Shown here piece after piece: positions 1-64,000 of a DNA stretch of 64,000 nucleotides. Source of the stretch: Natranaeroarchaeum aerophilus. GTDB lineage: Archaea; Halobacteriota; Halobacteria; Halobacteriales; Natronoarchaeaceae. The notes beneath the pieces are model-generated. The model was not told the origin of the DNA and made no database searches. It worked only from the letters and a program-made list of their open reading frames with translations. The stretch is taken from positions 751,815 through 815,814 of the forward strand of contig NZ_JAKRVY010000001.1 of NCBI RefSeq assembly GCF_023638055.1, in the 5' to 3' direction. A program made the position numbers and the translations under genes. Numbering within the stretch: position 1 is the stretch's first letter; every line of letters starts with the position of its first letter.

Positions 1-120
1 CGCTTTAAAGGTTGCTCGCATAGCGGTCAGTACTGACAGCCGACAGATCCACACCCACCGACCCGCGTTTGCCCGCTCCTTCTGGGGTCCGATAGCTGTA
101 TATCCCAACCTACTTGGTAA

Positions 121-131
121 GCCTTAATAGT
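121..131 (+). promoter_or_regulatory. possible TATA element of the RNA polymerase operon
   Basis: An AT-rich CTTAATAG stretch stands about 70 bases before the rpoH start codon, in the only non-coding DNA upstream of the operon inside the window. It resembles an archaeal TATA box but is not a strong match, and the implied leader of about 45 nt would be long for a haloarchaeon. A weak call. Confidence 0.3.
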
Positions 132-198
132 CCTGCGTCGGTAAGGGCCTGTAGTATCTCGTGATAGCAGTTTCTCTCTCCGGTCAGACCCACAACAC

Positions 199-426
199 AT
201 GGTAGACGTAAGCCAACACGAACTCGTCCCCGAGCACTCAGTCGTCGACGAGGACGCACTCGACGACCTGCTCGATGAGTACGACATCGGACGTACAGAC
301 CTGCCGAAGATCAAACGGGCAGACCCAGCATTGCCCGACGACGCCGAGGTCGGCGACGTAATCAAGATCGTCCGTGACTCGCGGACGACTGACCGATCCG
401 TAACCTATCGGATGGTGGTTGAATAA
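199..426 (+). CDS. rpoH: DNA-directed RNA polymerase subunit H
   Basis: This 75-residue protein is the archaeal RpoH (Rpb5 C-terminal-domain homologue), a small subunit at the jaw of RNA polymerase. The sequence has the family core with [10 protein letters not shown] near residues 9-18, [10 protein letters not shown] in the middle and [10 protein letters not shown] near the end, and its length is that of archaeal RpoH. It opens the polymerase operon. The stop codon shares a base with the start of rpoB'' (TAATG), so the two are probably translationally coupled. The identification is secure from sequence and from the gene order that follows. Confidence 0.96.
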
Positions 427-1994
427 TGAATCAACAGGATAGACGGACGATCTCGCGGGAGTATTTCGGAAAGGAACGGCTCGCAGAACATCACTATCGC
501 TCGTTTAACTCCTTCCTCAATCGGGGGATGCAACAGGTCGTCGACGAGAAGGAGACGATCGACACCGATATCGGCGACAAGGAAGGCGAAGAGCCCGTCC
601 ACGTCGAACTCGGTGACGTCCGCGTCGTGACGCCGCGCGTTCGCGAGGCGGACGGCAGCGAAGAACTGCTCTACCCGCAGGAAGCCCGACTTCGCAACAT
701 CACGTACTCCGCGCCGGTCTTCATGGAGATGGAGATCGTCAAGGGCGACCCCGAAGAGGGCGAACAGCGGGTTGTCGACAGCACCGAAACGAAGGTTGGC
801 CGGATGCCGATTATGGTCGGCTCCGAGAAGTGTAACATCGCCGGCTTCAGCGACGAGGAGCTGATCGAGATCGGCGAGGACCCCGCCGACCCCGGTGGCT
901 ACTTCATCGTCAACGGCTCCGAGCGCGTGCTGATGACCAGCGAGGACCTCGCGCCCAACAAGATCCTCGCGGAGTACGACACCAAGTACGGCGACGAGAT
1001 CCAGGTCGCCAAGACGTTCAGCCAGCGCCGTGGCTACCGCGCACTCGTACTCACCGAGCGCACCCGCGATGGGCTGCTCGAAGTATCCTTCCCGTCGGTC
1101 TCGGGGAGCGTCAACTTCGTTACGCTCGTCCGTGCGCTCGGGCTCGAATCCGACGAAGAGATCGTCCACCGCGTCTCCGACGACCCGGAGATCGTGAAGT
1201 TTATGCTCGAAAACCTGGAGGCTGCCGAGGTCCAGACGACCGAGGAAGCCATCGAGACCCTCGGCGAACGCGTCGCCTCCGGGCAGGGCAAGAACTACCA
1301 GCTCAAACGCGCCAACTACGTCATCGATCGGTATCTCCTGCCGCATCTGCACGAGGAGGGCGTCGAAGAGGAAGACGTCCGGATCAACAAGGCGTACTAC
1401 CTCTGTCGGATGGCGGAAGCCTGCTTCGAGCTGGCGCTGGAACGCCGTGAATCAGACGACAAGGACCACTACGCGAACAAGCGTCTGAAGGTCAGCGGCG
1501 ACCTGATGAAGGATCTGTTCCGGACCGCGCTGAACAAGCTGGCACGAGACGTGAAGTACCAGCTCGAACGCGCCAACATGCGGAACCGACAGCTCTCCGT
1601 GAACACGGTCGTCCGTTCGGACGTGCTGACCGAGCGGCTCGAACATCCGATCGCGACCGGGAACTGGGTCGGCGGGCGCTCGGGCGTCTCCCAGCTGGTC
1701 GACCGAACCGACTTCATGGGTGTACTCTCACACCTGCGACGCCTGCGCTCGCCGCTTTCGCGCAGTCAGCCACACTTCGAGGCGCGGGACCTGCACGCGA
1801 CCCAGTGGGGTCGTATCTGTCCCTCCGAGACGCCGGAGGGGCCGAACTGTGGGCTGGTGAAGAACTTCGCGCAGGCGATGGAGCTATCCCAGAACGTCGA
1901 GGACGAACAGGAGCTGAAACGCGAACTCGCCTCTATGGGTGTCGAGGGGATCCCCGGCATCGAGGGCGTCGATCGACGAGTGGAGGGAGACTAA
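426..1994 (+). CDS. rpoB2: DNA-directed RNA polymerase subunit B''
   Basis: This 522-residue protein is the N-terminal half of the split archaeal second-largest subunit (bacterial beta, eukaryotic Rpb2). It covers protrusion, lobe and fork. Near residues 425-480 it carries the highly conserved fork region, with [20 protein letters not shown] and [16 protein letters not shown], equivalent to the bacterial rifampicin-site region. The polypeptide ends where B' takes over, the standard split in halophiles. It lies between rpoH and rpoB' in one operon, with a single base between its stop codon and the next ATG. The many acidic residues are typical of halophile proteins. Confidence 0.97.
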
Positions 1995-1995
1995 T

Positions 1996-3828
1996 ATGAG
2001 CCAACAACAGGAACGCGAAGCGAAGGTATACGTCAACGGCAGTCTGGTCGGCACGCATCCCGAACCGAACCAGCTTGCAGAACAGATCCGGGAAGCGCGC
2101 CGCCGCGGCGAGGTCAGCGAGATGGTCAACGTCTCGGTCGACGATCGCACCCGCGAAGTGATCGTCAACGCCGACGCGGGTCGCGCTCGCCGACCCCTGC
2201 TCGTCGTCAACGACGGTGAACCGCTCATCTCCGACGAGGAGATTCAGGCGCTCGAAGACGGCGAACTGGAGTTCGAGGACCTCGTCGAGATGGGCTACGT
2301 CGAGTTCATCGACGCCGAGGAGGAAGAGGATATCTACGTGGCCGTCGACGAGGAGGACCTCGAGGAAGACCACACACACCTCGAAGTCGATCCACAGCTC
2401 ATCTTCGGAATCGGTGCAGGGATGATTCCGTATCCCGAGCACAACGCCAGTCCGCGGATTACGATGGGGTCGGGGATGATCAAGCAGTCGCTGGGGCTCC
2501 CCTCGGCGAACTACCGGATCCGCCCGGACACGCGCCAGCATCTCCTGCATTACCCGCAGCTCTCGATGGTCAAGACCCAGACCACCGAGCAGATCGGGTA
2601 CGACGACCGTCCGGCGGCACAGAACTTCGTCGTCGCCGTCATGTCGTATGAAGGATTCAACATCGAGGACGCACTCGTGATGAACAAAGGATCGGTCGAG
2701 CGCGCGCTTGCTCGCTCTCACTTCTTCCGGACCTACGAGGGCGAGGAACGGCGCTACCCCGGCGGTCAGGAGGACCGCTTCGAGATCCCCGACGACGATG
2801 TCCGGGGTGCACGTGGGGAGGACGCCTACACGCACCTCGACGATGATGGCCTCGTTAACCCCGAGACGCGTGTCGACGAGAACTCCGTCCTGCTCGGCAA
2901 GACCAGCCCGCCCCGGTTCCTCGAAGAGCCGGACGATATGGGCGGCCTCAGCCCGCAGAAACGCCGTGAAACCAGCGTCACCATGCGCTCGGGCGAGGAC
3001 GGCATCGTCGACACCGTCACCCTGATGGAAGGCGAAGACGGCTCGAAGCTCTCGAAAGTCTCGGTTCGGGACGAGCGGATCCCCGAACTCGGCGACAAGT
3101 TCGCGAGCCGTCACGGTCAGAAAGGAGTTGTCGGCCACCTCGCGCCACAGGAGGACATGCCCTTCACCGAGGAGGGCGTCGTGCCGGATCTCGTGTTGAA
3201 CCCGCACGCCCTGCCCTCGCGGATGACGGTCGGACACATCCTCGAAATGATCGGCGGCAAGGTCGGCTCGATGGAAGGTCGTCGGGTCGACGGGACGCCC
3301 TTTACCGGTGAGGACGAAGGCGATCTACGGGATATGCTCGAAGAGCACGGCTTCCAGTCCTCGGGCAAGGAGACCATGTATTCGGGCGTCTCCGGCGAGA
3401 AGATCGAGGCCGAGATCTTCGTCGGGACGATTTTCTACCAGAAACTCTACCACATGGTCTCGAACAAACTGCACGCCCGCTCGCGTGGGCCGGTGCAGGT
3501 GCTCACCCGACAGCCGACCGAAGGGCGTGCCCGTGAGGGTGGACTTCGTATCGGGGAGATGGAGCGGGACGTCTTCATCGGTCACGGCGCGGCCATGACG
3601 CTCAAGGAGCGACTCCTCGACGAGTCCGACCGCGAAGAGGTGTACATCTCTGCGGAGACTGGAATGGTCGCCGTCAACGACGTCAACCAGAATCGCGTGT
3701 ACGACCAGCTTACCGGGGACGAAAGCGACATTCACAAGATCGAGATCAGCTACGCGTTCAAGCTACTGCTCGACGAGATGATGGCGCTTGGCATCCGCCC
3801 CCGACTCAACCTGGAGGATGCAGTCTAA
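1996..3828 (+). CDS. rpoB1: DNA-directed RNA polymerase subunit B' (no cysteines)
   Basis: This 610-residue protein is the C-terminal half of the archaeal beta-like subunit. It builds the hybrid-binding and wall regions, seen as [20 protein letters not shown] near 217-236 and [20 protein letters not shown] near 362-381, and it contacts A'. The ATG directly after the rpoB'' stop is taken as the start; an in-frame ATG 57 bases upstream lies within rpoB''. An oddity: the C-terminal zinc site, normally CxxCG followed by CxxC in Rpb2-type subunits, reads SAETG and DQLT here, and the whole protein contains no cysteine. The clamp-anchor region therefore probably folds without zinc. Confidence 0.96.
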
Positions 3829-3829
3829 C

Positions 3830-6778
3830 ATGAACATGGAAACACCGAAAGAGCTCGGCGGCATCGAGTTCGGGCTTATGGACCCGGAGACGTACCGCGA
3901 TATGTCCGTCACGAAAGTGATCACGGCGGACACCTACGACGACGACGGCTTCCCCATCGACATGGGGCTGATGGATCCGCGTCTCGGCGTGATCGATCCC
4001 GGACTGGAGTGTCCGAGCTGTGGCCAGCACTCGGGCTCGTGTCCCGGGCACTTCGGCCACATCGAACTCGCCGCACCCGTTATCCACGTCGGCTTCACGA
4101 AGCTCATCCGGCGACTGCTCCGTGGCACCTGCCGCGAGTGCTCGAAGCTACTGCTGACCGAGGAGGAAAAAGAGGAGTTCCGCGACGAGCTGGAGACGAC
4201 CAAGGAGCTGAGCAACGACGTCAACGACGTCACCAAAGCCGGGATTCGACAGGCCCGAAAGAAAGACGTCTGTCCCCACTGTGGCGAACAGCAGTACGAT
4301 ATCAACCACGAGAAGCCGACGACCTACTACGAGGTCCAGCAGGTGCTCACCAGCGAGTACGCACAGTTGATCTCCGCCGCGATGCAGGGCGACGAGGAGG
4401 AAGGTCGGGAGCCGATGCCGCCACAGGCGCTCTCGACCGAGACCGGGATCGATCTCTCGCGGATCAACGAGATCATCGGCGGCGAGTTCCGCCCGCGCGA
4501 GGACGATCGAAAGGCCATCGAGAAAGCCCTCGACATCGATCTGACCGAGGAGGACATGAACAAGCTGATGCCCAGCGATATCCGGGACTGGTTCGAGGCC
4601 ATCCCGGACGAGGATATCGAGGTGCTGGGGATCAACTCCGAGCGCTCGCGCCCGGAATGGATGATCCTCACCGTCCTGCCCGTACCGCCGGTGACCGCGC
4701 GTCCCTCGATCACGCTGGACAACGGCCAGCGCAGCGAGGACGACCTGACCCACAAGCTGGTCGACATCATCCGCATCAACCAGCGATTCATGGAGAACCG
4801 TGAGGCCGGTGCCCCACAGCTGATCATCGAGGACCTCTGGGAACTGCTGCAGTACCACGTCACGACGTTTATGGACAACGAGATCAGCGGGACGCCACCG
4901 GCGCGACACCGCTCCGGCCGTCCGCTGAAGACGCTCTCCCAGCGCCTCAAGGGCAAGGAGGGTCGCTTCCGCGGCTCGCTTTCGGGGAAGCGCGTGAACT
5001 TCTCGGCCCGAACCGTCATCTCTCCGGACCCTACACTGAGTCTCAACGAGGTCGGGGTTCCAGAGCACGTCGCCAACGAGATGACACAGACGATGAACGT
5101 CACCGAGCGAAACGTCGGGCAAGCACGCCAGTACGTCTCCAACGGCCCCGAAGGCCATCCCGGTGCGAACTACGTCAAACGACCCGATGGCCGCCGACTC
5201 AAAGTAACCGAAAAGAACTGCGAGGAGCTCGCCGAAAAGGTCATGCCCGGCTGGGAAGTCAACCGGCACCTGATCGACGGCGACATCATCATCTTCAACC
5301 GGCAGCCGTCGCTTCACCGGATGTCGATTATGGCCCACGAGGTCGTCGTGATGCCGTACAAGACGTTCCGGCTCAACACGGTTGTCTGTCCGCCGTATAA
5401 CGCTGACTTCGACGGTGACGAGATGAATATGCACGCGCTGCAAAACGAGGAAGCACGGGCGGAGGCCCGCGTCCTCATGCGCGTGCAAGAGCAGATCCTC
5501 TCGCCGCGCTTCGGTGAGAACATCATCGGCGCGATTCAGGACCACATCTCCGGGACGTATCTGCTCACCAACGAGAACCCGCAGTTCAACGAGACGCAGG
5601 CACTTGACCTGCTGCGTGCAACCCACGTCGACGAACTGCCGGAGGAAGCGGGCACCGAGGACGGCGAGCCGTACTGGACCGGCCGTCAGCTGTTCTCGGA
5701 GCTGCTCCCCGACGACCTGAACCTCGAGTTCACGTCTTCGGCGGGGGACGATGTCGTGATCGAGAACGGCCAGCTACTCGAGGGGACGATCGACGAGGAC
5801 GGCGTCGGGGCCTTTGGCGGCGAGATCGTCGACACCGTCACCAAGGTCCATGGGACGACACGAGCCCGACAGCTGATCAACGAGATCGCCGCGCTCGCGA
5901 TGCGCTCGATCATGCACTTTGGCTTCTCGATCGCCATCGACGACGAGACGGTCTCGCTGGAGGCCCGCGAGCGGATCAGCGAGACGATCGACGACGCCTA
6001 CGACCGCGTCGAAGAACTGATCGCGACCTACGAGGCGGGCGAACTCGAATCCCTGCCCGGCCGAACGGTCCACGAGACGCTCGAAATGAAGATCATGCAG
6101 ACGCTGGGCAAGGCGCGTGACAACGCCGGGGACATCGCCGAGGAGCACTTCGACGACGACAACCCGGCGGTCGTCATGGCCGAATCCGGCGCACGTGGGT
6201 CGATGCTGAACCTGACCCAGATGGCTGGCTGTGTCGGCCAGCAGGCAGTCCGTGGCGAGCGGATCAACCGCGGCTACGAGGACCGCACCCTCAGCCACTA
6301 CAAGCCGAACGACCTCTCCGCGGACGCACACGGCTTCGTCGAGCACTCCTACACTGAGGGGCTGAACCCGCGGGAGTTCTTCTTCCACGCGATGGGTGGT
6401 CGCGAGGGGCTGGTCGACACCGCAGTCCGAACCTCGAAGTCCGGCTACCTCCAGCGCCGACTGATCAACGCCCTCTCCGAGCTCGAAACGCAGTATGACG
6501 GCACGGTCCGGGACACCTCCGACACGGTCGTCCAGTTCGAGTTCGGCGAGGACGGCACCAGCCCGGTGCAGGTCTCCTCACACGAGGATCACGAGATCGA
6601 CGTCGAATCCATCGCGGATCGGATCGTCGAGGCCGAGTTCGCCGACGACGACGAGAAACAACAGTTCATGGGTCGCGAAGAGCTACCGACGAACCTTTCC
6701 GAACACGCCGACGCCCGGCGAGTCCAGTCGCCGCCACCGGAGCCGGAACCGGCGGCCACGGAGGTGGACGATGACTGA
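3830..6778 (+). CDS. rpoA1: DNA-directed RNA polymerase subunit A'
   Basis: This 982-residue protein is the N-terminal two thirds of the largest subunit (bacterial beta', Rpb1). Two zinc sites are visible: [17 protein letters not shown] near 58-74, and a second one built from CREC near 100 and CPHCGEQ near 147. The catalytic magnesium loop [10 protein letters not shown] is present near 525, preceded by [16 protein letters not shown] at the given position follows the rpoB' stop by one base; a second ATG two codons later is equally possible. The 3' end overlaps rpoA'' by eight bases. Nothing about the subunit looks unusual. Confidence 0.97.
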
Positions 6779-9437
6779 GATACTCGAGTTCGATGTCAGC
6801 AACGACGAGGAAGCGATGGTGGAGGATACGGACCTCCCCCGCCGCCTCAAAAACAAGGTCTACGAGACGCTCGAAGCACGGGACGTGACGCTCGAACAGG
6901 CCGACGACATCATCACGGCCGTCGAGAACCGATATCTCGACACCCGGATCGATCCGCTCGATCCCGTCGGGACCGTCAGCGCCCAGTCGATCGGGGAGCC
7001 CGGTACCCAGATGAGTGTCCCTCACGACGAGCGTGTTGTCGTTCGACGTGACGGAGAGACCGATATCGTCGAGATCGGCTCGCTCGTCGATTCGATCGTC
7101 GAATCGCACGACTCGCGTACACTCGACGACCACGAAATCTCACTGGCTCCGGACACCCTCGAAACACTAAGTCTAAGTAAAGACGAACAGGTGCGCTGGA
7201 AGTCGGTCGAAGAGGTCAGTCGACACGAGACGCCGGATGAACTCCTGGAATTCGAGCTCGAATCGGGTCGGACGATCCGCGCGACGAAAGCGCACTCGTT
7301 TGTAACTCGACGTGACAACGATATCGTACCCGTCTCTGGTGACGAACTCGACGAGGGAGACTGGCTTCCGGTTGTGTCCGAGTTCGATGCAGATGGAACA
7401 GAGACAGTCGATCTTCGAGAGCACCTACCAGCCGCCGAATACTGGTACACATCAACGTTAACTGACGGCGGTGTCGAATCGATTCCCGCTGGAGAAGACC
7501 AGCTCCGAAACAAGCGCGCTGCACTCGAAGCCGACGAAATCGATGCGAACGCAGTCTATCCAGTCGGTGGAACTGTCGGCTTGCCCGAACAGTTCCCGCT
7601 CGACGAGGAGACCGGGTTCTTCATCGGTGCGTGGCTCGCCGAAGGGTCGATAGCCGATCACTATGTCTCGATCTCGAACGTCGACGAGGCGTTCCAGGAC
7701 CGGGTACGGTCGTTCGCCGATCGGTTTGACCTCTCGACAAACGAGTACGAAAACGACAGCGGATACGCGTGCGGATACGACATCCGACTCAATGGGACGG
7801 TGCTTGCAGATGTCCTGCGTGCGACGTGTACCGAGAACGGCGAAAAGATCGTTCCCGGCTTCGCGTTCGGCGCAGACCAGGCGTTCGTAACGGGATTACT
7901 GAACGGGTACTTCAGTGGCGATGGGAACGTGAGTGCAAGTGCGATTCGATCCAGCTCCACCAGTGACCGGCTCACTGCCGGGGTCAGCCTGTTGCTTGGT
8001 CGTCTGGGCATCTACTCGACACTCGCAGAGCAGGACGGATCGCGAACGCTACGAGTGCCGAAAAAGCACGTCCCAACCTTTGCCGATACGATCGGTATGA
8101 CCGGCCAGCGCGGTGAGGAGCTCGAAACACTTGTCGACGATATCGACAGTAATGGTCCGGACGCGACGGACCAGATCCCGAACTTCGGCAATACGCTCAG
8201 AACAATGGCATCCGAGGCCGGAATTCCGAGTCGACAGATCAACGCGGCCTCGAACCGGCAGCGTATCGGTCGCACTCGGCTCGAACGACTCGTTCAAGAA
8301 GCCGAAGAAAGTGGCGTCACTGACGATGCCCTGAGCGAACTAAAACAGGCAGTCGAAGGCGATGTTGTCTGGGATCGCATCGAATCGATCGAAACGGTCA
8401 CCAGCGAGCACGAATACGTGTACGACTTCTCCGTGGAAGGGCTGGAGACGTTCACGACCGCAGAGGGTGTCGTCACACACAACACGATGAACACCTTCCA
8501 CTACGCGGGTGTCGCGGAGATCGACGTGACCCAGGGACTGCCGCGATTGATCGAACTCGTCGACGCGCGAAAGGAGCCCGACACGCCGACGATGACGGTC
8601 CACCTGGAAGACGAGTACGCCGACGACCGCGAAAAGGCCCACGAGGTCGTCTGGAAGCTCGAAGCGACGAAGATCCTCGCGCTCGGCGACGTCTCGACGA
8701 ACGTCGCGGACATGCGCGTCCGGATCGACCTCAACGAGGACACCCTCGAAGAGCGGATGATCGATCCCGAGGGAGTCGCCGACACGATCGAGGCGAACCT
8801 CGGTGTGAAAACGGTTCAGGAGGGACCTGTCATCAAGTTCGGCCCGGAAGAGCCGAGCTACCGTGATCTACTCCAGCTCGTCGAGGAGCTGCGAGAGATC
8901 ACCTTCAAGGGGATCGAAGAGATCTCCCGTGTGGTGATCCGCAAAGAAGAGACCGAGGACGGCGAGGAGTTCGTCCTATACACCGAGGGGTCGGCCTTTG
9001 GCGACACACTCGCGATCGAGGGCGTCGATTCGTCACGGGTCACAACCAACAACATCCACGAGGTGTACCGACAGCTCGGCGTCGAGGCCGCCCGCGAATC
9101 TATCATCAACGAGACGATGGACACGCTCGAAGAGCAGGGGCTCGATGACGTGAACGTCCGGCACCTCATGCTGGTTGCAGACATCATGACGAATCCGGGG
9201 ACGATCGAGTCGATCGGTCGTCACGGGATCTCGGGGAACAAGGACAGCGTGCTCGCCCGTGCGGCGTTCGAGGTGACGGTCAATCACCTGCTTGACGCCG
9301 CGATCCACGGCGAGGTCGACGATCTCGATGGCGTTACCGAGAACGTCATCGTCGGCAAGCCGATCAAACTTGGGACCGGCGACGTCGACCTCCGGATGGG
9401 ATCGCTGGGTCCGGACGCCGAGTCGAGTTCGGACTGA
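6771..9437 (+). CDS. rpoA2: DNA-directed RNA polymerase subunit A'' with intein
   Basis: This 888-residue precursor consists of the C-terminal part of the largest RNA polymerase subunit interrupted by an intein. Residues 1-81 and 572-888 are the exteins. Joined, they give a 398-residue protein, the usual length of archaeal A''. The junction rebuilds [16 protein letters not shown], the universally conserved trigger-loop helix of multi-subunit RNA polymerases, so the enzyme can only be active after splicing. The start ATG overlaps the end of rpoA' by eight bases (ATGACTGA), and the stop overlaps the nusA start (TGATG). Both ends of the reading frame are therefore fixed by operon architecture. 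Confidence 0.96.
7014..8483 (+). mobile_element. LAGLIDADG homing-endonuclease intein in RpoA''
   Basis: The in-frame insert is 490 residues (precursor residues 82-571). It starts with Ser ([10 protein letters not shown]) and ends with His-Asn (EGVVTHN) before an extein Thr, giving the splicing residues Ser1, penultimate His, terminal Asn and +1 Thr. A block B-like TKAHSF lies near residue 168. A block F-like [12 protein letters not shown] precedes the end. The centre holds two LAGLIDADG-type helices, [10 protein letters not shown] near 283-292 and [12 protein letters not shown] near 374-385, with acidic residues Glu291 and Asp384. The endonuclease may therefore still be active. The insert looks richer in A/T and uses codons such as CTA, AGT and TTA more than its host gene, consistent with horizontal acquisition. 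Confidence 0.94.
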
Positions 9438-9856
9438 TGACAGTCACTCTGTCGGACGCCGCACGCCAGTATCTGGTCGCGTTCGAGGACGCGACCGGCG
9501 CGGAAGCCAGAGACTGTGTCGTCGAGGACGAGCGCGTACTGATCCTCGTGGCGACCGGCGACATGGCACAGGCGATCGGCCCCGGCGGGGAGACGGTTCG
9601 GAAGGCGGAAGCCCGAATCGGCAAGGACGTCAAGCTCGTCGAAGACGCCCCGACCGCCGAGGCGTTCGTGGCGAACGCACTCGCCCCCGCGGCGGTCTAC
9701 AACGTAACGATCAGCGAGAACGACGGGCTGGTGGCATACGCCGAGGTCGCCGACGAGGACACCGGCGTCGCCATCGGCGAAGGCGGGGCGAACATCGAGG
9801 CCGCCCGCCTGCTGGCGGAGCGGCATTTCGATATCGAAGATATCCAGCTCACCTGA
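9437..9856 (+). CDS. nusA: NusA-like transcription factor (two KH domains)
   Basis: This 139-residue protein is the short archaeal NusA. It keeps only the two RNA-binding KH domains and lacks the S1 and N-terminal parts of bacterial NusA. KH-type glycine loops are visible as AIGPGGETVRKAE near residues 50-62 and AIGEGGANIEAA near 112-123. It is thought to bind nascent RNA in transcription elongation or termination. Its start overlaps the rpoA'' stop, and its place between RNA polymerase and rps12 is the conserved archaeal order. Confidence 0.95.
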   Translation: MTVTLSDAARQYLVAFEDATGAEARDCVVEDERVLILVATGDMAQAIGPGGETVRKAEARIGKDVKLVEDAPTAEAFVANALAPAAVYNVTISENDGLVAYAEVADEDTGVAIGEGGANIEAARLLAERHFDIEDIQLT

Positions 9857-9975
9857 GCACGGAGTCGACTCGTTTTCACGCCCGCCGCACACCGCTACGA
9901 CGACGAAACGCCTTCAGATTCCTTTATTCACCCCTGTCGAGGCACCTCACGCCGTAACTCCGGCTTCGAAAGGGG

Positions 9976-9987
9976 ATGCTTAAGTGG
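9976..9987 (+). promoter_or_regulatory. TATA box of rps12-rps7
   Basis: GCTTAAGTGG preceded by the purine-rich GAAAGGGGA forms a plausible BRE/TATA pair about 28 bases before the rps12 ATG. That spacing predicts a leaderless or nearly leaderless transcript, common in haloarchaea. The 155-base gap after nusA suggests a separate promoter for the ribosomal pair. Confidence 0.55.
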
Positions 9988-10011
9988 CTCCGTCAGGTAG
10001 TCGGTGGTACT

Positions 10012-10440
10012 ATGGCAAACGGCAAATACGCCGCGCGGAAGATCAAGAAGGACCGCCAGAGTGCGCGGTGGTCCGACTCGGAGTACGCGCGACGCGAACG
10101 CGGTCTCGGCGAGAAGTCCGACCCGCTGGAGGGTGCACCCCAGGGTCGAGGTATCGTGCTGGAGAAAGTGGGCATCGAGGCGAAACAGCCCAACTCCGCA
10201 ATCCGGAAATGCGTCCGTGTCCAGCTGATCAAGAACGGCAAGCAGGTCACTGCGTTCTGTCCTGGCGACGGCGCAATCTCCTTCATCGACGAACACGACG
10301 AAGTCACCATCGCCGGGATCGGCGGTGCGAAGGGTCGTGCGATGGGTGACCTTTCCGGTGTCAACTACAAGGTCGAGAAGGTCAACGGCGTTTCGATGAT
10401 CGAACTCGTTCGCGGAAACGCGGAGAAACCGGTGCGATAA
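10012..10440 (+). CDS. rps12: 30S ribosomal protein S12 (uS12)
   Basis: This 142-residue protein is the archaeal S12, at the decoding centre of the small subunit. The conserved loops are present: [20 protein letters not shown] near residues 60-79 and [13 protein letters not shown] near 102-114. The chosen ATG gives [10 protein letters not shown], the typical haloarchaeal N-terminus. An upstream in-frame ATG would overlap the promoter. rps7 follows after two bases. Confidence 0.97.
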
Positions 10441-10442
10441 CG

Positions 10443-11057
10443 ATGGCGGCAGAAGACCAGCCCGAACCTGACAAGCCCGCGGGCACCGACGACGACAGCG
10501 CAGTCGCAAAGCTGTTCGGCGAGTGGGAGGTCACGGGAATCAGCTACTCCGATCCCTCTACTGAACGGTACATCACGGTCACGCCGGTCGCCCACACGAT
10601 GGGGCGTCACGCAGGCAAGCAGTTCCAGAAGTCCGAAATTTCGATCGTCGAGCGACTCATCAACCGATTGATGCAGACCGACGAGAACACCGGCAAGAAA
10701 CAGCAGGCGCTCAACATCACGCGCGACGCCTTCGAGATCGTCCACGAGCGTACCGAAGAGAACCCGATCCAGGTGCTCGTGCAGGCCATCGAGAACGCCG
10801 CACCGCGCGAGGAGACCGTCCGCCTGAAGTACGGTGGCATCTCCGTCCCCAAGGCCGTCGACGTCGCGCCCCAGCGCCGCGTCGATCAGTCCCTGAAGTT
10901 CATCGCGGAGGGCGTCTACGGTTCATCGTTCAAGACGACGACTGACGTCGAAGAAGCGCTGGCAAGCCAGCTCATCGGTGCCGCCGATAACGACGTCAAC
11001 ACGTACGCCGTCAGCCAGAAAGAGGAGAAAGAACGCGTCGCTGCCGCCGCACGGTAA
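10443..11057 (+). CDS. rps7: 30S ribosomal protein S7 (uS7)
   Basis: This 204-residue protein is archaeal S7, a primary 16S rRNA binder of the small-subunit head near the E site. The family core is seen in ENPIQVLVQAIENAAPREET near residues 102-121 and in KAVDVAPQRRVDQSLKFI further on. An acidic N-terminal extension (AAEDQPEPDKPAGTDDD) is typical of halophiles. It follows rps12 almost without a gap and closes the transcription unit. Confidence 0.97.
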   Translation: MAAEDQPEPDKPAGTDDDSAVAKLFGEWEVTGISYSDPSTERYITVTPVAHTMGRHAGKQFQKSEISIVERLINRLMQTDENTGKKQQALNITRDAFEIVHERTEENPIQVLVQAIENAAPREETVRLKYGGISVPKAVDVAPQRRVDQSLKFIAEGVYGSSFKTTTDVEEALASQLIGAADNDVNTYAVSQKEEKERVAAAAR

Positions 11058-11067
11058 CTCTACTCTC

Positions 11068-11088
11068 GATTCTTCGTTTTTCGCGTTT
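11068..11088 (+). terminator. T-tract terminator after rps7
   Basis: TTCTTCGTTTTTCGCG begins within 20 bases of the rps7 stop codon. Archaeal RNA polymerase stops at such short runs of T, and the next gene is convergent, so termination is expected here. Confidence 0.45.
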
Positions 11089-11102
11089 GCTACTGGCGAG
11101 AC

Positions 11103-11888
11103 TCAGTCCGCGGCCTGCTCCGTTCCCGTCGCGTACGCCCGCGTGGCATCGACGAGATGTTTCCGGTAGTCGCTTGGGTCCGGATCGTCCTGTAGCTGCT
11201 TGAACCGACGTTTGAACCCGTCGAGATCGATGGCGGGCGCGTCTCGCGTGGCCGCCTCGGCAAGGTCGTAGAGGCGGTGGTCCGGTGCGAGGAGGTTATG
11301 ACGCTCCAGCAAGGCGAGCGCGAAGGCGGCGTTGACGACGGTCATTTCGGGATCCGAGGCAGCAGTGAGCCGTCGAGCCGGTTCGTGCTGCCCGTCGAAC
11401 TCCATGTCCCGGGCTGGTGGGGCGGTTGCGGGCTGATCGGCCAGCGCAGCGGCGAGTTTTGACTCGAAGAAGGTGACGAGCTTGTCAGCTGGGCCGACTG
11501 AGAGCGTGATATCGTCGGCGTAAATATCCTTCATATGATTAGCGATCTGGTAGCAGTGAGTGAGGGTGCGTCGCTCGACCGTCTTCCCGGCAAGGGCGAG
11601 AAACAATATCTCCTCGGTCGACTGGACGTGTGAGGCGTGGCCCTCCTCGTGGCGAAGCATATGTGAAAGCTCGTGGAGGGCGAGTTCCCGAGCCATCGTA
11701 CTGGTCGCCGCCTGTGCGGAGATGTTCAGTACGTGGTGGTCCTCGTGGTGGCCGGTCCAGGTCCGTTCGTCCGGACTCTCCCGGACGTACACCTCGACCG
11801 GGCGATCGAGATCGTGTTCGGTTTCGAACAGGTCCTGTGCCCCGAGAAACGGTGCCGCCGGGGCCCCGCCCTGTACGTTCAGTTCCAT
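11103..11888 (-). CDS. DUF5781 family HExxH protein
   Basis: This 261-residue haloarchaeal protein has a zinc-metalloprotease-like site HELSHMLRHEEGH near residues 72-84 (HExxH with a further His downstream). It matches what I remember as DUF5781, whose function is not known. No signal peptide or membrane segment is visible, so it should be cytoplasmic. The ATG giving MELNVQGGAP was chosen because longer in-frame starts run antisense into the neighbouring gene and code for unrelated residues. It converges with rps7 with 45 bases between the stop codons. Confidence 0.75.
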   Translation of the reverse strand: MELNVQGGAPAAPFLGAQDLFETEHDLDRPVEVYVRESPDERTWTGHHEDHHVLNISAQAATSTMARELALHELSHMLRHEEGHASHVQSTEEILFLALAGKTVERRTLTHCYQIANHMKDIYADDITLSVGPADKLVTFFESKLAAALADQPATAPPARDMEFDGQHEPARRLTAASDPEMTVVNAAFALALLERHNLLAPDHRLYDLAEAATRDAPAIDLDGFKRRFKQLQDDPDPSDYRKHLVDATRAYATGTEQAAD

Positions 11889-12002
11889 GTCTACTTCTAG
11901 CACGGAACGGACGGATATGAGGCTGTTGGCGGAGACCCCACGGGGCCTCCACGACGAGGTCAAACGTTTTGGGAGCCGAGTGACAACCTCGAAACGTAAG
12001 CC

Positions 12003-12305
12003 ATGCCAGACACTCCCGCGGAGCATGGCCCGGAATCGTCCGACGACCACGAGGAGTCGACCGAGGACGTCGAGGTGGATACCGACACCGACGAGACGGA
12101 GATAGAGACGATCACCGAGGGATACTTCGAGGAGGAGTACTACCTCGATGCCGAGGACGCGGGTGAGTTCCTTGGCGATCTGGCCGAACAACTCCGTTCG
12201 GACGACGAGATCTCGGTGAGTGGCGACGACTGGGAGCTACCGTTCCGGTTCGGCGAGCCGGTGAGCCTGGAAATCGAGTTCGAGGGGGAACTGAGCCGGA
12301 GTTAG
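12003..12305 (+). CDS. amphi-Trp domain protein, probably frameshifted at the 3' end
   Basis: The 100-residue reading frame has an acidic N-terminal half and then the pattern YFEEEYYLDAEDAGEFLGDL...WELPFRFGEPVSLEIEFEG, characteristic of the small haloarchaeal amphi-Trp domain, whose role is unknown. The frame ends early in GELSRS. One extra G in the GGGGG run at 12284-12288 would continue it as GTEPELEIELELAGRTDDEP to a stop at 12361, restoring the alternating acidic strand normal at the end of this domain. So either the gene carries a one-base deletion or the assembly has a homopolymer error. It diverges from the DUF5781 gene. Confidence 0.7.
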   Translation: MPDTPAEHGPESSDDHEESTEDVEVDTDTDETEIETITEGYFEEEYYLDAEDAGEFLGDLAEQLRSDDEISVSGDDWELPFRFGEPVSLEIEFEGELSRS

Positions 12306-12424
12306 AGATCGAACTCGAACTGGCCGGCCGAACCGACGACGAACCACCGGAGCTGGAGTGAACGAGCCGGCTCGGCGGTGCCCGACTGCGTGGGATTTAG
12401 GTTCACTCGGCCCGACTGACAACT

Positions 12425-13987
12425 ATGCAATCGCTATCGGGTCAGTCGGTCGCCATCGTCGGCAGCGGATTTGGCGGCCTTTCGGCTGCCTGTTATCTCG
12501 CTGATGCCGGGGCTGACGTCACCGTCTTCGAGAAGAACGAGCAAGTTGGTGGCCGCGCGAGCCGGTTAGAGCGGGACGGCTTTCGGTTCGACATGGGACC
12601 ATCGTGGTATCTGATGCCGGACGCGTTCGAGCGTTTTTTCGGCCACTTCGATCGTGATCCGGCCGAGTTTTACGAGCTCGAACGGCTCGATCCACACTAC
12701 CGGATCTTCTTCAAAGAGGACGGCGAGGGATCACTGCCGGGTGCGACCGCCGTCGAGGAGGTCCCGACGCGTAGCGAGCGCGAGACTGGCGAAGTCATCG
12801 ATCTCGTGCCGGAGCTCGAAACGAACAAGCAACTGTTCGAGTCGTACGAACCGGGTGCTGGGGAGGCCCTAGAGCGGTATCTCGATCAGTCTAGCGAGAA
12901 CTATCGGATCGGGATGGACGATTTCGTCTACACCGATCGGAGCCGGCTTCGGGACTGGCTCGACGTCGACGTCCTGCGTAACGCGCGGGGCCTCTCGCTG
13001 ATCGGCTCGATGCAGGACCACGTCGAGAACTACTTCGAGCACCCGAAGCTCCAGCAGGTCGTCCAGTACACGCTGGTCTTTCTGGGCGGGTCGCCGACGA
13101 ACACACCCGCCCTCTACAACCTGATGAGCCACGTCGATTTCAACCTCGGCGTCTGGTATCCCGAGGGGGGAATCGGCGGGGTCGTCGACGGGATGGTACA
13201 GCTGGGCGAGGAGCTCGGCGTCGAGTACCGGACCGGTGAGGCGGTGACCGAGATCAAGGGGCGAGCGGGCGGCTTCCGCGTCGAGACCGAGGTCGGCGGC
13301 CACGAAGTCGATTACGTCCTCAGCGACGCGGACATGCCCTACACCGAGCAGGAGCTGCTGCCGCCGCAAAAGCGCCAGTATACCGAGGAGTACTGGGAAT
13401 CGAAGACATACGCTCCCTCCGCCTTCCTCATGTATCTTGGCGTCGAAGGGGACGTTCCTGAGCTGGAACACCACACGCTGGTGTTGCCGACCGACTGGGA
13501 CGAACATTTCGAGCAGATCTTCGAGGAGCCGGCGTGGCCGGATGACCCCGCGTACTACCTCTGTGTCCCCTCGAAGACCGACGACACTGTTGCGCCGGAG
13601 GGCCACAGCAACCTCTTTGCGCTGGTCCCCATCGCACCGGGTCTGGACGACGACGAGGAGACCCGCGAGTGGTATCGCGAGCTCGTGCTCGACGACATCG
13701 CCGCGAACACCGGCACCGAAATCAGAGACCGGATCGTCGTCGAGGAGATCTTTTCGGTCTCCGATTTCGCCGGGCGGTACAACAGCTACGATGGCACTGC
13801 CCTGGGGATGGCCCACACCCTCACCCAGACGGCGCTGTTCCGCCCGAACCACCGGTCCAGCGAGGTCGATGGGCTCTATTTCGCGGGCTCGTACACCAAC
13901 CCCGGTATCGGGGTTCCGATGTGTCTGATCAGCGGTGAACACGCGGCGACAAAGCTCATCGAAGATTACGGCGACGCGACTAAGTGA
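12425..13987 (+). CDS. crtD: CrtI/CrtD-type carotenoid desaturase
   Basis: This 520-residue flavoprotein belongs to the phytoene desaturase family. An FAD-binding VAIVGSGFGGLSAACYLADA stretch lies near residues 9-28, followed by VGGRASRLERDGFRFDMGPS. The C-terminal family signature SYTNPGIGVPMCLISG is at about 493-508. It is followed by lyeJ and cruF, the order described in Haloarcula japonica, where this gene is the carotenoid 3,4-desaturase CrtD of bacterioruberin synthesis. By homology alone it could equally be a phytoene desaturase (CrtI). The symbol rests on synteny. Confidence 0.85.
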   Translation: MQSLSGQSVAIVGSGFGGLSAACYLADAGADVTVFEKNEQVGGRASRLERDGFRFDMGPSWYLMPDAFERFFGHFDRDPAEFYELERLDPHYRIFFKEDGEGSLPGATAVEEVPTRSERETGEVIDLVPELETNKQLFESYEPGAGEALERYLDQSSENYRIGMDDFVYTDRSRLRDWLDVDVLRNARGLSLIGSMQDHVENYFEHPKLQQVVQYTLVFLGGSPTNTPALYNLMSHVDFNLGVWYPEGGIGGVVDGMVQLGEELGVEYRTGEAVTEIKGRAGGFRVETEVGGHEVDYVLSDADMPYTEQELLPPQKRQYTEEYWESKTYAPSAFLMYLGVEGDVPELEHHTLVLPTDWDEHFEQIFEEPAWPDDPAYYLCVPSKTDDTVAPEGHSNLFALVPIAPGLDDDEETREWYRELVLDDIAANTGTEIRDRIVVEEIFSVSDFAGRYNSYDGTALGMAHTLTQTALFRPNHRSSEVDGLYFAGSYTNPGIGVPMCLISGEHAATKLIEDYGDATK

Positions 13988-14009
13988 TACGAAACCGGTA
14001 GCTTCGGAC

Positions 14010-14900
14010 GTGATTCCGACCACGACGACGGGCGGTGCGGCGAGCCAGGAGACCGCAGGCGAGCGGCTGCGCTACCTGTTCGTGCTCTCGCGACCGCGCT
14101 TCTGGCTGTATCTCGCCGGGCCGGTCGCGGTCGGAGCCGTCTACGGCGCAGCCACGCTCGCCGACCTCGCCGAGCCGGTCTTGCTGGTTCTTTTCGCGTA
14201 CTTTCTCGTGCCGGCGAACGTGTTCCTGTACGGCATCAACGACGTATACGACGCCGAGATCGACGCCGAAAACCCAAAAAAAGACGACGGGGGGCGGGAG
14301 GCGCGCTGGGAGGGCCAACGGTTCGTCGTCTACGCTGTTACTGTCTGTGGGGCGCTGGCGATCCCGGTCGCCCTGCTGCTGCCGCGGGCGGCGTGGCTCT
14401 GGATCGGGTTGTTTGTGCTGCTCGGTGCGGAGTACAGCGCGCCGCCAGCCAGGTTCAAGACGACCCCTGTGCTCGATTCGCTCTCGAACGGGCTCTACGT
14501 CGTTCCCGCGATGGCAGCCTACGCCACAGTTGCAGGGGCGCAACCGCCGCTTCTCGCCGTCGCTGGCGCGTGGTGCTGGGCGATGGCGATGCACACGTTC
14601 TCGGCGATTCCGGATATCGATCCGGACCGACGGGCCGGAATCCGGACGACTGCAACGCTCCTGGGAGAGCGGGCGACCTACGCGTACTGTACTGTGGTCT
14701 GGGGGCTGGCTGCGGTGGCCTTCGGACTGCTCGACCCACGCCTCGGTGTCGTGTTCGCCGTCTATCCCATGCTCGTCGCCGGGATCGGTCTCTCCTCCGT
14801 ACCTGTCGACCGCGCGTACTGGTGGTATCCAACGATCAACACGATCGTCGGCGCGGTACTGACGATGGGCAAGCTCTGGCAGATCGCACCACCGTTCTGA
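14010..14900 (+). CDS. lyeJ: lycopene elongase/hydratase (UbiA prenyltransferase)
   Basis: This membrane protein of about 296 residues is a UbiA-family prenyltransferase that adds C5 units to lycopene on the way to C50 bacterioruberin. The first Asp motif is NDVYDAEID and the second is DIDPDRRAGIRT, both diagnostic. SRPRFWLYLAGP opens the first helix, and about eight hydrophobic segments follow. GTG at 14010 was chosen because it lies just beyond the crtD stop. An ATG at 13935 would overlap crtD by 53 bases. The gene sits in the carotenoid operon. Confidence 0.88.
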   Translation: MIPTTTTGGAASQETAGERLRYLFVLSRPRFWLYLAGPVAVGAVYGAATLADLAEPVLLVLFAYFLVPANVFLYGINDVYDAEIDAENPKKDDGGREARWEGQRFVVYAVTVCGALAIPVALLLPRAAWLWIGLFVLLGAEYSAPPARFKTTPVLDSLSNGLYVVPAMAAYATVAGAQPPLLAVAGAWCWAMAMHTFSAIPDIDPDRRAGIRTTATLLGERATYAYCTVVWGLAAVAFGLLDPRLGVVFAVYPMLVAGIGLSSVPVDRAYWWYPTINTIVGAVLTMGKLWQIAPPF

Positions 14901-14950
14901 ACGACGACAAAGCGGTTCGTTGATGTATCGGGAATCCGGAGAGGGAACTA

Positions 14951-15793
14951 ATGGATCGACGCGCGTTCGAGGACCGGTTGGATACGCTGATCCGGAACAA
15001 CCGCGTGACGATCGCGATCACGTTCCCGCTCGTCGGGACCGTACTCCTGATCGGCGCGGCAGAAGGCGTGATCCCTCACTGGCTCGCGTTCAATCCACTC
15101 CTGTTGCTCGGGGCGGTGCTGGTGATGCGGCTGCCACTGATCGGCGGGCTCGCCCCGCTGGTCGACCGGCGGGTCGCCGCAGGGCTCGGCGTCCTCGTCC
15201 TTTTTAGCTGGGGCATCGAACTCGTCGGCGTCTACACGGGCTTTCCATACGGTGAATTCGAGTATCTGATCGATCTCGGACCGATGCTGTTCGATGCCGT
15301 TCCAGTTGCACTGCCGGTCTTTTATTTCCCAATCTTGCTCAACAGCTACCTGCTCTGTGCGCTAGTGCTCGGCGAGCGCATGCAGTCGCTACCGATCCGG
15401 TTCCTTTCGGTCCTCGCGGTCGTCATCACGATGGACCTCGTGCTCGATCCCGGTGCAGTCGCGCTCGGCTTCTGGGGCTGGGACGCCGGCGGGGCGTACT
15501 ACGACGTGCCAGTCCAGAACTACATCGGCTGGATGATCTCGGGGACGGTCGCGGTTGGGATTCTCACTGTAACCTTCGACCACGACGCCCTCTCTCGACG
15601 GCTCGAGCGCTGTGAGTACGTCCTCGACGATCTGATCAGCTTCGGACTGTTGTGGGGACTGGTCAACCTCTACTTTGGCAACCCTATCCCGGTCGCGCTC
15701 GCCGCGGCACTGCTGGTGACGCTGTTCCGCGCGGACTGGTTCGACTTTGCGGGCCTGACGACGACCCCCGCCCATTTCCCGATCGAAAAGTAG
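14951..15793 (+). CDS. cruF: bisanhydrobacterioruberin hydratase (CruF)
   Basis: This 280-residue integral membrane protein of the CruF/DUF422 family carries out the final hydration of the ends of the C50 carotenoid to give bacterioruberin. Family features are GIELVGVYTGFPYGEFEY near residues 89-106 and MDLVLDPGAVALGFWGWD near 161-178, set among seven or so hydrophobic helices. A purine-rich GGAGAGGGA lies about 13 bases before the ATG. It follows lyeJ by 50 bases. Its TAG stop abuts the TAG of crtB on the other strand. Confidence 0.9.
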   Translation: MDRRAFEDRLDTLIRNNRVTIAITFPLVGTVLLIGAAEGVIPHWLAFNPLLLLGAVLVMRLPLIGGLAPLVDRRVAAGLGVLVLFSWGIELVGVYTGFPYGEFEYLIDLGPMLFDAVPVALPVFYFPILLNSYLLCALVLGERMQSLPIRFLSVLAVVITMDLVLDPGAVALGFWGWDAGGAYYDVPVQNYIGWMISGTVAVGILTVTFDHDALSRRLERCEYVLDDLISFGLLWGLVNLYFGNPIPVALAAALLVTLFRADWFDFAGLTTTPAHFPIEK

Positions 15794-16747
15794 CTACTGC
15801 GCTGGTGTCGTATCCGGCCGATCGGGATCGTGCTGTGGCGTGTCCGTCTCCGTGATCGTACTGACCCGCTGGAAGACGGCGTCCGGATCCCGGTTCCACT
15901 GCCAGTGCCAGCGGGTCTTGGCCGCCAGCCAGAGCTTTCGTGCCATACTCAACTCCGGTTCGTTCGAGACCGTATCGAAGCCGAGATCACGAATCAACCG
16001 GTGGTGGTCCGCGTACAGCACCGCCGACAGCAGGACGGGGAACTGACAGTCCTCCGGCAAGTACTTGATGCCGGCAACGCCCTCGTGATACAGCCGTTCC
16101 GTCCGGGCGAGCTCCGCCTGAATCGCCCGTCCGATTTCTGGCGTGAACTCCAGATTTTCGATATCGCTAACCGACGCATCGTACTCCTCGAGCGTCTCGA
16201 TGGGGAGATAGATGCGGTCCCGGTCGACGACGTCCTCGCGGACATCCCGGAGGAAGTTTGTAAGCTGAAACGCCTCGCCGAGCGCAACGGCGTGTGGCAG
16301 TGCCACGTCGGGCTGGTCGAGGTCCATAATCTCGGTCATCATTACACCGACCGCCGCTGCCGAGCCGCGCATATACTCCTCGAGCTGGTCGTATGTTTCA
16401 TACCGGCTCTTGTGGATATCCGTCTTCATCGCGTCGATGAAGTCGTTGATCTCGCGTTCGGAGATCTCGTACTCGACCGCAATATCGCGAAACGCGTCGA
16501 GTACCGGTCCCTCGGGGGGCTCCTCGCCAAGCGCCTGCCTGCGGAACGATTCCAACTGCTCTGCCTGTTCGTCCGGCGGCGTTTCTCCGGCATCGTCTAC
16601 TACTTCATCTGCGATGCGAAAGAACGCGTACAGTACGTACGTTGGATGGCGCGCACGCTCGGGGAGAAAACGGGTCGCGACGTGGAACGTCCGCCCGGTG
16701 CGCTGCTGGATTTCTTTCGTACGTTCGATCTGTTTGCTATCGACCAT
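15794..16747 (-). CDS. crtB: phytoene synthase
   Basis: This 317-residue enzyme condenses two geranylgeranyl diphosphates to phytoene, the entry step of carotenoid synthesis. The two Mg-binding aspartate-rich motifs are seen: DEVVDD near residue 49, and NFLRDVREDVVDRDRIYLP near 164-182. It is transcribed towards cruF with no spacer at all between the two stop codons. The C-terminal tail is variable and Asp/Pro-rich. Together with the three genes on the other strand it makes a nearly complete lycopene-to-bacterioruberin set. Confidence 0.93.
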   Translation of the reverse strand: MVDSKQIERTKEIQQRTGRTFHVATRFLPERARHPTYVLYAFFRIADEVVDDAGETPPDEQAEQLESFRRQALGEEPPEGPVLDAFRDIAVEYEISEREINDFIDAMKTDIHKSRYETYDQLEEYMRGSAAAVGVMMTEIMDLDQPDVALPHAVALGEAFQLTNFLRDVREDVVDRDRIYLPIETLEEYDASVSDIENLEFTPEIGRAIQAELARTERLYHEGVAGIKYLPEDCQFPVLLSAVLYADHHRLIRDLGFDTVSNEPELSMARKLWLAAKTRWHWQWNRDPDAVFQRVSTITETDTPQHDPDRPDTTPAQ

Positions 16748-16835
16748 ATTACGTGAACAACTGAGAGGCTACGGTGTCGGGATCATCGAGTCGGGCGAGC
16801 ATGATAGATTCGTGTAATCGGCTAGGGAACGACGG

Positions 16836-16848
16836 GGTATAATAATTT
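16836..16848. promoter_or_regulatory. AT-rich promoter core between crtB and nadK
   Basis: TATAATAATTT is the only strongly AT-rich element in the 152-base divergent gap. It can be read as a TATA box on either strand, about 60 bases from the nadK start and 90 from the crtB start. Which gene it serves is not decided by sequence. Confidence 0.4.
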
Positions 16849-16899
16849 GTGTGACGCCCCAACGAGTAGTTTTTCACTCCCCACCCGCAATCGGATGCT

Positions 16900-17724
16900 A
16901 TGCACCTCGGGATCGTCGCCCAGCGGGGGAACGAGCGGGCAGCCGAGCTCGCGCGGGACCTCGTCGAAATCCTCACGGCTGACGATCTCACAGTTTCGGT
17001 CGATGCGGCGACCGGCGACACGCTCGACCGTCCCGGCGTCGACGTAAGCGAAATGGCTACGTGCGACCTCGTCGTCTCGATCGGCGGGGACGGGACTTTC
17101 CTGTATGCGGCCCGCGGTGCCGCTTCGACGCCAATTATCGGCGTCAACCTCGGTGAAGTCGGCTTTCTGAACGCGATCGCGCCCGCCGACGCGATCGAAG
17201 CGGTCACCGCCGAAGTCGAACGGCTTCGGTCGGACGGTCGTGTAGCGTCGCGTGAGTTGCCACGGTTACAGGCCGAAAACGGGGACTGGTCGCTCGAGCC
17301 GGCGATCAACGAGATCGTGTTTCAGGGCCCACAGCGCGGCCACGGGATGGGTGCTGATTTCGAGGTCCGGATCGACGGCGACGTGTACACGACCGGCCAC
17401 GCCGACGGTGTACTCGTGTCGACGCCAACCGGAAGCACCGCGTACAACCTCAGTGAGGGGGGCCCGCTCGTTCATCCGGGGCTCGACGCCGTCGTCGTTA
17501 CCGAGATGTGTCCGACTGATTCGATGCCTCCGCTGGTTGTCGATGCCGACAGTACGGTGTCCGTGACTGTCTCGGACGCCGACGACGCCTTCGTGGTGAG
17601 CGACGGCCGGACACGAAAGCAACTGGACCCACCCACCACCGTCACCGTCGAAACTGCTGGCGCTCCAGTCCGTCTCGCCGGAGGCAGTGCCGATTATTTC
17701 GAGGCCCTGAAGAAACTGGAGTGA
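16900..17724 (+). CDS. nadK: NAD kinase
   Basis: This 274-residue enzyme phosphorylates NAD to NADP. The ATP/polyphosphate-binding motif [14 protein letters not shown] is near residues 62-75. The NAD-binding [18 protein letters not shown] is near 169-186. Length and both motifs agree with the family. It stands alone in its transcription unit, divergent from crtB. mptA follows after an 80-base gap. Confidence 0.93.
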
Positions 17725-17804
17725 TAGCCTGTCGTCCCCGCATTCCTGTCGTAGAAGTGCTCCTTTCGAAAGGCCTAATCACGCTCCACCCTGACCACCG
17801 CTCA

Positions 17805-18731
17805 ATGAGTGAACAACTGCCGGACGTCCAGGCTACCCGCCCGGATGTCACCGTCGGCCTGAGTCAGGTCGGCGTTACGGATGTCGAGAAACTCGTCAAG
17901 GTCGCCCGCCCCGACAAACGCCCGATCGTACTGATGGCCGAATTCGAGGTGTTCGTCGATCTGCCCTCCTGGCGCAAAGGTGCGGACATGAGCCGGAACA
18001 TGGAAGTCATCGACGAGACGCTCGAAGCCGCCACCCGTGAAGAGGTTTACCGTGTCGAGGATGTCTGTGGCGACGCTGCGGAACGACTGATCGAGAAACA
18101 CGAATACACGAGTGAGGTCACTGTCTCGATGGAAGCCGAGCTGGTCCAGCGCGAGCAGACGCCGGCTTCGGACAAGGAGACCCAGAGCACCGTCGATATC
18201 ACCGCCAGTGCGACGGCAACCGATGAGGGCACCCGCGAGATGATCGGGGTCGATGTCACCGGGATGACGGTCTGTCCCTGCTCGCAGGGGATGTCCGAGA
18301 CTCGTGCCCGTGACAAACTCGAGGAGCTCGATGTCGACGCCGACGCCGTCGAAGAGTTCCTCGAAGACGTGCCACAGCCGGGCCACTCCCAGCGCGGCCA
18401 CGCCAAGATCACGATCGAGAGCACGGGAGCACCCGAAGTCGACCTCCGCGATCTGATTGAGGTCGCCAAGGAGTCGATGAGCGGCCGGATCTACAACATG
18501 GCGAAACGACCGGACGAGGACCACATGACCTACGAGTCCCACGCCGACGCCAAGTTCGTCGAGGACTGCGTCCGCGCGATGGCCGAGGGTGTCGTCGAGG
18601 AGTTCCCCGACCTCGCAGATGACGCGGTCGTCTCGATGCGCCAGTCCAACGACGAATCGATCCACCAGCACAACGCCCACGCCGAACGGCACGTCGAGAT
18701 GGGTCAGCTGCGATCGGAAGTACAGAACTGA
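17805..18731 (+). CDS. mptA: GTP cyclohydrolase IV (MptA)
   Basis: This 308-residue enzyme of the FolE2/MptA family opens GTP to a cyclic phosphate of dihydroneopterin, the first step of archaeal pterin and folate synthesis. The family segment [13 protein letters not shown] is near residues 157-169, and [12 protein letters not shown] lies close to the end. ATG at 17805 starts [14 protein letters not shown], the usual N-terminus; earlier in-frame starts would reach into nadK. It is the pathway partner of the distant FolC-FolP fusion in this window. Confidence 0.92.
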
Positions 18732-18750
18732 CCGGAGTGTCTGACGGAAG

Positions 18751-18760
18751 CTATTTTATG
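18751..18760 (+). promoter_or_regulatory. TATA box of the lipoprotein gene
   Basis: CTATTTTATG lies about 28 bases before the ATG of the lipoprotein gene, the spacing expected of a leaderless haloarchaeal promoter. Confidence 0.5.
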
Positions 18761-18782
18761 ATCGGCCGATTCGTCCCGGACG

Positions 18783-19337
18783 ATGAGACCGATTACGCGA
18801 CGGAAACTGCTCGCCGCGAGCGCGGCGGGAACAGGTGCCGTTCTCGCGGGCTGTCTCGGCGACGATGATGAGCCCGAGAACGGCGACGAGGAACCGACCG
18901 ATCAACCCGAAGACGACGGGAACGGCGACGATGACTTCGAGGAACCGGACGACAACGAGGACGCGGACGATACCACCGACGACGAACCCGCTGGCTCGAC
19001 CCCGGCACTGTACTACGTCGACGTGGAAAACGGGACCGACGAGACCCGGACGGCACACGTCATCGTCGAGGACGGCGGCGAGCTGATCCACTGGTCCGAT
19101 CTCTCCCTCGAAGCGGGCGAAACTCGACGCGTCGAACGGAACTGGGAGCCAGTTTCGGGCTCCTACGTGGTTTCGATCCGCATGGACGGACAGGACGAGT
19201 GGCGGCAGGTCGATCTGACTCAAGAGAACTCGCCGTGTTATGGTCTCTTCGCCCGGGTTCGTGATGGCAACGAACTGAACGTGCTTCTCGATCCCGGCCC
19301 GAGCGGCTGTGAGGAGGATACGGAGGGAGACAACTAG
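18783..19337 (+). CDS. TAT-exported haloarchaeal lipoprotein, function unknown
   Basis: This 184-residue protein begins with a twin-arginine signal (TRRKLLAASAAGTG) followed by the lipobox LAGC, so it should be exported folded and lipid-anchored at Cys24. A linker of almost only Asp, Glu, Pro, Asn and Thr spans residues 26-72. The mature domain of about 100 residues (LYYVDVENGTDETRTAHVIV onwards) looks beta-rich, with two later cysteines that could pair. I do not recognise a family. Its stop codon overlaps that of the convergent regulator in a shared CTAG. Confidence 0.8.
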   Translation: MRPITRRKLLAASAAGTGAVLAGCLGDDDEPENGDEEPTDQPEDDGNGDDDFEEPDDNEDADDTTDDEPAGSTPALYYVDVENGTDETRTAHVIVEDGGELIHWSDLSLEAGETRRVERNWEPVSGSYVVSIRMDGQDEWRQVDLTQENSPCYGLFARVRDGNELNVLLDPGPSGCEEDTEGDN

Positions 19338-20137
19338 AAGGAGAGGGGCTCGGCGTCCTCCCACTTCGGCAGGAACTCGTCGTGGATGTTGGTCGCGAAC
19401 TCGGGATCCTTCAGGTCGATCATACCGAAGGTGTCGTTGACAGCGAGCGGGTGTGGCACCTGAATGCAGACCTCGACGTCGTCGATTACGTTGAACGTCC
19501 CCGTCACGTCGTCGCTGACCCGGACCTCGTAGTCGGGATGCGGTGAGAGCGTCTCGCGGTGGCGCTTGCCGACGTCCTCGGGCAGTGAATCGACCAGTCC
19601 TGGCGTCATCAGCACGTTGATCTCGACGCCCCGGTCGATCGCGGCTTCGAGCTGTTTCGCGACGAGCGTGCCAATATCGCCCTGATCGAACAGCGAGGTC
19701 TGGTCGGAGGCGACGACGACGATCCGTTCGTCGGCCGCCGATAGGCGTTCGACGAGCAGGTCGGCAGTCTCTTCCGCGCCGACCGCCGCCGTCCAGAACT
19801 GTTCTTCGACGGGGTCGGCGGCGTGCAGTTCGGTCGATAGGTCGTCGACGATCTCCTCGTACTGGTCGGCCTTCTCCTCGAGTTCGCGCTTCTTGTCGTC
19901 AAGCAGGCGGTCGAGCGCGGTCGATGGTTCGACCGCGACGTACTTTTTCGGTCGACTGGCGGTCTGGGTTCGGACGAGATTGTACTGCTCGATACTGTTG
20001 AGTACGTCGTAAATCCGCCCCATCGGCACGTCACTCACCCGAGACAACTCTTTTGCGGTTGTGGGACCCGTGTTCAGCAGCGACCGGTATGCGCGAGCTT
20101 CGTACTCCGATAGGCCGAGATCCCTGAGGCTAGGCAT
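19334..20137 (-). CDS. TrmB-family transcriptional regulator
   Basis: This 267-residue protein has an N-terminal TrmB-type winged helix, with LGLSEYEARAYRSLLNTGPT near residues 6-25 and VPMGRIYDVLNSIE near 38-51. A coiled stretch (LDDKKRELEEKADQYEEIVD) follows, then a C-terminal domain of about 150 residues as in halophile TrmB relatives. Such proteins bind sugars or other small molecules and control transcription; the effector here is unknown. ATG at 20137 was preferred; a TTG three codons upstream is the alternative. Its stop overlaps the stop of the lipoprotein gene. Confidence 0.85.
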   Translation of the reverse strand: MPSLRDLGLSEYEARAYRSLLNTGPTTAKELSRVSDVPMGRIYDVLNSIEQYNLVRTQTASRPKKYVAVEPSTALDRLLDDKKRELEEKADQYEEIVDDLSTELHAADPVEEQFWTAAVGAEETADLLVERLSAADERIVVVASDQTSLFDQGDIGTLVAKQLEAAIDRGVEINVLMTPGLVDSLPEDVGKRHRETLSPHPDYEVRVSDDVTGTFNVIDDVEVCIQVPHPLAVNDTFGMIDLKDPEFATNIHDEFLPKWEDAEPLSF

Positions 20138-20221
20138 ACTGCTCAAGAAACGCTCGAACAGTATAAACGCACCGACCGTTTGAAACCTTGGCGGGACGAA
20201 CGGAGAAAACCACCTGCAGGT

Positions 20222-21865
20222 CTACGCCATTGAGAGCGTCCGAACGCGCTGCTCGAGCTCATCGGGTGTCGTTGCAGGATCTGCCGATCGGTCGCCGCGT
20301 CGCGCGACAGCTGTACCGTCTTTCATTCCGGCTGCGTCCGGCACCACGACTTTCTCGTGATCGCCGACGCGAAGTGCGGCGCGGTGCAGGTCCGAACCTG
20401 CGGCATCACCGATGCGGATCGTCAGCGTGTCGTTCAGGAGTCGGGCAGTGACAGAGCCAAACCCGGTTACTTGGGGACCGAACCGGTCGTAGGCACCGGC
20501 GAACGCCTCGACCGTTTTCCGTGTGACATCACGATATCGTTCGTTACCAGTGATGGCATAGAGATCGAGCAACGCGTCGGCCATTTCGACGTTGCCGTCG
20601 AGCGGGCGGAGCGGCCTGTCGAGCAGACCAAGGCCTGCAGCAGGACCATCCCGGAACGAGGACTCGTCGAACAGTTCGTCAATGGCCGCATCGGCGACGG
20701 TTTGGGCGGTCTCAATTGTATCAGCTCCAATCACTTCGTGGGCCGTCACGAGTGCTGCAAGCGTGTGCGCGTGATCTGCAAGCAGGAGCCGTTCGCCGCG
20801 TTCGTCGCCATCAATAAAGTGTAACACCTCTCCGTCGTCGATCAGTTCCTCCCGGAGGTGATCGAGCGCTCGCTCCGCATAGCGACGTGCCCGGTCTTCG
20901 TCCGTGTAGGCGTGGTACGTCAGGAGCGCGTCGACGGCCAGCGCGTTCCGGTCGGCGAAGACTGTCGTATCGACCGGTGGGGCCTCTGCGTCCTCGCGCC
21001 CGGTGGGTTCCAGCGTGTAGTAGCTCGCCCCCTCGCCCGCGGACTGGCTGCCGGCAAAGGCAGCTCCGGTCCACAGAGTCGTCGTCAGGTAGTCGATGGT
21101 GCGCTCTGCGGGCTCGCGGTACTCCTCCTTGCCGGTGTAGAGATAGGCGTTTGCGAACGCTCGCACCAGCGCGGCGTTCGTGTCCAGTAGCTTCTCGTAG
21201 TGGGGATCCGCCCAGTTGCCCTCGGCGGCGTATCTGAAGAAGCCACCGGCGTACTCGTCGAACAGGTTCGCGCTGATCGCACTCAGGGTCCGCTCGGCCT
21301 GCTCGCGCTCGCGTTTGAGCGCGAACTCGACGGTTCGGGGCATCGGGAACTTTGCATTCGTTCCCCAGCCGCCCGCCCGCTCGTCGTAGGTCTCATGGAG
21401 TGCACCGAGAAAGTGGCGTTCGATCTCCTCGCTTATTTGTCCTGCAGGTGGGCTATCGCCGTTGACCGCCCGGGGGACCCGGCCCGCGGAACTGCCCTTT
21501 CCGTCCCACATCTTCCGGACGCTCGTAATTACCTGACGCATCCCGTCGGGCCCGAGATAGCCCGACCCGGTCAGCAGTTCACCCTCGGGCGTCAGAAAGA
21601 CCGTCGAAGGAAACCCACCCATGTTGTACCGCTCGCGAACCCGTGGATGGCGATCGACATCGACCCGCACCGGTACGAAGCCGTCGTTGACGTTTGCGGC
21701 GATGCGTGGCTCACCGTACGTCTCGTGATCCATCTCGTGACACCACGAGCACCACCTCGCCGACAGCGACAGCAAGATTGGCTTGTCCGCCCGGTCCGCA
21801 ATCTCGAACGGCTCCGGCCCCCACTCGTGCCACTCGACACCGGTCTGGGCTGCGTGTTCGTCCAT
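20222..21865 (-). CDS. DUF255 thioredoxin-domain protein (YyaL/SPATA20 family)
   Basis: This 547-residue protein belongs to a family with an N-terminal thioredoxin-like fold and a C-terminal six-hairpin glycosidase-like barrel. The signature SARWCSWCHEMDHETY lies near residues 35-50, with Cys39 and Cys42. MGGFPSTVFLTPEGELLTGS follows near 84-103. No signal peptide is seen, so it is probably cytoplasmic. Its biochemical role is not established in any organism I know. The ATG giving MDEHAAQTGVEWHEWG fits the family start. Upstream it diverges from fxsA. Confidence 0.88.
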   Translation of the reverse strand: MDEHAAQTGVEWHEWGPEPFEIADRADKPILLSLSARWCSWCHEMDHETYGEPRIAANVNDGFVPVRVDVDRHPRVRERYNMGGFPSTVFLTPEGELLTGSGYLGPDGMRQVITSVRKMWDGKGSSAGRVPRAVNGDSPPAGQISEEIERHFLGALHETYDERAGGWGTNAKFPMPRTVEFALKREREQAERTLSAISANLFDEYAGGFFRYAAEGNWADPHYEKLLDTNAALVRAFANAYLYTGKEEYREPAERTIDYLTTTLWTGAAFAGSQSAGEGASYYTLEPTGREDAEAPPVDTTVFADRNALAVDALLTYHAYTDEDRARRYAERALDHLREELIDDGEVLHFIDGDERGERLLLADHAHTLAALVTAHEVIGADTIETAQTVADAAIDELFDESSFRDGPAAGLGLLDRPLRPLDGNVEMADALLDLYAITGNERYRDVTRKTVEAFAGAYDRFGPQVTGFGSVTARLLNDTLTIRIGDAAGSDLHRAALRVGDHEKVVVPDAAGMKDGTAVARRGDRSADPATTPDELEQRVRTLSMA

Positions 21866-21953
21866 GCGGGCCGCTACGCCGCCGCGAGGGTAAGGGCTTC
21901 GGGACCGGTCCGGAGTGTTAAGCGTTTTTACCGCGGAGCCGCTATCAGTGTGT

Positions 21954-22571
21954 ATGTTCAAGCGGATTCTGGCCCTGTTGATGCTCATCCCGCTCCTGGA
22001 CTCGGTGTTGCTGGTCGCACTGGGCATCTTCTGGGTCAGCTGGATCGGCGGGCTCGAGATCGTCCTGCTGGTCGTCTTGACAGCCCTGATCGGTACCCTC
22101 GCGGTACACGCCGAAGGTAAGCGAACAATCCGGAAGCTTCAGCGCTCCCTTCGGGCTGGCGACGTCCCGACGAACCAGCTGATCGACGGGGGCTTCCTGA
22201 TCGCCGCCGGAGCCTTCCTGCTCACGCCGGGACTCGTAACCGACCTTATCGGCTTCCTGCTCGTGATCCCGCCGACACGGATCGCCATCAGAGCCGTGGT
22301 CAAGAAGTTCGTCATCGTCCCCTATATCGACAAGCAGACCGGCGGCTTCGCCACCGGAAACGTCTACACCTTCGGGTTCCCCGGGGACACGAACGAAGGG
22401 CCAGGCCCAGCACAGGCCGGGAATCCGTTCGACATCGACGGGGGATCGGGTGGCGCTGACGATTCCTTCGATACGAATCCACGGTCCGACGGGGGCGACG
22501 ACGTATACGACCTCGGCGACGACTCCTACGATGTCGAGTTCGACGAATCCGGAGAGTCGCCGGATCGCTAG
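21954..22571 (+). CDS. fxsA: FxsA-family membrane protein
   Basis: This 205-residue protein has three to four hydrophobic segments in its first 110 residues, with the FxsA pattern FLLTPGLVTDLIGFLLVIPPTR near residues 85-106. A disordered, Asp/Gly-rich cytoplasmic tail fills the last 75 residues. In E. coli FxsA modifies exclusion of phage T7; the archaeal role is unknown. A TATA-like GTTAAGC lies about 38 bases upstream of the ATG. tRNA-Ile follows downstream. Confidence 0.85.
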   Translation: MFKRILALLMLIPLLDSVLLVALGIFWVSWIGGLEIVLLVVLTALIGTLAVHAEGKRTIRKLQRSLRAGDVPTNQLIDGGFLIAAGAFLLTPGLVTDLIGFLLVIPPTRIAIRAVVKKFVIVPYIDKQTGGFATGNVYTFGFPGDTNEGPGPAQAGNPFDIDGGSGGADDSFDTNPRSDGGDDVYDLGDDSYDVEFDESGESPDR

Positions 22572-22661
22572 CGATACCGCAGGAGGGCGTCACCCCCTGA
22601 CAGGGCCCCGGGAGAAGGAAACGCTTAAACACACAAGCCAACTACCCGATAATGCGTTCGC

Positions 22662-22735
22662 GGGCCAATAGCTCAATCAGGTTGAGCGCTCGGCTGATAA
22701 CCGGGAGGTTCGCGGTTCAAATCCGCGTTGGCCCA
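22662..22735 (+). tRNA. tRNA-Ile (anticodon GAU)
   Basis: The 74-base sequence folds into a complete cloverleaf. The acceptor stem is GGGCCAA/TTGGCCC with discriminator A, the D loop contains GCTCAATCAGGTTGAGC, the anticodon loop is CTGATAA with anticodon GAT, and the T arm is GCGGTTCAAATCCGC. There is no intron, and CCA is not encoded. A TATA-like GCTTAAAC lies about 35 bases upstream, and AAAATTTT follows directly as a likely stop signal. Confidence 0.96.
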
Positions 22736-22904
22736 TCAAAATTTTAACCGGTCTTTGGTCGGTAGAAAAACGGCGTTACAATCCGTCAGCACGTCGTTTA
22801 TCCACAAATTCAGTTTTCGAAAATCGGACCGCTGAGTTTGTCCCATCATATTCTATCCCGGTGGTCCGCGCCCTCTGGCGATTGGGATTAGCCGAAATTG
22901 AGGG

Positions 22905-23123
22905 GTGGTCGGCGTGTTGAAGCTCGTCGAGAGCGACGAGTCCCCCACCTGCCGGAACTGTGGCGCCCACGTCACAGAGGACTTCCGGCGCGTGTTCGGT
23001 GACGAGGATCACGTCGCCCACCGCTGTCGTGAGTGCGATACCAGCCGCACCAGTCGCAGACCAACAGGGGCATCCACGTCGGCGCTGGCGAGCGCGGTCG
23101 CCCAGATGCGCCGGAAACGGTGA
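22905..23123 (+). CDS. small zinc-finger protein (DUF7563-like)
   Basis: This protein of up to 72 residues carries two CxxC pairs, CRNCGAHVTEDFRRVFGD and HRCRECDTSRT, giving a likely four-cysteine zinc site. The arrangement recalls the tiny haloarchaeal DUF7563 family of unknown function. There is no ATG start; several GTG or TTG codons between 22905 and 22920 could serve, so the N-terminus is uncertain. The C-terminal third is basic and rich in Ser/Ala/Arg. It stands alone between the tRNA and nadA. Confidence 0.65.
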   Translation: MVGVLKLVESDESPTCRNCGAHVTEDFRRVFGDEDHVAHRCRECDTSRTSRRPTGASTSALASAVAQMRRKR

Positions 23124-23234
23124 AAGGTATCGTACTCCACAACCGATCACACGTACTTGCCCAGTGACCAGTCTGCAGATATCTGGGCTCCGCTATCGCT
23201 CCCAGGTTCTTGAAAGCACCCAAAGATAGTAATT

Positions 23235-23251
23235 GAAAAGAAAATCTTTTC
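23235..23251. promoter_or_regulatory. dyad operator candidate upstream of nadA
   Basis: GAAAAGA-AAA-TCTTTTC is a perfect inverted repeat with 7-base arms, 52 bases before the nadA start codon. No hairpin-terminator role makes sense at this place (low GC, and the gene ahead is short). It is a candidate binding site of a dimeric repressor of NAD synthesis. The regulator is not identifiable in this window. Confidence 0.45.
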
Positions 23252-23303
23252 ATAGACCAGCTCTGAAGTTCGTAGTAATCACTGGTGTCAGTTAGTGCCA
23301 CGA

Positions 23304-24434
23304 ATGGAAACTGCAAACATCGATACCGACTTGAGTCTCTTCAAATACGACAACCTCGAACAGTTACCCGAACAGTACCGGGAACTGGACGAATCCGAAC
23401 GGACTGACCGGATTGAGGCTGCATTGGCCGAGTTGGGCGACGATGTCGTGATCCTCGGACACAACTATCAGCGCCGGGAGATCGTTGAACACGCCGATTT
23501 CATCGGTGATTCCTACCAGCTCTCGAAAGAAGCGGCGAACGCTGACGCCGAGTACGTAATCTTCGGCGGCGTGACGTTCATGGCCGAGAGCGCGGACATC
23601 ATCACTGACGACGAGCAAACTGTTATCCTCCCGAGCATGGAAGCGTCCTGCCCGATGGCCGGGATGGCAGAAGCCCTGCAGGTCGACGCCGCGTGGGCCG
23701 AGATCACGGCGGCTGCACCCGACGAGGAGATCATCCCGATCACGTATATGAACTCCTACGCGGATCTGAAGGCGTTTACCGCCGAGCATGGCGGCGCGAT
23801 CTGTACGTCCTCGAACGCCCATCTTGTCTTCGAGTGGGCCCTAGAGAAGGGGGACAAAGTACTGTTCCTGCCCGACAAACACCTCGGCGAGAACACGGCT
23901 CACCGACTGGGCCTCGAAGACGAGACCGCCGACTGGGATCCGTGGGATCCCGAGGGAAAAGACGCCGAGGAGGTGGCAGAAAGCGACATCATCCTCTGGG
24001 ATGGCTACTGCCAGGTCCACGAGAGGTTCCGCGAACACCACATCGAGAAGATGCGCGAGGACAATCCCGCGGCGAACGTCGTGGTGCACCCGGAGTGTCG
24101 CCGCGAGGTCGTCGAAGCCGCGGACGTCGTCGGCTCGACGAGTACGATCTGTGAGGTCGTCGAGGAGGCCGATCCCGGCGACACCTGGGCGATCGGAACA
24201 GAGATTCATCTGGCGAACCACCTCGATCGCTGGTATCCCGAGGTGAACGTCCTTCCACTGTGTGGCGACGCCTGTATGGACTGTAACGCGATGCGCCAGA
24301 TCGACCCGAACTACCTGACGTGGGTGCTCGAAGAGCTTGTCGAGGGGCGTGAGCGCAACGTCATCGAGGTGGCAGAGCGGGAGAAAGAGCTCGCCGAAGT
24401 GGCGATGAACCGGATGCTGGAGCTACAGGGGTGA
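23304..24434 (+). CDS. nadA: quinolinate synthase
   Basis: This 376-residue [4Fe-4S] enzyme condenses iminoaspartate with dihydroxyacetone phosphate to quinolinate. Candidate cluster ligands are Cys116 (MEASCPMAGMAEA), Cys265 (VHPECRREVVEAADVVGSTS) and one of Cys320, 324 or 327 in LCGDACMDCNAM. VILGHNYQRREI and ADFIGDSYQLS near the N-terminus are the usual substrate loops. ATG at 23304 is preferred over a GTG three codons earlier. It heads the nadA-nadB-nadC operon. Confidence 0.95.
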   Translation: METANIDTDLSLFKYDNLEQLPEQYRELDESERTDRIEAALAELGDDVVILGHNYQRREIVEHADFIGDSYQLSKEAANADAEYVIFGGVTFMAESADIITDDEQTVILPSMEASCPMAGMAEALQVDAAWAEITAAAPDEEIIPITYMNSYADLKAFTAEHGGAICTSSNAHLVFEWALEKGDKVLFLPDKHLGENTAHRLGLEDETADWDPWDPEGKDAEEVAESDIILWDGYCQVHERFREHHIEKMREDNPAANVVVHPECRREVVEAADVVGSTSTICEVVEEADPGDTWAIGTEIHLANHLDRWYPEVNVLPLCGDACMDCNAMRQIDPNYLTWVLEELVEGRERNVIEVAEREKELAEVAMNRMLELQG

Positions 24435-24437
24435 ACA

Positions 24438-26021
24438 ATGTCGGACCACACCACTGCGGACGTGCTTGTCGTCGGTACCGGCATCGCGGGCTGTGCCGCG
24501 GCGCTCGCGGCCGCACGCGGGGGAAGCCACGTGCTGGTCGCAACGAAAGCCGAACGTCCCGAAGACGCCAGCACCGACTGGGCACAGGGGGGCATCGCCG
24601 TCTCGCGGGACGATCCCGATGGGTTCAAACGCGATATTCTGGCGGCAAGCAGTAATACCGCGGATCCCGACGCCGTCGACGTCCTCGTGGAGAACGCCAA
24701 TGACGCCGTCGAGGACGTCCTGCTGGAGACGCTCGGGGTCGAGTTCGATATGGCTGGTGGAGAGTTCGATTCGCTGGGCGACGACTGGGACTACGGGCGC
24801 GAAGCGGCTCACTCCGAGAACCGGATCCTGCACGTTAACGCCGAGACGGGTACACACATTCTCCGACCCCTTCTATCCTATCTCGACGACCACGAGCGCG
24901 TACAGATCATGGAGGACACCGCCGCGCTCGATCTGATCACCCACGAAGGGCGCGTCCACGGCGTCCAGCTGGACCGGACACCAGACGGGGAGCGTTCACG
25001 GACCGGCTACCCCGTCTTCGCCGGATCGACCATCCTCGCGACTGGTGGGATCGGATCGCTGTACCCACACTCGACGAATCCAGCGGGTTCGACCGGCGAT
25101 GGGATCGGGATGGCCGCGCTCGCCGGCGCGGACGTCGCCGACATGGAGTACGTCCAGTTCCACCCGACCGCGCTCGATGAGACGGTATCGGGCGTGACCG
25201 ATGCGGCGGACAACGACACGATTGAGACAGTCCTGATTAGCGAGGCCGTCCGCGGCGAGGGTGCACACCTCATCAACGGCGAGGACGAGCGGTTCATGCC
25301 CGGGGTTCACGAGGACGCCGAACTCGCCGCGCGTGATGTGGTTGCACGTGCGGTCGCACGCGAGCGTGACGAAACCGGCGAGGTCCGACTTGACGTCTCG
25401 ATGTTCGACTTCGCCGAGCAGTTCCCCGATCTCGCCGAGCGCTGCGAACGGCGCGGCGTGGATCTCGACGCTGGCATCCCTGTCACGCCCTGCCAGCACT
25501 TCCTCTGTGGCGGCATCGCAGTCGACGACCGCGGTCGGGCCAGCCTCGACCGACTGTTCGCCGTCGGCGAGTGTGCCCGAACCGGCGTCCACGGTGCGAA
25601 CCGACTGGCCTCGACCAGCCTGCTCGAAGGGCTGGTCTGGGGGCTCCGGACCGGCGAGACGGCGACTGGCAACGAGCCACAGCCGATCGAGGCCGCCGAC
25701 CTGCTCGACAGCGACCCGGACCTCCCGCCACGTTTCGCCGCCGAGAAGTTCACGCGCCTGCGTCGCGTGATGGGCGAGCACGTCGGCCTGCGTCGCGAGT
25801 CCGAGGGGCTCGCACGCGCTGCCGCCGTTCTACGCCGACTCAAGGGAGAGGTCGACGCATACGTCCGAACGCGAACCGCGAGGGATCTGTACGAACTCCG
25901 GCACGCGAGCGTCACTGCATTGCTGATCGCGCGCGCCGCTGCTGAAAACGAGCGCTCTGTGGGCTGTCACTATCTCGTCGACGAGCCCACCGAATCGGCT
26001 GCGACACTCGCGGACGACTGA
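24438..26021 (+). CDS. nadB: L-aspartate oxidase
   Basis: This 527-residue FAD enzyme oxidises aspartate to iminoaspartate for NadA. The dinucleotide motif LVVGTGIAGCAAALAAARGG is near residues 10-29, TDWAQGGIAV near 46-55, and GANRLASTSLLEGLVWG near 387-403. It resembles the succinate dehydrogenase flavoprotein fold, with the shorter C-terminus of aspartate oxidases. It starts three bases after nadA, and its stop overlaps the nadC start (TGATG), so all three are cotranscribed. Confidence 0.95.
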   Translation: MSDHTTADVLVVGTGIAGCAAALAAARGGSHVLVATKAERPEDASTDWAQGGIAVSRDDPDGFKRDILAASSNTADPDAVDVLVENANDAVEDVLLETLGVEFDMAGGEFDSLGDDWDYGREAAHSENRILHVNAETGTHILRPLLSYLDDHERVQIMEDTAALDLITHEGRVHGVQLDRTPDGERSRTGYPVFAGSTILATGGIGSLYPHSTNPAGSTGDGIGMAALAGADVADMEYVQFHPTALDETVSGVTDAADNDTIETVLISEAVRGEGAHLINGEDERFMPGVHEDAELAARDVVARAVARERDETGEVRLDVSMFDFAEQFPDLAERCERRGVDLDAGIPVTPCQHFLCGGIAVDDRGRASLDRLFAVGECARTGVHGANRLASTSLLEGLVWGLRTGETATGNEPQPIEAADLLDSDPDLPPRFAAEKFTRLRRVMGEHVGLRRESEGLARAAAVLRRLKGEVDAYVRTRTARDLYELRHASVTALLIARAAAENERSVGCHYLVDEPTESAATLADD

Positions 26022-26845
26022 TGATCACCGACTCACAGATCGAAGGCTGGCTGCGGGAAGATCTGGGCCATCACGACGTGACGAATGGGGTGCCCGGCCG
26101 GACAGCCGGTCGTCTCGTCGCAAAAGAAGCGGGTGTTATCGCTGGACTCGACGCCGCTCGCGCGGTCTTCGTGTACCTCGACGTCGACGTCACGGAATCG
26201 CTGGAGGATGGCGAGCGAATCGAACCGGGCGATCAGGTCCTCGCAGTCGAAGGACCCGCCCGCGACGTCCTGCGTGGCGAGCGCGTCGCCGTGAACATCG
26301 CTGGCCACGCCTCGGGCATCGCCACGAAGACGCGTCGAGCGGTCGAGCGTGCCGCGGCTGTAGTCGGGGCGGAAACGGCCCCGGAGATTGCGGCGACCCG
26401 CAAAACGACGCCGGGCCTCCGCGGGATCGAAAAACGCGCAGTAGTCGCGGGCGGTGGCGATACCCACCGCCTCGATCTCTCGCATATGGTGATGGTGAAG
26501 GACAACCAGATCGCGGAGCTGGGCCTCGAAGGGGCCATCGAGCGCTTCGACGACCGGACTTCCTTCGCCACGAAGATCGACGTCGAAGTCGAACGCGTCG
26601 GAGACGCCCCACGAGCCGCGGAGGCCGGAGCCGATATCGTCCTGCTGGACAACATGACGCCCGCCGAGACCAGCGAGGCCGTCAACCTGCTGGCAGAGTA
26701 CGACGGCGTCCTCGCCGAGGCGTCGGGCGGCATCGGCGTCGATGACATCCCGGCGTACGCGACAACTGGCGTCGATATCATCTCTATGGGCGCGTTGACC
26801 CACAGCGCGCCCGCGCTCGATCTGTCCTTTCGGACGGGGCAGTGA
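26021..26845 (+). CDS. nadC: nicotinate-nucleotide pyrophosphorylase (carboxylating)
   Basis: This 274-residue quinolinate phosphoribosyltransferase makes nicotinate mononucleotide from quinolinate and PRPP. Family motifs are ATRKTTPGLRGIEKRAVVAG near residues 125-144, THRLDLSHMVMVKDNQ near 148-163, IVLLDNM near 206-212 and EASGGI near 231-236. It closes the operon. NAD kinase is found elsewhere in this window, on its own. Confidence 0.95.
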   Translation: MITDSQIEGWLREDLGHHDVTNGVPGRTAGRLVAKEAGVIAGLDAARAVFVYLDVDVTESLEDGERIEPGDQVLAVEGPARDVLRGERVAVNIAGHASGIATKTRRAVERAAAVVGAETAPEIAATRKTTPGLRGIEKRAVVAGGGDTHRLDLSHMVMVKDNQIAELGLEGAIERFDDRTSFATKIDVEVERVGDAPRAAEAGADIVLLDNMTPAETSEAVNLLAEYDGVLAEASGGIGVDDIPAYATTGVDIISMGALTHSAPALDLSFRTGQ

Positions 26846-26910
26846 TAATCATATTCTGCCATATCTGGTTAAGTTGAAAAGAACTATAATGGAATATAAA
26901 TTACAGATCC

Positions 26911-27087
26911 ATGATGTCAGCACAAGCCTCCAAAAATAATATACTCTCTGTATATACTGGAATTGGAATTCTACTGTTCTCTATTAATCTGGTCATCATT
27001 GGAGTGAGTATCGAGGAATTCCTTCTTTTAACCATTGTAGGCATGGTACTATCCCTTTGTGGACTTCTCATCGTGATATTGTCCTGA
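26911..27087 (+). CDS. small two-helix membrane protein, unknown
   Basis: This 58-residue frame starts with ATGATG. After a short polar head (MMSAQASKNN) it has two hydrophobic segments, about residues 15-32 and 37-57, separated by SIEE. It is clearly more AT-rich than the genes around it. Short two-helix membrane proteins are common in haloarchaea, but I cannot assign a family. No homology evidence is available, so it may also be a decayed or spurious frame. Confidence 0.5.
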   Translation: MMSAQASKNNILSVYTGIGILLFSINLVIIGVSIEEFLLLTIVGMVLSLCGLLIVILS

Positions 27088-27162
27088 ACTGTGGACTATT
27101 CTTCGATAGTTTCGGACCGGTGAGTGAACCATTCCTGGTCGTCTATCGGTTCGAATACATAA

Positions 27163-27339
27163 ACCCCCGACGACGACATCGCCGAGATGATCGTCGGCGG
27201 GGGCGATCCGGAGCCGTATATTGATCAGATCGACGCCTTCGCCGATGCGGGCTACGATCACGTCTACATCCACCAGATCGGACCGGAGCAGGAGGGGTTC
27301 ATCGAGTTCGCACGCGAGGAGTTGCTGCCGAAGTTCTGA
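27163..27339 (+). pseudogene. C-terminal remnant of an F420-dependent LLM-class oxidoreductase
   Basis: Fifty-eight residues directly after an in-frame TAA read TPDDDIAEMIVGGGDPEPYI and then AGYDHVYIHQIGPEQEGF before LLPKF and a stop. This is the usual C-terminus of the TIGR03557-type F420-dependent oxidoreductases, which are about 320 residues long. Nothing matching the rest of such an enzyme is visible upstream in any frame. An internal ATG at 27187 could start a 50-residue peptide, but the lack of the barrel makes this a deletion remnant. Confidence 0.7.
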
Positions 27340-27355
27340 TCGAGTTCGTCGGACC

Positions 27356-27365
27356 GTTTATATAC
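27356..27365 (+). promoter_or_regulatory. TATA box of the pilin-like gene
   Basis: GTTTATATAC is an excellent haloarchaeal TATA element about 28 bases before the ATG of the next gene, predicting a leaderless transcript. Confidence 0.65.
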
Positions 27366-27386
27366 GATTGGGCGGCCAGCCCCGCC

Positions 27387-27833
27387 ATGCGACTCGAAGC
27401 CTTCCGGTCGGACGACCGGGCGATCGAGGGACTGCCGATCAGACTCGTCATCGCCATCGTAGTTGGCGTGGCGAGTCTGTCAATCATGATGTCGATGCTC
27501 TCGGGCGTCGGGACGCTCGGAACGACCGAACTCGACGTCGAACCCGACGAGGAGGTGATCGAGACGGGGTACAACTCGGTCGATCTGACGGTAATCGACG
27601 ATCAGGGCGATCCAGTCGAGGGCGCGACAGTGATCGTCTCCAGTGGGACCGCGAACATCGATGGGGTTGTAAACGAGGAATCGGACGCCGATGGCGAAGC
27701 CACAGTCGGCATATCGCCGGAGCTCCGGGACAATCAGGACAAGGGCACCCTGGAGATCGACATCAATCCGCCAGCAGGAACCGAGTACGAGGACCAGCGC
27801 GAGAATACGGAGCTACTGGTGATCGACGACTAG
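27387..27833 (+). CDS. pilin-like secreted protein with carboxypeptidase-regulatory-like fold
   Basis: This 148-residue protein has a short charged head ending in DDRAIEGLP, then one hydrophobic helix (IRLVIAIVVGVASLSIMM, residues 19-36). That is the pattern of haloarchaeal type IV pilin-like or signal-anchored proteins. The rest looks like a small beta-sandwich with VIDDQGDPVEGATVIVSS, as in carboxypeptidase-regulatory or DUF7382-type domains. It is probably displayed on the outer face of the membrane. Its stop overlaps that of the convergent methyltransferase gene in CTAG. Confidence 0.7.
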   Translation: MRLEAFRSDDRAIEGLPIRLVIAIVVGVASLSIMMSMLSGVGTLGTTELDVEPDEEVIETGYNSVDLTVIDDQGDPVEGATVIVSSGTANIDGVVNEESDADGEATVGISPELRDNQDKGTLEIDINPPAGTEYEDQRENTELLVIDD

Positions 27834-28567
27834 ACGCCGTCCCAGTCGATCCACTCGCGCTCCCAGCAGTGACGCGACTGAGCGGCGCGCTCTGCGTGCT
27901 CACGGTCCTCGCGAGCGGTTCGGTTGCGCTCGATGGCATCGGCCTGTTCGCCCTCGACGAGCAGCGGCGCGAACGCCACCGTACCGTGTTCCTCGACATC
28001 GCCACTGCTCTCGATGACGGTGAGCCGCTGGGTGGCGTTGCCCTGCGGTAAGACGAGTTTCCCCTCGGGAGCGAGCTGATCCAACAGGGCTGGTGGCGGT
28101 CGTACTGCCGCCGCTTCCAGCAGGATCCGGTCGTAGGGCGCGTACTCGGGGAGGCCGTCAGCACCGTCACGGCAGTCGACCAGCACCTCACCGTGACCCG
28201 CCGCAGCGAGGTTCTCGCGGGCGGCGTACACCAGCGAGCGGGTGATATCGACCGCGTGAACGCTTCGCCCATCGACGATCTCGGCGAGCACAGCGGCGGT
28301 GTAGCCGACGCCGACGCCGACGACCAGCACCGAGTGACCCGGCCTGACATCGACCAGTTCGAGCAGTCTGGCCGCTTCGCTCGGCGAGAGAACGCGTGTG
28401 CCGTGCTCCTGATGGGAGATATCGGCGTAGGCCGCCCGATCGGCGTCGACGAACTCGTGGCGCGGAACCTCCCGCATCGCGAGCCCTACCTGTTCGCTCC
28501 GGACAACGGCCTTGGCCTCGTGTTCGAGGCTGTCGACCATGTCGTCTCGGAGTACCGCGGGTTCCAT
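27830..28567 (-). CDS. degenerate protein-L-isoaspartate O-methyltransferase paralogue
   Basis: This 245-residue protein aligns with the PCMT family from VPRHEFVDADRAAY near residue 34 onward. However, the catalytic loop that reads PLPIGDDQTISAPH in the neighbouring paralogue is here SHQEHGTRVLSPSE, and the SAM-binding LEIGTGCGYHAAV is VVGVGVGYTAAVLAEI. It probably binds SAM but may not repair isoaspartate. It lies 66 bases downstream of the canonical gene in the same direction and probably arose by duplication. The ATG giving MEPAVLRDDMVDSLEH was chosen. Confidence 0.8.
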   Translation of the reverse strand: MEPAVLRDDMVDSLEHEAKAVVRSEQVGLAMREVPRHEFVDADRAAYADISHQEHGTRVLSPSEAARLLELVDVRPGHSVLVVGVGVGYTAAVLAEIVDGRSVHAVDITRSLVYAARENLAAAGHGEVLVDCRDGADGLPEYAPYDRILLEAAAVRPPPALLDQLAPEGKLVLPQGNATQRLTVIESSGDVEEHGTVAFAPLLVEGEQADAIERNRTAREDREHAERAAQSRHCWEREWIDWDGV

Positions 28568-28633
28568 GTCTCCGGATTCGTTCCGGAACGTAATCAATCG
28601 CGCGGCTGGCGGGCGGGATAGTTCGGTGTCGGG

Positions 28634-29272
28634 TCAGCCACGCATCTGTACGAACCGGACCCCGCCATGAGATTCCGTGGCGAGAGAGCCGTCCGCTCGC
28701 TTGTCGAACTGTTTGAGCATCTGCTGTCGTCGACCGATCGGGGCGAGGATTCGACCACCGCCCACGACCTGTTCGGCGACCGGTTCTGGAAGTTCGGTGG
28801 CAGCACAGGTCAGATACGCACGGTCGTACGGGGCGTGTTCCGGCCAGCCATCCCAGCCGTCGCCGACGCGAATCGAGACGTCACCGTATCCGAGATCGGA
28901 GAGCGTGTCCTCGGCACGCTCGGCGAGGCACTCGCTGTACTCGACGGAGTAGACGTTCTCGCTCCCGACGACTTCCGCAGTGACGGCTGCGTGATAGCCA
29001 CAGCCAGTGCCGATTTCGAGGACGACATCCCCGGGTTCGGCATCGATCAGCTCGGTCATCATCCCGACCATATGTGGGGCGCTGATCGTCTGATCGTCGC
29101 CGATCGGGAGGGGACGGTCCACGTAGGCTGCGTCACGTTTGGGGGCGGGGACGAACTCGTGGCGCGGGACCGAACGGAGGGCGTCGATAGTCGCCTCGTC
29201 GCCGATCCGGCCGCTCTCTACGAGACGGTCGACCATCCGGTCGCGTCGATCCTCGAACGCACCCCCGGACAT
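28634..29272 (-). CDS. pcm: protein-L-isoaspartate O-methyltransferase
   Basis: This 212-residue repair enzyme methylates damaged L-isoaspartyl residues. Typical motifs are VPRHEFVPAPKRDAAYVDRP near residues 34-53, PLPIGDDQTISAPHMVGMM near 53-71 and the SAM site VVLEIGTGCGYHAAVTAEVV near 82-101. Length agrees with the family. It lies three bases downstream of the zinc-finger gene and upstream of its degenerate paralogue, so the three are probably one operon. Confidence 0.93.
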   Translation of the reverse strand: MSGGAFEDRRDRMVDRLVESGRIGDEATIDALRSVPRHEFVPAPKRDAAYVDRPLPIGDDQTISAPHMVGMMTELIDAEPGDVVLEIGTGCGYHAAVTAEVVGSENVYSVEYSECLAERAEDTLSDLGYGDVSIRVGDGWDGWPEHAPYDRAYLTCAATELPEPVAEQVVGGGRILAPIGRRQQMLKQFDKRADGSLATESHGGVRFVQMRG

Positions 29273-29275
29273 CGG

Positions 29276-29926
29276 CTACCAGGCCGACCAGGCGGTTGAG
29301 GTCTCGTCTCGGACGTACAGCCGCTTGACGTCCTTTGCGACCGCCGTATCGCGGTCGTGATCCAGTTTGTCGAACTTGTAGCCGGTTGCGTCGTCCCGGA
29401 CGACGATCCCTTCGATCGTGAACTTTTCACCGGCGAGTTTGTCGGTCGCGCCGACGGTGAACTCGTAGTCCCCTGGGACCTGCAAGGTAACGCTTCTGGT
29501 CTCCTCTCGGCGACCGTCCTTCGGGTGGATCGTCGTGTTGACGCCGACGTTCCCGACCGCGCGGGTCCAGATCGTACTGACGTCCTCGGCGCTTGCTTCG
29601 TCGACGCGCTTGTCGCCGTCGAGTTCGAGGCTGGTGATCCGGACAGTCATGATCGCCTCGGGCGTATCGAGGACGAACTCCTCGCCGGTGGCAAGGGTTT
29701 CGTCGGCCGGTGGTTCTGCCGTCGCGGAGAAGGACTCGTCTTCCTGTGAGACGACGACATCGCGCTCGACGGTCCGATCTTCCTCGATACGAACCTTGTG
29801 GACGTGGCCGCACTCCGTACAGCGAACGGTCGCCTGTCCACCGGGCTTGAGTACTTCGTGGACAGTCTCGGCATCTGGCGAACAGGAGGGACAGCGTGCT
29901 CCGATTCGCTCCGTGGTATCGCTCAT
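29276..29926 (-). CDS. HVO_0476-family zinc-finger protein
   Basis: This 216-residue protein has an N-terminal zinc ribbon with CPSC near residue 12 and CTEC near 36, followed by an acidic beta-rich region. It matches the haloarchaeal family named after HVO_0476, whose function is unknown. The start MSDTTERIGARCPSC was preferred over one three codons upstream. It heads a probable operon with the two isoaspartyl methyltransferase genes, a link that might point to protein quality control. Confidence 0.85.
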   Translation of the reverse strand: MSDTTERIGARCPSCSPDAETVHEVLKPGGQATVRCTECGHVHKVRIEEDRTVERDVVVSQEDESFSATAEPPADETLATGEEFVLDTPEAIMTVRITSLELDGDKRVDEASAEDVSTIWTRAVGNVGVNTTIHPKDGRREETRSVTLQVPGDYEFTVGATDKLAGEKFTIEGIVVRDDATGYKFDKLDHDRDTAVAKDVKRLYVRDETSTAWSAW

Positions 29927-30023
29927 ACCGGCCACCTACCGTCCGAGCGGATAAAAGGAGTCGGTCATGGGAACGTCAGGCCGTCGCCGCTGGCGCGGTG
30001 GCAAGCTTCCCCGATCCGATAGC

Positions 30024-30032
30024 ACTTATACG
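30024..30032 (+). promoter_or_regulatory. TATA box of phoU
   Basis: ACTTATACG lies about 28 bases before the phoU ATG, in a good position for a leaderless transcript. Confidence 0.5.
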
Positions 30033-30054
30033 TCCGGCCGGTCTGTGACCGAGT

Positions 30055-30732
30055 ATGGCACGACAGGACTACCAACAACAGCTGGAGTCTCTCCGTGAGG
30101 ACGTTCTCTACATGAGCGAACTCGTCCTCGAACGGCTGCGGATGAGCTTCGACGCCCTCGAACAGAAAGACGAGGCGATCGCGGAGCAAGTGATTCAGGG
30201 CGACCACGAGATCAACCAGCTGTATCTCGACCTCGAACAGGACTGTATCGATATTCTGGCGCTACAACAGCCCGTCGCCGGTGATCTTCGATTTATCGCA
30301 TCCTCGTTCAAGATCATCACAGATCTGGAACGGATTGGGGATCTCGCTACCAATCTTGCCGAGTATTCCCTCAACGCAGAACAGGACATCTATCCCGAGG
30401 TCGACGTGCAGGGACTGGGAGATTTGGCTCACGAGATGGTCGAGGACGCAATGGACGCGTATGCGACTGACGACCCGGACGCGTGTCGTAAGATTTCGCG
30501 ACGCGACGACGAGATCGATGCGCTCTGTGAAGAAGCGAGCCAGACGGTCGTTCGGGACCTGCTCGAACGGGAGTTCGACGAGAAATCGAGCGAGGATATC
30601 GAGGCACTCATGAACGACGTGTCACGGCTCCTGTTGACGATTCGAGACCTCGAACGCATCAGCGATCACGCCGTCAACATCTCCGCACGAACGCTGTATA
30701 TGATCGAGAGCGACGACGAACTGATCTACTAG
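30055..30732 (+). CDS. phoU: phosphate signalling protein PhoU
   Basis: This 225-residue all-helical protein has two PhoU repeats. LVLERLRMSFDALEQKDEAI is in the first, RFIASSFKIITDLERIGDLATNLAEYS ends it near residue 100, and ISDHAVNISARTLYMIES ends the second near residue 219. PhoU restrains phosphate uptake and signalling. No pst transporter genes are next to it here. It overlaps the convergent HTH gene by the four bases CTAG. Confidence 0.93.
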   Translation: MARQDYQQQLESLREDVLYMSELVLERLRMSFDALEQKDEAIAEQVIQGDHEINQLYLDLEQDCIDILALQQPVAGDLRFIASSFKIITDLERIGDLATNLAEYSLNAEQDIYPEVDVQGLGDLAHEMVEDAMDAYATDDPDACRKISRRDDEIDALCEEASQTVVRDLLEREFDEKSSEDIEALMNDVSRLLLTIRDLERISDHAVNISARTLYMIESDDELIY

Positions 30733-31283
30733 CCGTCGTATCGCCACGTTTCGCCGCCCCATCGAGGCTCGATGACACCCGGTAGATCGCCCAGCCGTTC
30801 CGATACCATCGCCCACCACTGTTCTGCCTCGTCGTACCCCGCGGAGTGTGCCGGATACACCTGTTCGATCAGTTCGGCTTCCTCGAGCTCGCGAGTGTCT
30901 CGGAGCTGGTCGAACGTGGCACGAATCGCGTCGCGTCGCCAGTCCCGCATCATTTCGCTGATTCCGGGGACGTCCATATCGTCGAGCAGGGTGGAGACGT
31001 GTTCGTCGACCGGCCGACCCGTTCCGTTGTCCTCGCTGACAAACGTTGCTCTGGGCTGGTACCAGACAGTCAGCGGCGGCTCTTCGCGCACCTGTTTTCG
31101 GTCCAACTGACCGGTACGACACAGCGCGTCGAGTTTGCTCCGGGCCTCATACTCGGTGCAGGACAGCACATCGGCAATTTCCGTCGCCGTCTTCGGCTCC
31201 GCACCCTCGAACCGTTCGACGACGGTGTCGTCGGGGATCTCCTCGACGAACTGCCCCCAACTCCTGTCGTCGTGGTTACTCAT
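30729..31283 (-). CDS. winged-helix protein, haloarchaeal, unknown target
   Basis: This 184-residue protein has an apparent winged helix near residues 25-70 (PKTATEIADVLSCTEYEARSKLDALCRTGQ), followed by a helical region rich in Glu and Arg. It is probably a DNA-binding regulator. I cannot name the family more precisely. It is convergent with phoU, so any role in phosphate control would be a guess. ATG follows a T-rich AT stretch that may hold its promoter. Confidence 0.65.
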   Translation of the reverse strand: MSNHDDRSWGQFVEEIPDDTVVERFEGAEPKTATEIADVLSCTEYEARSKLDALCRTGQLDRKQVREEPPLTVWYQPRATFVSEDNGTGRPVDEHVSTLLDDMDVPGISEMMRDWRRDAIRATFDQLRDTRELEEAELIEQVYPAHSAGYDEAEQWWAMVSERLGDLPGVIEPRWGGETWRYDG

Positions 31284-31347
31284 ATACGCAGGATTTGTAC
31301 CGAATACTCATTATTTTTTGTATCGCTCTATGAGCTGATATATTCTC

Positions 31348-31797
31348 TCAGTGAGAACCGTCGTTCGCCGACGCTTCCTCGTCGACGAGTCGGTGAGCGT
31401 ACCAGACCGTCGAGAAGTCCTGTGGGCTCGGTAGGGCACAGGCCAGCCACGCGACGGCGGCGGCGATCACGTACGGACTCCCGGTCGCGAGCGGATCCGA
31501 AAGGGCACCGATAGCAACCAGTATGAACGGGATAGTCAGGGTTAGCGGCATCAGGGCGGCAACACGGAGTCCGCCAACCGGTGTTTCAGCGGAGAGCTGC
31601 GGCGTTACCGACGCCCACGTCCCGAGGACCCCCGCTCGGAGTCGGCCGATTCCCTTGCGCCCACCGAGCCAGTCAATCCGATACTCGATTCCGAACGCCC
31701 GCAGGGCAAGCGCGTGCGTGTACTCGTGCACGACAGTCCCCAGACAGAGCGTTAGCAGGAGTACGCCGGATACTCCGGCGATGGTAAATGGGTCCAT
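31348..31797 (-). CDS. membrane metalloprotease-like protein (HEYTH)
   Basis: This 149-residue protein has four hydrophobic segments. The first contains LGTVVHEYTHALALRAFG near residues 20-37, an HExxH zinc motif within a membrane helix as in site-2 proteases and DUF3267-type proteins. It lacks a recognisable second LDG motif, so it may be a minimal or non-proteolytic member. It stands alone between a HTH gene and the flippase. No substrate can be inferred. Confidence 0.65.
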   Translation of the reverse strand: MDPFTIAGVSGVLLLTLCLGTVVHEYTHALALRAFGIEYRIDWLGGRKGIGRLRAGVLGTWASVTPQLSAETPVGGLRVAALMPLTLTIPFILVAIGALSDPLATGSPYVIAAAVAWLACALPSPQDFSTVWYAHRLVDEEASANDGSH

Positions 31798-31950
31798 GCT
31801 ACCTGTACCAGTAGCTACGGTAAGGTCGCTTTAATCTGTTGTTTCCGGCGCTCTTCCTCGGTATTTCGACCAATCAGCGAACGTCACACTTCGCATGATA
31901 GACCGGTCAGTACGATTGTACGAGCACCGGACCGCTGGCTCGATTCCCGT

Positions 31951-33399
31951 TTACTGGCCCCTCAGTAACGGCAGGTTACGCCGGACAGTCCGCCGAAACT
32001 GGCCGGAGATGCCCAGTACGGTGGCGAAGTACAGACCCGCCCCGAGCGCGACGACGGCGGGGACGGCAATGAGGTTCCCGACCTCTGCCGTCTCGACAAG
32101 TTCGAGGGCGAGCCAGACGCCACCGCCCATCAGCCCGGCCGACACCCACTGGCGACCGATCTCCCGGACCGGCGTTCGGAACGCGAGCACGTCAGTAAGC
32201 GCGACGTACGCAAGGGCGAGACCGATTCCGGCGGAGAGTGCCGTGGCGATGGCCGCACCCGTCCAGCCGATCTGCCAGACCAGCAGGACGTTCAGCACGG
32301 TGTTGATCGCAATAAACGCGAGATTGATCCGGAAGGCGAGGTCGGGCCGGTCGACCGCGTTCAACGCAGTCAGTAGCTGTTTCTGGTAGCCGTACAGGAG
32401 CGTCGCGACCAACAACAGCCCTAGCACTGCCGTCCCCTGCACGAACTCGGGGCCGTAGATCGCAAGCAGTCGGTCACCGACCAGCAGTCCGCCGACCAGC
32501 CCCGGAACGACGATCAGGCCGCCGTAGGCAAGACTGTCCTCGACCAACTGGCTCGCCCTCGCGTCGTCGCCGTCCGCGATCGCCCGACTGATCTCGGGGA
32601 AAAGCGTGTCGCTCACTGCCGTCCCGAAGAGCTCGAGAAACTTCGCGATCGACCATGCAACGGCGTAGACGCCGACCAGCGCCGAGGGGACGAATGCACC
32701 GAGCACCAGTATGTCGACATCGTTGAACGAGCGGGACTTGAGTCCGCCGAGCCAGGCGTACTTCGCGTACTCGTAGAGGCTCCGGAAGTGTCGTTTCCGG
32801 GGACGTTCCAGCGACGTCGAGACGTACACCAGACCGAGCACGCCGATCAGGACGCCGCCGATGCCGTAGCCGACCAGTAGTCCGGCGAGCGACAGGCCCG
32901 CGATTACGAGCGCGATCTGCACGAGCGTCGCCACGCCGATCCGGACCGGGGCGAGCAGGCCCGCAAGATGGACCTTCCGCTCGCCTTCGAGCACTGCCAG
33001 CACGAGTTTGTAAAACAGTTTGATCGCCAGCAACGCGAGGACGAACCAGACCACGGAGACGGCGACGTAGGCGTCGAACTCCCCGACATAGGTGGCGAGA
33101 TACTCCCGTCCGAGCACGAGTAGTACCGAGACGACCCCCCCAATCGCCAGCGTCGACAGGATTCCGGCGGCGACGTACGCCCCCTGCTCGTCGCCCTCGC
33201 TGACGCGTTTGGTCACGGCGGTGCCGACACCCATCGACCCGCCGAGCTTGAGCCATGCGACGACGGCGATGATCAGCGCGTACAGCCCCAGTACCTCCGC
33301 GCCGAGCTCCCGAGCGAAGTAGATCGTTCCCAGAAAACCGAGCGCGGAGCTGACGAGCTTCGAGAGGAAGACGACGATCGAGGTCTGACCGATCCGCAT
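31951..33399 (-). CDS. oligosaccharide/lipid-linked glycan flippase (MOP superfamily)
   Basis: This 482-residue membrane protein has 12-14 hydrophobic helices and the typical opening FLSKLVSSALGFLGTIYFAR of Wzx-like polysaccharide flippases. It should move dolichol-linked glycans or similar lipids across the membrane, as AglR does in Haloferax. ATG giving MRIGQTSIVVF was chosen. It faces away from the kinase-like gene and lies near two glycosyltransferases, forming a small surface-glycan locus. Confidence 0.85.
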   Translation of the reverse strand: MRIGQTSIVVFLSKLVSSALGFLGTIYFARELGAEVLGLYALIIAVVAWLKLGGSMGVGTAVTKRVSEGDEQGAYVAAGILSTLAIGGVVSVLLVLGREYLATYVGEFDAYVAVSVVWFVLALLAIKLFYKLVLAVLEGERKVHLAGLLAPVRIGVATLVQIALVIAGLSLAGLLVGYGIGGVLIGVLGLVYVSTSLERPRKRHFRSLYEYAKYAWLGGLKSRSFNDVDILVLGAFVPSALVGVYAVAWSIAKFLELFGTAVSDTLFPEISRAIADGDDARASQLVEDSLAYGGLIVVPGLVGGLLVGDRLLAIYGPEFVQGTAVLGLLLVATLLYGYQKQLLTALNAVDRPDLAFRINLAFIAINTVLNVLLVWQIGWTGAAIATALSAGIGLALAYVALTDVLAFRTPVREIGRQWVSAGLMGGGVWLALELVETAEVGNLIAVPAVVALGAGLYFATVLGISGQFRRTVRRNLPLLRGQ

Positions 33400-33490
33400 C
33401 TGTCGGCCCAACGGACGAGTCGGCTATGCCGTTTTCGGTCGCCGGACGGAACAGACTGATAGGGGTCCGTCCGAAACGGTCGGGTAATCG

Positions 33491-34558
33491 ATGGGTCCCG
33501 ATCTCTCGCATGTCACCGCGTTTACCGAACACGTCGGGAGCGGACAGTCACGGCCCAGATCGTTCTACGCGCTCGATCCGCCCGGGGAGCACTATTACCT
33601 GTTCCGGCCGACGCGGGCGGCGTTCGAGACGGTTGCGGGGATGATCGCCGGTGAAGGACTGAAGCGGCGGCTCGGCGGCTACGCCCTGCGTGGGTGCGCT
33701 GTGGCCCCGGTGTTCGCTCGGCTGGTTCCGTTCGTTTCGACGCGCACGCTCGACGTGGGTGATGGCTTCGACTGCGATATTGCGGTACTCAGCAATCGGA
33801 CGCGTCTCGTCGACCTCGGCGAGCAGGTGGTCTACACGATCCCTTCGGGCGGCCCCGAGCGGGTCGTCGACGAGGTGTACGCCCGCGAACGACTTCCACC
33901 CACGATCACCGTTCCGACACTCCACGACTACGATCTGGACTACCCCTATCTCGCCGAGGCGTTCGTTACAGGAACACACCCGCGCTCCCCCGTCGAGGGC
34001 TGGCCGTTCCTCCTCGATGCCCTCGATCAGCTCACCGACCTCTACCGAAACGATCCGGAACCGGTGGCAGTATCGGGAATCCTCGACGACGCGAAAACGA
34101 CGCTCGACGAACGGGGGTTGCTCGCCGAACCGCCGTTCGACCGGGCGTTCGATCTACTCATGCGACTCCATCTCCCCGAGTACCTCTACCGGGCCTGGGT
34201 ACACCGCGACCTCCACACGCGGAACGTGCTCGTCGAGGACGAGCGGGTCTGCATCCTCGACTGGGAAAGCGCCGGTCAGGATCTGGTCGTTCGGGATCTC
34301 TTTCGACCGTTTACCATCGCTTACTACGACACCCGTGATCCGCGACCGTTCGTTGAGCTCTGCACGTGCGAGGGCACGGGCGGCGAAATCGTCGACGATT
34401 ATATCGACGTTGTCGGCGAGTACGCGATGGCCGGTCCCGGCCGGTACTCGGGCCTGCCGGTGTTGTACCTGCTGAGTACACTTGCCGACAAGGAACGAAC
34501 GGAGTTCTGGGAGAGCAAACGTGAGCTCCTGAGCGAAGTGATCGACCGGATTCAGTGA
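33491..34558 (+). CDS. APH/choline-kinase-fold phosphotransferase in a glycan locus
   Basis: This 355-residue soluble protein has the catalytic signature of aminoglycoside-phosphotransferase-like kinases: HRDLHTRN at residues 238-245 (HxDxxxxN) and CILDWESAG with Asp257 as metal ligand. The N-terminal half is divergent and lacks an obvious glycine-rich loop. By position among a flippase and two glycosyltransferases, its substrate could be a sugar, a lipid head group or a polyprenol, but this is inference. It is the only plus-strand gene of the locus. Confidence 0.7.
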   Translation: MGPDLSHVTAFTEHVGSGQSRPRSFYALDPPGEHYYLFRPTRAAFETVAGMIAGEGLKRRLGGYALRGCAVAPVFARLVPFVSTRTLDVGDGFDCDIAVLSNRTRLVDLGEQVVYTIPSGGPERVVDEVYARERLPPTITVPTLHDYDLDYPYLAEAFVTGTHPRSPVEGWPFLLDALDQLTDLYRNDPEPVAVSGILDDAKTTLDERGLLAEPPFDRAFDLLMRLHLPEYLYRAWVHRDLHTRNVLVEDERVCILDWESAGQDLVVRDLFRPFTIAYYDTRDPRPFVELCTCEGTGGEIVDDYIDVVGEYAMAGPGRYSGLPVLYLLSTLADKERTEFWESKRELLSEVIDRIQ

Positions 34559-34581
34559 CCGGTATCCGGCACGTTACGCCG

Positions 34582-35634
34582 TTATTCGTCGACGACGTCC
34601 TCGTACAGTGCCAGTACGTCAGCACTCATCTCGGCCCACGTCGTCAGCGCGTCCGGCTGAGGCGTCAACTCGACTGCTGCCCGGACCGCGTCGGCAACCA
34701 CTCTCGCGTCGACGTCCTCGACGCCGACGCAGCCATCGACGTTCGTCCACTCCGACAGCGCGGTGGCGTCCCGCACGACGCAGGGCGTCCCGGCGGCCAG
34801 CGACTCGCCGACCGTCAGCCCGTAGCACTCGTAGTCCGAGAGGAAGACGTGGGCTGTCGCGCCCGCGTAGAGACCGGGCAGGCGCTCGTCGGCAACGTAG
34901 CCGAGGAACTCAACGCGGTCGTCGACGCCGCGTTCCGCGACGCGGGATTCGAGGGCCTCGCGGTATTCGCCGGTACCGGCCACGAGCAGGTCGTACTCGG
35001 GAAGGTCGGCGAGCGCGTCGATGACGTGCTGGACCCCCTTGTACTCGACCAGCCGACAGACAGAGAGCAGGTAGGGCCGGTCGCGCTCCGGAGCGTCCGC
35101 CGCCTCGAACTGTTCGACGTCGACCCCGTTCGGGATCACGCGGGCATCACAGTCGAACTCCTCGGCGAGGCGGCCACGTTCCCACTTGCTGACTGCAACG
35201 GTGGCGTCGGCGCTGCGGAGCGCGCGACCGCCGATCGGTGCGTACAGCCGGTGGAGCAAGCTTCGGACGGTCGTCGAGCCGCGACCGGTGTAGTGTGGCG
35301 TCACGACCAGCGGCGTCGAGCGCGCGCCGAGCGCAGCAAAGGCGAGCGGAAACGAGTGATAGCCGTGAGCGTGAACGACGTCGGCGTCGGAGCGACAGAC
35401 AGCACGTGCGATATGCGGTGAGATGTAGTAGGCGTCCCCTGGCGCAGCGACGGGATAGCGGCGAACCCGGACCGCACCGTCGCGGCTCTCGCGATCGTAG
35501 CTCCCGTCCCAGTCGGTCGCGTGCACGGTGACGTCGTGGCCGTCGCCCACAAGCCAGCGGGCCAGTTCGCCGACGTGTCGCTCGATCCCACCGAGATCCG
35601 GTGGGTAGCGGTGGGTGACCAGATCGATTTTCAT
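34582..35634 (-). CDS. glycosyltransferase family 4
   Basis: This 350-residue enzyme has the GT-B fold. THRYPPDLGGIERHVGELAR near residues 7-26 is the acceptor-side start, and YLLSVCRLVEYKGVQHVIDA near 195-214 lies in the donor domain. SDYECYGLTVGESLAAGTPCVV near 271-292 is the retaining EX7E element. It should transfer a nucleotide-activated sugar to a lipid-linked glycan. ATG overlaps the stop of the upstream family 2 enzyme (ATGA), so the two are translationally coupled. Confidence 0.9.
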   Translation of the reverse strand: MKIDLVTHRYPPDLGGIERHVGELARWLVGDGHDVTVHATDWDGSYDRESRDGAVRVRRYPVAAPGDAYYISPHIARAVCRSDADVVHAHGYHSFPLAFAALGARSTPLVVTPHYTGRGSTTVRSLLHRLYAPIGGRALRSADATVAVSKWERGRLAEEFDCDARVIPNGVDVEQFEAADAPERDRPYLLSVCRLVEYKGVQHVIDALADLPEYDLLVAGTGEYREALESRVAERGVDDRVEFLGYVADERLPGLYAGATAHVFLSDYECYGLTVGESLAAGTPCVVRDATALSEWTNVDGCVGVEDVDARVVADAVRAAVELTPQPDALTTWAEMSADVLALYEDVVDE

Positions 35635-36560
35635 CCCAGCTCCTCCAGCCAGCCCCACAGGTAGCCGAGGCCGACGATCACGGTGAGCAGGGCAAGCGCA
35701 AGGAGTTCTCCCAGCGTTCGAACTGATGCCGACTCGACGATTCTGCGGAGTCGCCGTGGAACGCGATCCCGAATGAGCCAGCCCAGATAGTTGCGTTCGG
35801 TACTGTCCGTGCCGGTTGGTCCCTCGCTGCTGCGATCCAGCCGTCGCTTCGATGTTCCCTGCTGAAAGGCGCGTAGGGCGAGAAACCACGGTCTGGTTCG
35901 ATACTCAAAGACGGTGTGTGCGACGACGGCGTCGGGCGCGTAAACGACCCCACGGTCGTACTCCGCACGAAGGCGGTCACCAAAGGCTGCCCCTTCGCCA
36001 TGGCGGTACCGATCGGCGGTTGGCCCGAGATCGGGATCGAAGCCGCCCAGTTCGAGGAAGACGTCCCGCCGAACCGAGAGGTTCGACTCGAAGGTGTTCC
36101 GGACCTCCGCGCCCGCCTCGGCAAAATCAGGGTAGGTGACGCCGACGAGCCAGTCGAATTCGGTCGGGAGATACCACGGCCGACCGCCACGCCAGTCGCC
36201 GATCATCCGCCCGCCGACCGCGAGGGCGTCGTGGTCGTCGTAGGCTGCCACGAGCCGTTCGATCCAGTCCGGCTCGGCGATAGCGTCGTCGTCGAGAAAG
36301 GCGACTACCTCGCCCGTGGCGAGTTCGGCTCCGCGAGTTCGCGTCGCTGACACGCCGCGGTTATCCGGCAGGCAGTGGATACGCACGTTCGCGTGGTTAC
36401 CGAACTCCTGCTCGGCACGCCTCGCGACGGCCTCCGTCCCGTCGACGACAACCACCAGTTCGACCGGCTCGTGACTCTGTTCGAGAACGCTCTCGACGGC
36501 TTCGCGCAGCGCCGGATAGCGCGCCATCGCGTGCGTGGCGACGACGACGGAAACCTGCAT
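35631..36560 (-). CDS. glycosyltransferase family 2, membrane-anchored
   Basis: This 309-residue enzyme has a GT-A domain starting MQVSVVVATHAMARYPALRE. The metal-binding DXD is in VVAFLDDDAIAEPDW near residues 87-101. A C-terminal hydrophobic helix (LLALALLTVIVGLGYLWGWL) anchors it to the membrane. It resembles AglG/AglE-type dolichyl-phosphate sugar transferases of haloarchaeal N-glycosylation. It is the first gene of a two-gene unit with the family 4 enzyme. Confidence 0.88.
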   Translation of the reverse strand: MQVSVVVATHAMARYPALREAVESVLEQSHEPVELVVVVDGTEAVARRAEQEFGNHANVRIHCLPDNRGVSATRTRGAELATGEVVAFLDDDAIAEPDWIERLVAAYDDHDALAVGGRMIGDWRGGRPWYLPTEFDWLVGVTYPDFAEAGAEVRNTFESNLSVRRDVFLELGGFDPDLGPTADRYRHGEGAAFGDRLRAEYDRGVVYAPDAVVAHTVFEYRTRPWFLALRAFQQGTSKRRLDRSSEGPTGTDSTERNYLGWLIRDRVPRRLRRIVESASVRTLGELLALALLTVIVGLGYLWGWLEELG

Positions 36561-36612
36561 CGTCAGGTGGTTCTGCTGACTACTGCTTGAATGTTGTCAC
36601 CGGAGAGTCGTA

Positions 36613-37098
36613 TCAATCCGAAAGGATCTCGGCGGGAAGCTCGGTCGGTTCGAGATTCCGACGGTGACACTCACGGACGAGTCGTAGCGAGAGCGGATAC
36701 GCAATCGCGGTGAACACGACTGCGATGATCAGGTTGCCGACCAGCAGCCGGACGACGATCTCTGAGCCGGCCGAAAAGGAGACAGTCGAGGGGACGCCGC
36801 CCGGCGGGACGCCCAGTAACTGAATGCCGAGCCAGAAGCTTGCAGCGTAGACGCCCCACTTGACGACGGGATTGAGCACGATCACCGACGCAAGGAGCGC
36901 GATCTTGCTGATGCGATCGGAGATATACGCGAGGACAACAAACAGGAAGAGACCGGTCCCAAGCGTCGGCATGGAGGTGATAAAGACCCCGATCGAGAAG
37001 CTGCCAGCAATTTCGCTCGGCGAGTTATCCTCCAGTAGCGCCCGATCGAGCTCGCCACGGACTCGCTCGGCCAGCGACGACAGCCGCTCACGAACCAT
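36613..37098 (-). CDS. DUF2062 membrane protein
   Basis: This 161-residue protein has three to four hydrophobic segments and the DUF2062 pattern SPSEIAGSFSIGVFITSMPTLG near residues 26-47 and LLASVIVLNPVVKWGVYAAS near 68-87. The family is widespread in bacteria and archaea and often lies near glycan synthesis genes, but its function is unknown. A basic N-terminal helix precedes the membrane part. Confidence 0.82.
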   Translation of the reverse strand: MVRERLSSLAERVRGELDRALLEDNSPSEIAGSFSIGVFITSMPTLGTGLFLFVVLAYISDRISKIALLASVIVLNPVVKWGVYAASFWLGIQLLGVPPGGVPSTVSFSAGSEIVVRLLVGNLIIAVVFTAIAYPLSLRLVRECHRRNLEPTELPAEILSD

Positions 37099-37140
37099 CT
37101 ACCGGTCAGACGGGGCATGGATACATCAACGCTTCGGCAG

Positions 37141-37605
37141 CTACGACCGGGTCGACTGTGGGGTCGGGGAGGATGTCGACGTCCTGAGCGGAAGTAAGTA
37201 GAGGTACTCATCGAGATCGAGCGCGAACTGTGTCCGCTCGGAAACCGTAACCCACGTGCACTCGTACTCATCCCCGACTTCCTCTCCTTCACCGGTCACC
37301 GTATGGACCCATTCCTCTCGTGGATCGTCAACGCGTGCATGGAAAAAGTGTCTGACGTACCAGCGTCCCTCCCGACGCTGCCAGAGATCCGTTTGCAGAT
37401 GCTCGACCGAGTCGAGGTCGTCGAGACCAGTCTCCTCGTAGACTTCTCGTTGCAGTGCCTCTCGTGGCGACTCATCGTCATCAAGCGTTCCTTTCGGGAC
37501 CTGTTTCCCCTCGTACTCCGGGCCATCGAACACGAGCAGTTCACCATCGGATCGGGTGATGTACGCACAAGCTTTGTGTACGTACGTTGCTGTACTGGGC
37601 GGCAT
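37141..37605 (-). CDS. NUDIX hydrolase
   Basis: This 154-residue protein carries the Nudix box GTLDDDESPREALQREVYEETGL (consensus GX5EX7REUXEEXGU) near residues 39-61, so it should hydrolyse a nucleoside diphosphate linked to another group. The substrate cannot be told. The C-terminal tail is Ser/Thr-rich and may be disordered. It is one of two Nudix genes flanking the YchF gene. Confidence 0.88.
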   Translation of the reverse strand: MPPSTATYVHKACAYITRSDGELLVFDGPEYEGKQVPKGTLDDDESPREALQREVYEETGLDDLDSVEHLQTDLWQRREGRWYVRHFFHARVDDPREEWVHTVTGEGEEVGDEYECTWVTVSERTQFALDLDEYLYLLPLRTSTSSPTPQSTRS

Positions 37606-37682
37606 TGTATGCTATATTCCCACGTGAGGCGATAAAAATCCTTCATGCAAGTACCTCTTACACCTAAGTCGGATACAAAGAG

Positions 37683-38876
37683 CTAGTTTGTCGTCACCAC
37701 TTCGAGCACGTCGCGTTCGTCGAGGTCGTAACTCGCACCGCGCTGTCGATTCGATCGGCAATCGATGGCGTGGAGAAAGCCCTCGCCGATATCGGAGTGG
37801 AGGCTGTACGCGAAGTCTTCGGCAGTCGAGTTCGGCGGGAGCAGGTAGCAGTCGGGCAGCACCTCGCCGCGTTCGTTCCCAAGACCGTTCGCACCGCCCG
37901 GGAACACCGGTATGACGCCGAGCACGTCGAACAGCGCGGCTTCGAGTGCATCCTGAACGCCGGTCGCGCCGTACTCGTCGACGAACTCGCGGATCTGCTC
38001 GAGTCCGGCCTCCTGACTCCCGGAGACGTCGCCGATAATCTCGAACCCGCCCGCGCCGGGCGTGTACTCGACGACACCGGATTCGTCCGCGGACTTCAGT
38101 GCCTTCTCGGCGTGGGCACTCGCGGGAACCATCGTCAGGTGTTCGTAGTCGGGATCCGACGTGATCTCGGCGTAGTTCTCCTGGGCCTCGGACGTGTCCA
38201 TCTTGTTGGCCGCGATCACCATCGGTTTGGTCTCGCGTCGGATCTCGCGCGCCAGTTCGAGCCGATCCTCGTCGTCCCACTCCGCCGGATCGAAGCCGAT
38301 ATCGACCCGTCGGATCAGGCGCTTGATCTCGTCTTCGGTGATCCGGAACGCACTCATCTGCTCTGCGAGCTCTTCCTCGATATCGTCGTCCTCGGTAGTG
38401 TACCCTGTCTCGTACCGTTCGATACCCTTCCCGAGGACGCTCAGGTACCACTGATCGAGTTCGGTTTCGAGGAAGTCGATGTCGTCCCGCGGGTCGTGAC
38501 CCTCGGTCGGTTCCCCCTCGATATCGGTCTCACCGGAGAAATCGACGACGTGGACCAGCACGTCGGTCTCGTTCAGGTCGCTCAGGAACTGGTTGCCCAG
38601 CCCAGCGCCCTCGTGTGCGCCGGGGATCAGCCCCGCAACGTCGACCAGTTTCGTCGGAACAAAGCGAGTCCCGTCGTCACAGTAGCCGACCGAGGGGGTA
38701 CACGTCTCGTCGAACTCCGGTGCCGCACACTTGACGCGAACGTAGGCCTCGCCCACGCTCGGGTCGATCGTCGTAAACGGGTAGGCACCCTCGGGGACGT
38801 CGTTCATCGTCGCTGCGTTAAAAAACGTCGACTTTCCCACGGAGGGCTTGCCGACCAGTCCGATCCGGTAACTCAT
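37683..38876 (-). CDS. ychF: YchF/Obg-family GTPase or ATPase
   Basis: This 397-residue P-loop protein has the G1 motif GKPSVGKST near residues 9-17, DVAGLIPGAHEGAGLGNQFL near 79-98 as the switch II region, and NKMD near 224-227. The C-terminal TGS-like segment includes the region around GEGFLHAIDCRSNR. YchF/OLA1 proteins bind ribosomes and often prefer ATP. The archaeal form seen here is longer than the bacterial one. It is transcribed alone. Confidence 0.92.
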   Translation of the reverse strand: MSYRIGLVGKPSVGKSTFFNAATMNDVPEGAYPFTTIDPSVGEAYVRVKCAAPEFDETCTPSVGYCDDGTRFVPTKLVDVAGLIPGAHEGAGLGNQFLSDLNETDVLVHVVDFSGETDIEGEPTEGHDPRDDIDFLETELDQWYLSVLGKGIERYETGYTTEDDDIEEELAEQMSAFRITEDEIKRLIRRVDIGFDPAEWDDEDRLELAREIRRETKPMVIAANKMDTSEAQENYAEITSDPDYEHLTMVPASAHAEKALKSADESGVVEYTPGAGGFEIIGDVSGSQEAGLEQIREFVDEYGATGVQDALEAALFDVLGVIPVFPGGANGLGNERGEVLPDCYLLPPNSTAEDFAYSLHSDIGEGFLHAIDCRSNRQRGASYDLDERDVLEVVTTN

Positions 38877-39004
38877 TACAACAGGTCCGTAGGCACCGGT
38901 AAAACGCGTTTCCCTCTGTCCGCCCAGTGGTACGGGGTGACGTGACGCCCGGGCGAGCGCGCCGGTGGGTACTGGTCAGTCCCTCTCATCCGGAGTCGCC
39001 CGGA

Positions 39005-39565
39005 CTACAATAGCCCGTCCTCTCTGGCAAGCAACACGCCGTTGATCGTCGCGTCGTTGGTCGGATTCTCCCGCACCCGCTCGACGGCCTCGTCGACCGG
39101 GACAGTTCGGACATCGAGGAACTCGTTGTCATCGAGTTCCTGTTCGACCGGCGTTAGCCCCTCGGCGAAGACGATCCCGCGTTCGTGGCGGAGGACCCCT
39201 GTCGCCACTTTGTACGTCTGCAACAGCGAGGTCCCCGACGGATCGAAGCCGGTCTCCTCGCGGAGTTCCCGTGCTCCGGCAGTGGTGTAGGACTCGCCGT
39301 CCTCGACGATTCCGGCAGGCAGTTCGAGCTGGCTCTCCCGAATCGTCGGCCGGTACTGCTCGACACAGACGAGCTGGTCGTTCGCGACAGCAACGATGAC
39401 GACTGCGGGCGGCAGTTCAGCCCAGTAGTAGCGCTTCGTGGTACCGTTTGGCTGTTCGACGAGGTCGTAGCCGCCCTCGTACCAGCCAGTCTCGTATTCG
39501 GTCACCGATTCGAGCACCGTCCAGTCGTCTCCTGTCCTCGCCCCCTCCCGTTCGGAGTTGTCCAT
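39005..39565 (-). CDS. NUDIX hydrolase, ADP-ribose pyrophosphatase type
   Basis: This 186-residue protein has the Nudix box around AGARELREETGFDPSG near residues 93-108, preceded by QLELPAGIVEDGE, the pattern of ADP-ribose or ADP-sugar pyrophosphatases. VIVAVANDQLVCVEQYRPTI before it is also characteristic of that subgroup. It should hydrolyse ADP-ribose-like compounds in the cytoplasm. It is separate in sequence from the other Nudix protein nearby. Confidence 0.88.
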   Translation of the reverse strand: MDNSEREGARTGDDWTVLESVTEYETGWYEGGYDLVEQPNGTTKRYYWAELPPAVVIVAVANDQLVCVEQYRPTIRESQLELPAGIVEDGESYTTAGARELREETGFDPSGTSLLQTYKVATGVLRHERGIVFAEGLTPVEQELDDNEFLDVRTVPVDEAVERVRENPTNDATINGVLLAREDGLL

Positions 39566-39621
39566 ACGGGGTCGATAGACTCGTGACTCACAGAGCTATC
39601 GGTTTCGACACCGCCCGCTGC

Positions 39622-39906
39622 TCACTCGGGGTACCGACGGACCGAAAACCGCTCGTAGCCCCCGTAGGCGACGTCGAGCGAACCCATCCACCAGTTCCAG
39701 CGCTCGGCAGGCGTCCCGTCCGGAGCGTCGGCAAGATGGTCGATGATCTCTTCGACGGTCAGTTCCGCCCCCGTATCCGATTCGTACTTGCTGGCGTCTT
39801 TCAGGTCGACAGCCTGTCGGGCAACGACACGCTGTTCGCCGGGCTTGCCGCCGAACTCGTCGTCCAGTCGCTGTCCGAGTCGAACTGGATCCAGTGTCAC
39901 ATCCAC
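39622..39906 (-). CDS. conserved haloarchaeal protein, unknown
   Basis: This small acidic protein of about 94 residues starts with GTG (VDVTLDPVRLGQ); a TTG 14 codons upstream is possible but would overlap the neighbouring gene. It contains EQRVVARQAVDLKDASKYES and RWNWWMGSLDVAYGGYERFS, the latter with a Trp/Tyr-rich patch. I do not recognise a family with confidence. It follows the DUF5809 gene closely and is probably cotranscribed with it. Confidence 0.6.
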   Translation of the reverse strand: MDVTLDPVRLGQRLDDEFGGKPGEQRVVARQAVDLKDASKYESDTGAELTVEEIIDHLADAPDGTPAERWNWWMGSLDVAYGGYERFSVRRYPE

Positions 39907-39937
39907 ACTACGGTCTCCGGACAATTGAGTTCGGTGG

Positions 39938-40351
39938 TCATCCCACAAGTTCGCGATAGATCGTCCCGAACGCCTGCCGCCGGAGCGTACCGACTGCGGC
40001 CCGCTCCTCGCTCTGGAACGTCGCCGCGACTGCGCGCTCGCCCGGTGCGACGTGCCAGACGACGTTGTCGACGTGCTCGCTTCCCCGTACCTCGACGTCG
40101 CCGTCGAAGTCCTCGCACCACGCCTCGAACTCCTCTACGGTCCCGACCTGAACCGAGAGCAGTGAGGCAAACAGCGCGTCCCGTGCGGTCTCGATCACGT
40201 CGCCGGTTACACGCTCGTCGTACTCGTCGGCGTCAAACGCCATTGCCTTCGCGGTCTCCTTGACGACGGTCTGGGCGGCCGGTCCCAGCGAATCGTAGGT
40301 CTCTACGGCCTCGGCTTCGTCGTCCGGAGAGAATAGTCCCGTCGTGTGCAT
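39938..40351 (-). CDS. DUF5809 family protein
   Basis: This 137-residue haloarchaeal protein contains YDSLGPAAQTVVKETAKAMA and EYDERVTGDVIETARDALFA in its first half, and ends TLRRQAFGTIYRELVG. It matches what I know as DUF5809; the function is unknown. It lies directly downstream of a DUF5810 gene, a pairing seen in other halophiles, which suggests a functional link. Confidence 0.75.
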   Translation of the reverse strand: MHTTGLFSPDDEAEAVETYDSLGPAAQTVVKETAKAMAFDADEYDERVTGDVIETARDALFASLLSVQVGTVEEFEAWCEDFDGDVEVRGSEHVDNVVWHVAPGERAVAATFQSEERAAVGTLRRQAFGTIYRELVG

Positions 40352-40397
40352 ATCCGAAGGTTTGGGCCGGGGAAGTTACCGGTTGCGACTTCGAGGC

Positions 40398-40817
40398 TTA
40401 CTCCTCGTCGGGAGCCGCCGTTGTCTCTTCGCCCCCTGCATTCAGCATCTCTTCAGTCATCTTCCGCGCTTCGGCGAGAACGTCCCCCGTCTCGTCGGTG
40501 AGGTCCCCACGACCGCGGCCAGCGGTCTGGCGAGCCATCTCCTGCTCGAACGTGGCTCCCGACTGTCCACCGTGGCCGTGGTCGTGGCCGTGCCCATCGG
40601 TCGTGTCCTCGAACAGCTGCGGAAACTCCGTCTCGGGGACGTGCTCGACGACCGCTTCGGCAAGTTCAGTCTGGGTCGAGTTCTCCCAGTCGGGAGCATG
40701 TTCGTTCAGCCATTCTTCGTGTCCCTCACGGCCCATGATCGCGGTGATCGCGAGGTGGTTGGCGAGGTGTTCCCCATCGGCCTGCGGGGTCTCGCACACC
40801 GGACAGACGTATCCCAT
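40398..40817 (-). CDS. DUF5810 family protein with zinc-finger-like N-terminus
   Basis: This 139-residue protein starts MGYVCPVCETPQADGEHLAN, a CxxC pair followed by two His residues that could form a C2H2-like zinc site. DAPDWENSTQ-type acidic helices and a His/Gly-rich stretch (DGHGHDHGHGG, near residues 90-100) follow. It matches the DUF5810 family of halophiles with unknown function. The ATG before GYVCPVC is the natural start; a longer frame would run into the histidine kinase gene. Confidence 0.75.
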   Translation of the reverse strand: MGYVCPVCETPQADGEHLANHLAITAIMGREGHEEWLNEHAPDWENSTQTELAEAVVEHVPETEFPQLFEDTTDGHGHDHGHGGQSGATFEQEMARQTAGRGRGDLTDETGDVLAEARKMTEEMLNAGGEETTAAPDEE

Positions 40818-40848
40818 GCGCGTGGGTTGGCGGGTCAGGTGGAAAAGA

Positions 40849-43161
40849 CTAGCGCGTCTCCCCGGCGTCGACCCTGTGGAGTGTGATCGTGATTTCCGTC
40901 CCGGGATCTGTCTGCCTGACATCGATCGAACCGCCCGATAGCGAGATGATCCAGTAGACGTGCCACAGGCCGAGGCCCAGTCCGTGGGTGAGCGGCCCGA
41001 CGCGTTGCTCACCGGTGAGAATACTCGCTTCCTCGTGGGGCAGCCCCGGCCCGTAGTCCCGGACGTGGATCGCGACCGTAGTTTCGCCGACCTCGATACC
41101 GATACTGACACGTGGCTGCTCTCGCTCACTATGTTCGACGGCGTTCGAGAGCAGTTCATCGATGGCGTCCTCGAAAGTCGGGATCGCATCGACCAGTACG
41201 TCAGTCGACCCGTCGATTGATAGTTCGGCGTCGCCGTCGAATGCTCTGACCGTGATGGCGATCGACCGTGCGATTTCCCAGAGTGGAATCGACTCCGGTC
41301 GCGGATGCTCGCTCAGAAGCTTGACTATCTTCCGGTGTTTGTTGGTCAGACCGATTAATCGGTCTGCCTCCCGGACGATGGTTCGTTCGGCCTCCCGCTC
41401 ACCAGTATCGACAGTAGTGAGCTGTTCGGCATAGCCCACGATGACGTTCATCCCATTCGTAATGTTGTGTCTGAGGACGCGGTCGAGCACCCGGAGCTGC
41501 TGGCTCGCCTCGACCCGGTCGGTCACGTTCTGCTGAAAGCCCACGTAATTTCGCACGGTCCCGTCCTCGTCTTTGACGGGGGCAATCGTGACACGGTTCC
41601 AGAACATGCTCCCGTCGCTGCGATAGTTCCGAAGTTCCACATCCACGGGGCGTTCCTCGTCGATGGCTTCGCGCAGCTCCGCCACAGGGCGCGGCTGGGT
41701 CTGCTCGCCCTGCAATATTCGGCAGTTCCGGCCGAGCACCTCCTCGCTGGTGTAGCCAGTCAACTGCTCGAACTGCTCGTTGACGTAGATCATCGGGTTG
41801 TCCTCCAGATCGGGGTCAGTAATCGTCACTCCGACCGGAGCTTCGTCGATTGCCCGGTTTTTGAGTTCGAGTTCCCGCTCGCGCTCACGCTGGTCAGTGA
41901 TATCACGACATCGCCATAACCGACCGTAGCGTGTGCCGTCTTCCCCAACGACCGGAGTGGAGTAGACGTCCAGAATCCTCCCCGAGTCGAGCCGGATCTC
42001 GTCGTGGCTCGTCGCCGTCGGATCCGCCCTGAGCCGTTTGATCAGGTCGAAAAACGCCTCCGGGTCTTCAAGCACGTCCCGTGCATATTCGAGCGCCTCC
42101 GCCTCGTTTCCTCGCTCGAAGATTTCCTCCGGAACCGCCCATAGCTGTTTGAACCGCTCGTTGTACGAGAGGAACTCACCCTCCGTCCCGACAACGAGAA
42201 TCCCGTCCTGTACTGACTCCTGCTGGGCCTTGAGCAACGACCGTCTGAACTCCATCCGGGTTCGATTTCGGTCCCGTTGCTGCCGACGGAACGTCCGGTG
42301 GACGAGGTCCGCAATGTTACCGGCAAACCCGAGTTCGTCGTCGGTCCACTCGCGTTGCTCCCCGACCTGCTCGTGACAGACGACCCCGATGACGTCGCCA
42401 CCGTCCCGGAGCGCGGCGTCGAGCATCGACGTGATCCCGTTCGGTTCGAGATACGACTCGGTCAGTGCGGCCGTCCGTGGATCCGCTCTGGCGTCCGGGA
42501 TGGCAAACGTTCGGTTCGACTCGACGGCATCAAAATACGCGGGATACCGCTCGGCCATCAGTCTATCACCGGTACTGTGTTCGCCTGACTGCCGGTCGTA
42601 CCGATCGACACACCGCATCTCTTCGCCCGACTCGTCGAAGAGCCAGACGCTAACCCGAGTCGTCCCCAGGACATCGGCAGCCGTCTCGGTGATCGTTTCG
42701 ATCGCAACCGTGAACTCACCCTCGGTCACGCTCTTGTCGATCGATAGTTCGTACAGCGCATCTCGATGACGGTCTCGATGTCGCTGCTGGTCGTACTCGG
42801 TATCGACAGGTCGGAACAGAAGCATCGCCGCTGTATCCGCTTCGTCGATCGGAATGACACTGAGCGCCACCGTTTCCGATGAACCATCCTCAGACCTGAC
42901 AGTCAGCGGACCACAACTATCCAGTTCGCACCCGCTCGTCGGCGGCTCCGCTGACGACGGGCGTCTCCGGTCACCCGTAATCGGATCGGTGAACTGCAAC
43001 ACGTCGTCGAGTGGTCGGCCCAGAGACTGGTCCAGGTCGTCGACGAGCAATCGATCAGTGGCAGCGTTGCCGCCCACGATTGCCCATCGGTCGTCGACGA
43101 GAATCACCGGATCGGAGAGTTCCTCGATCGGAACCCGGGCAGAACAGGGTTGGTTACTCAT
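40849..43161 (-). CDS. multi-PAS/GAF/LOV sensor histidine kinase
   Basis: This 770-residue soluble kinase has a PAS-like domain (about 10-120), a GAF domain (about 140-295, with VIGVVCHEQVGEQREWTDDE), a second PAS (about 315-430) and a LOV-type PAS (about 435-550). The LOV domain carries GRNCRILQGEQTQP with Cys480 as candidate flavin-adduct residue, plus NYRSDGSMFWN and YVGFQQNVT. The phospho-acceptor His565 lies in RVLRHNITNGMN. ATPase boxes are DELLSNAVEHS, DYGPGLPHEE and HGLGLGLWHV. No membrane helix and no adjacent response regulator are seen. It probably senses blue light and perhaps redox in the cytoplasm. Confidence 0.9.
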   Translation of the reverse strand: MSNQPCSARVPIEELSDPVILVDDRWAIVGGNAATDRLLVDDLDQSLGRPLDDVLQFTDPITGDRRRPSSAEPPTSGCELDSCGPLTVRSEDGSSETVALSVIPIDEADTAAMLLFRPVDTEYDQQRHRDRHRDALYELSIDKSVTEGEFTVAIETITETAADVLGTTRVSVWLFDESGEEMRCVDRYDRQSGEHSTGDRLMAERYPAYFDAVESNRTFAIPDARADPRTAALTESYLEPNGITSMLDAALRDGGDVIGVVCHEQVGEQREWTDDELGFAGNIADLVHRTFRRQQRDRNRTRMEFRRSLLKAQQESVQDGILVVGTEGEFLSYNERFKQLWAVPEEIFERGNEAEALEYARDVLEDPEAFFDLIKRLRADPTATSHDEIRLDSGRILDVYSTPVVGEDGTRYGRLWRCRDITDQRERERELELKNRAIDEAPVGVTITDPDLEDNPMIYVNEQFEQLTGYTSEEVLGRNCRILQGEQTQPRPVAELREAIDEERPVDVELRNYRSDGSMFWNRVTIAPVKDEDGTVRNYVGFQQNVTDRVEASQQLRVLDRVLRHNITNGMNVIVGYAEQLTTVDTGEREAERTIVREADRLIGLTNKHRKIVKLLSEHPRPESIPLWEIARSIAITVRAFDGDAELSIDGSTDVLVDAIPTFEDAIDELLSNAVEHSEREQPRVSIGIEVGETTVAIHVRDYGPGLPHEEASILTGEQRVGPLTHGLGLGLWHVYWIISLSGGSIDVRQTDPGTEITITLHRVDAGETR

Positions 43162-43246
43162 CGTGCCACCTCCCGAGACCCATCACTGCTGTACATTTTC
43201 GAGCGACTTACTTAAGCGTGCTTGCCACTTCTCGATGAGTGGGTCG

Positions 43247-43756
43247 TCATTTCATGGCCTGTCGAATCATAATAATCGCGTCCTCGCCGTCATCGTAGTA
43301 CCGCGGGACGCGCCGCAGCGGCTGAAACCCGAACCTGCTATAGAGACGTTGTGCGCCGTCGTTTTCCTCTCGAACTTCGAGTTTTACCGAGCTGACGGAC
43401 TGTTCCTGCAGGGATTTCAGGCCGTGACGGAGCAGTGTCGTGCCGACGCCCTCGCCCCGGAACTCGGGATGGACTGCCAGGTCCTTGATATGGCCCAGCG
43501 GCTGACCGTGGTTCGGCACGAGATCCGCGACGACAAACCCGATGACGTTTGCCGTGTCGACTCCCCCACCGTTTTCCCCTCCTCCCTCCTCGACGGCGAC
43601 GAGAAAACCCGGGTCTGAGAGCTGGCGCTCGAACGCCTCGAACGGCCACGGACTCGCAAACGACGCCTTCTCGATGCGGTAGACGGCAAGGAGATCCGCC
43701 CGCTCGGCCTGCCGGATCCGGATGTCCGATGGTACGTCTCCCGATGTGACGGTCAC
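43247..43756 (-). CDS. rimI: ribosomal-protein-alanine N-acetyltransferase-like GNAT
   Basis: This 169-residue GNAT enzyme has the acetyl-CoA loop HPEFRGEGVGTTLLRHGL near residues 92-109 and VKLEVREENDGAQRLYSRFGF further on. The N-terminal IEKASFASPWPFEAFERQL is typical of RimI/Ard1-like N-terminal acetyltransferases, so it probably acetylates protein N-termini. The start is GTG (VTVTSGDVPSD), since longer frames overlap the next gene. A small Gly/Glu insertion occurs near residue 55. Confidence 0.85.
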   Translation of the reverse strand: MTVTSGDVPSDIRIRQAERADLLAVYRIEKASFASPWPFEAFERQLSDPGFLVAVEEGGGENGGGVDTANVIGFVVADLVPNHGQPLGHIKDLAVHPEFRGEGVGTTLLRHGLKSLQEQSVSSVKLEVREENDGAQRLYSRFGFQPLRRVPRYYDDGEDAIIMIRQAMK

Positions 43757-43764
43757 TATCCCGA

Positions 43765-44253
43765 CTACGTGTTCCGGATGCCTAAGCCCTGTCGGCCGTC
43801 GAACATACCTGTGAGATACCAGCCGAACAGAAGCGGTGACACGAGCAGTGTGATCGGAACGACGACCCAGACCTGTCCGGCGAGCACGTCGTACTGACCG
43901 ATCGTCACCGAGACTGGAGTTCCCTCGACGTAGCCGACCAGAAACTCGAAGCCGACGGTCAGTACCGTCCACAGCACAGCGATGGCCGCCAGCTCGCTCC
44001 GCGTATATTCGATCGCTGTCCGGGCGAAGTACAGAGCTGAAACCACGAGAATCGCGACGACGAGCAGAGCCGTACTCACGACATGGGCCATGTACTCGCC
44101 CATCCGCGGGACGAGGACGACCTCGCGGAAGCCGCCGTTTACCACGGCGAGGACGGCCATCAGTACCCACGCTCCGAGCGGGAACAAGAATGCCCGAGAC
44201 AGACGTGCCCCGAGCGTAGTGGGTGGTTGCATTGAGGACGGTTCGATGCCCAT
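43765..44253 (-). CDS. integral membrane protein, unknown
   Basis: This protein of about 162 residues has four hydrophobic helices after an N-terminal MQPPTTLGARLSRAFLFPLG segment. One carries GFEFLVGYVEGTP, and the last lies in QVWVVVPITLLVSPLLFG. No motif allows a function to be named. Either ATG at 44253 or one seven codons later may be used. It is divergent from the next membrane-protein/XRE pair and nearly touches the rimI-like gene downstream. Confidence 0.65.
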   Translation of the reverse strand: MGIEPSSMQPPTTLGARLSRAFLFPLGAWVLMAVLAVVNGGFREVVLVPRMGEYMAHVVSTALLVVAILVVSALYFARTAIEYTRSELAAIAVLWTVLTVGFEFLVGYVEGTPVSVTIGQYDVLAGQVWVVVPITLLVSPLLFGWYLTGMFDGRQGLGIRNT

Positions 44254-44300
44254 GATCAAAGAGCTGTCTGTGTGGGGTAGGCCTTCAAGAAACTCATCCT

Positions 44301-44346
44301 TTCCATAATGGAAAAGAGTTAAGACTCTATGTAAAGTTGTCTTTAC
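44301..44346. promoter_or_regulatory. three dyads forming a probable operator
   Basis: Three inverted repeats lie in 46 bases: TTCCATAATGGAA (44301-44313, perfect except the centre), GAGTTAAGACTC (44316-44327, 4-base arms) and GTAAAGTTGTCTTTAC (44331-44346, 6-base arms). The last ends six bases before the ATG of the membrane-protein gene, where a repressor would cover the start of a leaderless transcript. The XRE regulator encoded second in the unit is the natural candidate to bind here. Confidence 0.5.
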
Positions 44347-44351
44347 TCACA

Positions 44352-44732
44352 ATGTGGATTACACAATCACGGATCGCACTCGTCATCATCGGAATCGTCT
44401 CGTTGGGTGTTGGGTTCACCGTCGGATATCTCGACCCCGACATCCCGATACTCGCATTCCTGATTGTAGCGGGCGCGATCGGGGGGACCGCGATGTTTCT
44501 CTACTACCGGAGCCAGCAGCGAACCGGGAGCGTCGACGAGCGATATATCCGGATCCAGGGTCGCGCATCGATGGGGACGGCAAGCGCGCTGATCGTGAGT
44601 TTGAGCGTGCTGGCCGCCGTCGTCACCTTCACCGACTACCAGCTCCCAATCGAATGGGTGCTATGGGGACTCGTCTTCGGCGGTATTGTGCTCGACGAAG
44701 GGCTCCTCGAACTGTACCGGCGTCGGATGTGA
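44352..44732 (+). CDS. DUF2178-like membrane protein, partner of the XRE regulator
   Basis: This 126-residue protein has four hydrophobic helices, with YYRSQQRTGSVDERYIRIQGRAS as the central cytoplasmic loop near residues 52-74 and WVLWGLVFGGIVLDEGLLEL near the end. It looks like the membrane proteins, often called DUF2178, that are paired with a small XRE regulator in many prokaryotes. The ATG was chosen after the operator; an upstream start would lie inside it. The following gene begins nine bases later. Confidence 0.72.
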   Translation: MWITQSRIALVIIGIVSLGVGFTVGYLDPDIPILAFLIVAGAIGGTAMFLYYRSQQRTGSVDERYIRIQGRASMGTASALIVSLSVLAAVVTFTDYQLPIEWVLWGLVFGGIVLDEGLLELYRRRM

Positions 44733-44741
44733 TCGAAAGCA

Positions 44742-44945
44742 ATGGAAAACCCGCTGAAAGTCTGGCGCGCCAAAGCCGACATCACACAGGCCGAACTCGC
44801 CGACGAGCTTGGCGTATCGCGACAGACGATCAACGCGATCGAGGTTGGCCGATACGATCCAAGCCTCGAACTTGCGTTCAAACTCGCCACGCACTTCGAC
44901 TGTACGATCGAGGAGATCTTCGAGTACGACCCAGACGAGGAGTGA
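44742..44945 (+). CDS. XRE-family helix-turn-helix regulator
   Basis: This 67-residue protein is little more than one HTH domain. ITQAELADELGVSRQTINAIE near residues 14-34 is the Cro/CI-type HTH, followed by GRYDPSLELAFKLATHFDCT. The short acidic end (IEEIFEYDPDEE) is usual for this YozG-like subgroup. It is the second gene of a pair with a membrane protein, and probably represses its own unit through the dyads upstream. Confidence 0.9.
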   Translation: MENPLKVWRAKADITQAELADELGVSRQTINAIEVGRYDPSLELAFKLATHFDCTIEEIFEYDPDEE

Positions 44946-45015
44946 CCCGTCAGTCGTACCGACAGCTACGCCGTCACATAGACAAAAAAGGTCGTGTTGT
45001 CGTGGAGGTCTCGCG

Positions 45016-46983
45016 TCAGTCGTCCGCGGGTGCAGGACTGTCGCCGCCTTCGGCCTGCTGTTTCGTCCACGGCAGCTTCCCGCCCAGCGAGAGCATGTCG
45101 CGCTCGCGCCGGGAGGCGTTCAGCGTCGCGGTCGCTTCCCAGTCGTCGTTGACGCGGACGGTGAACTCCTCCTGTCCGCTCTCGACGCCCTCGCGGACAT
45201 CGTCGACGATCTCGATGTCGTCGCCCTGATCGATCTTCTCGTAGGTGTCCTCGTCGATGATCAGCGGGACGAGACCGAAGTTAAACAGGTTCGCGCGGTG
45301 GATCCGTGCGAAGCTCTGTGCGAGCACGCCCTCGATGCCCAGATACATCGGGCACATGGCGGCGTGTTCGCGAGAGGAGCCCTGTCCGTAGTTCTCGCCG
45401 GCAACGAGGAAGCCGCCGTCGGCGTCGGCCGCTCGCTGTGCGAACGTGTCGTCGACACGCGAGAGAGTGAACTCCGAGAGCTTGTCGATGTTCGACCGGT
45501 ACATCAGGATGTCCTGCGTTGCAGGGATGATGTGGTCGGTCGTGATGTTGTCGTCCATCTTCAGCAGCGCCTCACCGGCGAGGTTGCTGTCGAGTTCGTC
45601 CTTCAGTGGCACGTCGCCGATGTTGGGTCCCTTGATGAGCTCGTCGTCGACAGCCTCGTCGGGGGCGATGAGGTCCGTCTTGGAGCCGTCGTACTGATCG
45701 GGCAGTTCGACGCCTGGTGCGTCGACCCCGTCGTCTTCGAGTTCGCGCGGATCGACGATCTCGCCTTTGAGCGCCGCGGCCGCGGCGACCTCGGGCGAAC
45801 AGAGGTAGACGTTGTCGTCCTCGATGCCCGAGCGCCCCTCGAAGTTGCGGTTGAACGTCCGCAGGGAGACGGAGTCACTCGCGGGAACGTGGCCGATGCC
45901 GATACAGGCACCACACGTCGCCTCGGAGAAGTTGACACCGGCTGCCATCATCTCGGCGACCCAGCCCTGTCGGGCGAGCATCTCGGAGGCCTGCTTGGAG
46001 CCGGGTGCGACGATCGTCTCGGTCTCCATGGAAACCTCGCGGCCTTCCAGCATCTTCGCGACGGGGAGGATATCTTCGTAGCCGCCGTTCGTACAGGAGC
46101 CGACGATGACCTGTTCGACGTCCTCGCCAGCGGCCTCGCTGACGGGAACGACGTTGTCCGGCATCGAGGGCTGTGCGATGAGCGGTTCCAGATCGGAGAG
46201 ATCGACGACGATCTCGTCGTGATACTCGGCGTCGTCGTCGGGCTGGAGCTCGACGTACTCCTCGCCGCGGCCGACGCGTTCGAGGTAGTCTTTCGTCTGC
46301 TCGTCGGTCGGGAAGATCGAGGAGGTCGCACCGAGCTCCGTGCCCATGTTGGTGATCGTCATGCGCTCGGGAGCGGTGAGCGTCTCGACGCCCGGACCGG
46401 TGTATTCGAGGATCTTGCCGACGCCACCTTTCACGGAGAGTCGTCGGAGCAGCTCGAGGATGACGTCTTTCGCGGTCGCCCACTCGGGGAGTTCGCCCTC
46501 GAGTCGGACACTGACGACTTCCGGCATCTCGATGTAGTACGGTGCGCCACCCATCGCGACGGTGACGTCGATCCCACCTGCACCGATGGCGAGCTCGCCG
46601 AGCCCGCCGGGCGTCGGGGTGTGGGAGTCCGAACCGAGCATCGTCTTGCCGGGGGCCGCGAAGTTCTCGCGGTGGACATTGTGGCAGATACCGTTGCCGG
46701 GGCGGGAGAAGTGTGCCCCGAAGGTGCCGGCCGCAGAACGCAGGAAGCGGTGATCGTCCGTGTTCTTGAAGTCAAACTGATATGTCTGGTGGTCACAGTA
46801 CTGGGCAGCAATCTCGGTCTGGACCTCTTCGAGGCCCATCGCCTCGAACTGCAGCCAGACCATCGTCCCGGTCGTATCCTGAGTGAGAACCTGATCGATC
46901 TCGATACCGATCTCCTCGCCGGGCGTCAGCTCGCCTTCGACGAGGTGATCATCGAGGATCTTCTCTGTTAGTGTTTTTCCCAT
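45016..46983 (-). CDS. acn: aconitate hydratase
   Basis: This 655-residue [4Fe-4S] enzyme of the citric acid cycle interconverts citrate and isocitrate. Cluster ligands are Cys297 (VGSCTNGGYEDI) and Cys357/Cys360 (ATCGACIGIGH). GSDSHTPTPGGLGELAIGAG near residues 117-136 and FLVAGENYGQGSSREHAA near 520-537 are the substrate-site motifs, the latter in the swivelling domain. It is the archaeal mitochondrial-like form. It is transcribed alone from a strong TATA box. Confidence 0.95.
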   Translation of the reverse strand: MGKTLTEKILDDHLVEGELTPGEEIGIEIDQVLTQDTTGTMVWLQFEAMGLEEVQTEIAAQYCDHQTYQFDFKNTDDHRFLRSAAGTFGAHFSRPGNGICHNVHRENFAAPGKTMLGSDSHTPTPGGLGELAIGAGGIDVTVAMGGAPYYIEMPEVVSVRLEGELPEWATAKDVILELLRRLSVKGGVGKILEYTGPGVETLTAPERMTITNMGTELGATSSIFPTDEQTKDYLERVGRGEEYVELQPDDDAEYHDEIVVDLSDLEPLIAQPSMPDNVVPVSEAAGEDVEQVIVGSCTNGGYEDILPVAKMLEGREVSMETETIVAPGSKQASEMLARQGWVAEMMAAGVNFSEATCGACIGIGHVPASDSVSLRTFNRNFEGRSGIEDDNVYLCSPEVAAAAALKGEIVDPRELEDDGVDAPGVELPDQYDGSKTDLIAPDEAVDDELIKGPNIGDVPLKDELDSNLAGEALLKMDDNITTDHIIPATQDILMYRSNIDKLSEFTLSRVDDTFAQRAADADGGFLVAGENYGQGSSREHAAMCPMYLGIEGVLAQSFARIHRANLFNFGLVPLIIDEDTYEKIDQGDDIEIVDDVREGVESGQEEFTVRVNDDWEATATLNASRRERDMLSLGGKLPWTKQQAEGGDSPAPADD

Positions 46984-47006
46984 AGCGCGCGGATATCGTT
47001 TTTCCT

Positions 47007-47018
47007 CAAATATAAAAC
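47007..47018 (-). promoter_or_regulatory. TATA box of aconitase gene
   Basis: Read on the minus strand, GGTTTTATATTTGAGG gives a very good TATA element about 28 bases before the aconitase start codon, predicting a leaderless message. Confidence 0.65.
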
Positions 47019-47159
47019 CCGCGAGTCCCTCCTGTTCAACCGTTCAGAATTCGAGATGTGGGTCGGGCGTCGCTGTCCCACCTGTTCAGAAACGGCTATC
47101 GCTCGGCGGGCTGGTTCGTCAGGTACGCGCTTTTTGAAGCCGCAGTCACTGTTTGTCCT

Positions 47160-47588
47160 ATGGACAGTCGGGTGTCACAGTTCGCCGTACCGAGCCAGAC
47201 AGCCATGGACTGGCTGGTGCTCGCGACCGCGTACGTCCTGTTGGTGCTGTTTTTGATCGGCGTCTTCGACGTCCTGATCGGCCTGTACGGGCTGTTCGTG
47301 ACTGGACAGTTCACGGAGCCGGTCGCGCTCGTCCGGCTGCTCGATACTGTCTTGCTGTTGTTGATTATCGTCGAAGTCCACCGAACGCTGCTGGCGTACG
47401 TCCGTGACGAACCGGTTATTCGGATCGTCATCGGCGCAGCGATTATCGCCGTTGCACGGGAAATTATCAGTTTCCGGCTGGACGACTTCGCGACGACCGA
47501 CGACGCACTCACCGCGGCAAGCGCATTCTCGCTCCTGCTGATCGTGCTCGTGGTCGCGTACTACGTCGTGTACGCCCGGATCGAGTAG
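47160..47588 (+). CDS. PsiE-like membrane protein
   Basis: This 142-residue protein has four hydrophobic helices. The pattern VRLLDTVLLLLIIVEVHRTLLAYV near residues 55-78 and IRIVIGAAIIAVAREIISF near 86-104 fits the phosphate-starvation-inducible PsiE family. Function is unknown in archaea. ATG giving MDSRVSQFAVPS was chosen; upstream starts add an unrelated basic extension. It precedes the FolC-FolP gene by 44 bases. Confidence 0.75.
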   Translation: MDSRVSQFAVPSQTAMDWLVLATAYVLLVLFLIGVFDVLIGLYGLFVTGQFTEPVALVRLLDTVLLLLIIVEVHRTLLAYVRDEPVIRIVIGAAIIAVAREIISFRLDDFATTDDALTAASAFSLLLIVLVVAYYVVYARIE

Positions 47589-47632
47589 CGCCATCCGACA
47601 GTCTAAAGCGCACGGCACGGGACGTGTTCGAT

Positions 47633-50089
47633 ATGAAGTTCCACGACGCGGCGAACTTCCTCTACGATCTGCGCCGGTTCGGTCCACGCCCCGGGATCGA
47701 GTCGACCGCGGATCTGCTCGCCGCACTGGAGGACCCACACGACGATCTCGACTGCGTGCAGGTCGCTGGCTCGAACGGCAAGGGCAGCACGGCCCGAATG
47801 ACGGAGTCGATCCTCCGGGAGGCCGGTCTCACCGTCGGACTCTTTACGTCGCCACATCTGGAGGACCTGCGCGAACGCATTCGTGTCGACGGGCGCAAGA
47901 TCCCGAAAGGGGCCGTCTGTGAGTTCGTCGAGCACGTCGAGGGGCACGTCCGCGATCGCGGGGCGGAGGGGATCTCCCCGACGTTTTTCGAGGCGACGAC
48001 TGCAATGGCACTCTGGCAGTTCGCCCGCGAGGACGTCGACGTCGTCGTGCTGGAGGTCGGCATCGGCGGCAAGAAAGATGCCACGAGCGTCGTCGATCCG
48101 GTCGCCAGCGCAGTCACCTCCGTCACGCTCGAACACACGGGCGTCCTGGGGGATACGATCGAGGAGATTGCACAGGACAAAGCCCACGTCGCACCCGCCG
48201 ATGCGCCACTGGTGACGGGCGTCGACGGTGTAGCGCTCGACGCCGTCCGCTCGATTGCTGGTGAGGTCGTCACCGTCGGCGCGGGCGGCGACGTGGTGCC
48301 GACCTACGGCGGCCGGACGAATCACACCGAAGCCGCCATCGGAATCGAGGGGCCAGACTGGTCGGTCGACACGCGGCTCCCGACACTGGGTGCTCACCAG
48401 TCCGAGAACGCGGCCATCGCGGCGACGCTCGCCCGGCACGTCATCGACGAGCAGGGGGGCGACCTCGCCGAAACCACGATCGAGACCGGCCTCCGGCGCT
48501 CGCACTGGCCCGGCCGGTTCGAGGTCGTGGAGCAGGAGCCACTGACCGTGCTGGACGGCGCACACAACCCTGGTGCCTGCGAGCGGATCGCGGAGGTCCT
48601 GACGGAGTTCGAGTACGACGACCTCCATCTCGTCTTCGGCGGGATGCACGACAAGGACCACCGGGCGATGGCCGACGCGCTCCCGACCGCCGACCGCGTC
48701 GTGGCGTGCCAGCCAGACCTCGATCGCGCCGAGGACGAGGCCGTACTCGCGCGGGTATTCGAGGCAAGCGGGGCCGAGGAGGTCGTCACGAACAACTCCG
48801 TCGAGGGCGCGCTTTCGCGGGCGCTCCGCGAGGCCGACGCTGACGACTGCGTGCTCGTCACCGGATCGCTGTTCACCGTCGCTGAAGCCCGGACGCGCTG
48901 GACACGCCTGCAGGTGCCAAAACGTGTCGAGGAGATCGACGATGCCCGCGCCGTCCTCTCGGACGCCCACGTCACCGATCCGGGCGTCTGGCGGATGCGC
49001 GGCAAGGGCGTCCACCGCGTGCTCAAAACCCGCGTCCAGAAGCGGCAGGCCCAGTACCTCAAAGAGGAACTGCTCAGCCTCGGCGGCGAGTGTGCCCTCT
49101 CCGGGCTGAACGATCAGGACGACGTGATCATCGATGTCGTGATGATGGCGACGATGGCCCAGTTCAACCGGCTCGTGGACAAACTCGACGGCCAGCCCTA
49201 CGGCCTCTCGGTCGTCGGCGAGGAGATCCGTGAGACCCTGGGGATCCGCACGGCCGACCCCGAGAGCGGCTACCCGTGGGATGAGGGCACCGCCGTGATG
49301 GGCATCCTCAACATCACGCCGGATAGCTTCCACGACGGCGGCGAGTACAACGCCGTCGAAGCGGCACGCGAACGCGCCGAGCGGATGGTCGCAAACGGCG
49401 CGGCGATCCTCGACGTGGGCGGCGAGAGCACGCGACCCGGGGCCGACCCGGTCAGCGTGGAGGAGGAGATCGACCGGGTCGTCCCGGTGATCGAGGCCAT
49501 CGCCGATCTGGATGCCATGATCTCCGTGGACACCCGCAAAGCCGAGGTTGCTCGGGCCGCCGTCGAGGCCGGTGCCGACATCATCAACGACGTGTCCGGG
49601 CTCGAAGACCCCGAGATGCGCTTTGTCGCCGCCGAGCACGACGCCGCGCTAGTCGTCATGCACAGCGTCGACGCGCCGGTCGATCCCGACACCGAGATCG
49701 ACTACGACGATGTCGTCGAGGACGTGATCGATCAGCTCGCAGAACGGGTCCTGCTCGCCGAGAAAGCAGGGCTCGATCGCGAGCAGATCGTCGTCGATCC
49801 CGGGTTGGGCTTCGGGAAGCGCTCGGCGGAAAGCTTCGAGCTACTGGATCGGTGTGACGAACTCGCCGCGCTGGGCTGTCCGATCATGATCGGCCATTCG
49901 CACAAGTCGATGTTCGCGCTCTCCGGCCAGGACGCCGACGAGCGCCTCCCCCCGACGATCGCCGGGACGACACTCGCGGCCGAGCGCGATGTCGACATCG
50001 TCCGCGTGCACGACGTCGCCGAAAACGTCGCGGCGGTGAACGTGGCCGAGACGACGGCCGGGAACACGTCGTCTGGAACGGACGACTGA
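47633..50089 (+). CDS. folCP: FolC-FolP fusion (dihydrofolate synthase/dihydropteroate synthase)
   Basis: This 818-residue protein joins two folate enzymes. Residues 1 to about 420 are FolC, with the ATP loop GSNGKGSTARMTESIL near 43-58 and TSPHLEDLRERIRVDG near 72-87. Residues 550-815 are dihydropteroate synthase, with VMGILNITPDSFHDGG near 553-568, DVGGESTRPGADPV and VDPGLGFGKR. Between them lies a segment of 100-130 residues (about 430-545) that neither enzyme normally has. Such fusions are known in haloarchaea. GTG three codons upstream could be an alternative start. Confidence 0.93.
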   Translation: MKFHDAANFLYDLRRFGPRPGIESTADLLAALEDPHDDLDCVQVAGSNGKGSTARMTESILREAGLTVGLFTSPHLEDLRERIRVDGRKIPKGAVCEFVEHVEGHVRDRGAEGISPTFFEATTAMALWQFAREDVDVVVLEVGIGGKKDATSVVDPVASAVTSVTLEHTGVLGDTIEEIAQDKAHVAPADAPLVTGVDGVALDAVRSIAGEVVTVGAGGDVVPTYGGRTNHTEAAIGIEGPDWSVDTRLPTLGAHQSENAAIAATLARHVIDEQGGDLAETTIETGLRRSHWPGRFEVVEQEPLTVLDGAHNPGACERIAEVLTEFEYDDLHLVFGGMHDKDHRAMADALPTADRVVACQPDLDRAEDEAVLARVFEASGAEEVVTNNSVEGALSRALREADADDCVLVTGSLFTVAEARTRWTRLQVPKRVEEIDDARAVLSDAHVTDPGVWRMRGKGVHRVLKTRVQKRQAQYLKEELLSLGGECALSGLNDQDDVIIDVVMMATMAQFNRLVDKLDGQPYGLSVVGEEIRETLGIRTADPESGYPWDEGTAVMGILNITPDSFHDGGEYNAVEAARERAERMVANGAAILDVGGESTRPGADPVSVEEEIDRVVPVIEAIADLDAMISVDTRKAEVARAAVEAGADIINDVSGLEDPEMRFVAAEHDAALVVMHSVDAPVDPDTEIDYDDVVEDVIDQLAERVLLAEKAGLDREQIVVDPGLGFGKRSAESFELLDRCDELAALGCPIMIGHSHKSMFALSGQDADERLPPTIAGTTLAAERDVDIVRVHDVAENVAAVNVAETTAGNTSSGTDD

Positions 50090-50134
50090 CAGCGGTCATT
50101 GTTGAATATTCAGCGTACGCTCCAACACCCGATG

Positions 50135-51049
50135 TCACAGCGTGTACATTCGCACGGTGAAAAACTCCTGCACCGCGTTCTTGAGGGCCGGTTTGGGCTT
50201 GCCCGATGCGTCCACCGTTCCCGTTGCAGCGGGGTCCACGTCTGCCTCTAGCCGGTCGATCGCTTCGGCGTCGCCGAGCAAGAACAGTCGATCTGCAGAT
50301 CGTTCCTGGATTTTTTCTCGACATTTGTTCAGATGTCGACGCACCTGCTCCTCCCGGAGCCGCTCGAAGCGGGCCTGCGAGTAGCCCCCCTTCGAGTGGT
50401 CGCCTTTCACGTCCGTCCGGAACCCGCTGGTAGATAGCTGCTCGTCGCCCGTGTACTCTCCGAGTGCGAACAGATCGGCACGCACGAGTGCCACCGCGTA
50501 TCGGCCGGTTGGTCGGAACCATTCGCGGTCGATCTCGACGCGCTCACCCCACCGCTCGAACGACTCGGGGGCAACAGGGGGACGCAACGCTACGCTTAGC
50601 AGCCCCTCGTCGTCGGTGATCGCCAGACAGGGACTGGCGCGCTCGACGAGCGCAGTTCGCTCACCGAAGGCATCCCGCGTCGTTGACGAGGCATGACCCT
50701 CCACCATCGTCGTAAAGACCCCTTCCTCGTCGGTCTCGAAGCTCTCCAGCCGGTCGAGTACCCCAGCCAGACGTCCCCCTCGAACGTCGTCGACGGATCG
50801 AAACGAGATTTCGCTGTCCTCGTCCCGGAGTCGTTCGACCGTGTCCTCAAGCTGTGTCACCCTGTCTTCTAGCCGGTTGACCCGTTCCTGAGCGTCCTGC
50901 CGGTCACTGACTGCGTCGGCGCGTCGCTCCTCGGCGGCGTCGAGTTGTTCTCGCAGCCCGTCGCGCTCCTCTTCGAGCTCGGCTAGCTCGGCTTCTAGCT
51001 CGTGAATACGCTCTTTGAGGCCAGCGCGTCCGAGTAGCGTATCGATCAT
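50135..51049 (-). CDS. Vms1/Ankzf1-type peptidyl-tRNA hydrolase
   Basis: This 304-residue protein starts with a coiled coil (residues 5-80, mostly Glu, Arg and Leu heptads), then an eRF1-like domain. The motif KGDHSKGGYSQARFERLREE near residues 210-229 contains GYSQ, the GxxQ element of the Vms1 family, which releases nascent chains from stalled 60S-type subunits. In an archaeon it should act in ribosome quality control. It is convergent with folCP, 45 bases apart. The start ATG gives MIDTLLGRAGLKERI. Confidence 0.85.
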   Translation of the reverse strand: MIDTLLGRAGLKERIHELEAELAELEEERDGLREQLDAAEERRADAVSDRQDAQERVNRLEDRVTQLEDTVERLRDEDSEISFRSVDDVRGGRLAGVLDRLESFETDEEGVFTTMVEGHASSTTRDAFGERTALVERASPCLAITDDEGLLSVALRPPVAPESFERWGERVEIDREWFRPTGRYAVALVRADLFALGEYTGDEQLSTSGFRTDVKGDHSKGGYSQARFERLREEQVRRHLNKCREKIQERSADRLFLLGDAEAIDRLEADVDPAATGTVDASGKPKPALKNAVQEFFTVRMYTL

Positions 51050-51107
51050 AGAAAGGAAACTGCGCGGCGCACACTTTTACGTTCCGACCACGCCCGTAGA
51101 GCGGCGA

Positions 51108-51482
51108 CTACACGATCGACTCGGCAGGCTCTGTGGCCTCTTCGAGATACGTTTCACCCCAGTCGATCATTGCGTCGATCACCGGTTCGAGGGATTCTCC
51201 ATGTTCGGTGAGCGCGTACTCGACCCGGAACGGCGTCTCGCTGATAACCCGTCGTTCGAGGAGGTGTTTGTCCTCCATATCTTCCAGACTCTCCGAGAGG
51301 ACCTTCGACGAGATACCGTCCAGATCACGTTGCAGGGCGTTGAACCCGAGCGGGCCGTTCTCTAGCAACGTGTGGACGATGACTGGATGCCACTTCTTGC
51401 CGATGATCGCGGCCGTCGACTCCATCGGGCACCAGTCGTCACCCTCACACCACGTGGGGAGGGCGGAACTCGGTTGACTCAT
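51108..51482 (-). CDS. HxlR-family winged-helix regulator
   Basis: This 124-residue protein has the HxlR core with IIGKKWHPVIVHTLLENGPL near residues 26-45 and ISSKVLSESLEDMEDKHLLE near 57-76. The N-terminal CEGDDWCP provides Cys residues that, in related regulators, sense redox or aldehyde stress. The target is unknown. It stands alone, diverging from the Vms1 gene region and close to metG on the same strand. Confidence 0.88.
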   Translation of the reverse strand: MSQPSSALPTWCEGDDWCPMESTAAIIGKKWHPVIVHTLLENGPLGFNALQRDLDGISSKVLSESLEDMEDKHLLERRVISETPFRVEYALTEHGESLEPVIDAMIDWGETYLEEATEPAESIV

Positions 51483-51531
51483 ACACCTCGTTGCGACCGT
51501 CCCCTCTAAAGCATAGCGAGTCTCTCGTCGG

Positions 51532-53616
51532 CTACTGTACCTTCGTCCCCGGTTCGGCGTCTTCGTGTGTCGTCAGCAGGTCGGCCTGCTCGCCAGCCGC
51601 AAGCACCATCCCGTTGCTCTCGACGCCGAACAGTTCGGCCTGCTCCAGGTTCGCCATCACGATTACCTTCGTCTCCGGTAGCTCGTCGACGTCGTGAAGC
51701 TGCTTGAGCCCGGCGACGATCTGGCGCGTCTCGACGCCGATGTCGACGTCGAGGCGGAGCAGTTCGTCCGCGCCGTCGATGCCCTCGGCGCTCTCGATTC
51801 GGCCGACTCGCATGTCGAGGTCCTGGAACTCGTCGAAGCTGATCCGGTCGTCGAGAACGGGTTCTACGTCGGTGACATCGTCCTCGCTCGCGTCGTCGTT
51901 GTCTTCCTCGCCGTCCGCCGCCTCGTCCGTTGCTGCTTCGATACGCTCGTCGAGTTTCTCGTTGAGTTCGGCGACGCGGTCGTCCTCGATCTTGCCGAAC
52001 AGTTCGTCGGGTTCGTCGAATTCGCGGGGCGGGGAAGCGAGCGCGTCCTCGAGTTCCGTGTCGGCTACCGTCCCCGCTTCGCCCAGCTGCTCCCAGACGA
52101 GCTGGGCCTTGCCGGGGGCAATTGGCTCGAACAGCACGGCGGTCGCCTTCGCGATCTGGACGCAGTCGCGGATGACCTGTGCAGCCTGCTCGGTATCGTC
52201 GTCGACGAGGTTCCAGGGCTCGTTGCGCTGGATGTACTCGTTACCGAACTTCGTGAGTTCGAGCGTCGCGGTGGCGACCGCCCGTAGCGAGTAGTCGTTG
52301 ACGCCCGCCTGGAACGCGTCCATGGCGTCTTTGATGCGCTCTTCGACCTCGGCGGAGACGTCCGCGTCGGGTGTCCCCTCGTAGTTCCGGTATGCAAACA
52401 GCAGGCTCCGGTAGAGGAAGTTTCCGACGTTGCCGACCAGCTCGCCGTTGACCTTTTCCTGGAAGGCATCCCACGAGAAGTCGACGTCCTGCTGGAGGCC
52501 GCCGGTCGTCGTCAGATAGTACCGCAGGAGGTCGGGATGGAACCCCTCGTCGAGGTATTCTTTGGCCCAGATTGCACGATTCCGGCTCGTCGACAGGCCC
52601 TTGCCGTTGATCGTGATGAAGCCTGTCGCGGCGATCCCGCGCGGTGCGTTGTAGCCCGCGCCTTCGAGCATCGCCGGCCAGAAGATCGCGTGGTGCTGGA
52701 TGATATCCCGACCGATTACGTGGACGATCTCGCCTTGCTCTCTCCAGACCTGCTCCCAGTCGTACTCGTCGGTGCCGACACGTTCCGAGTACTGCTTCGT
52801 CGAGGCGATGTACTCGATCGGTGCGTCAACCCAGACGTAGAGGACGAGGTCACTTTCGTCTTCCCCCTCGGCGGTCGGGTAGTCGATCCCCCAGTCCATA
52901 TCTCGCGTGATACACCAGTCCTGCAGGCCGTCCTCGATCCACTGGCGCGGCTGGTTCCGGGCGTTCGATGTCCCTTCCAGGTTGTCGAGGAAGTCGGTGA
53001 GGTAGTCGGCGAACTCCGAGACCTCGAAGAACTTGTGGGTGCGCTCGCGGTACTCCGCGGGGTTGCCGGTGATCGAACTCTGCGGGTCCTCGACCTCGCC
53101 GGGTTCGAGGTGGCGCTGACAGCCCTCGTCGCACTCGTCGCCGCGAGCCTTCTCACCGCAGTAGGGGCAGGTCCCGACGACGTACCGATCTGGCAGATAC
53201 TGGTCGGCGTCGGGATCGTAGGCGACCTGAATCTCCTTCTCGTAGATGTAGCCGTTCTCATCGAGGGTCCGGACGATCTCCTGGGTCAGTTCGGTGTTCG
53301 TCTCGTCGTGGGTGTGGCCGTAGTTGTCGAACTCGACGTTGAACTTCGGAAACGTCTCCTCGTACTGTTCGTGCCACTCCAGGGCGAACTCCTCGGGGTC
53401 GACACCTTCCTTCTCGGCGTTGACCGCGACCGGCGTGCCGTGCATGTCCGATCCACAGACGTAGGCCGACTGCTGGCCCAGCGTCTGTAGACTTCGGTTG
53501 AACGCGTCCGCACCGATGTACCCGCGCAGGTGACCGATATGCAGGTCGCCGTTGGCGTACGGCAGCCCGCAGGTCACCACTGCCGGACTGTCCGTCGGAA
53601 ACTCGTCGTTGCTCAT
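51532..53616 (-). CDS. metG: methionyl-tRNA synthetase with C-terminal tRNA-binding domain
   Basis: This 694-residue class I synthetase has the HIGH motif in GDLHIGHLRGY near residues 18-28. Zinc-knuckle cysteines are in CPYCGEKARGDECDEGC near 149-165. The KMSKS-like site is KGLSTSRN near residue 342, the reduced form usual in archaea. A short acidic linker (residues 555-585) leads to an EMAPII/OB-fold domain (about 590-694) with DMRVGRIESAEG, which binds tRNA. It is the only methionine enzyme seen here. Confidence 0.95.
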   Translation of the reverse strand: MSNDEFPTDSPAVVTCGLPYANGDLHIGHLRGYIGADAFNRSLQTLGQQSAYVCGSDMHGTPVAVNAEKEGVDPEEFALEWHEQYEETFPKFNVEFDNYGHTHDETNTELTQEIVRTLDENGYIYEKEIQVAYDPDADQYLPDRYVVGTCPYCGEKARGDECDEGCQRHLEPGEVEDPQSSITGNPAEYRERTHKFFEVSEFADYLTDFLDNLEGTSNARNQPRQWIEDGLQDWCITRDMDWGIDYPTAEGEDESDLVLYVWVDAPIEYIASTKQYSERVGTDEYDWEQVWREQGEIVHVIGRDIIQHHAIFWPAMLEGAGYNAPRGIAATGFITINGKGLSTSRNRAIWAKEYLDEGFHPDLLRYYLTTTGGLQQDVDFSWDAFQEKVNGELVGNVGNFLYRSLLFAYRNYEGTPDADVSAEVEERIKDAMDAFQAGVNDYSLRAVATATLELTKFGNEYIQRNEPWNLVDDDTEQAAQVIRDCVQIAKATAVLFEPIAPGKAQLVWEQLGEAGTVADTELEDALASPPREFDEPDELFGKIEDDRVAELNEKLDERIEAATDEAADGEEDNDDASEDDVTDVEPVLDDRISFDEFQDLDMRVGRIESAEGIDGADELLRLDVDIGVETRQIVAGLKQLHDVDELPETKVIVMANLEQAELFGVESNGMVLAAGEQADLLTTHEDAEPGTKVQ

Positions 53617-53780
53617 ACTCCCTCATCGTTGCTTGCCCGAGTAAAACCCGCTGGTTTCCGACCGGCCCGTTCCAGTGTCACGATACCGTTATACGTCTGT
53701 CCGGTCTGAACTCCCTGAGAAGCAGCGACGAGCGCCATCGACGCACATAGCGTTTCAGGCGCGCTGCTCTCCCGACAACC

Positions 53781-53963
53781 ATGACGACCGACGATGCGGC
53801 CACTCACCGAAACGAGTCTGCCACCCACGAATTCGAGGCACAACTGACTGACCTGCTACTGACCGCTTTTGCGGACGGGGAAGATATCGCCGGATGCTGG
53901 CGGATCGAGACGCCAGCTAGCAGCGTCCCGGACTGGACTATCGAGATCACCTGCGAGATGTAG
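53781..53963 (+). CDS. small haloarchaeal protein (DUF7556-like)
   Basis: This 60-residue acidic protein contains LTDLLLTAFADGEDIAGCWR and ETPASSVPDWTIEITCEM. The pattern of a short helix and a WRIE...PDW strand resembles the DUF7556 family of halophiles. Codon use is like that of its neighbours, which supports a real gene. Function is unknown, and it lies alone between metG and the DUF7344 gene. Confidence 0.55.
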   Translation: MTTDDAATHRNESATHEFEAQLTDLLLTAFADGEDIAGCWRIETPASSVPDWTIEITCEM

Positions 53964-54078
53964 CTGTCTGTTGCGGTCTGTAACTATCACTTTAATATCC
54001 GTACATAACGAGTACATATTATTATAACTCCCCGGCCGAAGGTAGGGTCGTACCCACCGTGTGTGTACGCAGGGAACC

Positions 54079-54441
54079 ATGAATACAGATACCAGAGACA
54101 ATAAGCACGGGGCCGTACGGAACGAACTATCCGCGGAGGTCATTTTCGATCTATTGAGTGTCACGCGCCGCAGACACGCGCTGTACTATCTCACCGAGCA
54201 GGTCGGGACAATTAGCCTGCACGAACTCTCGGACGCGCTGACCGTGTGGGAGGCAGTTGACGGGGAGCACCACCACCAGCGAATTGCAACCGGTCTGTAT
54301 CACAGACACCTGCCGAAACTCGCGGACGCTGGTGTTCTCCGGTACGACCCCGATGCTGATACGATCGAACTCCTCCCGGCTGCCGAGCAGCTACAGCCGT
54401 ATCTCGGTCTCGCCGCGCAAGACGATGCGCGGTCAGTGTAG
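54079..54441 (+). CDS. DUF7344 winged-helix protein
   Basis: This 120-residue protein has the haloarchaeal DUF7344 pattern. VIFDLLSVTRRRHALYYL near residues 22-39 starts the winged helix. LYHRHLPKLADAGVLRYDPD near 74-93 ends it, and a short leucine-rich tail follows. It is probably a DNA-binding regulator. ATG was chosen; GTG six codons upstream is possible. Upstream is an AT-rich region that may hold its promoter. Confidence 0.8.
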   Translation: MNTDTRDNKHGAVRNELSAEVIFDLLSVTRRRHALYYLTEQVGTISLHELSDALTVWEAVDGEHHHQRIATGLYHRHLPKLADAGVLRYDPDADTIELLPAAEQLQPYLGLAAQDDARSV

Positions 54442-54494
54442 CATTGCTGGTCTCTCCTGACCCAATACTACAATAATTGTAGCATTAAGCTACA
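54437..54494. promoter_or_regulatory. overlapping dyads and direct repeat after the DUF7344 gene
   Basis: CTACAATAATTGTAG (54468-54482) and TGTAGCATTAAGCTACA (54478-54494) are two overlapping inverted repeats sharing TGTAG. TGTAGCATT occurs twice, at 54437 and 54478, 41 bases apart, roughly four helical turns. The place is between convergent genes, so a promoter for a hidden transcript, a regulator binding site or a structured 3' end are all possible. The dyads are too AT-rich for a bacterial-type terminator hairpin. Confidence 0.4.
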
Positions 54495-54621
54495 CTATTC
54501 GAAGCCAGTTATCTCGTCGAATAGCTGTGATGGCGCGGTAGCAGATTCCGCACGCCGATTTGATATCTCGACATTTGGTTTATATCTCGGTGGCCGCAGC
54601 AAATACCAGAAGGAGAGTCTC

Positions 54622-55314
54622 TCAGACTGCGGACTGCTCCTTGCCGACATCCGGGTCGACGCTCAGCAGGGCCTCGGCGTGGTCGCCCCACACTCGCCCG
54701 ACGACGTGGTAGGCGACGACCAGCGTATAGAACACCACGAAGGCGCTACCGACCACACCAAGTACGGGAACGACATTCAGCAGGCTAGCGATCGCTCCTC
54801 CAGCGAGGACGACCAGCAATCCGACCAGCCACGCCGAGGCGTACGCCTCGCTCCGGAGAACCGGGCGCAGCCGAGCCCAGTCGAACCCCGAATCGATCGT
54901 CTCCTCCTCGGCGACGTTCGCCAGTGCGGCCGGAAGCGCGTATGCGACGGCGATGGTGAGCCCGAGCCACAGCAGGCCGCCGATCAGCACGCCGAGCACA
55001 CCGAGGAGGCCGAACTCAGCACCTATCGTGATGACGCCGCCGACCGCTACCGCGACTCCGACCAGTGGTATCAGCCCGTACACGATCGAGACCACCGTCC
55101 CGCGGAGCCCGTCGACGAACAGCTCCCGCCACTCGTCCATCACGGGGGGCTGTGGCTCGTCGGCCGCCGAACTGCGAAGCACCCGAAGGAGATACCCAAC
55201 GAGCAGTATCGTCGGAACGACGAGCACCGACAGTAGTACCAGTAGCCCGCCGAGGATGATCGTTCGTGCCGTCTCGTCACCGGTTCGTGGATAGTTGAGT
55301 ATCTCGATGTTCAT
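54622..55314 (-). CDS. DUF4013 membrane protein
   Basis: This 230-residue protein has five to six hydrophobic helices and the DUF4013 arrangement: DEWRELFVDGLRGTVVSIVY near residues 61-80 and VVFYTLVVAYHVVGRVWGDH near 195-214. The Gly/Val/Leu-rich helices suggest a membrane pore or exchanger-like fold, but no function is established. ATG giving MNIEILNYPRTGDE was chosen. Its 3' end faces the DUF7344 gene across a 180-base gap. Confidence 0.78.
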   Translation of the reverse strand: MNIEILNYPRTGDETARTIILGGLLVLLSVLVVPTILLVGYLLRVLRSSAADEPQPPVMDEWRELFVDGLRGTVVSIVYGLIPLVGVAVAVGGVITIGAEFGLLGVLGVLIGGLLWLGLTIAVAYALPAALANVAEEETIDSGFDWARLRPVLRSEAYASAWLVGLLVVLAGGAIASLLNVVPVLGVVGSAFVVFYTLVVAYHVVGRVWGDHAEALLSVDPDVGKEQSAV

Positions 55315-55458
55315 GATGTGGGACGCCCGGGATCGAGGGGTCCTACGTGTAGAAACGGCTTTAGATAGCATAGCCGTAGCTGTCGGAAGGCCCCGTTTTA
55401 GCCACTGTTGGTCGGGTTTACGCGAGGTATACGCACTGTTAGACTCCGGGCCGATCGC

Positions 55459-56532
55459 TCAGGAGTTCGTTCGAGGTCGTGCTCGCAGGGCATCGACGTC
55501 CGCCATGAACGCAGACAACTGTTCGCGAGTGACGTGGGGCATACAGACGATCCGCAGTTCTCCCGCGCCCGTCCGGGAGATCCGCCACCCCTCCTCGCGG
55601 AGTCTGGAAAACAGTCCGTCAGGGAGGTCAATCGCCAACAGCGGAAGCGTCGGCGACACGGTATCGAACCCGCGGTCCGCGAAGGCGTCAGCCAACCATT
55701 CAGTGTTTTGCATCGATCGCTGGAACTGGTCGCGATAGCCCGTCCGCCACAGTTCCTCCATAGCAGCGACGGCGCTGGCGATGCCCGCCCCACTTCGGGT
55801 GCCTGTCAGCGTCGCCTGATCGGTCGATTCGAGGTAGGGCGTGTCGATCGCCAGCGCATCGAGGACGTCCGGCATCGAAGTGAGAAATCCACCGGCTGGC
55901 ACCGCGGCCTGCCCCATCTTGTGGGGATCGATCGTCATCGTATCGATCGGGACCTGATCGAAGCGCCACTCGTAGTCGGTAAAGGGTAGGACGAAGCCGC
56001 CCCAGGCCGCGTCGACGTGAAAGAGAGCGTCGACGTCCCGCGCAATCCGGCTCAGTTCGCCGAGGGGGTCGACCCGACCGTATTCGGTCGTTCCGGCGAC
56101 ACCTGCGATCAAGACGGTATCCTCGTCGGCAAGGGCGCTGACGGCGTCGAGATCGACCCGATACTCGTCGGTTGTTGGCGCAGTACGGAGTTCGACGTTC
56201 AGTACGCCAGCAGCCTTCTGGAAACTGAAGTGGCCGCTGTCGGGCACGACGACGTTCGGTTCCGCGGTCGTGGCAAGGTTTCTGGCCGCTCGCACGGCCT
56301 GAATATTGGCTTCGGTCCCGCCGCTGGCGACGTAGCCGTGTGGACTGGCGAGGCCGGTGATCTCGGCCAACTGTGTGATCGCCTGGGCTTCCAGATCGGC
56401 AACCGCCTGATACGTGTCGGGATCGCCAGGATTCGTGGCGAGAAACTGCTCGGCCGCTTCACGGGCTGCCGGGTGCGGTGTCGTACACATCGACGACAGG
56501 ACCCGACCGAAATCTTGCGGCTCTGCTCGCAT
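55459..56532 (-). CDS. mfnA: L-tyrosine/L-aspartate decarboxylase (MfnA family)
   Basis: This 357-residue PLP enzyme has the internal aldimine lysine in [14 protein letters not shown] near residues 202-215, [20 protein letters not shown] near 66-85 for phosphate binding, and [11 protein letters not shown] near 170-180. In halophiles, members of this family make beta-alanine for coenzyme A as well as tyramine. Which substrate is used cannot be read from the sequence. Length is close to other archaeal members. Confidence 0.88.
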
Positions 56533-56671
56533 TGACCGTAATGACGGGCGTCGGCCGTTTAGTGATTGCGCTTCAGAAAGGATGTCAATTGTCGGCCGTC
56601 GCCTACGGCGACAGACGCCGGCGATCCGGCGAGACTCGCAGCGCTCGCCTCGCTGGCTCTCAACGTCTTCG

Positions 56672-57973
56672 CTACGGGCTCAGACGTTGACGATCTCGCG
56701 GGAACAACACCGCTTCCCGGATGTTATCGAGATCGAGCATCGTCATGACGACGCGCTCGACGCCGTAGGCCCACCCGGCGTGGGGCGGCATCCCGTAGCG
56801 GAACATCTTCGTGTAGTACTCGAACTGGCTGGGGTCCAGACCCTGCTGCTCGAAGCCTGCTTCGAGCGCCTCGAAGCGGTGTTCACGCTGGCCGCCCGAA
56901 ACCAGTTCCATGCGCGGGTGCATCAGGTCGAACCCCTTCGAGAGCTCGGGATCGTCGTCGTAGTCCTGGATGTAGAACGGCTTGATCTCGCTGGGCCAGT
57001 CGGTGATGAAGTAGTGGCCGCCGATCTCATCGCCCAGTGCCTTCTCGGCCTCGGTCGAGAGGTCGTCGCCCCAGACGAGCTGCTCGTCGAGTTCGCCGGT
57101 CGCGTTGATGCGTTCGATAGCTTCCTCGTAGGTGAGTCGCGGGAAGTCCTCCTCGGGCGCGGCGAAGTCGTCGTAACCGAGCAGTTCGAGCTGCTCCTCG
57201 CAGTTCTCCTCGACAGCCTGGTAGGCGGCGTGCAGCGTGCCCTCACAGACGTCCATCGCCTCGTTGTGATCGATGAAGGCGGACTCGAAGTCGATCATCG
57301 TCGCCTCGTTGAGGTGTCGGGGCGTGTTGTGTTCCTCGGCACGGAAGATCGGCCCAATCTCGAAGACGCGTTCGAGGCCCGAGCCGACCATCAGCTGCTT
57401 GAACAGCTGTGGCGACTGGTTCATAAAGGCCTCCTCGCCGAAGTAGGTGACCGGGAACAGTTCAGTTCCGCCCTCGGTGCCTGTAGCCACGATCTTCGGC
57501 GTGTTGATCTCGGTCCCGCCGACCGATCGGAAGTACTCCCGGACCGCGCGCAGGATCTCCGCGCGGATCTCGAAGACCGCCTTCACTTCGGGCTTGCGGA
57601 CGTCGAGTGTCCGGTTGTCGAGCCGCGTCGAGAGGTCGGCGTCGACCTTTCCGGAGGGGTCGAGCGGCAGTTCGGGGTCGGCTTCGGCGATCACTTCGAC
57701 CTCCTCGGGCACGATCTCGACGTCGGTCGGCGCGCGCGGCTCCTCTTCGACTGCGCCGGTCACCTGTACGACGCTCTCGCGGGAGATGTTGAGGCCGGTC
57801 TCGACGAGGTCGTCGTCCATCTCGTCTTTCTCGAACTTGACCTGAATCTTTCCGCTTGTGTCCCGCACGATAAGGAAAGCGATGCCACCGAGATCGCGAA
57901 GCTCGTGTGCCCACCCGGCGACGGTGACGGTGTCGCCCGGTTCGGCGTCCGCTGTATACGTTCGGTCTTCCAT
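56672..57973 (-). CDS. aspS: aspartyl-tRNA synthetase (archaeal type)
   Basis: This 433-residue class II synthetase has an N-terminal OB fold with [20 protein letters not shown] near residues 16-35. Motif 2 is [21 protein letters not shown] near 208-228, and motif 3 is [20 protein letters not shown] near 402-421. It is of the shorter archaeal/eukaryotic type without a bacterial insertion. Such enzymes are often non-discriminating and also charge tRNA-Asn; the sequence does not decide this. Confidence 0.93.
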
Positions 57974-58118
57974 ACCCCCGATTTTCGCCGCCGAGCCTTA
58001 AACTGCGTCGGTTCGGTGTGGAGACATCCAGCGCGGCTCACAGACTGTAAACCTAAGAGTGCTATATTGAATCGAGGGTAGCGGTACACTTTCGATTCTG
58101 GAGTCACACTCTGGCTGC

Positions 58119-58610
58119 ATGACGTCAGTTCGTATCGCGACGGGACAGGATACGGAGGCAATTCTCGCGCTTCACACCGACGCGATCCGTGTACTGGGGG
58201 CAGATGCGTACAACAACCGGCAGATCGATGCCTGGGCCGAGAAGGAAGACGGGACGAAAGCCTATCCGACCACCGAGAACGGTCACCATCTGGTCGTCGC
58301 CGAACGAGACGGCAAAATCGCGGGCTACGGTCACGTCATCACCAACGCCGAGGAGATCCGTGCGGTGTACGTCGACCCCGATCACGCACGATGTGGCGTC
58401 GGCTCGACGATCCTCGCCCATCTGGAGGGGTACGCGCTGGGTCAGGGACTCGACCGCGTTGAGCTGTGGTCCTCGCTCAACGCGGTCCCGTTCTACGAAC
58501 GGCAGGGCTACCGGACGATCAGGGATGAGACGATCCAGAAGGAGTACGAGGGAGAATCGGTGCCGTTGCCGGTGCGAGTCATGGAGAAGACGTTCGGGCC
58601 GTGGCGGTGA
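58119..58610 (+). CDS. GNAT-family N-acetyltransferase
   Basis: This 163-residue protein has the acetyl-CoA-binding segment AVYVDPDHARCGVGSTILAH near residues 87-106 and FYERQGYRTIRDE near 126-138, the usual GNAT beta-bulge and C-terminal elements. The substrate is not known. It stands alone, divergent from aspS and convergent with the HxlR-like gene, 17 bases apart. Confidence 0.88.
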   Translation: MTSVRIATGQDTEAILALHTDAIRVLGADAYNNRQIDAWAEKEDGTKAYPTTENGHHLVVAERDGKIAGYGHVITNAEEIRAVYVDPDHARCGVGSTILAHLEGYALGQGLDRVELWSSLNAVPFYERQGYRTIRDETIQKEYEGESVPLPVRVMEKTFGPWR

Positions 58611-58627
58611 GCGTGGGTCGGGATCGT

Positions 58628-59041
58628 CTACTGGTCCGTGACCCGATCGATCGCCCACTCGTGGAGGTAGCCGAAGGCGGGGAACAGCTCCTCGGCCTTT
58701 TCGGTCGGCTCGTAGACGACTCTCGGGGGGACTTCGTCGTGGGACTCCCGGATCAGCAGCCCCGCCTCGGTCAGCTCGGAGAGCCGCGTCGAGAGCGTGT
58801 TCGGCGGGACGTCGAGCGTTGACTGGAGATCGGAAAAACGCAGGGGCTCCTCGGCGACGGCGAATTCGCTGAGCACCGCCATCGCGTGGGCTTTCCCGAG
58901 CACATCGAGCAGGTCGGCGACGGTCGCCTCGACCGCTGCCCGATCCTCGTCGGAGAGCGTCTCGCGTCGCGCTCTGACGTCCTCGCCCGTCTTTCGTCCC
59001 GGCGGTGCGTGATCTGCTGGCGGACCGTTGTTCCCGCTCAT
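58628..59041 (-). CDS. HxlR-like winged-helix regulator
   Basis: This 137-residue regulator has an acidic N-terminal extension, a helix DLLDVLGKAHAMAVLSEFAV near residues 44-63 and the HTH FSDLQSTLDVPPNTLSTRLSEL near 73-94. It fits the HxlR family better than ArsR or PadR. It diverges from a membrane protein/NmrA gene pair, and the spacer holds repeated TTCGAA dyads. The obvious inference is that it controls both itself and that pair. Confidence 0.85.
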   Translation of the reverse strand: MSGNNGPPADHAPPGRKTGEDVRARRETLSDEDRAAVEATVADLLDVLGKAHAMAVLSEFAVAEEPLRFSDLQSTLDVPPNTLSTRLSELTEAGLLIRESHDEVPPRVVYEPTEKAEELFPAFGYLHEWAIDRVTDQ

Positions 59042-59116
59042 AAGCGTCGTAACGGCGTCCGATCACTAATACTTTTGTTTTCGAACTATTGGAACTGGCG
59101 GCGATAGACGGCTAAT

Positions 59117-59156
59117 ACTTCGATACTTCGAAGTTACAAGCTTATTACTTCGAAGA
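59117..59156. promoter_or_regulatory. repeated TACTTCGAA operators
   Basis: TACTTCGA occurs three times: a half-site at 59117, a full palindrome ACTTCGAAGT at 59125-59134, and ACTTCGAAGA at 59147-59156. The two palindrome centres are 22 bases apart, near two helical turns. The stretch lies 15 bases before the ATG of the membrane protein and about 75 bases from the regulator start, as expected for an operator controlling both. Confidence 0.55.
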
Positions 59157-59170
59157 GTGTAGTCTGGGGT

Positions 59171-59557
59171 ATGACAATACGCACTGGCCTTCGGACTGTG
59201 ATCGGTCGAGCCGTCCCTGCGCTCAGTTTCGCGGTCGCGGGCAACCTCGTAGTGCTCGTCCTCGCGTACCTGACTGTCGGCCTGTTCGGCCCGCTCAGCC
59301 TCGTACCGGTCGTGCTCGTCTCGACGCTCGCAGGAATCGGAGCGGCGATAACCTACAGCCTGCTGGACTGGCGACTCGCCGATCCGGATCGGCCGTTCCT
59401 CGCTATCGCTGCGGTGGTTCTGCTCGTTTCGTTTGTCTCCCTCGATTTCGCGGCGACGCTTGACGGTGCGACGATTCCACGGCTGGTCGTACTGGGAGTA
59501 ACACACGTGGTCGCGGCGGCGGGCTGTGTCGCCGCGCTGGTAGATGTTGGTCAATGA
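59171..59557 (+). CDS. four-helix membrane protein (DUF6069-like)
   Basis: This 128-residue protein has four hydrophobic segments, with LVPVVLVSTLAGIGAAITYS near residues 43-62 and RLADPDRPFLAIAAVVLLVS in the second half. It resembles small DUF6069 membrane proteins. It overlaps the following NmrA-like gene by four bases (ATGA), so the two are coupled. They probably form the target operon of the divergent regulator. Confidence 0.72.
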   Translation: MTIRTGLRTVIGRAVPALSFAVAGNLVVLVLAYLTVGLFGPLSLVPVVLVSTLAGIGAAITYSLLDWRLADPDRPFLAIAAVVLLVSFVSLDFAATLDGATIPRLVVLGVTHVVAAAGCVAALVDVGQ

Positions 59558-60399
59558 CGCAGGTACTGGTCACCGGCGCAACCGGTACGGTGGGATCGCT
59601 GGTCGCCGACCGCCTGCTCGATCGGGCAGAGCTAACGGTGCGAGTGGCCAGCCGGAGTCCGGCGTCCGCGCGCAAGCGATTCGACTGCGAGGTGACTCGG
59701 TTCGATTTCACCGATCCCACGACCTACCGCGAGACGTTCCGCGGCGTCGATCGTCTCTTTCTGGTCCGGCCGCCTGCCATCTCCCGCGTTCGGCGCGATA
59801 TTGTCCCCGCGCTCGCGGCGGCGGTCGGGGCGGGTGTCGAACAGGTAGTCTTCCTGTCGGTACTCGGCGCAGGTCGGAACCGCGTCATTCCGCACGCCCG
59901 CATCGAGTCGTGGCTAGCGAGCTCGGACGTCGACACAACCGTTCTCCGGGCCTCGTTTTTTATGCAGAACCTGACGACGACACACCGCAACGAGATCAGG
60001 GACGGCGAGCTGTTCGTCCCCGCGGGTAGCGGCGAGACCAGTTTCGTCGATGCCCGAGACGTCGCTGACTGTGCGGTCGCGGCGCTCACCGAACACCGAA
60101 CTGGAACGTACGATATCACTGGCTCGGCGGCGCTCGACTACTCGGAAGTCTGTAGGATCCTTTCAACCGTGCTCGATCGCGAGATACAGTACGCCGATCC
60201 GTCGCTTCCCCGGTTTCTCGTTCGACGCTACCGGATCGATCACGACCCCGCCAAAGTGTTCGTGATGGGCGGGATCTACACTACCGCCCGGCTGGGACTC
60301 GCCGACCGCGTCACCGACGACGTACAGGAGCTCCTCGGTCGCGAGCCGATCGCGTTCGAGAGCTTCGCTCGTGACTACCGTGATCGCTGGAAAAAGTAG
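59554..60399 (+). CDS. NmrA-like NAD(P)-binding protein (SDR a5 type)
   Basis: This 281-residue protein has the Rossmann motif VLVTGATGTVGSLVADRLLD near residues 4-23 and SFVDARDVADCAVAALTEHR near 163-182. It belongs to the atypical SDR/NmrA group, several of which reduce quinones or sense redox state. The catalytic Tyr-Lys pair of classical SDRs is not evident. Substrate unknown. It is the second gene of the unit controlled by the TTCGAA operators. Confidence 0.82.
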   Translation: MTQVLVTGATGTVGSLVADRLLDRAELTVRVASRSPASARKRFDCEVTRFDFTDPTTYRETFRGVDRLFLVRPPAISRVRRDIVPALAAAVGAGVEQVVFLSVLGAGRNRVIPHARIESWLASSDVDTTVLRASFFMQNLTTTHRNEIRDGELFVPAGSGETSFVDARDVADCAVAALTEHRTGTYDITGSAALDYSEVCRILSTVLDREIQYADPSLPRFLVRRYRIDHDPAKVFVMGGIYTTARLGLADRVTDDVQELLGREPIAFESFARDYRDRWKK

Positions 60400-60417
60400 C
60401 TACTCGGGTGGCATACC

Positions 60418-61119
60418 TCAGGCGTCCTGTGCGCCACGGACCGTCTCGGCGACGGCCTCGGCCCCTTCGTCGTGGACCAGATCGCCGACGACGACGACGT
60501 CCGCATGCTGGCCGAGTTCGTACGCGGAGTCGTAGTCGTGGACACCGCCGCCATAAAAGAGGGTGGCCTCGTCGAGGGCGTCGTGTGCCGCGCCGACGAT
60601 TTCGGGGTCACCGAGCGTGCCGGAATACTCGACGTAGATAATCTCCTGGCCGAACAGTCGTTCGGCGACAGTGGCGTAGGCAGCGACGTCGTCGGGGCTC
60701 AGGTCGCAGTCGGCCTCGGTGTAGGATGCGACTGCCGAGTCGGGGTTCATCACGATGTACGCTTCCGTGGTGATCCGGTCCCACGGCAGGTCGTCCTCGA
60801 TCCGGGTCCACTCCTTGTGCGCGCCCGCGAGCCAGAACGGGTTCTCGGTGTTGAACACGGTCGGGATGAGGTAGCCGTCGAGCGCGTCGTCGTTGACGGC
60901 GACTTCGGGTGCGCTCGGTTCGAGATATAGCGGCACGTCGTGGGCGGCACACGCCTCGATGACGCGTTCCATTTTGTCGGTCGTCATCCCGGTCGTCCCG
61001 CCGATCTCGATGGCGTCAGTTCCGGTTGCAAGCACGTCCTCGTACGTTTCCCCGTCCGGTAACGTCTTGTCGGGGTCGATCTTCACGATGTGGTCCCACT
61101 CGGCCCAGGGAGCAGTCAT
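60418..61119 (-). CDS. phosphoglycerol geranylgeranyltransferase (GGGP synthase)
   Basis: This 233-residue TIM-barrel enzyme makes the first ether bond of archaeal membrane lipids, from glycerol 1-phosphate and geranylgeranyl diphosphate. Motifs include [14 protein letters not shown] near residues 10-23, [20 protein letters not shown] near 119-138, [11 protein letters not shown] near 158-168 and [20 protein letters not shown] near 184-203. It is the group I form typical of halophiles. It converges with the NmrA-like gene, 18 bases apart. Confidence 0.93.
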
Positions 61120-61206
61120 ACCCGAATCAATTCCGCGAAGCGGCTAAAACCCCTTCGGAACGGCACTCCGAATCCCTTTTGAGGCGAGGATTGCTATCTC
61201 GCGTCG

Positions 61207-61938
61207 ATGGAGGTACTGATCGTCGGTGCAGGCGCGATGGGGCGGTGGTTCGGCGAGAGCGTCGACGCGACACCGGTCTTTACGGATATCGACGCGGACG
61301 CCGCGGCGAGCGCGGCGGATGCCATCGATGGGCGGGTCGCCGCACCGGACGAGACGTACGAGGTCGTCTGTATCGCCGTGCCGATGTCGGCTGCCGAAAC
61401 GGCGATCGCCGAGTACGCCGACCGGGCGACCGAGGCGATCGTTGACGTGACGGGCGCGATGGCTGGCCCCGTCGCAGCTATGGACGCCCACGCCCCAGAT
61501 CTCGAACGCGTCAGTTTCCACCCGCTGTTCGCGCCGGAGAACGCGCCGGGGAACGTCGCCGTCGTGGCCGACAGTCCGGGACCGGCCACCGACACGCTCC
61601 GCGGGAGCCTCGCGGTGGCAGGCAACGACCTGTTCGAGACCACGTCCGAGGAACACGATAGGGCGATGGACGACGTACAATCCGGAGCGCACGCGGCGGT
61701 GCTTGCCTACGCGCTGGCGACCGAGGACGTCCCCGAACGGTTCCAGACGCCGATCTCGGGTGGGCTGGAAGCGCTGGTCGAGCAGATGACCGGGAATAAC
61801 CCCGACGTGTACACCGAGATCCAGTCGACCTTCGACGGGGCCGAAGATGTCGCCGCGGCGGCGGCACGGATCGCGGATGCGGACGACGAGGAGTTCAGGC
61901 GACTCTATCGGGAGGCCGGGAGGACCGACGATGAGTGA
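61207..61938 (+). CDS. tyrA: prephenate dehydrogenase
   Basis: This 243-residue enzyme oxidatively decarboxylates prephenate in tyrosine synthesis. The NAD-binding EVLIVGAGAMGRWFGESVD is near residues 2-20, and RVSFHPLFAPENAPGN near 101-116 is the substrate loop. It is shorter than bacterial TyrA and lacks ACT or chorismate mutase domains, as usual in halophiles. It overlaps the following gene by eight bases. Confidence 0.88.
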   Translation: MEVLIVGAGAMGRWFGESVDATPVFTDIDADAAASAADAIDGRVAAPDETYEVVCIAVPMSAAETAIAEYADRATEAIVDVTGAMAGPVAAMDAHAPDLERVSFHPLFAPENAPGNVAVVADSPGPATDTLRGSLAVAGNDLFETTSEEHDRAMDDVQSGAHAAVLAYALATEDVPERFQTPISGGLEALVEQMTGNNPDVYTEIQSTFDGAEDVAAAAARIADADDEEFRRLYREAGRTDDE

Positions 61939-63367
61939 CGACGAACGAACGGCGATTCGGGATACGGCGAAATACATGAGGGAGGTCCGGCCGATCGATC
62001 CCGAAGAGATCTACGAGTACGTCGAGAGCCAGCCCCACCCTGCGGTTGTACGTCAGACCCTTCGCGAGGAGGCGTTCGACCTTGGACTCGTCGAGACTGA
62101 CGAGGGAACGTTCGTGCCAGTCGACGAGGACCCGGTCGCGACCGGCGTGGAGCGGGTCGACCGGTTCCCCGACGAGTACGGGACAGTTCTGGAAGAACTA
62201 CTCGTCACAGAGTACGGGGTGGACTGGTCGGAGGGCGACTCCGGTGACGCCCTCCGCGAGCGGATCCGAAAGCTCAAAGACGCCTACTACCGCCAGCATC
62301 CGGTCGAGTACGACTATGAGGCGGCGCTGGGCTACGGGATCTACCATCTGCCGGACTACTACGCAGTCGTCCAGTACGCCCTCGCCGACCTGATTGAGCG
62401 ACGGTTGCTTCCGCGCAAACTGCGGGTGCTCGATGTCGGGGCTGGTGTTGGCGGTCCCGCGCTGGGCCTGTGTGACCTGTTGCCCGACGACGCGCTCGTG
62501 GAGTATCACGCAGTGGAACCGAGCGAGGCGTCCGACGTGCTGGCGTCGATGCTCGATGAAACTGGTCGAAACGTCCACACGGAGATTCACCGGGAGCGTG
62601 CAGAGGCGTTCGAGCCGACTGCGGTTGACGGCGATGACGAGTTCGACCTGGTCGTCTTCGGGAACGTCCTCAGCGAACTGGACGATCCGATAGCGGTTGC
62701 CCGGCGGTATCTCGACGTACTCGCGCCAGCGGGGTCGCTACTTGCGCTCGCACCGGCGGACCGGAACACGAGCACCGAACTGCGGGCGGTCGAACGCGCC
62801 CTCGCCGACGATCCGTCGGGACCCGGCGCGACGGTCTACTCGCCGACGGTCAGGCTCTGGCCGGGCGAGTCGCCGACCGATCGCGGCTGGTCGTTCGATG
62901 TCAAACCGGATCTCGAAGTCCCCGCCTTCCAGCAGCGACTGGAGGACGCCGCGTCAGGGCCGGACCACCATCAGGGGGAGTTCGTCAACGTCGACGTACA
63001 GTTCTCCCACTCGATCCTCCGAACTGACGGGAAACGCCGTCTCGACGTGACGCCCAATCCCGATCGGTGGGCGAAGATGGCCGACATGGAAGACCACGTC
63101 TCGAACCGGATCGATCTGGTCGCGCTGAAACTCAGTCACTCGCTCTCGGATGGCGGCAATCCACTGTTCAAGATCAGTGATGGCAGCGAGTCAGTTGAAC
63201 ACTACGCCGTCCTGACGCGTGAGACCTCACTCAACAGTGATCTGGCTGACGCCGGGTACGGCGACCTCCTGGCGTTCGAGTCTGTGCTGGCGCTCTGGAA
63301 CGACGACGAGGGCGCGTACAACCTCGTCGTGGACGAGGAGACGGTTATCGACGCGATGGTTGCGTGA
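61931..63367 (+). CDS. Rsm22-like SAM-dependent methyltransferase
   Basis: This 478-residue protein has an acidic N-terminal third, then a class I methyltransferase with LRVLDVGAGVGGPALGLCDL near residues 163-182 and FDLVVFGNVLSELDDPIAVA near 236-255. The arrangement resembles the Rsm22/mitoribosome-assembly methyltransferases, so an rRNA or ribosome-assembly role is possible. The four-cysteine cluster of many Rsm22 proteins is not visible. ATG overlaps the tyrA stop (ATGAGTGA). Otherwise it could be another small-molecule methyltransferase. Confidence 0.72.
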   Translation: MSDDERTAIRDTAKYMREVRPIDPEEIYEYVESQPHPAVVRQTLREEAFDLGLVETDEGTFVPVDEDPVATGVERVDRFPDEYGTVLEELLVTEYGVDWSEGDSGDALRERIRKLKDAYYRQHPVEYDYEAALGYGIYHLPDYYAVVQYALADLIERRLLPRKLRVLDVGAGVGGPALGLCDLLPDDALVEYHAVEPSEASDVLASMLDETGRNVHTEIHRERAEAFEPTAVDGDDEFDLVVFGNVLSELDDPIAVARRYLDVLAPAGSLLALAPADRNTSTELRAVERALADDPSGPGATVYSPTVRLWPGESPTDRGWSFDVKPDLEVPAFQQRLEDAASGPDHHQGEFVNVDVQFSHSILRTDGKRRLDVTPNPDRWAKMADMEDHVSNRIDLVALKLSHSLSDGGNPLFKISDGSESVEHYAVLTRETSLNSDLADAGYGDLLAFESVLALWNDDEGAYNLVVDEETVIDAMVA

Positions 63368-63454
63368 TACTCATCAACAAGAATGTTTTGATTCCTGTCG
63401 CTATTCGAGGCGTATAACGGCTCGACACCGAGTATGGTGCCCATATTCCAAAGA

Positions 63455-63466
63455 AGTTATATAGTA
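63455..63466 (+). promoter_or_regulatory. TATA box of the TFB gene
   Basis: AGTTATATAG, preceded by the purine-rich CCAAAGA that could be a BRE, is the clearest promoter element in this gap. It lies about 85 bases before the ATG, so the message should have a leader of about 60 nt. Confidence 0.5.
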
Positions 63467-63544
63467 GTGCTCGCAAGTCATACGAAAGGAATCACCCGGG
63501 ATTTTTCCAGGGTTACCTGCCCGGTTAGCAGCCGCCTTCGCACC

Positions 63545-64000
63545 ATGACAGAACAAAACACCCGAACGCGAACCCGATCGAGAGCAGCAGAGCAAGAACA
63601 GGAAACCGAAGACGAGGGACTCGCCTGTCCCGAGTGCAGCGGCCAGCTGATCAACGACGAGGAACACGGGGAAACCGTCTGTAACGACTGTGGGCTTGTG
63701 GTCGAGGAGGACTCGGTCGACCGCGGCCCCGAGTGGCGCGCGTTCGACGCCCAGGAGAAAAACCAGAAGTCCCGCGTCGGTGCACCGACGACGAACACGA
63801 TGCACGACAAGGGGCTGTCGACGAACATCGACTGGCGCGACAAGGACGCCTACGGGAACTCGCTTGGCTCCCGCCAGCGCGAGAAGATGCAGCGCCTGCG
63901 CAAGTGGAACGAGCGGTTCCGTACCCGCGACAGCAAGGAGCGCAACCTCAAGCAGGCCCTCGGTGAGATCGACCGGATGGCGTCGGCCCTTGGTCTGCCG
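63545..64000 (+). CDS. tfb: transcription initiation factor IIB (partial)
   Basis: The first 152 residues of a TFB are present; the gene runs off the window. After a basic, Thr/Arg-rich head comes the N-terminal zinc ribbon, CPECSGQL near residues 28-35 and CNDCGLVV near 46-53, then the B-reader/linker region with DRGPEWRAFDAQEKNQKSR near 58-76. The KWNERFRTRDSKERNLKQAL near 119-138 opens the first cyclin fold. TFB recruits RNA polymerase to promoters together with TBP. Haloarchaea usually have several tfb genes, and which one this is cannot be said. Confidence 0.95.
   Translation, partial: MTEQNTRTRTRSRAAEQEQETEDEGLACPECSGQLINDEEHGETVCNDCGLVVEEDSVDRGPEWRAFDAQEKNQKSRVGAPTTNTMHDKGLSTNIDWRDKDAYGNSLGSRQREKMQRLRKWNERFRTRDSKERNLKQALGEIDRMASALGLP

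Follow-up and report, generated by a model that had tools for sequence, protein, structure and literature searches.

The window analyzed here, a 64-kb stretch of haloarchaeal DNA (64,000 nucleotides; C1:751815-815814), encodes a 770-residue histidine kinase (40849–43161, minus strand, from the ORF with its ATG start, the translation, and Pfam), which raises the question of whether a soluble kinase of a haloarchaeon perceives blue light through a flavin-binding LOV domain. The sequence GGGAGGTGG (43166–43174, minus strand) lies 4 nt upstream of the ATG and is read as a Shine–Dalgarno element, on our assumption as to the haloarchaeal form of that element. The predicted protein has the order PAS?-GAF-PAS-LOV-DHp-HATPase, and all coordinates given for its parts refer to the minus strand. 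An initial annotation had placed a GAF domain and two further PAS domains beside the LOV domain. The GAF domain (residues 153–287; 42301–42705; PF01590, 60.7 bits) and the PAS domain that follows it (PAS_7, residues 315–428; 41878–42219; PF12860, 30.3 bits against a cut-off of 27, with model strands at 320–420) bear this out; the first PAS-like stretch (residues about 10–120; 42802–43134) scores 18.5 bits with PF00989, under the cut-off of 22.6, and is modeled with a pLDDT below 50. Since the N-terminal 128 residues have no tblastn match at 1e-3 among the loci compared, the PAS identity of this stretch stays weak. That comparison was made without three loci that are copies of the window gene (L002, L021, and L023) and retains the window's own genome (L133), which reads 100%; residues 9–350 are matched as a whole by L050. 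The protein has no transmembrane-like segment (the highest Kyte–Doolittle 19-mer reaches 1.43) and contains 149 Asp plus Glu vs 9 Lys and 76 Arg, such that the kinase looks soluble, as first proposed, and haloarchaeal in composition.

The LOV domain (PAS_9, residues 442–548; 41518–41838) scores 100.9 bits with PF13426 against a cut-off of 27 and carries the motif GRNCRILQG, in which the predicted adduct cysteine, Cys480 (codon 41722–41724), is invariant in the Cys-bearing alignment, together with NYRSDGSMFWN and YVGFQQ. The LOV motif pattern has a single match in the genome, with none for its reversed control, and the top phmmer ranks are held by YF1 (4gcz, 1e-36) and YtvA, followed by many other LOV domains. 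The LOV match of the window protein is far beyond chance, and the signature set centered on Cys480, from which the initial annotation argued, is confirmed by the motifs, the PAS_9 score, and the YF1 match. These features bear on one alternative, namely that the domain is a degenerate PAS fold that binds no flavin and that the kinase answers only to ligands of its GAF and PAS domains. Such a reading draws on the replacement of the motif Phe by Ile, found at this position in four of 26 LOV domains in the relatives set (window included) and in one of 79 in a set of named loci, and on a Val at what we presume to be the position of F494 in AsLOV2. However, the flavin-contacting Asn, Gln, and Arg positions are filled by alignment and count (N479, R481, Q484, R497, N512, N522, and Q543), and the counterparts of R467, N482, N492, and Q513, which we take to be the contacts in AsLOV2, are all present. 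The fold argues likewise: an AlphaFold2 model of residues 425–770, built on an alignment of 19 sequences (pLDDT 87.3, pTM 0.69), reproduces the LOV domain, and several LOV crystal structures fit it at 0.6–0.8 Å, among them dark-state Brucella LOV-HK (3t50; rmsd 0.6 Å over 108 columns, Foldseek) and Chloroflexus LOV (6rhf; Z 21.1 and 0.7 Å over 106 residues, VIA-align). At the level of the fold, the model agrees with the annotation, and YF1 (4gcz) is the best full match of the kinase model in Foldseek. As conservation is also strongest in the LOV domain (see below), we give next to no credence to a degenerate, flavin-free domain.

Sequence- and fold-level tests without exception support the prediction of a flavin-binding, Cys-adduct LOV domain in a soluble histidine kinase with multiple inputs. 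The protein scores 139.2 with NCBIfam BluLightHisKinLov (NF052306, cut-off 450) and 159.9 with YtvA_fam (NF052652, cut-off 250); both values are below the curated cut-offs and place it outside both equivalogs. Pfam detects neither a BAT nor an HTH_10 output domain in the window kinase, both of which are present in the L151 protein, the Bat homolog described below.

Matches to the window kinase at 1e-60 occur in 28 of 117 genomes, its own included. These amount to 31 matches, one of them without a locus, and the LOV alignment comprises 29 of 30 loci, L050 having been dropped because its match is N-terminal only; alignment A1 retains 19 of these 29 rows, without the Cys-less rows, the non-LOV row, and several near-duplicates. 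Among long matches, the closest come from G003 and G006, both genomes of the window's own family, and are GAF-PAS-LOV-HK proteins that lack the N-terminal stretch; the relative in G030 is a GAF-LOV-HK protein. The adduct Cys is kept in 24 of the 28 aligned relatives outside the window (25 of 29 with it). Natural Cys-less LOV kinases are found as well, with Ser (L032), Ala (L034), or Trp (L038) at the adduct position, and L048 has an ordinary PAS domain in place of LOV; the scaffold can thus do without the adduct. In all six relatives compared by segment, LOV is the most conserved of five segments (57–72%), with 35–57% for the linker plus DHp and 35–47% for the CA domain; for L026, the PAS segment contributes only six aligned residues.

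This pattern also informs a second alternative, in which the LOV domain is mainly a flavin redox or oxygen sensor and light is secondary, as proposed for Cys-less Bat-LOV*. According to the available text of Yee 2015 (PMC4682037), Bat-LOV* responds to flavin reduction, and the Ser, Ala, and Trp members belong to the same family as the window kinase; nevertheless, the window kinase keeps Cys480, as most relatives keep their Cys, and its LOV domain is the best conserved part of the protein. A primary role in redox or oxygen sensing is, in our judgment, very unlikely.

The kinase core had been described as complete, and this description holds. Residues H565, N673, G729, and G731 of the H, N, and G boxes are all present and are invariant in a second alignment (A2). 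His565 (codon 41467–41469), the predicted phosphoacceptor, lies in VLRHNITNG within an H-box that is invariant in the alignment, and the HATPase_c catalytic domain (residues 664–762; 40876–41172) scores 49.7 bits with PF02518. The signaling helix and DHp hairpin (residues 547–618; 41308–41523) are modeled by AlphaFold2 as helices forming a two-helix hairpin, though HisKA, at 20.5 bits, remains under the Pfam cut-off of 26.9. Counting the window kinase, 25 of the 26 LOV proteins in the relatives set have Cys and His 85 residues apart and the remaining one 84, a nearly fixed spacing as expected for a coiled-coil signaling linker. Among the named loci (79 LOV domains in 80 loci, the best 80 of 593 matches in a scan with a Cys-requiring pattern, and thus uninformative on Cys conservation or abundance), a His-box lies within 70–110 residues in 28, at 85 in 19 and at 91–93 in nine; the other 51 have no His-box by pattern, owing to another domain coming next, another type of H-box, or a miss of the pattern (e.g., L058).

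A finer measure is the DIT-to-His spacing, which is 18 in the window kinase. Over 44 distinct haloarchaeal H-boxes, an uneven sample in which relatives of the window gene are overrepresented and from which 13 loci judged bacterial by title and H-boxes without a downstream G-box were left out, this spacing is 18 in 32, 25 in eight, 26 in one, and 28 in one, and the motif is absent at two; on inspection by eye, the case of 28 (L178) has a DRT motif at a spacing of 18. A spacing of 18 goes with His-Asn boxes (32/32) and 25 with His-Asp boxes (8/8), which together account for 40 of 42 measurable kinases. The two values differ by one heptad, in line with what signal transmission along a coiled coil would predict. 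In YF1, the spacing is presumably 34, counted on the sequence as we take it to be, which is 16 more than in the window kinase. Assignment of a light-on or light-off sign from the linker register was rejected because the DHp types differ from that of YF1 and the gap of 16 is not a multiple of seven. Heptad dependence as such is already known in LOV kinases, according to the available text of PMC6798134; a limited literature search returned no earlier report of a two-register DIT-to-His spacing in haloarchaeal kinases, from which absence from print does not follow.

We hold it to be very probable that the window protein is a cytoplasmic, dimeric, blue-light-regulated histidine kinase, the LOV domain of which acts through the Cys480 adduct on His565 and a distant receiver. 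FMN would sit in the LOV domain, where blue light would lead to a Cys480–C4a adduct and reorientation of Gln543. The change would pass via the helix leaving the LOV β-sheet (residues 547–583) into the DHp hairpin of a putative dimer and alter autophosphorylation of His565; a receiver from another part of the genome, for which the four stand-alone REC-HalX proteins are the most plausible candidates, would be phosphorylated accordingly. The upstream GAF and PAS domains may modulate the same 547–583 helix and so contribute the signal integration that we infer for this kinase.

As the initial annotation had stated, no response regulator is adjacent: a profile search of the 64-kb window finds no receiver (REC) gene. 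The genome as a whole has 16 receiver matches, 13 of them above cut-off, and 37 HATPase_c matches, some of which are not histidine kinases. Four receivers are the REC-HalX proteins, and none of their genes is adjoined by a kinase ORF in the 5-kb stretches inspected, with neighbors judged by size and first residues. The suggested search for a partner has in this way produced four candidates without an adjacent kinase, none of them tied to the window kinase, and identification of a partner by adjacency was rejected. The function of HalX was undocumented as of Galperin 2018 (PMC5847659), in the text available. The rhodopsin that had been presumed is present as a single match on another contig (C9), beside a Bat homolog and a Brp/Blh gene; the Bat homolog, the LOV motif of which reads GRNPRLLQG (Cys-to-Pro), is divergent from the rhodopsin and Brp/Blh genes (L151:2250–4238, minus strand, and 4433–6418, plus strand). 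A second LOV histidine kinase, PAS-LOV-PAS-HK with the motif GQNCRFLQG (L150:2542–4290, plus strand), is encoded on C1. One could imagine from this inventory a light and redox network in which a shared flavin cue is read with differing sensitivity by the two Cys-LOV kinases and by a Cys-less Bat-LOV*, the two kinases converge on few REC-HalX proteins through two-register, heptad-locked linkers, and genes for LOV kinases come and go between species, a scheme that we put forward as speculative and unlikely to hold as a whole.

At the locus itself, the interval between a RimI-like gene and DUF5810 (window 40817–43250; L152, L155–L159) varies across seven family genomes, being occupied by different kinases or by no kinase. 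RimI and DUF5810 occur together in these seven (window included), with a kinase between them in three: the window, G002, and G006. No match to the window kinase lies between RimI and DUF5810 in G001, G004, G007, and G008, and G003 and G005 have no RimI match near DUF5810. The congener, G001, keeps the flanking aconitase, RimI-like, DUF5810, and NUDIX genes, with the RimI and DUF5810 alignments ending about 110 bp apart and no kinase in the gap. Nor does G001, the one further genome examined from this genus, contain a match to the window kinase at 1e-60; its function must accordingly be dispensable. The final codons of the window kinase and its stop (GACGCGCTAG) lie in sequence that is also present in this congener, which lacks the gene. 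The G002 and G006 locus kinases are 75% identical to one another; their orthology with the window kinase was rejected, as their kinase modules are 34–36% identical to it vs 43–48% for L024–L026 and they have no LOV motif. DUF5810 (40398–40817, minus strand), a protein with a CPVC start that looks like a zinc finger, lies 31 bp downstream of the kinase on the same strand; an operon of the two is unsupported because DUF5810 is found in nine of nine family genomes searched and occurs in the congener, where the LOV kinase is missing.

Among known systems, the engineered YtvA-LOV/FixL kinase YF1 is the best match in both sequence and structure and, like the window kinase, has a helix that joins LOV directly to DHp-CA, but it has no GAF or PAS domain ahead of LOV and differs in linker register and in the type of its DHp domain. 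The LOV fold of Brucella abortus LOV-HK (3t50, 6ph4) fits the window LOV model at 0.6 Å; this blue-light kinase is of the HWE type and, unlike the window kinase, has a PAS domain between LOV and kinase (LOV-PAS-HK). Bat, a homolog of which is encoded in the same genome, shares a LOV-like domain but has Pro for Cys, an N-terminal REC domain, and an HTH_10 output instead of a kinase. The closest counterparts are haloarchaeal. In the available text of Losi 2014 (PMC4844311), 167 archaeal LOV proteins are counted, kinases included, with about 30% of the halobacterial ones having HTH outputs and the rest being kinases with RR, GAF, and PAS units; that of Valle 2025 (PMC12202551) lists 28 LOV domains from Lake Diamante, one of them measured, and describes for a haloarchaeal LOV domain from a PAS-LOV-kinase a photocycle at up to 3 M salt. 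Archaeal LOV proteins are thus numerous, and in the literature examined, as far as its available text goes, measurements exist for one Cys-bearing domain and an output is known for none; a soluble kinase with LOV joined directly to DHp, encoded alongside no more than four REC-HalX genes, offers a practical case for finding a role of blue light in an archaeon. As described in these sources, haloarchaeal LOV kinases such as ALovD-1 likewise have a GxNCRxLQG LOV domain, RR-, GAF-, and PAS-rich architectures, and a C-terminal histidine kinase in the same archaeal class, whereas the window kinase has the order PAS?-GAF-PAS-LOV-HK and Ile in the motif where ALovD-1 has Tyr and carries LOV as the second of three PAS domains. 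The window kinase belongs to this family, already described in haloarchaea, as a genuine though ordinary member and adds small new details: absence of the gene at the congener locus, an unrelated PAS kinase there in two family genomes, and the 18/25 DIT-to-His spacing.
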